A stretch of DNA of 35,273 nucleotides. Source: Owenweeksia sp. (GTDB taxonomy: Bacteria > Bacteroidota > Bacteroidia > Flavobacteriales > Schleiferiaceae). Shown in pieces: positions 1-35,273 of the stretch. The notes beneath the pieces were generated by a model. It did no database searches. It saw only the letters and a list, made by a program, of their open reading frames with translations, and was not told the origin of the DNA. Every line of letters starts with the position of its first letter. Positions within the stretch are counted from its first letter, which is position 1. Where the stretch lies: positions 1-35,273 of the forward strand of contig JANQPD010000090.1 of NCBI GenBank assembly GCA_028285465.1. Direction: 5' to 3'. A program made the position numbers and the translations under genes.

Positions 1-336
1 GGCATATTTTTCTTCTAGTTTCTCCAGGGTTGTGGCCTGCGGCACCGTGTTGGGTTGTTCTATATAAGAGGTAATGCCTCCGGCTGCAGCCGCTCTCGAC
101 TCGCTGTAAATATCCCCTTTATGGGTTAGGCCGGGTTCGCGAAAGTGTACCTGGTCATCAATAATTCCCGGAATGAGGTATTTGCCCGCCGCGTCTATTA
201 CCGTGGTGTTGCTGTCGGGCTGGCTCAGGTGGGTATCAATTTTAATGATCCTTCCTTTCTCAATCATCAGGTCGCCCTCCATGGTAGCGCCTTCATTCAC
301 TATCCTGGCGTTCTTTATCAGGATTTTATTTTGCAT
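1..336 (-). CDS. pyrC: Dihydroorotase, N-terminal part (cut by window edge)
   Basis: The reading frame stays open from an ATG at 334-336 to the window edge, giving 112 codons of the N-terminus. Dihydroorotase interconverts carbamoyl-aspartate and dihydroorotate in cytosolic pyrimidine synthesis. The translation has an amidohydrolase start (beta-rich 'KNARIVNEG', then 'IDAAGKYLIPGIIDDQVHFR') followed by EPGLTHKGD. The D-x-H pattern at residues about 62-64 (DQVH) corresponds to the metal-binding HxH strand of the amidohydrolase superfamily; the first position reads Q-V-H here, as in many Bacteroidota class I enzymes. The IEQPNT stretch matches the family's 'MPNT' substrate loop. It starts 18 nt downstream of the glycosyltransferase stop, so the two are probably cotranscribed. 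A related allantoinase or dihydropyrimidinase is less likely because of the FREPG-THKGD signature. Confidence 0.85.
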   Translation of the reverse strand, partial: MQNKILIKNARIVNEGATMEGDLMIEKGRIIKIDTHLSQPDSNTTVIDAAGKYLIPGIIDDQVHFREPGLTHKGDIYSESRAAAAGGITSYIEQPNTVPQATTLEKLEEKYA

Positions 337-354
337 AGCTGTTATACTCGATGG

Positions 355-1077
355 TTATTTATAGCGCCTAAGGATATTGCGCATTTTAAGTTGTAAAACG
401 CCAAAAATGGCTTCTTTTATGATCCCTCCACTCATCTTTGACGTACCTGCCGTACGGTCGGTAAAAATCACGGGAATCTCTTTGATCTTAAAGCCCAGTT
501 TATAGGCCACGTACTTCATTTCTATCTGGAAAGCATACCCTACAAATTTAATGCGTTTAAAGGCAATGCGCTCAAGCACCTTTCGCCTGTAACACATAAA
601 ACCTGCCGTAGTGTCTTCTACCGGGATGCCCAATATTACGCGTACGTAGCGAGAGGCAAAATAACTGAGCAGTACCCGGCTCATAGGCCAGTTTACTACG
701 TTCACTCCTTTTATGTATCGGCTCCCGATCACTACATCGGCTCCTTTTTCAGCCTCCTCATAAAGGCGTACGAGATCGCTTGGGTTGTGGCTAAAGTCAG
801 CGTCCATTTCAAAGAAGTACTCGTAATCCCTTTCCAAGCCCCACTTGAAACCCTGTAGGTAAGCCGTACCTAAGCCTTGCTTGCCCTTGCGTTCCAAAAT
901 ATGCAGGTCGGGCTTTTTGCCCATCATCTCCTTTACCACACCGGCTGTGCCATCCGGGGAGCCATCATCAACCACCAAAACGTCAAATGCACGGGGAAGC
1001 GAAAACACCCGCTCCAATATCCTGGCGATGTTATCGATCTCGTTATAGGTGGGGATTACGACTAAGGCTTCTGACAA
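355..1077 (-). CDS. Polyprenol monophosphomannose synthase-like glycosyltransferase (GT2)
   Basis: A 240-aa GT2 enzyme of the DPM1 type, expected to move a sugar (typically mannose from GDP-mannose) onto a polyprenyl phosphate at the inner face of the membrane. From the chosen start the protein opens SEALVVIPTYNE, has DDGSPDG at about residues 37-43 and the catalytic DAD at 92-94, and keeps the C-terminal IKEIPVIFTDR..GTSKMS block typical of DPM1-like proteins. It has no C-terminal membrane segments, unlike GtrB-type relatives. The start is TTG at 1075-1077. The frame is open further up to an ATG at 1185, but that extension (about 36 residues) resembles no GT2 N-terminus and contains a minus-strand -7 promoter element (1106-1113) as well as the promoter of the divergent kinase gene. 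The donor sugar is not decidable from sequence. Confidence 0.85.
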   Translation of the reverse strand: MSEALVVIPTYNEIDNIARILERVFSLPRAFDVLVVDDGSPDGTAGVVKEMMGKKPDLHILERKGKQGLGTAYLQGFKWGLERDYEYFFEMDADFSHNPSDLVRLYEEAEKGADVVIGSRYIKGVNVVNWPMSRVLLSYFASRYVRVILGIPVEDTTAGFMCYRRKVLERIAFKRIKFVGYAFQIEMKYVAYKLGFKIKEIPVIFTDRTAGTSKMSGGIIKEAIFGVLQLKMRNILRRYK

Positions 1078-1105
1078 GTACAGTGTGTTTAATTTCCAAA
1101 GGGCA

Positions 1106-1134
1106 CAAAAATAGGTAAACTTGGCGAGGCACAA
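1106..1134 (-). promoter_or_regulatory. Bacteroidota-type promoter for the glycosyltransferase gene
   Basis: On the minus strand, 1113-1106 reads TATTTTTG, matching the Bacteroidota -7 consensus TAnnTTTG. A TTG lies 18 nt further upstream at 1134-1132, within the 17-23 nt spacing described for flavobacterial promoters. Transcription would begin near 1102, leaving a leader of about 25 nt before the TTG start at 1077. This placement argues against the ATG at 1185 as start. Confidence 0.55.
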
Positions 1135-1186
1135 TTCATGCCAAAACCGCCTTTTCTGCAAAAGTGGCCCTGCAATATTATGCATG

Positions 1187-1194
1187 TATCTTTG
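1187..1194 (+). promoter_or_regulatory. Candidate -7 element for the histidine kinase operon
   Basis: TATCTTTG matches TAnnTTTG and lies 24 nt before the histidine kinase ATG at 1219, predicting a start of transcription near 1198 and a leader of about 20 nt. I see no TTG at the usual upstream distance, so this rests on the -7 element and position only. Confidence 0.45.
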
Positions 1195-1218
1195 TTAAGC
1201 CTAACAGCAATCGAATAG

Positions 1219-2370
1219 ATGGATTTCTACAGCAGGAAAAATCTTTGGAAACTTCTTTTGTTTTTAATGGCCGCCCTGATCGGAGCAGCCACGCTTTGGT
1301 ACACGGAAACTTTTCTTTCAGAACTGAGGGCCGAAGAGGTAAAACGGGTAGAGCGTTTTGGCGAGGCCATAAAAGCAATAGACAATGCCGGACAGCATGA
1401 GAACATCACTTTTGAGTTGTCTTTTATTACCTCCAATAATACCATTCCCATAATCACTACAGACAAGGATGGTAATATTGTACAGCACAAGAACCTCGAT
1501 CCTGAAAAAGCCAGGGATGAAGCATGGTTGCGCGAAAGGATGCGCAAAATGGAGCAGGAAGCGGAGCCTATTGTCATAGATATTGGCAAGGGGCAATACA
1601 GCATTATTTATTACGAAAACTCTTTATTGCTTACCAAGCTGCGCTATTACCCCATTGTGTTACTCATCGTGATCTCCCTGTTTGTGGTAATTGCTTACAT
1701 TGCTTTCAGCAACTCCCGCAAGGCGGAGCAAAACCGGGTGTGGAATGGCCTTGCCAAGGAGACGGCCCACCAGATAGGCACCCCGCTTACCTCCCTGGTA
1801 GGGTGGATGGAACTGTTGCGTGAAAAGCAAACTGAACCGGTGATGGTAGAGGAAATGGAAAAAGACATTGCCCGCCTCAAGACCATTACCGAGCGCTTTT
1901 CAAAGATCGGTTCACAACCCAAACTGGACGAATACATTTTACAGGAGGTATGCAGTGCGGCAGTGATGTACCTGAAAAGCCGTAGTCCCCGCAAAATTGA
2001 GATCAACTACCACGAACCAGAAGAGTTACCCCCACTTAAACTGGCACTCAACAAACCGCTCTTTGAGTGGGTGGTGGAAAACCTTATCCGCAACGCCATT
2101 GATGCCATAGAGGGAAAAGGCAAAATTGACGTATACCTCAGCGCGCACCCCAAATACGTACGGTTAGATGTAGTGGACACCGGAAAGGGCATCCCGGTTA
2201 ACCTCCAGCGTACCATTTTCAGGCCTGGTTACACGACCAAAAGCCGGGGTTGGGGACTAGGCCTCAGTTTGGCAAAGCGCATTATCGAAGATTACCATGG
2301 CGGACGCATATTCGTGGCCAGGTCTGAAGCTGGAAAGGGTACTACCTTTCGCATACAATTGAAAAAGTAA
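1219..2370 (+). CDS. Membrane sensor histidine kinase
   Basis: A 383-aa two-component sensor kinase. Two membrane helices (about residues 11-27 and 143-163) bracket a periplasmic region of about 110 residues with no recognised domain. The cytoplasmic part has an H-box AHQIGTPLTS with phosphoacceptor His184, then the ATPase domain: N-box ENLIRNAIDAI (288-298), G1 DTGKG (320-324) and G2 GWGLGLS (344-350). All catalytic motifs are intact. There is no HAMP or PAS domain and no response regulator gene beside it, so its partner must be elsewhere. Its TAA overlaps the hemW ATG by one base (TAATG), implying translational coupling with the radical SAM gene. The signal sensed is unknown. Confidence 0.9.
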   Translation: MDFYSRKNLWKLLLFLMAALIGAATLWYTETFLSELRAEEVKRVERFGEAIKAIDNAGQHENITFELSFITSNNTIPIITTDKDGNIVQHKNLDPEKARDEAWLRERMRKMEQEAEPIVIDIGKGQYSIIYYENSLLLTKLRYYPIVLLIVISLFVVIAYIAFSNSRKAEQNRVWNGLAKETAHQIGTPLTSLVGWMELLREKQTEPVMVEEMEKDIARLKTITERFSKIGSQPKLDEYILQEVCSAAVMYLKSRSPRKIEINYHEPEELPPLKLALNKPLFEWVVENLIRNAIDAIEGKGKIDVYLSAHPKYVRLDVVDTGKGIPVNLQRTIFRPGYTTKSRGWGLGLSLAKRIIEDYHGGRIFVARSEAGKGTTFRIQLKK

Positions 2371-3494
2371 TGGCGGGTATTTACGTACACGTTCCTTTTT
2401 GTCGTAAAGCCTGTATATATTGCGACTTTCACTTCTCGACAGCGCTTGCCGCTAAAAGTGATATGGTGGCAGCGATCGTAAAAGAAATAGCCTTGCGCCG
2501 CACCTATCTGGACGATGAGGTTTTAAACAGCCTATACTTTGGCGGAGGCACCCCTTCTTTGCTCGATCAGGTCGAGTTGGAACAGATCATGGAAGCGGTA
2601 CACAAAAATTTCCGCTTTGCAGAAGGAGCTGAAATTACCCTGGAAGCAAACCCGGACGACCTGAACCGGGATAAGCTGGATACCCTTAAAAAAGCAGGGG
2701 TTAACCGCCTGTCCATTGGGGTGCAATCGTTTAGAGAGGCAGACCTTGCGTTTATGAACCGCACCCATAAAGCCGGCGAGGCCATTACTGCAATAAAGCA
2801 AGCGCAGGATACGGGCCTGGACAACATCAGCATAGACCTGATCTATGCCAGCCCGGGTTTAACGGATATGGATTGGCTGGCAAATATGGAGCAGGCTATT
2901 GCTCTTGAGGTGCCGCACATATCTGCCTATAGCCTTACCGTTGAGGAAAAAACGGTTTTGGCACATAAGATAAGGAAGGGGGAAGTACAGGCTGTGGCAG
3001 ATGAAACGGCACAGCGCCATTTTTTGATGCTGGAACGCTTACATGAGGCAGGCTTTGAGCATTATGAAGTTTCCAACCTGGCCCGGAAAGGCAGGGAGGC
3101 GGTACACAATAGCAATTATTGGTCGGGAAAGACCTACCTGGGAATTGGCCCTTCCGCACATTCGTTTAATGGAAATAGCCGCCAGTGGAACGTAGCCAAA
3201 AATGCCTTTTACATCAAGGCGCTGAGACAAGGTATTCCCTGCTGGGAAAAGGAAGACCTTAGCCTAAAAGACCAGTACAACGAGTGGGTGATGACACAAA
3301 TGCGGAAGAAAAAGGGCGTGTTTCTTGAAGAACTGGAAACACGTTTTGGAAAAAGCATGAAAGCCTATTTTTTGAAGGAAGCCGCTTCTGAAATAGGAAA
3401 AGGGAATGTGCTCCTCGAAGAAGGGTTGGTACATATTCCTCAGGATAGGCGTTTTTATACGGATGGCGTAGCGGCTTCCCTTTTCTATCTTTGA
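2370..3494 (+). CDS. hemW: HemW-like radical SAM heme chaperone
   Basis: A 374-aa radical SAM protein of the HemN/HemW family. The cluster-binding CxxxCxxC is at Cys11, Cys15 and Cys18 (CRKACIYCDF). YFGGGTPS at 56-63 is the SAM-binding glycine-rich strand, and HNSNYW at 246-251 matches the HNxxYW motif that separates HemW from true coproporphyrinogen dehydrogenases. The length is right for HemW (about 370-380), shorter than HemN (about 450). HemW binds heme and is thought to deliver it to respiratory enzymes in the cytosol or at the membrane. Its ATG overlaps the kinase stop, and a cyclase-family gene follows 3 nt after its stop. Annotations as 'oxygen-independent coproporphyrinogen III oxidase' would probably be wrong for this clade. 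Confidence 0.92.
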   Translation: MAGIYVHVPFCRKACIYCDFHFSTALAAKSDMVAAIVKEIALRRTYLDDEVLNSLYFGGGTPSLLDQVELEQIMEAVHKNFRFAEGAEITLEANPDDLNRDKLDTLKKAGVNRLSIGVQSFREADLAFMNRTHKAGEAITAIKQAQDTGLDNISIDLIYASPGLTDMDWLANMEQAIALEVPHISAYSLTVEEKTVLAHKIRKGEVQAVADETAQRHFLMLERLHEAGFEHYEVSNLARKGREAVHNSNYWSGKTYLGIGPSAHSFNGNSRQWNVAKNAFYIKALRQGIPCWEKEDLSLKDQYNEWVMTQMRKKKGVFLEELETRFGKSMKAYFLKEAASEIGKGNVLLEEGLVHIPQDRRFYTDGVAASLFYL

Positions 3495-3497
3495 GGC

Positions 3498-4235
3498 ATG
3501 CGAATTCAACTTAACCACCAGGGTCATACGTATTCGGCCGACCTCTCTCAAGGGATAGACCTCAGCTCGCGTTATGGGCAAAAAGCGCGGGAACCTAAAG
3601 CCTGGGGCGTGCCGGATGTTTCTATTCTTCCTTTTGAAGGGGAAGGCTGGGTAGGTGAAGTAGCGCAAGGAGCACCTGTGAACTTTTTCAATGTGCAGCT
3701 TAATCCCCATGGGAACGGAACACATACCGAAAGCATCGGTCACATACGGGCGGACCGCTTAAGCATCAATGCAGCGCTTAAAGTGCATCATTTCCTGGCA
3801 CGCCTGGTGAGGATGGAGTCTGAAGAGCTGCGTAGCAATAGGGTAATCACCAAGGCTGCCTTTTTACAAAAACAGGTCCCTTTGGATGTGCCCGCCCTGA
3901 TCCTGGACGTGGATCATTTTTCGCCTGACCACGATTTTACGGGGAGCAACGCCCCCTATTTTGAACCGGCCCTGCTTACTTACCTCGCCGATAAGGGGGT
4001 AAAGCATTTCTTGACCAACCTCCCCAGCGTAGACCGGGAAGAGGATGGAGGTGCCCTGGCCGCCCATAAAGCCTTTTGGGACTTTGCGGATATGCAGCGG
4101 GAGGGCGCCACCATTACGGAATTGCTCTATGTTCCACCCCGGGTTAAAGAGGGATTGTACCTGCTAAATCTACAAGTAGCGCCCATTGAGAATGATGCCA
4201 GCCCAAGTAGGGTCGTTGTTTTTCCGCTTTCGTGA
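3498..4235 (+). CDS. Cyclase-family (kynurenine formamidase-like) metal hydrolase
   Basis: A 245-aa protein of the putative cyclase/kynurenine formamidase superfamily (PF04199). The metal-binding signature HGNGTHTE at residues 71-78 corresponds to the family's HxxGTHxD, with Glu replacing the final Asp. Family members are cytosolic amide or ester hydrolases acting on formylkynurenine, isatin or cyclic amides. The substrate here is unknown, and no tryptophan-degradation genes are nearby. It is the last gene of the kinase-hemW unit, 3 nt after the hemW stop, and meets the minus-strand methyltransferase gene convergently 200 nt later. Confidence 0.75.
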   Translation: MRIQLNHQGHTYSADLSQGIDLSSRYGQKAREPKAWGVPDVSILPFEGEGWVGEVAQGAPVNFFNVQLNPHGNGTHTESIGHIRADRLSINAALKVHHFLARLVRMESEELRSNRVITKAAFLQKQVPLDVPALILDVDHFSPDHDFTGSNAPYFEPALLTYLADKGVKHFLTNLPSVDREEDGGALAAHKAFWDFADMQREGATITELLYVPPRVKEGLYLLNLQVAPIENDASPSRVVVFPLS

Positions 4236-4313
4236 GTGGTCATCTGAAAACAGGTTATCTAAGATGAAAGGCAGCTTGGTTAAAGGCCCACCATAACTTG
4301 ATTTAAAATACGT

Positions 4314-4357
4314 GTGTTGTTTAAGAGTAGTGCTAAGCGCAGAAAAGTAAACAACAC
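4314..4357. repeat. Perfect 10-bp inverted repeat between convergent genes
   Basis: The left arm GTGTTGTTTA (4314-4323) is exactly complementary to TAAACAACAC (4348-4357), with 24 nt between. Further out, GGTTAAAGG (about 4278-4286) opposes CCTTAAACC (about 4391-4399) with one mismatch, so the structure may be a larger imperfect inverted repeat covering most of the 200-nt gap. It lies between the ends of the cyclase and methyltransferase genes. It could act as a bidirectional terminator or be the remnant of a small inverted-repeat element. There is no T-tract directly after the inner stem, which weakens the classical terminator reading. Confidence 0.5.
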
Positions 4358-4435
4358 CAGAACTCCACATGAATGGTTTTGTTGGAATCACCTTAAACCA
4401 GGAAGGGCAGTGTAGCTTACTTGTATTTTTTGAAT

Positions 4436-5257
4436 TTAAAGGGATTTCTTCGCGCAAATAATGAGGTAGTCACCCAGCTCACTTTCGTAGCGCGTCTGCA
4501 CTTGCACAATGCTTCCGCTGCTTATGTCGGCTGCCAACTTATGCAGCCCATGCTCAAGTTCATCCTTATGGGAGAGAGCCGCAAAAGAGGATATTCCGCT
4601 GCGGACTTCGGGTTGCAAATAAAGCTCGGGACGCTGTTTACCACTCTGTAAAAAAAGGTCTTGGAGGTCAGGGGTTACAAAATAGGGCTCTCCCTCAACT
4701 TTGTCGAAGCCTGTGTTTCTCAAGGCATTTTCGGTGTGTAGCCTGCTGTGCATAACCTGGCAGGAGGCATCCATCATTTCCGGGAAATAGTGGGTAAGCC
4801 AATAGCTTTTCATTTGCTCGGGGCTGGAAGTAAAGAGCACGAGACGTGCTCCCGGTTTCAATACCCGGTAAAGTTCTGCATATCCTTTTTGGGGGTCTTC
4901 CCAATGATGTGTAGTAAGGATGGCGGTGGCGCCATCTACGCTTTCATTTTCCAGGGGCAATTCTTCCACCCTGCCGTAACGCCAATCCATACCGGGATAC
5001 TGATCCCTGGCTTTGCTCAACATTTCCGAAGAGGGGTCAATACCTGTAAAGGCATAACCTTTTTGGGCCATTGCGCGTGTGTAATTGCCGGTTCCGCAAC
5101 CTATATCGAGGTACCAGCCTTCGGGCTGTGGCTCAAGGTAGTACAGAAACCTCCCAGTGAGATAGGGGTCGGCATAGCGTGTTTGGTTGTAGCCCTTTCC
5201 TATTGCGTTGTAATCAGTATACATAAAGTGACTTCTCCTAAAAAAGGGGGAAGACAT
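4436..5257 (-). CDS. Class I SAM-dependent methyltransferase
   Basis: A 273-aa Rossmann-fold methyltransferase. Motif I is DIGCGTGNYT at residues 51-60. A GIDPSSEML strand (motif II) and a VEELPLENESVDGATAILTT region (motifs III/IV) follow, the usual layout of Methyltransf_11-type small-molecule enzymes of the UbiE/BioC-like group. The acceptor cannot be predicted. An in-frame ATG at 5222-5224 would remove 11 residues and give MYTDYNAIGKGYN, which resembles the usual N-terminus of this family, so the true start may be 5224. The longer ATG at 5257 lies only 6 nt after the stop of the upstream GNAT gene, so the two are probably one transcript. Confidence 0.85.
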   Translation of the reverse strand: MSSPFFRRSHFMYTDYNAIGKGYNQTRYADPYLTGRFLYYLEPQPEGWYLDIGCGTGNYTRAMAQKGYAFTGIDPSSEMLSKARDQYPGMDWRYGRVEELPLENESVDGATAILTTHHWEDPQKGYAELYRVLKPGARLVLFTSSPEQMKSYWLTHYFPEMMDASCQVMHSRLHTENALRNTGFDKVEGEPYFVTPDLQDLFLQSGKQRPELYLQPEVRSGISSFAALSHKDELEHGLHKLAADISSGSIVQVQTRYESELGDYLIICAKKSL

Positions 5258-5263
5258 GCGTGT

Positions 5264-6127
5264 TTAACCCAATTCAAAGGTAGTAATGCCAAAAACTTTA
5301 TGGATGGGAAGATCGGGGATTTCGCCATAATACATGCGGGCACACTCAAAAACGTAGGTGGCTTTGAATTTTTCTACCAGGCGCATGGCTGCCGGGTTCA
5401 CTACGGGAATGTCCAGGTACAATGGTTCTCCGATAACGGCATTCAGGCAGGCTTTGTAAAGGGCTTCCGCGATTTCTGCGTTATTGGCAAAAAGTGGGCA
5501 AACCTTATAACCTCTATGTGCTTTCCTTATTACGGCAAAGCCTTTAAGCTGGCCCTGTTCCACATACTTAAACGTTTTGCTGCCGTGCAGGCTAAGCCAT
5601 GGTTTGAGGAATCGGGACCTGGGATAACCAAAACAAAGGGTGTCATAAGCGGCAATGGATGCAAAATCCGCTTCCGTAATCGGAGAAATACGTCCATCAA
5701 CCTCGAAGGAATCGCCTATTCGTTCATAACGCTCATCTCTGAACGCGATCTTGAATCCTCCCTTTTCATAAAAGGGTTGCATGGCTACTACTCCGTCCAT
5801 CCCGATAGAGGCCCCCGTGTTCAATCTTTTTAACAAAGTATCCCGTCTCTGGTACCACAACTGCTGCCCGATCTTTTGCCCTCTGAATTCCGGTTTTACA
5901 ATAAACAAGCCCATAAACCCGAATGCTTTCCCATAGGCCACAATGGCCCCCCCGGCTATTAAGGTATCCTTGAGATAATAGCCGTAAAAGCCATCTGGGT
6001 CTGTAGCCCAATACACTTCAGCATCGTGGGGGCCAGGGTTCCAGCCTTCTTCTTCCGCCCATTTTACCAGGGTTTTTACGCCATCCGGGTCTAGTTTGCG
6101 AAGATGCAGTTGAGTAGGGTCTATCAT
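5264..6127 (-). CDS. Double-domain GNAT N-acetyltransferase
   Basis: A 287-aa protein with an N-terminal GNAT domain carrying the acetyl-CoA pyrophosphate loop RGQKIG (residues 82-87, after the strand GLFIVKPEF) and a second GNAT-like C-terminal half (about 145-287), as in the YitH/Acetyltransf_18 architecture. Only the first half shows a clear cofactor loop; the second probably helps bind substrate. It would acetylate a small molecule or protein amine in the cytosol; the acceptor is unknown. It sits 6 nt upstream of the methyltransferase gene, suggesting a shared transcript. The 190-nt gap before it (6128-6317) contains no convincing gene or consensus promoter. Confidence 0.82.
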   Translation of the reverse strand: MIDPTQLHLRKLDPDGVKTLVKWAEEEGWNPGPHDAEVYWATDPDGFYGYYLKDTLIAGGAIVAYGKAFGFMGLFIVKPEFRGQKIGQQLWYQRRDTLLKRLNTGASIGMDGVVAMQPFYEKGGFKIAFRDERYERIGDSFEVDGRISPITEADFASIAAYDTLCFGYPRSRFLKPWLSLHGSKTFKYVEQGQLKGFAVIRKAHRGYKVCPLFANNAEIAEALYKACLNAVIGEPLYLDIPVVNPAAMRLVEKFKATYVFECARMYYGEIPDLPIHKVFGITTFELG

Positions 6128-6317
6128 ACGTAAGGGTTTTCAGTGTTACAGGCACAAGCAGAACCGCCCGTTTGCTACTCTCCGACTTTTCAGCATGCTC
6201 TGCCGGGAGCTTTCAAAGCATGAGGCAACGAAAGTCTTATTAATGGTACTCAAACGCTTTTGACGTGGTGAAAGTAAATAGATTTCTGTGCTTTGCCAAG
6301 TGGTTTCAGGAAAACAG

Positions 6318-7526
6318 CTATTTGTCAAACAGCCTTAATTGTGTGTCGTCCGGTGGCTTGGAAAAACCTTTTATAGTCCTGCCTCCGTACTTCCAGGCGT
6401 CTCTTTTTTCTTTTTCTACAACTTGTTCAAAAGGAGCATTAGGGGTAAAATCATTTTCTGTCCTTTGTGCGATCACGTTCAGTTTGGCAATGGCTTTTTG
6501 CTTGTCGGTATGCCCGATCTTAGCGTGGTGCACAGCTTCTTTCAAGGTAGAGATGGTTTCATCATATACTTTTGTCGGCACGGGAAAGGGATTTCCGCCT
6601 TTGCTTCCATGAGCAAAGGAAAAGCGGGCGGGGTCAGAAAAGCGACTCGGCGTACCATGTATTATTTCGCTTACCAGAGTCAAGGACTGCAGCGTTCTTG
6701 GCCCCAGGCCTTTTAACAGTAACAGATCCTCAAACTGTGCGGTCTGATTTTCTTGCGCAAGCCACAAAATGCTCCCCAGGCGTTTTGGGTCAACATCTTT
6801 TGCTTTTATGCCGTGATACCCGGGTAAAACCATTTTCGGTACCTCCTTCAGGATCTCATTGGGGTCTTCTTGTAGCAAGGTTAGGATACCCTTTCGTGTA
6901 CGGGCTGCTTTCTTGTCTACCAGGTTTAGAATGGAACCCTGGTTTTCTCCACAAATGGCGGTATGAGGCTCTTCTACAAAAGAGGTAATACTTTTGGAGT
7001 GCCAATGATAGCGCCTGGCGCTTCCATCCCGCACATTCATACCTTGTTGGATTACCGCCCAATCTCCTTTGTCACTTACGATAAAGCTGTGCAGGTACAG
7101 GGGATAACCATCCTGAAGGGCTGTATTATCCACCTTAGCACTCAGTTTACTCGAACGGCTGAGTGCGAGACCATCCAGGCCTGTTTGCTCCCCAACCCGG
7201 ATCAACTCAGCAGGGGTTTGCAGGGATTGTTTGCCCTTGCCTCCACATATGTATAGCCCCAACTGCTTTGCGTAGGGATTCAGCGATGTTTTTAATGCGC
7301 GCATTACAGCAGTAGTAACCCCTGACGAGTTCCAATCCATTCCAATCACCGCACCAAAGCTTTGAAACCAAAAAGGGTCAGACATCTTTTTGAGAAAGGC
7401 TTCTTTTCCCTGGTCCACCAGGATGGCTTCGACTACGGCCAGGCTTAGCTTGGTCATGCGTTCAAATAACCAGCCAGGAATACTTCCGCCCATTAAAGCT
7501 AAATCTGCCGATCCGGAGTGTTTCAT
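6318..7526 (-). CDS. DUF763 domain protein
   Basis: A 402-aa protein of the DUF763 family (PF05559), recognised from its conserved opening MKHSGSADLALMGGSIPGWL, the internal block RTRKGILTLLQEDP and the overall length (about 370-400 in the family). A helix-hairpin-helix-like stretch, LLLLKGLGPRTLQSLTL, lies around residues 275-295 and suggests nucleic-acid contact. The biochemical role of DUF763 is not established. The start was set at the ATG 7524-7526 because homologs begin at this HSGSADL block; the frame opens 12 codons earlier. A 144-nt gap separates it from rsgA upstream, so it probably has its own promoter, though I found no clear TAnnTTTG there. Confidence 0.85.
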   Translation of the reverse strand: MKHSGSADLALMGGSIPGWLFERMTKLSLAVVEAILVDQGKEAFLKKMSDPFWFQSFGAVIGMDWNSSGVTTAVMRALKTSLNPYAKQLGLYICGGKGKQSLQTPAELIRVGEQTGLDGLALSRSSKLSAKVDNTALQDGYPLYLHSFIVSDKGDWAVIQQGMNVRDGSARRYHWHSKSITSFVEEPHTAICGENQGSILNLVDKKAARTRKGILTLLQEDPNEILKEVPKMVLPGYHGIKAKDVDPKRLGSILWLAQENQTAQFEDLLLLKGLGPRTLQSLTLVSEIIHGTPSRFSDPARFSFAHGSKGGNPFPVPTKVYDETISTLKEAVHHAKIGHTDKQKAIAKLNVIAQRTENDFTPNAPFEQVVEKEKRDAWKYGGRTIKGFSKPPDDTQLRLFDK

Positions 7527-7670
7527 AGAAGCTTGTTTTCGGTGACCATAAAAGATCAACACCTGAGCAACACAATTGATCTGGGTGCAGGTTAATTTTC
7601 TTTTTTGAAAAAAACCAAAAGGCCCATTATTCGGATAGGAACACGGTATACAATGTTATTCGCTTTATGG

Positions 7671-8738
7671 TTAATACTTATTGCGCTTGCGTTGCTTTTT
7701 TACCTGTTTCACCATTTTACCTAGTTCCTTGTCCTTTCTTTTTCTTTCTGCGGAACTGCTTTCAAAATGCATTTTTTCCTTCTGTAGTTTAAGGAAATTA
7801 TCAAAGGCACCCCGGTCTATTTCTCCCTGTTCAACGGCCTCTCTAACCGCACATCCGGCTTCGTGCAGGTGTGTACAGTCTTTAAAGCGGCAACGTTCTG
7901 CGTATGCCAATACGGCTTCAAAAGTAGTTTCCACACCGTAGCGCACATCGGAGATCCCTACTTCTCTCATTCCCGGGTTGTCTATGAGTATTCCTCCGTT
8001 TTGCATTACCACCAGTTCCCGGTGTGTGGTAAGGTGTTTGCCTTTGCGTACTTTATCGCTGATTTCTCCTGTTTTCATTAAAGTTTTGCCGGAGAGATGG
8101 TTCAACAGGGTAGATTTTCCCACTCCTGAAGAACCGAGCAGGCAGTACGTTTTTCCCTTCTCGATGAAGGGAGCAAGGGAATGGTACCCGTAATCAGGAT
8201 GGCTGCTCACAGAAACGAGAGGTATGTCTTTAAGACGCAGCCTAACTTCAGCTAAAGCGCTTTCCAATGCGGGTGCATCAATCAGGTCAACTTTACTCAA
8301 TACTACAATGGGGTTTACTTTTGATGCGTGGCAGATCGTTAAATACCGCTCCAGGCGGTTTATGTTGAAGTCCCGGTCTACGGCTTGCACGATAAGTCCA
8401 TAATCAATATTGGTTGCGATGATCTGTACTTGCCCGGATTGGCCCACGGCTTGTCTTTCAATAATGGAAGTCCTGGGAAAAATCGCATGGATCAAGGCTT
8501 TGTGTTGATCGTATTCCGAGATGGCTACCCAATCGCCTACAGCGGGGAAATCATAACGGTCGGTTGCGGTATACCTAAGGTTGCCGATGAGTTCGGCTTC
8601 TAACTCGCCTTCCGAAGTTTTTACCCGGTACCTTTCTTTGTGTTCGGATACTACACGGGCCGGAGCAAAGGAATCCAGTTTTTGCGTTTTCCGGTATTGT
8701 TCTAAAGCCGGGGTGTATCCAATATCCTCAAGTGTCAT
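7671..8738 (-). CDS. rsgA: Small ribosomal subunit biogenesis GTPase RsgA
   Basis: A 355-aa circularly permuted GTPase that checks late 30S maturation and releases RbfA. The order is an N-terminal OB fold (about 25-100), the GTPase with G4 SKVD (148-151) before G1 GSSGVGKS (202-209) and G3 DNPGM (253-257, Asn where most GTPases have Thr), then a zinc finger with Cys283, Cys288, His290 and Cys296. A basic tail (ERKRKDKELGKMVKQVKKQR) ends the protein and probably contacts rRNA. Motif order and zinc ligands leave little doubt. It lies alone, downstream of dinB on the same strand, with an imperfect hairpin in the intervening 88 nt. Confidence 0.95.
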   Translation of the reverse strand: MTLEDIGYTPALEQYRKTQKLDSFAPARVVSEHKERYRVKTSEGELEAELIGNLRYTATDRYDFPAVGDWVAISEYDQHKALIHAIFPRTSIIERQAVGQSGQVQIIATNIDYGLIVQAVDRDFNINRLERYLTICHASKVNPIVVLSKVDLIDAPALESALAEVRLRLKDIPLVSVSSHPDYGYHSLAPFIEKGKTYCLLGSSGVGKSTLLNHLSGKTLMKTGEISDKVRKGKHLTTHRELVVMQNGGILIDNPGMREVGISDVRYGVETTFEAVLAYAERCRFKDCTHLHEAGCAVREAVEQGEIDRGAFDNFLKLQKEKMHFESSSAERKRKDKELGKMVKQVKKQRKRNKY

Positions 8739-8758
8739 GTTCTTTCTTTAGCGTGGAC

Positions 8759-8791
8759 GAAATAAGCGCAGGGTAGCATGCGCGTTATTTC
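8759..8791. terminator. 12-bp hairpin between dinB and rsgA
   Basis: GAAATAA-GCGCA (8759-8770) pairs with TGCGC-g-TTATTTC (8779-8791) around the 8-nt loop GGGTAGCA, leaving one bulged G at 8784. It lies downstream of the dinB stop and 20 nt upstream of the rsgA ATG on the minus strand. No T-run follows on the minus strand, so it may be a weak terminator, a processing site or part of the rsgA leader. The plus-strand side is followed by TTTAAAC. Confidence 0.45.
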
Positions 8792-8826
8792 TTTAAACAT
8801 TTAAATACAGTGCAAAAGCAACAGGT

Positions 8827-9360
8827 TTACTTTTCCTCTTTGCGCAAGAGGGAAATATATTTTGCCCAGGGGCCTACGGCTTTCCGGTAGTTTTTTAACA
8901 TCACCCGGGTAAGCTGGTTTATGTGACTGAGGTCGTGTACTGCCCAGGTAGCTAAAAGCTCCTTTAGCTTTACCTCGCCAAATTCCGGGTGTATGCCTTT
9001 TCTTTCCAGCATGGCATTGTCTATACCCATGCTTTCCAGCACCTCGAGGTTCTTTTTGCGCAAAGTGCTAAACTCTTGTAGCAAGTGGGGTAGAGTTTTG
9101 CCTTTGCTCTCCTCAAATTGGGCAAAGCGGTCAAAGGGTGTAAAGGGCACTGTGGGGTTTTCGCTCAGGATGCGTTGTGCCCTGGGTATCCAGTCTGTTT
9201 TTTCCCCGTGTATCAGGTGTCCCACAACATCATAGGGGCTCCAGGTATCGGGGCCTTCGTTGTTCTTAATCCAGTTTTCGGGCAAGCCGCTTAACAAAAG
9301 GCTTAAAACCCCCGGTGTTTTGGATAAGAGCTGCAGGCTTTCCGCAAGATTAAATTCCAT
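8827..9360 (-). CDS. DinB-family metal-dependent hydrolase/transferase
   Basis: A 177-aa DinB/YfiT-superfamily four-helix bundle. The three histidines expected to bind a divalent metal are His48 (VGHLIHGE), His142 and His146 (WAVHDLSHINQL). The W-S-P-x-D-V-V-G-H-L block is the usual opening of this group. Family members are thiol-dependent transferases or metal hydrolases, often detoxification enzymes such as bacillithiol transferase. This is not the DNA polymerase DinB. It is monocistronic: a candidate promoter lies upstream and a hairpin follows. Confidence 0.82.
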   Translation of the reverse strand: MEFNLAESLQLLSKTPGVLSLLLSGLPENWIKNNEGPDTWSPYDVVGHLIHGEKTDWIPRAQRILSENPTVPFTPFDRFAQFEESKGKTLPHLLQEFSTLRKKNLEVLESMGIDNAMLERKGIHPEFGEVKLKELLATWAVHDLSHINQLTRVMLKNYRKAVGPWAKYISLLRKEEK

Positions 9361-9397
9361 AATTCCACTTATTCAGCTTGGCAGGTAGACCAGGGAT

Positions 9398-9405
9398 CAA
9401 AGATA
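9398..9405 (-). promoter_or_regulatory. Candidate -7 element for dinB-family gene
   Basis: Read on the minus strand this is TATCTTTG, a match to TAnnTTTG, 37 nt upstream of the ATG at 9360. A TTG occurs 24 nt further upstream (9432-9430), slightly beyond the usual 17-23 nt spacing. Confidence 0.45.
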
Positions 9406-9498
9406 CTTTGTATTGGACTTTCTTTGGATCAAGGGGGTACATAAGTATTCCTATTGCTTGTTGAGGCTTTCATCATCAGAATATCCCTTTGGAAGAAT

Positions 9499-9770
9499 CT
9501 GTCCGAGCGTAGTCGAGGACAGTTTTTGTATAGGAGTTATTCTTCAATATCCATCTCATCTCGACTTCGCTCGATGAAGCCTTGGGCTTAGTGAAACAAT
9601 CTCAATTTGAATGTAGTAAGCCTGTCCGAGCGTAGTCGAGGAGAGTTTTGGTACAGGAGTTATTCTTCAATATCCATCTCATCTCGACTTCGCTCGATGA
9701 GGCCTTGGGCTTAGTGAAACAATCTCAATTTGAATGTAGTAAGTCTGTCCGAGCGTAGTCGAGGAGAGTT
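9499..9770. repeat. 123-bp tandem duplication, two full copies plus a fragment
   Basis: Copy 1 is 9499-9621 and copy 2 is 9622-9744; by my alignment they differ at about five positions. A third copy begins at 9745 and matches for about 26 nt before diverging. Each full copy contains one forward and one reverse palindromic core plus a shared linker (for example TTGGGCTTAGTGAAACAATC). The high identity suggests recent duplication. Confidence 0.85.
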
Positions 9771-9826
9771 CAAATGCTTGGACAATGCTTGGTACTCCCT
9801 AGCTCATCTCGACTTCGCTCGATGAG
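9499..9826. repeat. REP/BIME-like array: six palindromic cores in alternating orientation
   Basis: Forward cores (CGAGCGTAGTCGAG, flanked by CTGTC and GA[C/G]AG) lie at 9499-9522, 9622-9645 and 9745-9768. Reverse cores (CTCGACTTCGCTCG, flanked by CTCAT and ATGAG) lie at 9555-9578, 9678-9701 and 9803-9826. The two are the same element in opposite orientation with one change (GTAG versus GAAG). Each core can fold alone (CGA/TCG stem with a small bulge), and each forward-reverse pair can form a longer 14-nt stem. The pairing resembles the bacterial interspersed mosaic elements of enterobacteria. Similar CGAGCGNAGTCGAG elements are, to my knowledge, frequent in Bacteroidota genomes. Confidence 0.8.
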
Positions 9827-10003
9827 GCATAAGTCCAGGGAATCTTGTAGGTGAAAATCAGATGTTGCCGGGCAAGGCGGAAATAGTTGTTGCATCGTAA
9901 TATATGGCCTTTCATTTGACATACTTCGTCGTTTTTGTGTTTTGCAGAATATGAATTTCAGCCCATAACATAGGATTTACTGGCTCAATTATTATATGCA
10001 TGG

Positions 10004-10894
10004 CTAAGTACTGCTTGCTTGCTTTTTTACAGTACTTTTTTTCCAAACAAAATACATCAGTGTTAAGGCAAGTAGGTTTACTACCAGATTGACAATAACA
10101 CTGACCTCAGGTGGCGGTGAAGTGTAATGAAGATTGAACAACCCACCTGTTTTCCACTGACCTCCCAGCAAAAAACCGATAAAATTCGTTCCGTTGTGCA
10201 TGCCAACGATCAGCCAGATAGATCGCCTGCGGTAATAGGCATAGGCAAAAACAAGTGCCAAAGAAAAGCGGGAAAGGAATGCCGAAAGACTGAATGGCTC
10301 AATAATATGGTGTACAGCTGCAAAGATCAGGGAAATGGATAAAATGACCCATACATTTGCACGTGGATGATCATTAAAGAGTTCTATTGGGTAGGCCCGA
10401 AAAACCAGTTCTTCTTTTAAAGAATTTAGAGTAAGGAAAAAGAGCATCCATAGTAGGAAATGACCAATTACAGATACGGTGGGTACTTCCGGGGGAACGG
10501 CCCAGGTGAGGCTGATATCGCCGCCAATCATACTGTTAATGAAAACTTCAGTGATCACCATCCCTATTCCGATAGCGGAACCCGTTAAAAATGGCTTCCA
10601 GAAAGAAAGCTTAAACCCGAGTGACGAAAATTTTCTACGATGTAGAAAGTACATGGCAAGCCAGACCAGCAGGAATTGTGATGCCGAGTAAACCATAACG
10701 ATTGCCATTGTTTTTAGAGAGGGCTGGAAGCCTGTTCCTTGCAGGTGAACCGGATCCACTCCTATTAGACGTGCGAGTGGCAATACGCCTAGAGCCGTTA
10801 AAACAGCCAGCACTATAACCACTAAAACGATTAGTACCCTAATGGGTGTTGAAAAACGATATGCCGATTGCGAGCGGTTTGCTGTTTTCTGCAT
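10004..10894 (-). CDS. CPBP-family intramembrane metalloprotease
   Basis: A 296-aa polytopic membrane protein of the CPBP (CAAX protease/Abi) family. The catalytic motif EExxxR is EELVFRA (161-167), followed by the second motif FAAVHH (His195/196) and a third His in GMHNGTNF (His233). About seven to eight hydrophobic segments are visible, starting at 18-38. Known members cleave prenylated or bacteriocin-related proteins within the membrane, but most bacterial members have no known substrate. It is separated by 61 nt from the AraC-type regulator gene upstream on the same strand. A second, unrelated-looking CPBP gene lies about 1.4 kb away. Confidence 0.85.
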   Translation of the reverse strand: MQKTANRSQSAYRFSTPIRVLIVLVVIVLAVLTALGVLPLARLIGVDPVHLQGTGFQPSLKTMAIVMVYSASQFLLVWLAMYFLHRRKFSSLGFKLSFWKPFLTGSAIGIGMVITEVFINSMIGGDISLTWAVPPEVPTVSVIGHFLLWMLFFLTLNSLKEELVFRAYPIELFNDHPRANVWVILSISLIFAAVHHIIEPFSLSAFLSRFSLALVFAYAYYRRRSIWLIVGMHNGTNFIGFLLGGQWKTGGLFNLHYTSPPPEVSVIVNLVVNLLALTLMYFVWKKSTVKKQASST

Positions 10895-10955
10895 AGGTGT
10901 ATTTTTTCATTTTACGCAAAAGAAAAAATTCCTCTCTAAGCAAAATTGTATCAGA

Positions 10956-11759
10956 TTAACTATTTAGCAAAAGCCTGAATTGATAGGGTGTAATGCCGTA
11001 ATGCGCTTTAAACGTCCTTATAAAATGCGATTCATCAAAAAATCCGCATTCAAGGCCAACTGCTGCAATGTTCCTCCTTTCGCAAAAGAGTTTTTTTATT
11101 GCACAATGAAGCTTTTTCTCTATTTGGTATTGCCCGATCGAAACACCTACTTTTTCTTTAAAAACACGGCACATATAATTTTGGTGTACAAATACGCGTT
11201 CCGAAAGAGATTTTAGAGAGTGTACATCGTCTATCTCATTGTTGAGAATATGCATTAATTTTTGTAGCCAGGGAGTCCTTAAGGGAATAGTATCTTTTTG
11301 ATATTGATTGATGAAGTCCAATAGCAGATCCTCTGTGAAGTCAATCATGTTATACTTCAAAAAATCGATCAATAACTGGAATAGAAAGGGATAGTTACTG
11401 ATATACCGGATGCGCGGTTTGCCTTTTCTATGATTCAGATCATACTTGGTAAACCACTCGGCATGAAATTCTGCGTTAAAACACTTCGTTTCGTTGGTAT
11501 CGAAAGTGTTTTTGTGAATGTATTCGGCAGAGCGGAAGATGACGTTACCGGGATAAATCCTGTTTTTGTCATTTTCCGATATTTCTGAGTAAGTTCCACT
11601 GAGTAAAATGCTCAAATAGGCGTTGCGATGCGAATGGAATTCAGATTCTGATCTGTGATGAATAGTGCTTTTAACTAACAGGTGATCGCTTTCGTAAGAT
11701 TGAAAGGCTGTTCCTAAATACTCCCCTCTATTAAGTATGTTATGGCTTATCTTATTCAT
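10956..11759 (-). CDS. AraC-family transcriptional regulator
   Basis: A 267-aa regulator. The N-terminal half is a cupin-like sensing domain (FHSHRNAYLSILLSGTYSE, then PGNVIFRSAEYIHKN). The C-terminal 100 residues form the double helix-turn-helix: SLKSLSERVFVHQNYMCRVF for the first, and AAVGLECGFFDESHFIRTFK followed by the canonical GITPYQFR for the second. The start was set at the ATG 11757-11759 (MNKISHN); an upstream in-frame GTG at 11792 adds an unconvincing extension. It probably controls one or both flanking membrane-protease/cupin genes. The effector is unknown. The gene looks AT-richer than the genes in regions 1 and 3. Confidence 0.88.
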   Translation of the reverse strand: MNKISHNILNRGEYLGTAFQSYESDHLLVKSTIHHRSESEFHSHRNAYLSILLSGTYSEISENDKNRIYPGNVIFRSAEYIHKNTFDTNETKCFNAEFHAEWFTKYDLNHRKGKPRIRYISNYPFLFQLLIDFLKYNMIDFTEDLLLDFINQYQKDTIPLRTPWLQKLMHILNNEIDDVHSLKSLSERVFVHQNYMCRVFKEKVGVSIGQYQIEKKLHCAIKKLFCERRNIAAVGLECGFFDESHFIRTFKAHYGITPYQFRLLLNS

Positions 11760-11842
11760 ATGCTCTAACGTCTGGCAAGCAAGGGATACCACCCTGAAAG
11801 ATACTGTGATTTGTATACCTCTTCATGTACAGGCCTGCTCCG

Positions 11843-12247
11843 TCAAATTTCAAAATCTGTTCCATACTTCAACCCGATTTCTTTAATTCCAGCCATATCT
11901 TCATCGAGTTCCACAAACATTTTTTCAATTCCAGCAGGCGCAAATATTACGATCAATTCTGCATCGGTATTCGAGTCGTTCTTCCAGCTGTGCCTTTCTC
12001 CTTTTTCAATGGTTAGAAATTCCCCTTCCCTCAGTTCGATTTCTTTTCCATTCACATGGAACCGCAGTTGCCCGCTTTTCAGGTAAAAACTCTCATCCTC
12101 CCTTGCGTGAGTATGCATTGGAGGGCCAGGGTCTCCAGCCGGAATTCTAGTTTCACTTAAGAAGTACCGGCCACCGGTTTCCTCTCCTGTGGCTATAAAT
12201 CTCAGTCCAAAATAATTTCTTTTCATCTGGTTTTTGGGCGTTTTCAT
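11843..12247 (-). CDS. Cupin-domain protein
   Basis: A 134-aa single-domain cupin. Motif 1 is GPPMHTHAREDESFYLKSG, carrying the usual two histidines and a glutamate (H-x-H...E), and motif 2 is GEFLTIEKGERHSW with the third histidine. It could be a small metalloenzyme or a ligand-binding protein in the cytosol; nothing fixes the substrate. It begins 4 nt after the stop of the CPBP gene at 12252, so the two are cotranscribed, and it precedes the AraC-type gene by 83 nt. Confidence 0.8.
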   Translation of the reverse strand: MKTPKNQMKRNYFGLRFIATGEETGGRYFLSETRIPAGDPGPPMHTHAREDESFYLKSGQLRFHVNGKEIELREGEFLTIEKGERHSWKNDSNTDAELIVIFAPAGIEKMFVELDEDMAGIKEIGLKYGTDFEI

Positions 12248-12251
12248 CTTG

Positions 12252-12950
12252 CTACGAACTTTTTATGAGCAATAAGGAGCTGATTATGATCACATCCTGC
12301 AAAAAATGAATGAACCAGGCCCAGAATATCCCGTTGGTTTCGTGCACGGACTTGCTCAAAACATAACCCAAAATGCCTGCCAGTGCTATACCAATAATAC
12401 CGTTTGGCATTCCTCTATAATGTGCCAGGCCAAACACAATAGCGGAAATCAGGAATATTTTGTTTGGCGAAAGAAGCCCGTATAATGGACCATTTATTCC
12501 TACTCTATAGATCATTTCTTCTGAAAAAGAATTGGTTAATGAGAATAAGACAACCCAAAGTAGCCCGGTTTTTAGCAAACTAAAATTAATGAGCTGTCCT
12601 TTTAGTTGAAAATACATAAAAACTCCGGTGATGATACTTATAAAGACAGATAGTGAGATGCCCGTTTTCAACCAGCTGTCTCCTTTTTTGATCCCGAATA
12701 TTTTTAGTTCTTCTCCAACTGCCGAAATATTCCCGAAGGACATCAGGCTCTTAAAACTTTCCGGGTTGAAGCAATAGGAGCTGATCATTGAGAGTACTGC
12801 AACTCCCAACAACAGTAATTGGTAGCTAAACTGAAAATTTATATATGCATTAGTGCTGATTGCAATACCTGTTTTGTGGGCATACCCCGCCAGAAATAGG
12901 ATACTTAAGGTGAATACTGCCGCAAAAGCAATGGGAAGAACGATTCTCAT
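12252..12950 (-). CDS. Second CPBP-family intramembrane metalloprotease
   Basis: A 232-aa membrane protein with about seven hydrophobic segments. The catalytic EExxxR is EEMIYR (144-149), with FGLAHYRG (His177) and FIHFLQD (His215) as motifs 2 and 3, so all predicted zinc or catalytic positions are present. The start was set at ATG 12948-12950 (MRIVLPIAFA), which begins directly with a membrane helix; the frame is open 17 codons further up but that extension looks non-coding. The substrate is unknown. It shares a transcript with the cupin gene. Confidence 0.83.
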   Translation of the reverse strand: MRIVLPIAFAAVFTLSILFLAGYAHKTGIAISTNAYINFQFSYQLLLLGVAVLSMISSYCFNPESFKSLMSFGNISAVGEELKIFGIKKGDSWLKTGISLSVFISIITGVFMYFQLKGQLINFSLLKTGLLWVVLFSLTNSFSEEMIYRVGINGPLYGLLSPNKIFLISAIVFGLAHYRGMPNGIIGIALAGILGYVLSKSVHETNGIFWAWFIHFLQDVIIISSLLLIKSS

Positions 12951-13027
12951 GTGTAATGATTTTGCATTATACGGTGCAAAAGTGACACAAGGAGACGCCA
13001 AAAAACTTGATGTAAGATAAGAAAATC

Positions 13028-13633
13028 CTAAAGGGTGATTTTCTTCCTGATGCGGCTGAAGCTTTCGGGGGTGATGCCTAAATAGGAGGCGATATGCTTT
13101 TGGGGAGTGCGCCGCACAATTGCGGGTTGACGTTTTAAAAGCTTTAAATACCTCTCTTCAGCCGTTAGCATCAATAGATCTATCTGTTGCAACTGCTTGT
13201 GGATGAAAAGAGATTCTGCTGCTATCCTTCCTATATTCACTCCGATTTTAGAATGCTGATACAAGTCATTCAGATCCGCAAATGAGATAGACAGCAGTTC
13301 GGTCGACTCGATGGCCTGGGTAAATAGTTCAGTAGATCTTTGGGTTATGAACGACATATAATCTCCGAAAAACTCATGTTCGTAGCATAGATCAAGACAC
13401 ACCGGAACATTTTCCTTCCACAGGAAAACGCCTGCGGACCCTTTTGTTATGATGCTCAGGCTGTTTTCTGTTCGGTTAGCTTCCTTAATGATCTCATTTT
13501 TCCTATAAGAACAGTGCTTCAAAAAAGAAGCAAAAGATTCCCAGGCCTCAAGGGGAGCCTCAAAATAGGGGTCAAATATTTTCTTTACTAATGTCCCGGT
13601 TTCGATGATTTCAGCATTGTAGCCTAATGGCAT
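13028..13633 (-). CDS. Crp/Fnr-family transcriptional regulator
   Basis: A 201-aa regulator with an N-terminal cyclic-nucleotide-binding-type beta-roll (about 25-120: SLSIITKGSAGVFLW, then EFFGDYMSF) and a C-terminal winged helix ending QKHIASYLGITPESFSRIRK, the recognition helix typical of Bacteroidota Crp-like proteins. I see no Fnr-type cysteine cluster, so it is unlikely to bind an iron-sulfur cluster. The start is uncertain: ATG 13633 gives a length near the family norm (about 190-200); ATG 13669 and a TTG at 13687 are alternatives. Many such Bacteroidota proteins sense membrane or redox stress by unknown ligands. Confidence 0.83.
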   Translation of the reverse strand: MPLGYNAEIIETGTLVKKIFDPYFEAPLEAWESFASFLKHCSYRKNEIIKEANRTENSLSIITKGSAGVFLWKENVPVCLDLCYEHEFFGDYMSFITQRSTELFTQAIESTELLSISFADLNDLYQHSKIGVNIGRIAAESLFIHKQLQQIDLLMLTAEERYLKLLKRQPAIVRRTPQKHIASYLGITPESFSRIRKKITL

Positions 13634-13840
13634 GTAGCTATGGCAAGTATGGGTTTTCGGAACCGCCATCTTGTCTGCCAATGGCAAAGTTTATCAGGTG
13701 CAATATCTTCATTTTTGAATAGTCCGCCACAATTGCCTTTGATAGTGATTTACCAAGCTGTTATACCAGAGAAAGGTGCCCGTGGATTTTTCGTTTTAAG
13801 GTATCCAGCTTAAAGGTGCTTTGTATAGCGTTATGCCACC

Positions 13841-15703
13841 TTAGTTCAGTTTGGATGCAGCGGTTGACCGGTCAATGAAGAGGATACTGTCAAACTGAAA
13901 AGGGATCCTGTACCTTCCGCCAAAGCCATAGTCTTCTGCTACGTAGCCCACGTAGCGTACGGGTCTTTTTGTATTTATCCATTGGTACTCCGGTAAGTCG
14001 TTTTTAAAGGGGTTTAAATCCAGGATGAGATGGGGTTTGCCGAGTTTCAGTGCAATCCGGTGCAATCCGGCATCGAGACTTCCTATCGGGCTGGTGTAGA
14101 TCTGAAATGGTTTTTGGGTAAAGTCGCTGTAACTAATGGTTCCCAGACAACTACCCTGGTAAGTGAAGAGGCCAAAAGCGTAGTAGTCGTTCCCGTATTT
14201 TTTTGATAAGTAAGCGCCCATTGACTGTCCGAAGAAGAAATTTGCACTTTCTTCAGGCGCCTCTCCCCGGCTCACATGAGAGTCGTGGGCCCAAACAAGT
14301 ATTTTTGTGCCCGGCTTTCGCTGGTTTATAATCCACTCGATGTTTTCTGCCATAGCCTTATCCCTGCCTTCGTAGATGCCACCAAGAGCAGTTTCGGTGA
14401 ATTGTTTTATGGTCCTTGCGTTTTGAATGGCCCACTCCACACGCACGCTATCTTGCTTATTCCTTGCTTCCTTAAGCCACTTGTCTCTTCCGCTTTGTAC
14501 GAGGGTGAAATTGGCTTGTGCTGCCCGGTCCCATTCTAACAACATACTATCTGCCTGAAAGTAGCTGTTTCGCCAAGCAGCTTTAATGTCATGCAGCAGG
14601 CGGTTTGATGCTTCCTGCTTTCTGAGGTCGTGCCGGGCTAAAAAATCGTGTAAATGCTCCAGGGCCAATTGAGGGTTTTGTACATCCATCCCCACAAATT
14701 CTACTTTGTCATCCGGGTGTTTCTCGTTGTAGTCTCTCAGCCACTTTATCAGCTGAAGCATTTCCCGGGTGTTCCAAACGGCAAACAAGCCTTTGATAAG
14801 GGTTTCGGCTTCTCCTTTTCCATGGAGTACATATTCATTGATGCGCTCCATTAGCAACTGATTGTCTTCCAGTACAAAAACGCGTACACCAAGCTCAAAT
14901 ATGGCGAATTGAAACAGCCGATGCTTTACTTTGAAAAACTCCCGGGTGCCGTGGGTAGATTCGCCTAAGGCAATGATCTTTGCATCACCTACCAGTGCAC
15001 GTATATCCTCTAAATCTCGGAAAGCTTCTTTTCCTGCTTCGGTACCCGGAAAGGGTTCGGGTGTATCGAAAGGGATGGTTTCTTTTGCTAAAGCACTTAG
15101 CTGCTCACCGGTAAATTCCGGGGCAACCGGAACTTCCAGCACTTCCTCATCATTCACGCTTAATTGAAGTTTGTCGAACCAGACGGTTCCGCTCCCGGAG
15201 AAATAGAGGGTCACGAGTACAGTGTGAGGCTTCGAACCAATATCGATATGTGTGGTGTACTTTTCCCAATTCTCAGTGTGTTCGAGGACAATTTCGTTTT
15301 GTTTTAAAACGCCAAAGTCATTTTCTACAGTTCCTATGGATGTTATGCGCATACCCGATGTTCCGGTAAAATGACGGGTTTTTGCCCAGCCGCTAATGCT
15401 GAGGCGGCTGTTCAGGATTTGGCTGGGCTCTATGAAGAAGGAAAGTTCAAACCGCTCACTGTCGTGTTTCCGGTCGTTTTGAATTTTCAAGCTGTACTTC
15501 CCGGAAACGGTGGCAGAGGTGTCACACACAAACCGGACGTTTTGCGCATAGCGGTAAACAGACCAGCCCCAGGGCCTGGAGGGCCCTTCTACACTCAATT
15601 TCTCGAAGTCCAAATTAAGTTTTTGCTGCGCAGATGCCAGCGAACTACTTACTGAGATGAGCAGAAAAAGCAGGGAGAAGCGCTTTGTGAAAAACATGGA
15701 CAT
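13841..15703 (-). CDS. Secreted erythromycin-esterase-family hydrolase
   Basis: A 620-aa protein. From the ATG at 15703 it has a signal peptide (MSMFFTKRFSLLFLLISVSS, cleavage likely after ASA). It continues with a beta-sandwich of about 165 residues that resembles a carbohydrate-binding module (it starts NLDFEKL and ends WFDKLQLSV), then an erythromycin-esterase domain. The catalytic region is intact: ALGESTHGTREF (Glu248, His251), VFVLEDN (Glu279) and VWAHDSHVSRG. The Ere family hydrolyses macrolide lactones, but most Bacteroidota members are uncharacterised. Export and the extra domain argue for an envelope or extracellular substrate rather than classical resistance. An in-frame ATG at 15697 is equally possible; the longest frame (15745) spoils the signal peptide. 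It lies alone. Confidence 0.82.
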   Translation of the reverse strand: MSMFFTKRFSLLFLLISVSSSLASAQQKLNLDFEKLSVEGPSRPWGWSVYRYAQNVRFVCDTSATVSGKYSLKIQNDRKHDSERFELSFFIEPSQILNSRLSISGWAKTRHFTGTSGMRITSIGTVENDFGVLKQNEIVLEHTENWEKYTTHIDIGSKPHTVLVTLYFSGSGTVWFDKLQLSVNDEEVLEVPVAPEFTGEQLSALAKETIPFDTPEPFPGTEAGKEAFRDLEDIRALVGDAKIIALGESTHGTREFFKVKHRLFQFAIFELGVRVFVLEDNQLLMERINEYVLHGKGEAETLIKGLFAVWNTREMLQLIKWLRDYNEKHPDDKVEFVGMDVQNPQLALEHLHDFLARHDLRKQEASNRLLHDIKAAWRNSYFQADSMLLEWDRAAQANFTLVQSGRDKWLKEARNKQDSVRVEWAIQNARTIKQFTETALGGIYEGRDKAMAENIEWIINQRKPGTKILVWAHDSHVSRGEAPEESANFFFGQSMGAYLSKKYGNDYYAFGLFTYQGSCLGTISYSDFTQKPFQIYTSPIGSLDAGLHRIALKLGKPHLILDLNPFKNDLPEYQWINTKRPVRYVGYVAEDYGFGGRYRIPFQFDSILFIDRSTAASKLN

Positions 15704-15928
15704 CAGCTTAATATTAGTCTTACAATGGGGCACTGCATTTAACATATGAATGCATTGGGATCGGGTAAATTACCAAACTTTTTACAAGCTTCTGCCGTAG
15801 CGGCTTTGAAGACCTCCTCGCGGTGTACCTGGAGTTTTTTCAGCATAAGGCACTGGCAGGCAATGTAAAAACGCAGCTAAAGATATAGATAACAACAGCC
15901 CTTTTGCAAAAGACGGGGAGGGAAGTGT

Positions 15929-16813
15929 TTACCTGCCAAAAAGCACCAGGCCGAAAATACCGCCAATGATGAGCAACCGGTACAAGTGATTGAGTCTTTT
16001 GTAGTCAAGCTGGCGTTGGGCACGTACGAGCAGCAGTAAAGAAAAGGCTACGCCAAGCCCTCCTATAAAAAGGTAGTAGCTGATGCCGGTAAAAGAGGTT
16101 TTGTAAAAAATGGCGGCAGCGGGCAAGGCCCCCAATAAGGCAAAACCTGCAATAAGCCATTTGGTGCGGTATACGCCTAGCGTAACGGGCAGGGTGTGGT
16201 AGCCTACAATAACATCTCCCTTAAGCGCCTCCAGGTCTTTGATGATCTCGCGGATAAATATGATGAGCAATACAAAACTGGTGTAGGTAAGGATCAGCAG
16301 GTCTTCCAGGTGGTAGTACACAAAAATGGCAAAAAAGGGCATGATGCTGAGCAGTGCAGCCATGATATTGCCCACAAGGGTAATTTTCTTAAGCTTATGT
16401 GAATACAGCCACAGCATAAAAATGAAAGCGCTCATAAAGAGGAACACATTAAAGGAGACAAGCAGCCCGAAACCTGCACCTACCAGGTTGAAGAGAAAGT
16501 AAAGCCGCAGGGTTGTGCTTTGCTTCAGGATCTTCTCGTACAAGGTTTTGTTGGGCCGGTTGATGAGGTCTTTTTCCAGGTCGTAAAAATTGTTGATGAT
16601 ATAGCCGCCTGCCACACAAAAGAGGGAGGCGCCAATAATAAGATGCAGGTTGGGGTTTTTAAGTGTATGCCACCAGGGGTAAGGATCGTTAAGAATGAAA
16701 ACGGCTGCCAGGTACTGGGCCAGAGCCAGGAAAAAAATGTTGTACCAACGCAGCAGGGAAAGCAAGGCCGAAAGCTTGAAGATCAAGAGCTTTTGCCTCC
16801 TTTTAAGCGCCAA
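15929..16813 (-). CDS. UbiA-family prenyltransferase
   Basis: A 294-aa membrane protein with about eight hydrophobic segments. The first Asp-rich motif is NNFYDLEKD (residues 74-82, NxxDxxxD) and the second lies in REIIKDLEALKGD. UbiA enzymes transfer polyprenyl groups from diphosphates. Bacteroidota members beside mevalonate genes are commonly annotated as geranylgeranylglycerol-phosphate geranylgeranyltransferase-like, which is plausible but unproven here. The only start before the first helix is TTG at 16811-16813, 2 nt after the mevalonate kinase stop; another TTG nine codons on would fit homologs slightly better. It is the last gene of the fabD-mvaD-kinase run and would consume the isoprenoids that run makes. 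Confidence 0.82.
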   Translation of the reverse strand: MALKRRQKLLIFKLSALLSLLRWYNIFFLALAQYLAAVFILNDPYPWWHTLKNPNLHLIIGASLFCVAGGYIINNFYDLEKDLINRPNKTLYEKILKQSTTLRLYFLFNLVGAGFGLLVSFNVFLFMSAFIFMLWLYSHKLKKITLVGNIMAALLSIMPFFAIFVYYHLEDLLILTYTSFVLLIIFIREIIKDLEALKGDVIVGYHTLPVTLGVYRTKWLIAGFALLGALPAAAIFYKTSFTGISYYLFIGGLGVAFSLLLLVRAQRQLDYKRLNHLYRLLIIGGIFGLVLFGR

Positions 16814-16815
16814 GA

Positions 16816-17754
16816 TTAAAACCGGTGTATTAGTTCGGGGCTGTGGTCTTTTAAAAGGTGGCGCGCTTTGTCATAATCGCGTGTAAAACCCAGCACAAAA
16901 CCACCTCCACCGGAGCCGCATAGCTTCAGGTAATAGGCATTGGTTTCAATACCCTGCTTCCATAATTCCTGCACACTTAAGGGGATCATGGGCGTGAAAT
17001 ATTCCAGCACCAGGTGACTCAGTTTTTTTAGATTGCTGAAGAGGGGTTTGCTGTCGCCTTTCAAAAAAGCCTGTATGCAGGCATCGTTATACTTGGTAAA
17101 CTGATCTTTCATTACGGTGCGGAAACCTTCGTTCTTCATCTTTTCCATGAAGAGGTTCACCATTGGTTGTGTTTCACCGGGCTGGCCGCTGTTTAGCAGA
17201 AAAATAGCGCCTTTGCTCATACCGGGTTTTGGAATATCCACGGTACCCAATTCGTCCTTTCCGCTGATCAGTACGGGAAGTTTCAGGTAGCAGATGAGGG
17301 GATCGAGCCCACTGCTTTTGCCATGAAAATAGGATTCCATTTGCCCGAATACCTGTTTGAGCCGCAGGATTGCTGCTTTATCGATGCCTGTTTCGGGATC
17401 TATGCGCTGCAGGGCGTATTTGTCGTAGATAGCAGCTACCAAAGCACCGCTGCTCCCTACACCATAGCCTTCAGGAATGCTGCTGTCAAAATAAAAGCCT
17501 CCGGCAATGTCTTGCTTAAGGCGTTCCAGGTCCAATTTGGTGAGTAACTCGCCCTTGGCCTGCATTTGCTGCAAATGCAAAACATATTTGTGTAGGCTTT
17601 CGTTTGACTTCTTTGCTTTTCCCCGTAAAGCTTTGCTTTGCTTAAAAGCGCCACGGTAGTAATTGTAGGGTATGGAAAGCCCCTGTGCGTCATTGATGAT
17701 GCCGTACTCTCCAAAAAGGAGGATCTTGGCGTAATAAAGAGGGCTTTTGTTCAT
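16816..17754 (-). CDS. Mevalonate kinase-like GHMP kinase
   Basis: A 312-aa GHMP-superfamily kinase. Residues 94-104 (PEGYGVGSSGA) form the ATP-binding loop. KSSGLDP carries the candidate catalytic Asp (as in the GxPSGxDN motif of mevalonate kinases), and CGSGGGGFVLGF is the third motif. Its place directly behind mvaD supports phosphorylation of mevalonate (or possibly phosphomevalonate). The ATG at 17752-17754 overlaps the mvaD TAA by one base. A longer in-frame start at 17793 lies inside mvaD and looks wrong. Sequence alone does not exclude phosphomevalonate kinase. Confidence 0.82.
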   Translation of the reverse strand: MNKSPLYYAKILLFGEYGIINDAQGLSIPYNYYRGAFKQSKALRGKAKKSNESLHKYVLHLQQMQAKGELLTKLDLERLKQDIAGGFYFDSSIPEGYGVGSSGALVAAIYDKYALQRIDPETGIDKAAILRLKQVFGQMESYFHGKSSGLDPLICYLKLPVLISGKDELGTVDIPKPGMSKGAIFLLNSGQPGETQPMVNLFMEKMKNEGFRTVMKDQFTKYNDACIQAFLKGDSKPLFSNLKKLSHLVLEYFTPMIPLSVQELWKQGIETNAYYLKLCGSGGGGFVLGFTRDYDKARHLLKDHSPELIHRF

Positions 17755-18788
17755 TACTTCAGTTTTACTGGGCCCTGGCCCACGCGGTCGCAAATATACT
17801 TCCCCTGGTTTAAATAAGGGGTAAGTTCTTGTTCAACAAACTTTTGTACAGCTTGTTCATGCGCTTCCGGGCAGAGCAAATGTACATTGGCTCCGGCATC
17901 CAGGGTAAAGTAAGCAGGGATATCCGTGTTTTTCCTGAATTGCCAGATCAGGTCGATCACCTTTACAGTATTGGCCCGCATCAGGATGAAGTAGGGGTCG
18001 GAAGTCATCATCATGGCGTGCAGGGCCAGTGCTTCCTGCTCGATAAGATAGCCTACCTCTTCAAAGTTAGGTCCCTGCATCAGGCGCAGGAGGTGTCCCA
18101 TATGCCGGTTGGCCTGTGCAAAGCGGGCTTCTGCGTAAGGGTGTCCTTTCATCAGGCCGTGACCCACGGTACTGGATACCCCCTTTGCGCCTATCTCCAC
18201 TAAGAGTATGAAGTCGCGGTAGGTTAAAAAGTCTTTATGGATGTGTGCTTTTACCGGAAGGGCATATGCATCTGCGCTGCCTTCCAGGTCTTCGTATCTC
18301 CCCCAGTTTACGAGCCCTCCGTATACGGAGCGGCTGGCGCTTCCTGAGCCGAGGCGTGCCCACTCGCTGGCCTTGCGGTAAAAATCGGCTTTGGTGAGTG
18401 ACCGGTTTAGGTTGCTGATGCTCAGGACGCACAACGCGAGTGCACTGAGGCCCGAAGCGCTGCTGGCAATGCCGCTGCTGTGCGGAAAGCTGTTGGCGGT
18501 ATGTATTTCCAGGCGGTATTGGTTCAGGAAAGGTGCTTCGTGTACGATGGCGCGGAAAAACTGTTCAACTTTGGGTTTGAAGCCCTCTTTGGCTTCTCCC
18601 TCCAGCCATAGGTCAAAGTCAAATTGAGCCTCGCTTTTTTTCTCGGAAAGGATGAGTTCCGTTTCGGTGTAACAGGCATCCAGCGTAAAGCTAATGCTCG
18701 GGTTGGCCGGGATCTGGTGGGGATATTTGCCCCAGTATTTGATCAATGCAATGTTCGAGGGACTGCGCCACTTACTGCTTGCGATCAC
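17754..18788 (-). CDS. mvaD: Diphosphomevalonate decarboxylase
   Basis: A 344-aa enzyme catalysing the ATP-dependent decarboxylation of mevalonate 5-diphosphate to isopentenyl diphosphate, the last step of the classical mevalonate pathway. The N-terminal signature SNIALIKYWGK (11-21) is diagnostic. The ATP loop is NSFPHSSGIASSASGLSA, followed by RLGSGSASRSVYGGLVNW, and the catalytic Asp lies in YFTLDAGANVHLL. All are intact. The start codon is GTG at 18786-18788, overlapping the stop of the preceding lipoprotein gene (GTGA), and its own stop overlaps the kinase ATG (TAATG), so translation is coupled on both sides. Confidence 0.95.
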   Translation of the reverse strand: MIASSKWRSPSNIALIKYWGKYPHQIPANPSISFTLDACYTETELILSEKKSEAQFDFDLWLEGEAKEGFKPKVEQFFRAIVHEAPFLNQYRLEIHTANSFPHSSGIASSASGLSALALCVLSISNLNRSLTKADFYRKASEWARLGSGSASRSVYGGLVNWGRYEDLEGSADAYALPVKAHIHKDFLTYRDFILLVEIGAKGVSSTVGHGLMKGHPYAEARFAQANRHMGHLLRLMQGPNFEEVGYLIEQEALALHAMMMTSDPYFILMRANTVKVIDLIWQFRKNTDIPAYFTLDAGANVHLLCPEAHEQAVQKFVEQELTPYLNQGKYICDRVGQGPVKLK

Positions 18789-19327
18789 GTGTTTCGTTTT
18801 TGTAGGGTTTTATGCAGTGCTTGTAAAGCAGCCGCTTCTTTTTTCAGGTCCGTAGCGCGCAACCGGATGTTGCGGTCTTCAATGTCGAGGGTTTTGTTTT
18901 TTTGATTTAGTGCAAATACCAATACACCTGCTTCATAGAAATAGCGAAGGGTATCAGCCGTTTGACGGTCAAAAAAACGGGCTTGTATAAGTTGTTCGTC
19001 CTCGAAATAAAACCACTCGTGGCGCTCTACCTTGTCCGGGCCTCCCTCCAGCATGGCTTTTATCAGCTTTTGCTCCCGGGTATACAGACTTCCCTTTGTC
19101 CAATAAGGATATTCTGTGGAGAGTTCCGCCAGCTCTTCTTTGTTTAAAAAAAGTGAGGGTGTTGCCTGCTTTTCAATAGCCTGTACGCGGGCCTCCGTTT
19201 GGTCAAAGCGGGCTTTCCACCCGCCATATTGCGTGGCGGCCTTATACCGCTGTTCCCCTTCACATGTGGTACAGCTTACCAGTGAAAACAAAGCCAGGGT
19301 GCATAGGGTGAATAAGAAGCTACGCAC
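18785..19327 (-). CDS. Putative lipoprotein of unknown function
   Basis: A 180-aa protein with a lipoprotein signal (MRSFLFTLCTLALFSLVSC, lipobox LVSC, acylated Cys at residue 19) followed by a soluble, charged periplasmic domain with two aromatic stretches (WTKGSLYTREQKL and EWFYFEDEQLIQARFFD). The C-terminus (about 145-180) is predicted helical. I do not recognise the family. It starts with GTG at 19325-19327, overlapping the fabD stop by 8 nt, and its TGA overlaps the mvaD GTG. So it is an obligate member of this operon, although an envelope protein between fatty-acid and isoprenoid genes has no obvious role. Confidence 0.75.
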   Translation of the reverse strand: MRSFLFTLCTLALFSLVSCTTCEGEQRYKAATQYGGWKARFDQTEARVQAIEKQATPSLFLNKEELAELSTEYPYWTKGSLYTREQKLIKAMLEGGPDKVERHEWFYFEDEQLIQARFFDRQTADTLRYFYEAGVLVFALNQKNKTLDIEDRNIRLRATDLKKEAAALQALHKTLQKRNT

Positions 19328-20192
19328 TGGCTACGTTTACTCCTTTGTTTATCTTCATTACGAGGCCTTGCAACACCTTGCCAGGCCCTACCTCGATGAA
19401 TTCCGTCGCGCCATCGGCTATCATATGTTGTACGCTTTGCGTCCACTTTACCGGGGCGGTGAGCTGTTTCACCAGGTTTTCCTTGATCTTTTCGGGGTCG
19501 GTTACCGCAGTGGTGCTCACGTTTTGATACACCGGGCAGATGGGGGTATGAAAAGGTACCCGGGCAATGGCTGCAGCCAGTTCTTCTTCTGCCGGTTTCA
19601 TGAGCGGGGAGTGGAAGGCCCCTCCAACCGGCAACATAAGCGCCCTGCGCGCACCGGCTTCTTTCAGTTTTTCACAGGCCAGGGTAACAGCCCCTGTGCT
19701 TCCCGAAATAACCAGCTGCCCGGGGCAGTTGTAATTGGCCGCTACTACAATGCCGTCTATCTCGCGGCACACCTGCTCCACCACCTTGTCCTCCAAACCC
19801 AGCACGGCCGCCATGGTAGAAGGCTCTAACTCACAGGCTTTTTGCATGGCCCGTGCCCGCTGACTTACCAGTTGCAGGCCGTCTTCGAAACTAAGGGTGC
19901 CGTTGGCGACCAGGGCAGAGAATTCGCCCAATGAATGCCCGGCTACCATAGCGGGGGTGAAGTTTTCCAGGGTTTGTGCCAGGATCACGGAATGCAAAAA
20001 AACCGCCGGTTGGGTAACCTTGGTTTGCTTAAGATCTTCTGCGGTGCCTTCAAACATGATATCGGTAATCCGAAAGCCCAGTAGGTCATTGGCCTGCTCG
20101 AAGCGGTTTTTCGCGAGGGCATTGCCTTCGTAGAGGTCTTTGCCCATTCCGGTAAACTGTGCCCCTTGCCCGGGGAAGATGTATGCTTTCAT
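19320..20192 (-). CDS. fabD: Malonyl-CoA:ACP transacylase
   Basis: A 290-aa cytosolic enzyme that loads malonyl groups onto acyl carrier protein for type II fatty-acid synthesis. GQGAQ (9-13) forms the oxyanion-hole region, the nucleophile is Ser87 in GHSLGE (85-90), and the catalytic His is His194 in GAFHSPLM. The malonyl-binding Arg lies in the SQRARAM segment (110-116). The length is normal. The ATG at 20192 is 10 nt beyond the heptamer repeats downstream of the four-helix-bundle gene, so expression may depend on read-through from that gene or queD. Confidence 0.95.
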   Translation of the reverse strand: MKAYIFPGQGAQFTGMGKDLYEGNALAKNRFEQANDLLGFRITDIMFEGTAEDLKQTKVTQPAVFLHSVILAQTLENFTPAMVAGHSLGEFSALVANGTLSFEDGLQLVSQRARAMQKACELEPSTMAAVLGLEDKVVEQVCREIDGIVVAANYNCPGQLVISGSTGAVTLACEKLKEAGARRALMLPVGGAFHSPLMKPAEEELAAAIARVPFHTPICPVYQNVSTTAVTDPEKIKENLVKQLTAPVKWTQSVQHMIADGATEFIEVGPGKVLQGLVMKINKGVNVASA

Positions 20193-20202
20193 TTGGTGAA
20201 GT

Positions 20203-20223
20203 TTTAGTAGCGAGTATTTAGTA
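20203..20223 (+). repeat. Heptamer array, three units (NNKAGTA), downstream of the four-helix-bundle gene
   Basis: Three contiguous 7-mers on the plus strand: TTTAGTA (20203-20209), GCGAGTA (20210-20216) and TTTAGTA (20217-20223). They fit the same pattern as the six units on the other side of the gene but point the opposite way. The third unit contains the stop codon of the four-helix-bundle gene (TTA at 20218-20220, read TAA on the minus strand). The array sits between that gene and the fabD ATG. Confidence 0.85.
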
Positions 20224-20583
20224 CTTAATTGATTTCCTATAGTTTTTTTGCAAGGCCCGGTTCATGCGCTGAATTTCACTAATTAGGGTCAATAGGTCAT
20301 CAAGTTTTTGTTCTGAAATTAAAGAAATATCCTGGGCTAAAATAAGCTGTGTTTCTAATTCATAGCAACTGCCTTGGGATATGCTCAAGAAGTGCGCAAA
20401 TTCTCTTTGGCTGTTTCTCCCTGCTCCTTCAGCTATATTTGAAGGAATGGAAATAACACTTCGTCTGATTTGGCTAGTCAAACCGTAAGTTTCTTGATTG
20501 GGAAATGATTCAGTAAGCGCATAAACTTCCTTTACTAGCTCTCTGGACTTTTTCCAAAGCGTAAGTTCTTTATAGTTGTGCAT
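20218..20583 (-). CDS. Four-helix-bundle protein, 23S rRNA intervening-sequence (bIVP/S23) type
   Basis: A 121-aa all-helical protein of the TIGR02436/PF05635 group, recognised from LWKKSRELVKEVYAL, then QIRRSVISIPSNIAEG, GRNSQREFAHFLSIS and SCYELETQL. The family was first found encoded within intervening sequences of 23S rRNA genes. Relatives include Avd, the accessory protein of diversity-generating retroelements. Here it is free-standing, in a housekeeping operon between queD (upstream) and fabD (downstream). The family forms basic oligomers that can bind nucleic acid; the function of free-standing copies is unknown. It is closely bracketed by heptamer repeats in inverted orientation, one of which supplies its stop codon. 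No reverse transcriptase or rRNA gene is visible in the window. Confidence 0.9.
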   Translation of the reverse strand: MHNYKELTLWKKSRELVKEVYALTESFPNQETYGLTSQIRRSVISIPSNIAEGAGRNSQREFAHFLSISQGSCYELETQLILAQDISLISEQKLDDLLTLISEIQRMNRALQKNYRKSIKY

Positions 20584-20584
20584 A

Positions 20585-20626
20585 TACTAACTACTCGCTA
20601 CTAATTACTCCCTACTCAATACTCTA
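20585..20626 (-). repeat. Heptamer array, six units (NNKAGTA), upstream of the four-helix-bundle gene
   Basis: Read on the minus strand from the queD stop codon: TAGAGTA, TTGAGTA, GGGAGTA, ATTAGTA, GCGAGTA, GTTAGTA, with no interruptions (42 nt). The array begins directly after the queD TAA (20627-20629) and ends one base before the ATG at 20583. The two innermost units plus the flank mirror the other array: 20586-20603 is the reverse complement of 20205-20222 with 17 of 18 bases matching. The last four bases AGTA are invariant, position 3 is G or T, and positions 1-2 vary. Confidence 0.88.
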
Positions 20627-21043
20627 TTAATCCTCTCCAAAGTACTCCACTGCGTTGTTCAGGGTTTCATCGAGCCGTATTTTGTGCAACTGGCAGCCGT
20701 GTGCAGCAATAAGCGGCTCCAATATCTTCCAGATCTCTTCTGCCAGTACTTCGGTGCTGCTGAATTTGCCGCGCATAAAATCTACATCGTGGTTCAGGTT
20801 GGCGTGATCCAGTTTTTCCGTTATGTGCTCCGTAATAAGCTGCTTCAGGTCTACCAGGTTCATTACAAAGCCGGTATCGGGGTTGATCTTACCTTTTACC
20901 GTTACGGTAAGGGTATAGTTGTGCCCATGAAAATTTTTATTGGCGCATTTGCCAAAAACAGCCTGGTTCTTTTCTTCGCTCCAATGCGGATTGTAGAGCT
21001 GATGGGCCGCACTAAAGCGCTCTTTACGTTCGATATAGATCAT
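20627..21043 (-). CDS. queD: 6-carboxy/6-pyruvoyl-tetrahydropterin synthase family protein
   Basis: A 138-aa protein of the QueD/PTPS family, which converts dihydroneopterin triphosphate to a carboxy- or pyruvoyl-tetrahydropterin, the first committed step to queuosine in most bacteria. Zinc ligands are His14 (RFSAAHQL), His39 and His41 (NFHGHNY), and the catalytic Cys is Cys33 in GKCANKNFHGH. The C-terminal ETLNNAVEY carries the pterin-anchoring Glu. The start was set at ATG 21041-21043, supported by a -7 promoter element just upstream; an in-frame TTG at 21064 falls inside that element. Four residues separate Cys from the first His, so a eukaryote-type PTPS role cannot be excluded. Confidence 0.88.
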   Translation of the reverse strand: MIYIERKERFSAAHQLYNPHWSEEKNQAVFGKCANKNFHGHNYTLTVTVKGKINPDTGFVMNLVDLKQLITEHITEKLDHANLNHDVDFMRGKFSSTEVLAEEIWKILEPLIAAHGCQLHKIRLDETLNNAVEYFGED

Positions 21044-21061
21044 AGGGGCTAAAACTTGGCG

Positions 21062-21069
21062 CAAAGATA
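21062..21069 (-). promoter_or_regulatory. -7 promoter element for the queD operon
   Basis: The minus strand reads TATCTTTG (TAnnTTTG), 18 nt upstream of the queD ATG at 21043, giving a leader of about 15 nt. No TTG is present at the expected distance. It is the only promoter-like match I noticed upstream of the queD to UbiA run. Confidence 0.5.
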
Positions 21070-21164
21070 GCGTATGGCGGCTCTATGGAGGTGTCATGCT
21101 GTAAGTATCCTTGACTAAGGCAATTTAAAGGGAGAAAACGGCTTACTTGAGATACATGCTGAGC

Positions 21165-21923
21165 TTACCAGCTTCCGCTGGCCCCGCCTCCGCCAAAGGA
21201 GCCACCCCCGAAGCCGCCAAAGCCGCCGCCTCCACCAAAACCACCGGAAGAGCCGCTGCCTCCGAACCCCCCGATCCAATAGCCTCCGCCCCCGCGGTAG
21301 CCGCCCCGTCCGCGGCCACCCCTGCGCGACATAAACACTACCAGAAGAATGACAATAAGGAGAAAAGGAAGAAATTGTGCGGGCTTTTTAGTGCGCTTGC
21401 GGTTCGGCTTTCCCTCAAAGGTGCCGTTGAGCAGCTTAAAGATCTGGTCTGTCCCCCTGTCGATCCCGGTGTAGTAGGCGTCTTTCTTGAAGGCAGGGAT
21501 CACATAGTCTTCAATGATCTGCTTGGTTTCCAGGTCAGTCAGTTTCTCTTCCAGGCCATAGCCGTTCTGGATGGCCATTTTGCGGTCTTCTTTGGCGACC
21601 AGGAACACCAGGCCGTTGTCTTTGCCTTTGCGGCCCACGCCCCAGGCCGCGCCCAGTTCGGCTGCGTATAGATTGGGGTCTTCCCCGTTGAGAGTAGAGA
21701 CGATCACCACCGCAATTTCAGTAGAGGTAGTGTCGGTATAACGCAGCAACTTTTGCTCCAGCAAGGCATTTTCCTGGCCGGAAAGCAGGCTGATGTAGTC
21801 GTTGACCAGGCGGGGCGGGTTCATTTTTTCGGGAAACCGTTGTGCCGGCAAGCTTGCGGGTATGCTTCCCAGCAAGGCAGACAGGAAAAGGAACAGGAGG
21901 AGAGAAGAACGTGTTAGCCGCAA
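21165..21923 (-). CDS. Secreted/membrane TPM-domain protein with Gly-rich tail
   Basis: A 252-aa protein with a signal peptide (about 1-27, ending SLPAQ), a TPM domain (about 35-170; core STEIAVVIVSTLNG and GKDNGLVFLVAKEDRKM), one membrane helix (183-199) and a Gly/Ser-rich C-terminus ending in ASGSW. This is the YgcG/Psb32-type layout: the TPM domain faces the periplasm and the helix anchors it. TPM proteins have been linked to photosystem repair and to low-level phosphatase activity; the bacterial role is unclear. The start is TTG at 21921-21923, the only start ahead of the signal peptide, 3 nt after the stop of the second TPM gene. The Gly-rich tail is encoded by a low-complexity stretch (21168-21330). 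Confidence 0.88.
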   Translation of the reverse strand: MRLTRSSLLLFLFLSALLGSIPASLPAQRFPEKMNPPRLVNDYISLLSGQENALLEQKLLRYTDTTSTEIAVVIVSTLNGEDPNLYAAELGAAWGVGRKGKDNGLVFLVAKEDRKMAIQNGYGLEEKLTDLETKQIIEDYVIPAFKKDAYYTGIDRGTDQIFKLLNGTFEGKPNRKRTKKPAQFLPFLLIVILLVVFMSRRGGRGRGGYRGGGGYWIGGFGGSGSSGGFGGGGGFGGFGGGSFGGGGASGSW

Positions 21924-21926
21924 AAC

Positions 21927-22370
21927 TTATGATTTAGAGATTTCGTCTGGTAATTCATTTTTGTCGTCCTTTTGGTAAGGGAAATGCTCTTTTAAGACTG
22001 TACCGGTCCTTTGTATGCCTTCGCAGAGTCCCTGCGTAAAGCGGCCTTGCTTAAAATGTTCCTGCACCAGCGCTTTGATCTCTTCCCAAAAACCGGGACC
22101 CACTTTTTCATGGATGCCCGTATCTCCCAGGATAGAAAACCTATGGTCCTGCACCGCCAGGTAAAAAAGTACCCCGTTGCGCAGTCTGGTCTTTGTCATG
22201 CCGGCCTCTTCAAAAACGGCCCGTGCGCGGTTGAGGTTGTCTTCTTCCGTGTGGTTTTCTATATGTACCCGGATCTCCCCGCTGGTTTGTAATTCCGCTT
22301 CCTTTATCGCGGCCACGATGCGGGCTTCCTCCGCCTTGGTAAAAAAAGTCTTTGCCTCTTCCTTCGCCAT
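21927..22370 (-). CDS. TPM-domain protein (short form)
   Basis: A 147-aa protein that is almost entirely a TPM domain: SGEIRVHIENHTEED, then TRLRNGVLFYLAVQDHRFSILGDTGIHEKVGPGFW. There is no signal peptide or membrane helix, so it may be cytosolic or act with its membrane-bound neighbour. It starts 2 nt after the LemA stop and ends 3 nt before the larger TPM gene. The lemA-TPM-TPM order is common in Bacteroidota, and the products are presumed to work together at the envelope. Confidence 0.88.
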   Translation of the reverse strand: MAKEEAKTFFTKAEEARIVAAIKEAELQTSGEIRVHIENHTEEDNLNRARAVFEEAGMTKTRLRNGVLFYLAVQDHRFSILGDTGIHEKVGPGFWEEIKALVQEHFKQGRFTQGLCEGIQRTGTVLKEHFPYQKDDKNELPDEISKS

Positions 22371-22372
22371 GA

Positions 22373-22963
22373 CTAAAAACTTACTTCCGGGGCATTTTCC
22401 GTGCCGGGTGCAGAGGTGAAATATCCCTTTTCATCAAAACCTGCCAGGTTGGCGATAATAAAACGGGGGAATTGCTTAATAAAAGTATTGTAGTCCCTTA
22501 CTACTTCATTAAACCGCCTGCGCTCCACGCTGATGCGGTTTTCAGTGCCTTCCAACTGGCTTTGCAGCGCCAGGAAATTCTGGTTTGCCTTTAGTTCGGG
22601 GTAGCGTTCCACGGTAACCAAAAGCCTACTGAGCGCCCCGCTCAGCTTGTCCTGTGCCGCCTGGAATTTCTGCAGCTGCTCAGGGTTCAGTTCATTGGCA
22701 TTTACGTTTATGGAAGTGGCCTGGCTACGCGCTTCGATCACTTCGGTAAGCGTGCTGCGTTCAAAATCGGCTGCTCCCTTTACCGTATTTACCAGGTTGG
22801 GAATGAGGTCGGCCCTGCGCTGGTAGCTGGTTTCCACGTTGGCCCATTGTGCTGCTGTAGTCTCTTGTTTTTCTACCATTCCGTTGTAGCTTCCCCTAAA
22901 CAGCATGTATAGAATTACAGCTAGTAAGCCCAGTACGATTAATGCAATAACTCCTTTTTTCAT
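22373..22963 (-). CDS. lemA: LemA-family membrane protein
   Basis: A 196-aa protein with one N-terminal membrane anchor (VIALIVLGLLAVILYMLF) and a helical bundle carrying the LemA signature: WANVETSYQRRADLIPNLVN, then EARSQAT, and RRRFNEVVRDYN followed by FPRFIIANLAGF near the C-terminus. The role is unknown; the family often pairs with TPM or HtpX proteins. The start was set at ATG 22961-22963 (MKKGVIAL); a TTG two codons earlier is less likely. It is followed without a gap by two TPM genes and preceded 15 nt upstream by a MerR-type regulator. Confidence 0.92.
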   Translation of the reverse strand: MKKGVIALIVLGLLAVILYMLFRGSYNGMVEKQETTAAQWANVETSYQRRADLIPNLVNTVKGAADFERSTLTEVIEARSQATSINVNANELNPEQLQKFQAAQDKLSGALSRLLVTVERYPELKANQNFLALQSQLEGTENRISVERRRFNEVVRDYNTFIKQFPRFIIANLAGFDEKGYFTSAPGTENAPEVSF

Positions 22964-22978
22964 ATTCAAAATTTGGTT

Positions 22979-23332
22979 TTATTCTTCGTTTTCACGGCCC
23001 AGCCCTTGTTTTATTTCGGTAAGGGCCTGCCTTATCATTTTTAAGCGGTTTACGATTTCTGCGTTCCGGATCGTGTCTTCCCTGTTTTGCCTGAGTTTTG
23101 CCTTAGCCCCTTTCAAGGTAAAACCACGCTCTTTTACCAGGTGGTAAATTACCTTCAGGTGCTCCACATCTTTGGGGGTAAACAAGCGGTTGCCCTTCTT
23201 GTTTTTTTTGGGCTTGAGCAGGTCAAATTCGTTTTCCCAAAACCGGATGAGGCTGGTGTTTACCTCGAACATGGCTGCCACCTCCCCAATGGTATAATAG
23301 CGTTTTTCCGTATGGGCCTCCCGCTCTTCCAT
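22979..23332 (-). CDS. MerR-family transcriptional regulator
   Basis: A 117-aa regulator with a winged HTH at the N-terminus (YYTIGEVAAMFEVNTSLIRF, then WENEFDLLKPKKNKKGNRLF) and a dimerising helix after about residue 75. No C-terminal cysteine or ligand domain is present, so the effector is not a metal of the classical MerR type. The ATG overlaps the stop of the M23 peptidase gene by one base (TAATG), so the two are translationally coupled. It probably regulates this envelope operon, including lemA 15 nt downstream. Confidence 0.9.
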   Translation of the reverse strand: MEEREAHTEKRYYTIGEVAAMFEVNTSLIRFWENEFDLLKPKKNKKGNRLFTPKDVEHLKVIYHLVKERGFTLKGAKAKLRQNREDTIRNAEIVNRLKMIRQALTEIKQGLGRENEE

Positions 23333-24303
23333 TAGTCAAAAGATTGGTTGGCCTGGCTGGCCTGGGTAATGATCTGGCTGAATTCTTCGGGGGATAACTC
23401 TCCGTAGTAGAAATTCACGGGATTGAGCCGTTCTTTGTCCAGGTGTACTTCGTAATGCAGGTGTGGCCCTCGGCTGCGCCCGGTATTGCCTACATAGCCA
23501 ATCACTTCTCCACGTTTAACTCTTTGTCCAACACGTACGTTGTATCCATTTAAATGCGCATAAATGGTGGTGTAGCCAAAGCCGTGTTTTATACGAATGT
23601 GATTGCCATAACCGCTTGACTTATTGTCGGCCCGGGATACTACCCCGTTTCCCGTAGCGTATACCGGGGTGCCGATCTCTGCAGTGAAATCCATCCCGTA
23701 GTGCATTTTGGGCGCCTTAGTAAAGGGGTCAAGGCGCATGCCGAAGCCGCTGGCCAAGCGCTTCAGGTCTTTGTTGGCCACCGGTTGTATGGCAGGGATA
23801 GCTTCCAAGAGCTTGGATTTGTTTTCGGCAAGTTTCACAATATCATCGAAAGACCGCGACTGCACGTATACCTGCTTGGTAAGGCGGTCCAGGCGCTTTG
23901 CCGTTTCTTTAATGATCTCACTGTTTTCATAACCCTCCAGCTTTTGGTAGCGGTTGGCCCCGCCAAAACCCGCCTTCCGCACACTGTTTGGTATGGGGTC
24001 GGCTTCGAAAATGGTCCGGTAAATGTTGTCGTCCCGTACCTGCATATCTGCCACCACTTCTTCTACCTGTTTAAAGCGCTGGTTCATGATCTCGTACTGG
24101 ATAAGCAGGTTGTCTCGCTCCCTTTTCAGTCTTTTTTCCTTGGGAGAGTCAATAAAATTGTCTGCAATGAGGTAAAAGATCAAGCCAAACAAGGCGGCCG
24201 TACCCAGGTAGAGTACGGTATTGCCCACCCTTTGCCGCTTTTTTTTCTCAATCTTGCGGTAGGATAAGGTTTTAGGATCGTAATAGTATTTGACCTTCGC
24301 CAT
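23332..24303 (-). CDS. M23-family (LytM-type) murein endopeptidase, membrane-anchored
   Basis: A 323-aa protein with a basic cytosolic tail, one membrane helix (about 28-48), a coiled coil (about 55-90) and a C-terminal LytM domain. Zinc ligands are His201 and Asp205 (MHYGMDF) and His283 (GPHLHYEVH), with the further active-site histidines His250 (YAH) and His281. All are present, so it should be an active peptidoglycan endopeptidase rather than a degenerate activator. It probably cuts peptide cross-links during growth. It heads the MerR-lemA-TPM run and faces alaS divergently across 128 nt. Confidence 0.93.
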   Translation of the reverse strand: MAKVKYYYDPKTLSYRKIEKKKRQRVGNTVLYLGTAALFGLIFYLIADNFIDSPKEKRLKRERDNLLIQYEIMNQRFKQVEEVVADMQVRDDNIYRTIFEADPIPNSVRKAGFGGANRYQKLEGYENSEIIKETAKRLDRLTKQVYVQSRSFDDIVKLAENKSKLLEAIPAIQPVANKDLKRLASGFGMRLDPFTKAPKMHYGMDFTAEIGTPVYATGNGVVSRADNKSSGYGNHIRIKHGFGYTTIYAHLNGYNVRVGQRVKRGEVIGYVGNTGRSRGPHLHYEVHLDKERLNPVNFYYGELSPEEFSQIITQASQANQSFD

Positions 24304-24317
24304 ATTTTCTACTTTTG
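24289..24317 (+). promoter_or_regulatory. Candidate promoter for alaS
   Basis: TACTTTTG (24310-24317) matches TAnnTTTG and a TTTG (24289-24292) lies 17 nt upstream, the accepted spacing. Transcription would start near 24321, leaving a leader of about 110 nt before the alaS ATG at 24432, long for a flavobacterial gene and possibly regulatory. The upstream box overlaps the 5' end of the peptidase gene. Confidence 0.4.
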
Positions 24318-24431
24318 ACAGCCCGTTGCAAAAGGCCTGAAGCTTTGTAAAAACGCCTAAAAATAGGGATTTGGAAGCCTCTGCCTACGCAATGCGAAAA
24401 TACATAATAAACACAGTTTGTTTAATACTTT

Positions 24432-27062
24432 ATGGATCAGCAACTCCAATGGAATGCCGCACAGGTAAGACGCACCTTTTTACAGTTTTTTACCGCTAAG
24501 CAGCACCAGGTGGTGGCCTCTGCCCCTATTGTGCTTAAAGATGACCCCACCCTGATGTTTACCAATGCAGGCATGAACCAGTTTAAAGACATGTTCCTGG
24601 GCAATGCCATGCCGGCCTACACCCGGGTGGCCGACACCCAAAAATGTTTGCGGGTAAGCGGTAAGCACAACGACCTGGAAGAAGTAGGCCATGATACGTA
24701 CCACCATACGATGTTCGAAATGCTGGGCAACTGGAGTTTTGGCGACTATTTTAAGAAAGAAGCCATCTCCTGGGCCTGGGAGTTGCTCACGGAAGTGTAT
24801 AAGCTGGATAAAGCCCGTTTGTACGTAACCATTTTTGAAGGAGACAAAGGGGAACAGCTTGCACGCGATACGGAAGCCTATGAAACCTGGCGGGCTTTGC
24901 TGCCCGAAGCACGTATCCTCAACGGGAATAAAAAGGACAACTTTTGGGAGATGGGCGCTACCGGACCTTGCGGACCTTCTTCCGAGATACACATTGACTT
25001 GCGCAGTGACGAAGCGCGTGCGCAAACCAGCGGGGCAGCATTGGTAAACCAGGATCATCCGCAGGTGGTGGAGATCTGGAACCTAGTATTTATGGAGTAC
25101 AACCGCATGGCAGACGGCAGCTTACAAAAACTGCCGGCAAAGCACGTGGATACGGGCATGGGATTTGAACGCCTTTGTATGGCCTTGCAGGGCAAAAAAA
25201 GCAATTACGATACGGATGTATTTACGCCTCTGCTCAACAAAATTGCATTGCTGGCAAACCTGCGCTACGGAGAAGAAGAAAAGCACGATATAGCCATGCG
25301 CGTAGTGGCCGATCACGTGCGGGCAGTGGCTTTTGCCATTGCTGACGGGCAATTGCCTTCAAACGGAGGGGCCGGTTATGTGATCCGGAGGATATTGCGC
25401 AGGGCGATCCGCTACGGCTTTTCAAGCCTGAACATTAAAGAAGCCTTTATATACAAGCTGGTGCCTGTCCTGGAAGCACAAATGGGTGCCTTTTTTCCCG
25501 AGCTTAAACAACAGAAAGAATTGATCAGCCGTGTGATCCGGGAAGAAGAACAGTCTTTTCTCCGCACCCTTGAGCAAGGTTTACTGCGTTTGGATCAGAT
25601 CATTTCAGCTAGTAAAAGCGATCTAATAGAGGGACAAAAGGTTTTTGAACTATACGATACCTTCGGCTTTCCCCCCGATCTGACCGCCCTGATCCTACGT
25701 GAACGAGGATACCGCTATGATGAAGCGGGCTACGCAGCCGAAATGGCAGCACAGAAGGAGCGGGCACGGGCAGCTACCAAACTGGAGTCGGGAGACTGGA
25801 GCGTGTTGCGCGAAGACGACCAGGAGGAGTTTATCGGGTATGACCACCTGAAAGCGGAAGTGAACATTATGCGCTACCGCCAGGTGAAAACCAAAAGCAA
25901 AACGCTTTACCACCTGGTTTTTAACCTGACGCCTTTTTACCCTGAGGGGGGGGGACAGGTAGGAGATACGGGTTTCATAGAACAGGAAGAAGAGCGTATC
26001 GAGATACTGGATACTAAAAAAGAGCACGGGCTTATTTTGCACATAACGGAGCAGTTGCCCGTAGATATGGAAGCAAGCTTTAGCGCAGAAGTGAACGCTT
26101 CAAAACGGGTGAGTACCAGCTACAACCACAGCGCTACACATCTTTTGCATGAGGCGTTGCGCGAAGTGGTGGGCACCCATGTGGAGCAAAAAGGCTCTTT
26201 GGTGCACCCTGAATACCTGCGCTTTGATTTCAGCCATTTCAGCAAGCTGGGCGAAGAAGAAATAAAGCGGGTGGAGGACCTGGTAAACACCCGTATACAC
26301 ACCAATTACGCTTTGGAAGAGTTTCGGAATATCCCGATACAGGAAGCCCGCGAAATGGGTGCCCTGGCGCTGTTCGGAGAAAAATACGGCGATACGGTGC
26401 GTGCCATAAAATTTGGGAATTCCATAGAGCTTTGCGGGGGGATACACGTGCAGGCCACGGGTGAAATAGGTTTGTTTAAGATCATCTCCGAGGGGGCTGT
26501 AGCCGCAGGTGTGCGCAGGATAGAGGCCCTGACCGGGGAGAAAGCCAGGGGCTATTACAACCAAAAACTTGCACTTTTACAGCAGGTCGGCCAGGCATTG
26601 AAAAATCCCAAGGACCTCTTAAGTGGGATCAACAACCTGAAAGAGGAAAATGCCGCTTTGAAGAAGCAACTGGAAGCTTTTGAGCAGCGGCAGGCCAGGC
26701 AGGAAAAAGAAAACTGGAAAAACAGCCTGCAGGAAATAAATGGGATGCAGTTGTTGATGGCTAAAACAGGTATGCAGGCGGGCCGGGTAAAGGACATATT
26801 GTTTCAGCTTAAAGCTGAAGTTGAAAATTTTGCAGGCCTGGTTGGTGCAGAAAGCGATGGAAAAGTGCAACTTGCCGTTGCCTTTGACGAAACACTGGCC
26901 AAAAGCAAGGAGCTGCATGCCGGTAAACTGGTAAAAGAATTGGCGCGGCACATACAGGGCGGTGGTGGAGGACATGCCTTTTTCGCCACGGCCGGAGGAA
27001 AAGACCCTGCCGGGCTGGATGAGGCATTGGCCAAAGGCAAAGAATTTTTAGAAAACGCATAA
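24432..27062 (+). CDS. alaS: Alanyl-tRNA synthetase
   Basis: An 876-aa class II synthetase of standard length that charges tRNA-Ala. The catalytic domain opens RRTFLQFF, then [16 protein letters not shown] (motif 1 region) and [11 protein letters not shown]. The editing domain has [11 protein letters not shown] (His pair near residues 564-568) and [11 protein letters not shown] (Cys near 668), the zinc-binding HxxxH and CxxxH of the editing site. The C-Ala domain ends [19 protein letters not shown]. All domains are complete. A small outer-membrane protein gene follows after 4 nt and is probably cotranscribed. Confidence 0.97.
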
Positions 27063-27066
27063 AGAC

Positions 27067-27804
27067 ATGATGAAAAAACAAATGATCGCCCTGGTGCTAT
27101 TGGGTTGCTGTACATTGGGGTACGGGCAAAAGGACAAAAGAGACATTGATTATTACTCGGACTCCGAAGTAAAAGAAAGCCGCTTTAGTATAGCCGCTCT
27201 TTTATTGCCCAATTATACCGACAGGCGCCTGATCAATGATGAAGTGCCGAGTGGAGGAGGTTTAGACCTTGTAAATGAAGATGCAATGGGGTCTTTTGCG
27301 CTGAATTATCACCTGGACCTGATCTACTCTGTGGGCAGTGCTTTGGACCTGAGTATTGGCTTTGGCTATATGAGCACGACTTATAGCTTTGAAAATGCAG
27401 CGTATTATTTCAACCGCAACGATACCCTAACGGTAAACGCCAGTACGGATGTAGGTTTGTATACCGTGCCCTTTAAGCTCAATTTCAACACCAGTATTTC
27501 CGATGCTTTTGACCTGGAAGTGGTACCCAGCGTAGAGCTTGCTTTTATAAATGCTTACCAGACTACTTACGATCCGCAGAACGGAGGAGAATCTTTTACT
27601 GTGGTATACGATGAGCGGACCAACAACATCAATTACCTGGTAGGGATCAGCCTGGGCGGTACGTTTAACCTGACGGAAAACTGGGGGCTCATTTTCCGGG
27701 GCAATATTAAATACATGCTCAACTCGCTTATAGAAGAGAGCAACTTTCCGAGGGAAACGCTTTACTCTTTTGGTATAAATACCGGTTTGCGCTACCGCTT
27801 TTAA
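27067..27804 (+). CDS. Outer-membrane beta-barrel protein, porin-like, unknown function
   Basis: A 245-aa protein with a signal peptide (MMKKQMIALVLLGCCTLGYG) and then alternating hydrophobic strands with many aromatic residues ending in GINTGLRYRF, the C-terminal Phe typical of BamA-inserted barrels. The strands (for example ALDLSIGFGYMSTTYSF and WGLIFRGNIKYML) fit an eight- to ten-strand barrel. No conserved functional motif is visible. It starts 4 nt after alaS, and its stop overlaps the stop of the opposing lipoprotein gene. Confidence 0.8.
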   Translation: MMKKQMIALVLLGCCTLGYGQKDKRDIDYYSDSEVKESRFSIAALLLPNYTDRRLINDEVPSGGGLDLVNEDAMGSFALNYHLDLIYSVGSALDLSIGFGYMSTTYSFENAAYYFNRNDTLTVNASTDVGLYTVPFKLNFNTSISDAFDLEVVPSVELAFINAYQTTYDPQNGGESFTVVYDERTNNINYLVGISLGGTFNLTENWGLIFRGNIKYMLNSLIEESNFPRETLYSFGINTGLRYRF

Positions 27805-28217
27805 TCCGCAGGGCGCAGAATAGCCCTTACCTGATCGGTAGTGCCCCCATCATCTGCAGAAAAATTGAGTTCTATGTGTCCAAAGTCTGCGTTGGCACTT
27901 CCGCTTCCGTCAAAGGTGATGTTCTGGCTTACCTGTGTGGGGATGCTCAGGGAGAGGCCGGAAATGGAAGCTTGCAGGCGAGAATCGCTGCTATACAGGT
28001 TTTTGATGATAATCTCTTCCTCGGTGCTGCCCTCTTCTATCAGTACCGTATAGAATTGAGGGGCATTGATGCCGGTCACTTCCTCACAATCCCACTCTCC
28101 TATGTAACGGTCCTGGTAATTAACGGGTTGATCACCGTCGTTGTCTGCGGTACAGCCGGAAACAACCAACAGGGCGACTAAGGCAAATAAAGGAACATGT
28201 TTCTTAAGTAACATCAT
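27801..28217 (-). CDS. Putative lipoprotein of unknown function
   Basis: A 138-aa protein with a lipoprotein signal and lipobox VVSGC (acylated Cys at residue 22), then an acidic linker TADNDGDQP. The Asp residues just after the Cys resemble surface-export signals of Bacteroidota lipoproteins, though the consensus is not exact. The rest is beta-rich (YIGEWDCEEV, then IKNLYSS and HIELNFSADD), suggesting a small lipocalin-like or beta-sandwich fold. I do not recognise a family. It overlaps the OmpH-like gene by 4 nt (ATGA), so the two are coupled. Confidence 0.75.
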   Translation of the reverse strand: MMLLKKHVPLFALVALLVVSGCTADNDGDQPVNYQDRYIGEWDCEEVTGINAPQFYTVLIEEGSTEEEIIIKNLYSSDSRLQASISGLSLSIPTQVSQNITFDGSGSANADFGHIELNFSADDGGTTDQVRAILRPAD

Positions 28218-28840
28218 GGTGCGTTTTCTTGGTCAGCTTCCTTTTGCTCCTTCTCGTATTGTGCATTCAAACGGTCGATGGCCATTTGCGTAATGTCTAA
28301 AGTTTCGTTTGCCGATATGATGTTGCCCCCGGCTGTTTTGCTCAGGATGAAGTCTACACCAAGCTCTTTGCGCAATTCTTCCATCACCTCTTTTACATCT
28401 TCCATTATTCCACCCATCATCTCTGCTTCTTCTTCTTTCAACTGCAAGGCAAGTGCTTCACTTTGCTGCATGGCTTGCTGTTGATTGGCCTGTAGGTCCA
28501 TCTGCGCAGCTTGTAACTGCTCGGGGCTGAGTTTATTGCGCTGTTCCAGGAAAATCTGGTAGTTTTCCTGGAAAGCATTTTCCATGCCCTTTATCTGGGC
28601 GTCTACTTTCATCGCTCTTTGCTCAAAAGTTTTAGCAAGTTCTTCGTACAGTTTGTATTTGGAAACCATGGTGTCGGTGCGTACATAGGCTATTTTGGCT
28701 GAAGCAAAGTCATCACTGGTTTGGGCTACCGGCTGCACCTCTTTTTTCCCGTGCTCATTTTCGCCTGAATACACTTTTATGGATAAAACAACCACTGCAA
28801 TCAAAAGCAAGAGGGAAAGTACGGTATTGAACGTTTTCAT
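28214..28840 (-). CDS. OmpH/Skp-family periplasmic chaperone
   Basis: A 208-aa protein with an N-terminal hydrophobic segment (about 6-24, signal peptide or anchor), the family opening KIAYVRTDTMVSKY (about 48-61), a long Gln/Glu-rich coiled coil (about 62-155) and the closing strand ELGVDFILSKTAGGNIIS, all as in Skp/OmpH. Skp binds unfolded outer-membrane proteins in the periplasm. The segment lacks a clear AXA cleavage site, so it may stay anchored. It lies near two outer-membrane barrel genes (27067 and 28920), which fits a chaperone role but does not prove functional linkage. Confidence 0.88.
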   Translation of the reverse strand: MKTFNTVLSLLLLIAVVVLSIKVYSGENEHGKKEVQPVAQTSDDFASAKIAYVRTDTMVSKYKLYEELAKTFEQRAMKVDAQIKGMENAFQENYQIFLEQRNKLSPEQLQAAQMDLQANQQQAMQQSEALALQLKEEEAEMMGGIMEDVKEVMEELRKELGVDFILSKTAGGNIISANETLDITQMAIDRLNAQYEKEQKEADQENAP

Positions 28841-28919
28841 GTAAAGTAATTAAGGGCGCTAAAATTAGGCAAAATGCACGTATCCCATTACACGTCAAAA
28901 AAGGCAGGAGCGTTGGCTG

Positions 28920-29987
28920 CTACAAAGTGAGGCGGTAGCCCATACGGGCATCCAGGAATTCGGCTATGTGGCCGTGTACTTTTATTTGTGTACCCAGGAA
29001 AAAATTGCCGAAGGGGTACCAGACCAGGCCGTAACGCTGGTACCAGTCGGGCTTAACATCATAGTCCTTGTAAAGATAAACCCCGGCCAACTGGGTAAAG
29101 GTGAAATTGCCCAGCAAAAACTCATGCCCTATCAAAACCGCCAACTGGTTATGATCTTCTTCGGATTGGAGTTGCCTGATCTCTTCCCGGTAAGCCAGGT
29201 TGCTGATCCATTCAAAACCACCTGCCAGGGCGGAAACCCGGCCAAGCTGTTGTGAATATTTTACCTCTAATCCGGGCACGGTATAGGTAACCCCGCTGGC
29301 ATCAATGGCTTTTCCCGCTACAAAAGGCGAAAGGGATATGCTCCGCTGCTTATCCATTTCCGAAAGGGGTTTTTTAGGCTTTTGAGCGAGGGGTACTTCA
29401 GTTGGCGAATAGTTAACCGAAAGCGCTACCGTAGGATAGTTCAGGCCTTTATTCGGTTCGCGCTGACCTCCGTTGCTGGCGTGGCTGTAGCGCAATTGCA
29501 GGCCTGCCCGCCAATGCTCATTCAGGCGAAGGCCCAGTCCGGTCCCTACCACTACAAAAGGAGTGAACGGCATGCTGTAAGAGAGGTTAAGGGGGTTGCT
29601 CTGTGCATCATACGGCTGGGAAAACCACCCATAGCCAGCTCCTCCGCGCAGAGTGAAAAACACACTTTTGTACACGCGGTACCAGGGCTCTATATAGCCG
29701 TAAACAGGCAGGCCAAAGCCCAGTACTTCGGGGTTGTCGTAATGGTGATAATTAAGGCTGAACCCGATATTGGGGTAACAGTGGCAGTTGTTCCAGTGCC
29801 CTTCTTTAAGCAACCAGTAGGCAGCCTCTATTCCTGCTCCATATGGATAAGACTGGCCGATGGGTGCCACATCCTGGCTGTGCAGGAATAAAAAGCCATA
29901 TTCGGCCTGGGTGCTCACGCTCCACCGGTTTTGAGCAAAAACAGAAGTACTTATGAGGAAAAGGAGAACATACAGGTGTTTAGCCAT
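28920..29987 (-). CDS. PagL-like acyloxyacyl hydrolase/outer-membrane barrel
   Basis: A 355-aa protein with a signal peptide (MAKHLYVLLFLISTSVFAQ) and a barrel with the PagL active-site block RYSHASNGG...EPNKG. PagL removes a 3-O-acyl chain from lipid A in the outer membrane. His169 and Ser171 match the catalytic His and Ser. By alignment on the PN-x-G landmark, the position of the catalytic Glu (twelve after Ser) is Asn183. The protein is much longer than Pseudomonas PagL (about 185 residues) with a second strand-rich half (about 215-355). Activity is therefore uncertain. Confidence 0.78.
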   Translation of the reverse strand: MAKHLYVLLFLISTSVFAQNRWSVSTQAEYGFLFLHSQDVAPIGQSYPYGAGIEAAYWLLKEGHWNNCHCYPNIGFSLNYHHYDNPEVLGFGLPVYGYIEPWYRVYKSVFFTLRGGAGYGWFSQPYDAQSNPLNLSYSMPFTPFVVVGTGLGLRLNEHWRAGLQLRYSHASNGGQREPNKGLNYPTVALSVNYSPTEVPLAQKPKKPLSEMDKQRSISLSPFVAGKAIDASGVTYTVPGLEVKYSQQLGRVSALAGGFEWISNLAYREEIRQLQSEEDHNQLAVLIGHEFLLGNFTFTQLAGVYLYKDYDVKPDWYQRYGLVWYPFGNFFLGTQIKVHGHIAEFLDARMGYRLTL

Positions 29988-30170
29988 TGCTTTTTACTTG
30001 CCTACATAAGCTGTGAAAGCAGGTTTTGTTTGTTAACGCCCAGTGCTTTCGTACAATAACCGTAGGCTAAAACTTTTCAGGTAAGCCTGAGCAAAGTCCG
30101 GCTTATCTACACCTCAACAGAAATGAGGTTAAGAAAGATCAAATGTTGTACATATTAAATTGTGATTGCC

Positions 30171-30425
30171 ATGTCAACTACCAATGTTTCTGATTTCAGA
30201 AAGGACATAAAGTCCTATTTAGACAAGGTCGTAAAGAACTTTGAAACACTGATCATAAACAGGGGAAAAGACACTGGGATCGTTGTAATGTCTTTGGAAG
30301 AATACAATTCCCTTATGACCACAAATCATGAGCCTTCTTTCCGGGCAAATGAAATGAGGTTGGATTCGGCTATCGAAAAACTGAAGGCAGGAAAGTCTTT
30401 TGACAAAGATTTGGTCGAAGGCTAA
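30171..30425 (+). CDS. YefM/Phd-type antitoxin
   Basis: An 84-aa antitoxin: the N-terminal DNA-binding part MSTTNVSDFRKDIKSYLDKV, then TLIINRGKDTGIVVMSLEEYNSL, is the Phd/YefM fold. The C-terminus (AIEKLKAGKSFDKDLVEG) is the toxin-neutralising tail. Start ATG 30171; a GTG three codons earlier (30162) is possible. It normally represses its own operon and blocks a YoeB-type RNase. The cognate toxin frame starts 2 nt after the stop but is broken, so this copy is an orphan and may still act as a repressor or as an anti-addiction protein against other copies. Confidence 0.9.
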   Translation: MSTTNVSDFRKDIKSYLDKVVKNFETLIINRGKDTGIVVMSLEEYNSLMTTNHEPSFRANEMRLDSAIEKLKAGKSFDKDLVEG

Positions 30426-30426
30426 C

Positions 30427-30683
30427 ATGAAGTACGTTTTTGTAGACGAATCTTGGGAAGATTATCTGTACTGGCAGAAAATGGATAAGAAAAGCTCAAA
30501 AAAATCAACGCGCTACTCAAAGACATTATCAGACCCCCTTTTGAAGGAATTGGAGAACCTGAGCCTTTAAAACACAAGTATTCAGGATTTTGGTCCGGAA
30601 GAATGGACAGCGCGCATAGGTTGATCTATAAATAAAATGAAGAAGAAATCTTAATTGCTAAATGCAGATTTCACTACAATTAA
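30427..30683 (+). pseudogene. YoeB/Txe-type toxin, disrupted by a frameshift and a stop codon
   Basis: Starting at ATG 30427 the frame reads MKYVFVDESWEDYLYWQKMD, a clear YoeB N-terminus, but then leaves the family frame at an A-tract (30498-30504, seven A). Reading one base back restores the family: KKINALLKDII, then PPFEGIGEPEPLKHKYSGFW, SGRMDSAHRLIYK, then a TAA stop (30633-30635), then EEEILIAKCRFHY and the natural stop at 30681-30683. One missing A (eight to seven) plus one nonsense change inactivate the ribosome-dependent RNase. The sequence matches the remaining core motifs well, so the decay looks recent. Confidence 0.88.
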
Positions 30684-30808
30684 ACCTGTAATGCTTGCGG
30701 CCAAAGAGCGCTAAAAACCATGCGCTGAATACTCTGAATTTTCCAGGTTTTTTGAACCTCTCCTTTTTTATCCCGAACTCATTATCCTGCCTTGGTCAGG
30801 GCTGCTCG

Positions 30809-32824
30809 TTAAGCGAAGAGGCCTGTTAAATCCTCATCCACCCGTTCTGCCAATGTAATTCTTAAGCCGGGTGTACGCGCCATTTCGCGCTTAATGGCAA
30901 AAAGGGCCGGTTCGTTTTGCGCCCAGCTTCTGCGGGCAATCCCGTTGTTTACATCGTAGAGCAGCATGCTTTCCAACTTTCGATCGGCCTCTGGAGAGCC
31001 ATCGAGCAGCATGCCGAAGCCTCCATTGATCACTTCACCCCAACCTACACCTCCTCCGTTGTGGATGCTTACCCAGGTAGCACCCCTAAAGCTATCACCT
31101 ATTACATTTTGTATGGCCATATCGGCTGTAAAGCGCGAGCCGTCATAAATATTGGAGGTTTCCCGGTAAGGGGAGTCTGTACCGCTTACGTCATGGTGAT
31201 CCCTGCCTAATACCACCGGACCGATCTTACCTTTCCCAATGGCCTGGTTGAAGGCCCGGGCAATTTGTATGCGCCCTTCGCTATCGGCATAGAGAATGCG
31301 TGCTTGTGAACCAACCACCATTTTATTTTCCCCCGCAGCCCTAATCCAGCGGATGTTGTCTTCCATCTGCTGCCGTATTTCGGACGGGGCATTTTGTGCC
31401 ATTTTTTCAAGCACTTCAGTGGCAAGCTTATCCGTAAAGGCGAGGTCTTCTGCTTTATCCGAGGCGCATACCCAACGAAAAGGGCCAAATCCGTAATCAA
31501 AACACATAGGGCCCAGTATGTCCTGTACATAACTCGGATACCTGAACTCCCTGCCCAAAGTAGGTGTAGGATGCATTACCTCCGCTCCGGCACGGCTGGC
31601 CTCCAAAAGAAATGCATTGCCGTAATCAAAAAAGTAGGTGCCGCGTGCTGTGTGCTTATTTATGGCAGCAGCGTGCCTGCGCAAAGACTCCTGTACTTTT
31701 TCTTTAAAAAGCGCGGGTTCCTGCGCCATCATGGTATTGGCCTCCTCATACGTCAGCCCTACGGGGTAATACCCACCTGCCCAGGGGTTGTGCAAAGAAG
31801 TTTGATCAGAACCTAAGTCGATGTAGAGGTCTTCGGCAGCAAAGCGCTCCCATACCTCTACCACATTACCTTCATATGCAATAGACACGGTTTCTTTTCC
31901 CGAACGGGCTTCCCTTACCCGGGCAACCAGGGCATCCAGGTCAGAGATAAGTTCATCTACCCAGCCTTGTGCATGGCGTTTACGGGAGGCCTTTGCGTTA
32001 ACCTCTGCTGTTACCGAAATGCAACCTGCAATATTCGCGGCCTTGGGTTGGGCACCGCTCATGCCTCCCAGCCCGGCGGTTACAAACAATGCCCCGCTTC
32101 CGGAAGGCTTCCCGATCTTACGCAGGGCATTGAGTACCGTAATGGTAGTGCCGTGTACAATGCCCTGTGGGCCTATGTACATATAGCTACCTGCTGTCAT
32201 TTGCCCGTACTGGGTTACCCCCAGGGCGTTGTACTTTTCCCAGTCGTCCGGTTTGGAATAGTTGGGGATCATCATGCCATTGGTAACCACCACACGCGGG
32301 GCCTCTTTGTGAGAAGGAAAAAGGCCCATGGGGTGACCGGAATACATGTGCAGGGTTTGCTCCTCTGTCATTTCCGCCAGGTACTGCATGGTAAGGAGGT
32401 ACTGTGCCCAGTTTTGAAACACGGCACCATTTCCACCATAGGTGATCAGCTCATGTGGGTGCTGGGCCACAGCGGGGTCCAGGTTGTTCTGGATCATCAA
32501 CATAATGGCTTTTGCCTGATCGGATTTTCCCGGATATTCCGAAAGTGCACGCGCTTTCATCTCATAATCGGGCCTAAAACGGTGCATATAAATGCGCCCG
32601 TAGTCTTTTAGTTCGCGCGCGAACTCCGCTGCCAGTTCTTTGTGCCATTTTTTGGGGAAGTAGCGCAATGCGTTTTGCAAGGCCAGCACTTTTTCCTCTT
32701 TATTCAGGATATCTTTTCGTTTAGGCGCATGGTTTACAGACGGATCATAAGGTTTGGGGGAGGGAAGCTCCGTGGGAATGCCTGCGTTGATTTGTGTTTT
32801 AAATGTGGGTATAGCGGTTTCCAT
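30809..32824 (-). CDS. hutU: Urocanate hydratase
   Basis: A 671-aa cytosolic enzyme that converts urocanate to imidazolonepropionate in histidine degradation, using tightly bound NAD+. Signatures include YGGNGAVFQNWAQYLLT, YSGHPMGLFPSH, TAGLGGMSGAQPKA and GRDHHDVSGTDSPYRE. The length suits the long form seen in Bacteroidota (about 660-680); the E. coli-type enzyme is about 550. The start was set at ATG 32822-32824 (METAIPTFKTQI); the frame is open to 33022, but those 66 codons lack family similarity and probably are leader. No other hut genes are in the window. Confidence 0.93.
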   Translation of the reverse strand: METAIPTFKTQINAGIPTELPSPKPYDPSVNHAPKRKDILNKEEKVLALQNALRYFPKKWHKELAAEFARELKDYGRIYMHRFRPDYEMKARALSEYPGKSDQAKAIMLMIQNNLDPAVAQHPHELITYGGNGAVFQNWAQYLLTMQYLAEMTEEQTLHMYSGHPMGLFPSHKEAPRVVVTNGMMIPNYSKPDDWEKYNALGVTQYGQMTAGSYMYIGPQGIVHGTTITVLNALRKIGKPSGSGALFVTAGLGGMSGAQPKAANIAGCISVTAEVNAKASRKRHAQGWVDELISDLDALVARVREARSGKETVSIAYEGNVVEVWERFAAEDLYIDLGSDQTSLHNPWAGGYYPVGLTYEEANTMMAQEPALFKEKVQESLRRHAAAINKHTARGTYFFDYGNAFLLEASRAGAEVMHPTPTLGREFRYPSYVQDILGPMCFDYGFGPFRWVCASDKAEDLAFTDKLATEVLEKMAQNAPSEIRQQMEDNIRWIRAAGENKMVVGSQARILYADSEGRIQIARAFNQAIGKGKIGPVVLGRDHHDVSGTDSPYRETSNIYDGSRFTADMAIQNVIGDSFRGATWVSIHNGGGVGWGEVINGGFGMLLDGSPEADRKLESMLLYDVNNGIARRSWAQNEPALFAIKREMARTPGLRITLAERVDEDLTGLFA

Positions 32825-32834
32825 AAAATCTCTA

Positions 32835-32999
<165 letters not shown>

Positions 33000-33102
33000 C
33001 GGATTGCGGGTTTTGCTTCCATGGGTGTGGATGAAGATGATGGTAATCTTTAAAAGGGCATAAACAAGTTTAGGTTACGCATGCCTTAGCTAAAAGGCAC
33101 AC

Positions 33103-33110
33103 TACATTTG
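33103..33110 (+). promoter_or_regulatory. -7 element for the PLP-deaminase gene, almost leaderless
   Basis: TACATTTG matches TAnnTTTG and ends 5 nt before the ATG at 33116, so transcription would start within about 1-3 nt of the start codon. No TTG is visible at the expected upstream distance. Confidence 0.4.
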
Positions 33111-33115
33111 CCTCC

Positions 33116-34066
33116 ATGCAAATCTTCCAAAAGCTGAATGCACCTTATAGCTACCTGGATACGATAAGCGGGGTAGAGTTGTGGTTAAAAAGAGAGGACC
33201 TGATCCACCCCGAGCTAAGTGGCAATAAGTGGCGCAAGCTGAAGTACTATCTGGAAGACTTTAGAAAAAGCGGGAAATCTGTGATACTCACTTTTGGCGG
33301 AGCTTTTTCGAACCACCTGGCGGCAACGGCTGCTTTGGGAAAAATAGCCGGCATTCCTACTAAGGCACTCGTGCGGGGAGAAGAAGTACAACACAACCCC
33401 ACCCTGGATTTTTGCCGGGCACAGGGGATGGAATTGGAAGCTATTTCGCGCAAACGCTACGCTACTAAAGACGACCCTGCGTTTATGCGCTTACTGGAAG
33501 AAACGTTGCCGGGTGTATACGCGATCCCAGAAGGGGGTAAAGGACCACTTGGTGTAAAAGGATGTACCGAAATCTTAGAGGCCGTGCCTGAAGATTTTGA
33601 CTACATAGCCGTAGCAGCTGGCACGGGCACCACTAGCAGTGGTTTGTTGCTTAGTGTGCACAAAGCCCAGGTGCTCTGCTTTCCGGCACTTAAAGGAGGC
33701 CGTTTTTTACACCAGGCCATACACCGCCAATTGCTGGATTTTCAACAGCATTTTCCCACAGTATTTGATGAACAAAAACTTTTGAATACCCGCCTGCGGC
33801 TCGTAGAAAAGTATCATTTTGGGGGCTATGGAAAAGTAAGCTCTGCGTTAATTGATTTTATGAATGGTTTCTATGAGCAGTACCGCATACCCCTGGACCC
33901 GGTATATACGGGAAAACTGTTGTACGGTCTTTTTGATATGATTAAAACAGGCGAGATAGCTAAAGGGAGTAAGGTATTGGCTATACATACCGGAGGTCTA
34001 CAAGGAATAAAGGGCATGAACGCCCGTTTGCATAAACAAGGCTTAAAAATTAACTATGAGGTATAG
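33116..34066 (+). CDS. 1-aminocyclopropane-1-carboxylate deaminase/D-cysteine desulfhydrase-like PLP enzyme
   Basis: A 316-aa fold-type II PLP enzyme. The PLP lysine is Lys38 in SGNKWRKLKYYL, preceded by REDLIHPELSGNK. GGAFSNHLAATAA (61-73) holds the substrate and cofactor carboxylate, and AAGTGTTSSGLLL is the phosphate-binding glycine loop. Such enzymes open ACC to 2-oxobutyrate and ammonia, or release H2S from D-cysteine; the sequence alone does not decide between them. Desulfhydrase is more common in this group. The gene overlaps the next gene by 11 nt. Confidence 0.85.
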   Translation: MQIFQKLNAPYSYLDTISGVELWLKREDLIHPELSGNKWRKLKYYLEDFRKSGKSVILTFGGAFSNHLAATAALGKIAGIPTKALVRGEEVQHNPTLDFCRAQGMELEAISRKRYATKDDPAFMRLLEETLPGVYAIPEGGKGPLGVKGCTEILEAVPEDFDYIAVAAGTGTTSSGLLLSVHKAQVLCFPALKGGRFLHQAIHRQLLDFQQHFPTVFDEQKLLNTRLRLVEKYHFGGYGKVSSALIDFMNGFYEQYRIPLDPVYTGKLLYGLFDMIKTGEIAKGSKVLAIHTGGLQGIKGMNARLHKQGLKINYEV

Positions 34067-34976
34067 AGGCACAATGATCCTGCTGTTGGTAATGCAATTT
34101 GCATTCGGGCAGGCTGGAAAGAATAAAGCACAGCTTGCGTACATTGAAAAGTACCACAGAATAGCCATAGAGGAAATGAAGAAGTTTGGTATTCCTGCCA
34201 GTATTACCCTGGCACAGGGGCTGTTGGAATCGGCTGCAGGCCTGAGTTACCTCGCCCAGGAGGGCAATAATCATTTTGGCATAAAGTGCCACCGGGATTG
34301 GAACGGCAAGCGCCTTTACCGCGATGACGATGAAAAGAACGAATGTTTCAGGGGGTATAATAGCGCGAGTGAAAGCTTTCGCGACCATTCTGAATTCCTG
34401 AAGTACCGTTCGCGCTATGCCTTCTTGTTTGAGGAGTCGCCTACAGATTACAAGGCCTGGGCCAATGGATTAAAAAAAGCGGGGTACGCCACAGACCGCA
34501 GGTACCCCAAGCGCCTCATCGAGCTTATAGAACGCTATGAATTGCACCGGTATGACCTGGAAGGTTATGAGGTGGAAATAAAAGCGTATACTGAAAAGGA
34601 GCCGGATATTCCTCCTGCAGAAATATTGGAAAGCTACCAGATCAACGTATCCAAGAATTATGTGAAGTTTGTGGTGGCTAAAAAAGGAGACACCTTCAGC
34701 AGTATTGCCAAACAGATAGAGGTGTCTGAGAAGCGTTTGCTTAAATACAACGAGCTGGAAAGAGTACCGGAATTAAAGGGCGGGGAGAGACTCTATATAC
34801 AACCCAAACGCAGAAAGGCGCACCGCGATTTTAAAACCTATACGGTACAGGAGGGCGACAGCATGTACGCCATTGCCCAAAAGTTTGCCATTAAACTGAA
34901 ATACTTATACAAACGAAACAAAGAGATAGCCACAGGAAGGGAACCTGAAGCGGGCGAAGTGCTTGAATTGCGTTAA
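34056..34976 (+). CDS. Secreted glucosaminidase with two LysM domains
   Basis: A 306-aa exported protein with a short signal peptide (MRYRGTMILLLVMQFAFGQA). A FlgJ/AcmA-type N-acetylglucosaminidase domain (about 27-165) has the catalytic Glu58 in TLAQGLLESAAG followed by GNNHFGIKCH. Two C-terminal LysM peptidoglycan-binding repeats lie at about 205-250 (VAKKGDTFSSIAKQIEVS) and 258-305 (YTVQEGDSMYAIAQKFAI). It hydrolyses peptidoglycan sugar chains outside the cytoplasmic membrane. Its ATG lies inside the preceding gene (11 nt overlap), indicating coupling; a second ATG at 34074 would also leave a usable signal peptide. Its stop overlaps that of the opposing gene. Confidence 0.92.
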   Translation: MRYRGTMILLLVMQFAFGQAGKNKAQLAYIEKYHRIAIEEMKKFGIPASITLAQGLLESAAGLSYLAQEGNNHFGIKCHRDWNGKRLYRDDDEKNECFRGYNSASESFRDHSEFLKYRSRYAFLFEESPTDYKAWANGLKKAGYATDRRYPKRLIELIERYELHRYDLEGYEVEIKAYTEKEPDIPPAEILESYQINVSKNYVKFVVAKKGDTFSSIAKQIEVSEKRLLKYNELERVPELKGGERLYIQPKRRKAHRDFKTYTVQEGDSMYAIAQKFAIKLKYLYKRNKEIATGREPEAGEVLELR

Positions 34977-35273
34977 TTGACTGCATAGCACACCAGGGTG
35001 CCGTCCTCCATCAAGGTAACCATGTTGATCACGCCATCTTGACTTAAAGAGCCCATATCAAAAGGGCCCTGGGCAAATGCCGGAAACCCTTCCACCAGTT
35101 CGCCCTCCTTATCGTAGAGGTAAATGCCTTCTGCTTTTTCACTGTAGGCCGCTGTGTAAAAATCACCCTTAAAGATCATGGCTTTTGGCTTGGAGCTGAT
35201 GTTGCCATCCAGTACTGCAGACCAGGGGTTTTTTGGGTTTTTGTGTATGAGGGTTTCGCCAGAACTGTATATG
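34973..35273 (-). CDS. C-terminal part of an unidentified protein (cut by window edge)
   Basis: The frame is open from the window edge to a stop at 34973-34975, giving the last 99 residues. The segment is beta-rich with repeated short Gly-turn strands (GIYLYDKEGELVEGFPAFAQ, then GVINMVTLMEDGTLVCYAVN), compatible with the last blades of a beta-propeller or WD/PQQ-like repeat protein of the kind common in Bacteroidota. No family can be named. The stop overlaps that of the glucosaminidase gene. Confidence 0.6.
   Translation of the reverse strand, partial: IYSSGETLIHKNPKNPWSAVLDGNISSKPKAMIFKGDFYTAAYSEKAEGIYLYDKEGELVEGFPAFAQGPFDMGSLSQDGVINMVTLMEDGTLVCYAVN

Follow-up and report, generated by a model that had tools for sequence, protein, structure and literature searches.

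Inverted heptamer arrays around an S23/IVP four-helix-bundle gene in Owenweeksia sp. and other bacteria: a possible REPtron-like element

The four-helix gene and its arms between queD and fabD

The window, which is the whole analyzed stretch of 35,273 nt (contig JANQPD010000090.1 of Owenweeksia sp., assembly GCA_028285465.1), contained a unit of 424 bp between a queD-type gene and fabD. The features of this locus were as follows (positions are those of the window).

19320–20192, minus strand: fabD, ACP S-malonyltransferase, the downstream neighbor, a co-oriented host gene
20203–20223, plus strand: downstream arm, three inverted heptamers (TTTAGTA GCGAGTA TTTAGTA)
20205–20222, plus strand: inner 18-bp inverted repeat with one mismatch, partner at 20586–20603
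20218–20583, minus strand: four-helix-bundle gene, 121 aa, PF05635/TIGR02436 (S23, the 23S rRNA intervening-sequence protein family)
20585–20626, minus strand: upstream arm, six degenerate AGTA heptamers (TAGAGTA TTGAGTA GGGAGTA ATTAGTA GCGAGTA GTTAGTA)
20586–20603, minus strand: partner of the 18-bp inverted repeat
20627–21064, minus strand: QueD/6-pyruvoyl-tetrahydropterin synthase (6-PTHBS) family gene, the upstream neighbor, a co-oriented host gene

The nine NN[G/T]AGTA heptamers, six upstream and three inverted downstream, had been described in the initial annotation and were confirmed at their coordinates. The 18-bp inverted repeat was exactly as claimed, and the stop codon of the four-helix gene (20218–20220) did lie inside the last downstream heptamer. 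The QueD/6-PTHBS-type and FabD assignments of the neighbors also held, as did that of the mevalonate-decarboxylase-type gene, which was located two genes on. The six upstream heptamers had been said to fill the whole space between queD and the ATG. The array indeed began directly 3′ of the queD stop (TAA, 20629–20627, minus strand), but a lone T (20584) separated the sixth heptamer from the ATG (20583), and the array therefore covered 42 of the 43 nt of the gap.

The window array showed 24 of 35 lag-7 matches, which none of 20,000 shuffles equaled, and no other strong lag-7 array occurred in the 35-kb window. Its arms, tandem 7-nt units in intergenic DNA, are of the kind defined as STRR/LSSR. 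Within the 3.84-Mb genome, three consecutive NN[GT]AGTA units were confined to two places, the window locus and contig 42. The latter carried ~13 near-perfect TAGTAGG copies at the contig end (bases 1–94), next to an ORF that reads as rnpA-like, with no PF05635 gene in view; it may represent a collapsed unit of which the assembly lacks the other half. This array and counts of AGW arrays were what represented dispersed gene-less copies in the window genome. A 123-bp tandem repeat at 9499–9770 (2.2 copies, 96% match), with TCGACTTCGCTCGA-like palindromic stretches, was unrelated to the heptamers.

In RNA, the 18-bp inverted repeat is predicted to pair into a stem that encloses the entire ORF, and the fold of the unit with its arms paired gave a z of −3.4. 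No above-threshold Rfam match was found at the window locus and no rRNA match within 19300–21700; the unit was located between the queD- and fabD-type genes and not in a 23S rRNA helix.

The arms enclosed a single gene, that of the PF05635 protein, and no Y1/HUH transposase gene was found between them. To our knowledge, no catalytic motif or activity has been assigned to this family. The protein matched PF05635 (E 2.6e-41, 140.6 bits, cut-off 33.8) and TIGR02436 (E 4e-39, 133.2 bits, cut-off 24). Its similarity to bAvd/Avd was weak and under the cut-offs of those families, and the PF05635 score was far higher. The dN/dS values between relatives were 0.02–0.16, indicating purifying selection and that the protein is used. 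A conserved face was formed by Q38-R41-S45-N49-E52. A relative in the PDB was 2gsc (XCC0516 of Xanthomonas campestris, E 1.7e-24), which is a pentamer (PMC4990558). The window genome contained one other PF05635 gene, located between a FadB-type 3-hydroxyacyl-CoA dehydrogenase/crotonase gene and a thiolase gene. It was also bracketed by inverted 7-periodic arrays, with an ATTG-type word unlike that of the window.

Arrays beside other genes of the family

About 130 PF05635 matches were found among 60 relatives, and most of the loci that were read had bracketing arrays. The statistics were based on 165 genes, mostly of Bacteroidota, comprising those of the relatives, of cyanobacterial and Riemerella plasmids and of 80 GTDB loci (with L069 dropped). 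The relatives were found with a single-protein query, and the locus sample was thus biased towards close relatives of the window protein. Start codons were chosen by script, control gaps were taken from simple ORF calls, and kinship was treated by permutation and site exclusion instead of a full phylogenetic model. The pair L034/L069 had been considered as a transferred element; their host genes were also 100% identical in different genera, so that one of the assemblies is probably contaminated.

The arrays comprised about 3–9 degenerate heptamers, occasionally octamers. AGTA had initially been taken as a fixed word, which did not hold: each locus had its own heptamer, such as GATGTGA (L026), GATTTAA (L014) or AAGACGG (L038), usually with a loose common core of AG followed by T or A. 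In about 80% of the loci, the word was rich in G when read on the gene's strand. Period 8 was called at fifteen loci, several of which had it in both arms, and at some loci the arms were of reversed sense, or one side alone carried complete hairpins.

A strong 7-/8-nt array was present in at least one arm of 78% of the 165 loci, compared with 1–2% per arm in shuffles; it was found in 62% of the upstream and 72% of the downstream arms, and about 17–22% of the loci had no strong array. In 69 relatives, the lag-7 self-match within 70 bp of the gene was 0.39 upstream and 0.44 downstream vs. 0.26 at a greater distance within these loci. Lags 14 and 21 were also raised and other lags hardly, so that lag 7 was the dominant period of the arms. 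Chance or simple low complexity was excluded by the shuffles, the other periods and a control pattern with 10-nt spacing. As inverted repeats, the two arms scored a mean of 15.8 within a locus and 7.8 between loci (p = 9e-56), and as direct repeats 10.0 within a locus; for the predicted RNA duplex of the arms, the values were −23.8 vs. −12.0 kcal/mol.

Arrays were rare beside other genes. In 400 kb of the complete relative G003, 3 of 103 ordinary co-directional gaps had one, whereas the PF05635 genes of the relatives had one in 27 of 56 upstream and 40 of 64 downstream arms (upstream arms vs. control gaps, p = 6e-12). A previous background of 22 arrays in 128 control gaps was partly wrong, because several of these gaps adjoin a second IVP gene, and the G003 sample was the cleaner one. 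The initial annotation had named heptamers that are common at loci lacking the gene as a refutation; beside other genes such arrays were rare, though gene-less copies exist.

The gene was tied to inverted arrays in several phyla. The initial annotation had asked whether free-standing members of the family elsewhere carry flanking heptamers, and these were present in Bacteroidota, Cyanobacteria, Pseudomonadota, Clostridia and Planctomycetes. The Pseudomonadota loci were bracketed in 26 of 32 cases, with GGCAGTA, GGGAGTA, GTGAGGA and other words. Genes on cyanobacterial plasmids were flanked by GGGAGTA, GGGAACA, GGGAAAA or GGTGACA, and the same design was seen in loci titled Clostridia, Planctomycetes, Syntrophobacterales and Atribacterota. 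In the family with the closest relatives of XCC0516, the gene between accB and accC had GGGAATC/GGGATTC arrays, inverted, on both sides; these gene names and the family name Xanthomonadaceae were inferred from sequence.

In some Xanthomonadaceae-like loci (L311, L353–L355 and similar ones), the ORF seemed to begin inside the upstream array, with a putative GTG start within GTGATTC. That suggested that the start codon, like the stop codon, may be provided by an array. The gene and its arrays were located between the cas6 and cas4 genes of CRISPR operons on plasmids of Anabaena sp. 90 (L127, 1489–1857) and Pseudanabaena galeata (L128, 1501–1860). A CRISPR linkage of the 23S rRNA IVP has been noted (PMC10910872), and it may reflect passengers like these two. 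On a plasmid of Nostoc edaphicum (L122, 1495–1863), the gene with GGGAGTA arrays was located between two ribonucleotide reductase genes, on the strand opposite to both.

Apparent inheritance in place and heptamers that follow the protein

The gene preferred gaps between co-directional genes: it was co-directional with both neighbors at 136 of 154 loci, vs. 52% of random gene triples. Old sites included queD–fabD in seven genomes, fadB–thiolase in seven, and accB–accC in many Xanthomonadaceae. At these sites the gene diverged about as fast as its neighbors, and at queD–fabD and accB–accC it appears to have been inherited in place across genera. This is also compatible with a domesticated or regulatory unit. 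A recent insertion at queD–fabD was not supported, since the gene and its arms diverged there about as fast as the neighbors.

Among about 30 queD loci inspected, the gene was present in the window and three relatives, all with arms; three further queD–fabD carriers were found outside this list. The initial annotation had considered that the gene might be conserved at this site without repeats, and all queD–fabD sites with the gene had them. In most relatives the gene-less queD–fabD gaps were 0–97 nt, mostly without repeats, and too diverged to define a duplication; two (in G017 and G015) kept heptamer remnants. No transposition, target duplication or clean strain-level pair of empty and filled sites was seen among the loci compared, and a tblastn search of 50,697 phage records gave no match.

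At orthologous sites the word changed, yet the two arms stayed matched. Of 106 informative ortholog pairs, 84 had arms closer to each other within the locus than to those of the ortholog, and 22 showed the opposite (p = 2e-12).

The heptamer and its period also followed the protein lineage between different sites. Similar proteins at unrelated sites had the same word (L169/L165, L143/L029/L206, L124/L126). For pairs at different sites, heptamer similarity rose with protein identity (Mantel rho 0.15, p = 0.001) and was 0.62 at ≥60% identity vs. 0.36. Period 8 was clustered on the protein tree, with 9 changes vs. 14 in shuffles. One site (U7D8) was occupied in different genomes by two non-sister protein lineages. 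Locus L049 had two PF05635 genes in the order fadB-gene-thiolase-gene within a single operon stretch; both had a periodic flank of their own, and the second gene was from the distant protein clade.

Genomes with the gene held more gene-less arrays, and these resembled the arms of the nearest gene. All 20 sampled gene-less arrays were intergenic and none enclosed a PF05635 gene. Several were compact hairpins, and in two (L243 and L258) the inverted heptamer arms surrounded a terminator-like hairpin instead of a gene. Of the gene-less arrays near a gene, 10 of 19 matched the arms of that gene within the top 10% of all loci. In the 60 Bacteroidota-side relatives, the number of PF05635 genes correlated with that of AGW arrays (rho 0.74; 0.49 with genome size removed), and the AGW motif at 10-nt spacing was nearly absent. 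Among 398 Pseudomonadota genomes, arrays were present in 39 of the 54 gene-bearing ones and in 48 of the 344 others (OR 16, p = 5e-18); gene presence correlates with genome size, which was controlled in the 60-genome set only. One genome (G035) was rich in AGW arrays with no PF05635 gene detected, and some gene-bearing genomes had no AGW array. Two Flavobacteriia loci (L171 and L196) had nearly identical gene-less arrays of AACTGA-type units, close to the TAACTGA of Beggiatoaceae.

Explanations for the unit and comparison with known systems

The explanation that we prefer, at a probability of about 0.52, is that the unit is a small selfish REPtron-like element whose pentameric protein recognizes heptamer arrays. 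It would consist of three parts: the heptamer array, the gene for a pentamer-forming S23/IVP four-helix-bundle protein, and an inverted copy of the array. The protein would recognize tandem heptamer sites, either on DNA or on an RNA hairpin formed by the arms, and may drive the homogenization or spread of the heptamers. Units with the gene would be the autonomous form, and gene-less hairpins and arrays elsewhere in the genome dependent or decayed forms. The unit and its arrays would move as one element, probably via host enzymes, since RVT_1 was absent from most of these genomes and no catalytic activity is known for the family. The minimal mobile cassette proposed in the initial annotation was supported as possible, and so was its argument for a recognized repeat with drifting bases, as opposed to plain slippage.

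A close parallel is the REPtron, in which a single RAYT gene is bracketed by inverted short repeats that are also dispersed, gene-less, in the same genome. The PF05635 gene likewise lies between inverted repeats that occur elsewhere without it. RAYT is a Y1/HUH transposase, whereas the PF05635 protein is a small four-helix bundle. The repeat differs as well: it is a tandem heptamer array, and REPs are intergenic palindromes (PMC3733652).

The intervening sequences (IVS) of the 23S rRNA in Coxiella and Leptospira share the protein family with the window unit (PMC4990558), and in both an ORF lies between inverted repeats capable of forming a stem, 18 bp in the window. The lengths were similar, 424 bp for the window unit and 428 nt for the Coxiella IVS (PMC4990558). 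In Coxiella a 28-bp stem holds the S23 ORF in its loop, and this IVS is cleaved by RNase III in vitro; it was proposed earlier that the 23S IVS is a mobile element whose ORF serves mobility (PMC4990558). Unlike the IVS, units of the window type were located between protein genes of operons, had arms of tandem heptamers that vary by locus, and were accompanied by dispersed gene-less arrays.

The arms also resemble the heptanucleotide repeats of Xanthomonas and Nostoc, the TAACTGA repeats and the cyanobacterial STRRs, which are 7-nt and mostly intergenic. According to Rehm et al. (PMC4692102), which treat GGGAATC/GGGGA(C/T)T heptamers in Xanthomonas/Nostoc, GGGAATC has ~185 copies per Xanthomonas genome, often as inverted pairs, and was left without a function. 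Both arms of the Xanthomonadaceae PF05635 gene carry this very heptamer. According to MacGregor (PMC4679880), TAACTGA arrays are located directly before start codons in Beggiatoaceae, and the mechanism of their transfer was left unexplained. Term searches of the two papers found no mention of S23 in the former and no four-helix-bundle gene in the latter; the repeats alone were described. None of the open-access papers searched linked the PF05635 family with heptamers, and as subscription journals and preprints were outside the search, this is weak evidence for the absence of an earlier report.

The main rival is stationary control at the RNA level, because an mRNA stem around the ORF is predicted and co-directionality is strong. 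The arms would then form a stem in the operon mRNA around the gene, the pentamer would bind the RNA heptamers, and nothing would move; the protein would regulate either its own expression or the cleavage of the polycistronic transcript, and gene-less hairpins would be further control sites. The co-directionality with host operons (136/154) is in line with this, as are the predicted pairing of the arms in RNA, as in the 23S rRNA IVS, the conservation of positions over long times, the Beggiatoaceae arrays before start codons and the stem-loop position and RNase III cleavage of the Coxiella IVS described above. Stationary control alone leaves unexplained that related proteins with the same arms occupy different sites and that one site holds two non-sister protein lineages, nor does it account for the plasmid and cas-operon locations or the local gene-less copies of the same heptamer. 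We consider it possible and clearly less probable than the REPtron-like element.

It is rather improbable that the arrays result from replication slippage with hairpin-templated (quasipalindrome) correction, the gene being a tolerant passenger and heptamers the unit most prone to polymerase slippage. Among long simple repeats, heptamers are the most frequent in many bacteria, and slippage of the polymerase has been proposed as their cause (Mrazek, 2007, as cited in PMC4679880 and PMC4692102); hairpin-templated correction could keep the arms alike. Slippage would not explain that arrays are far commoner beside PF05635 genes than beside other genes, that both arms are of period 8 in some gene lineages, that heptamers follow the protein between sites, and that array-rich genomes are mostly gene-bearing. 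A retroelement of the DGR type, in which an Avd-like protein helps a reverse transcriptase to copy or mutate the heptamers, is very improbable. Avd is a homologous four-helix bundle that is required for DGR retrohoming (PMC10053308), and the window protein has the weak similarity to bAvd/Avd mentioned above. Unlike Avd systems, the window genome (99.97% complete) had no match to the reverse transcriptase family RVT_1 (PF00078), and nor did the single-contig relatives G003 and G054 or the array-rich G037, G038, G052 and G013; at the window locus, no pair of template and variable repeats was noticed. The lack of RVT_1 in the window genome and most array-rich relatives makes a reverse-transcriptase mechanism unlikely, and it also speaks against the initial suggestion that the protein copies or templates the heptamers.

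Returning to the REPtron-like element, we infer that the PF05635 protein binds the heptamers. A broader proposal, which we hold tentatively and rate at somewhat less than an even chance, is that selfish elements of a new class have S23/IVP proteins as their trans-acting factors. Each protein would read its own word and homogenize or spread hairpins, and they would be a common cause of many STRRs and of the TAACTGA and GGGAATC repeats, with the 23S IVS as the same element in rRNA.

The link between gene and heptamers joins two loose ends. One is a protein family that is widespread and whose fold is known; the other is the heptanucleotide repeats, over-represented in bacterial genomes, whose function and origin have been left open by authors since at least 2007. 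For annotation, it is a warning that such genes in cas, fatty-acid or biotin-carboxylase operons may be passengers and not operon members.
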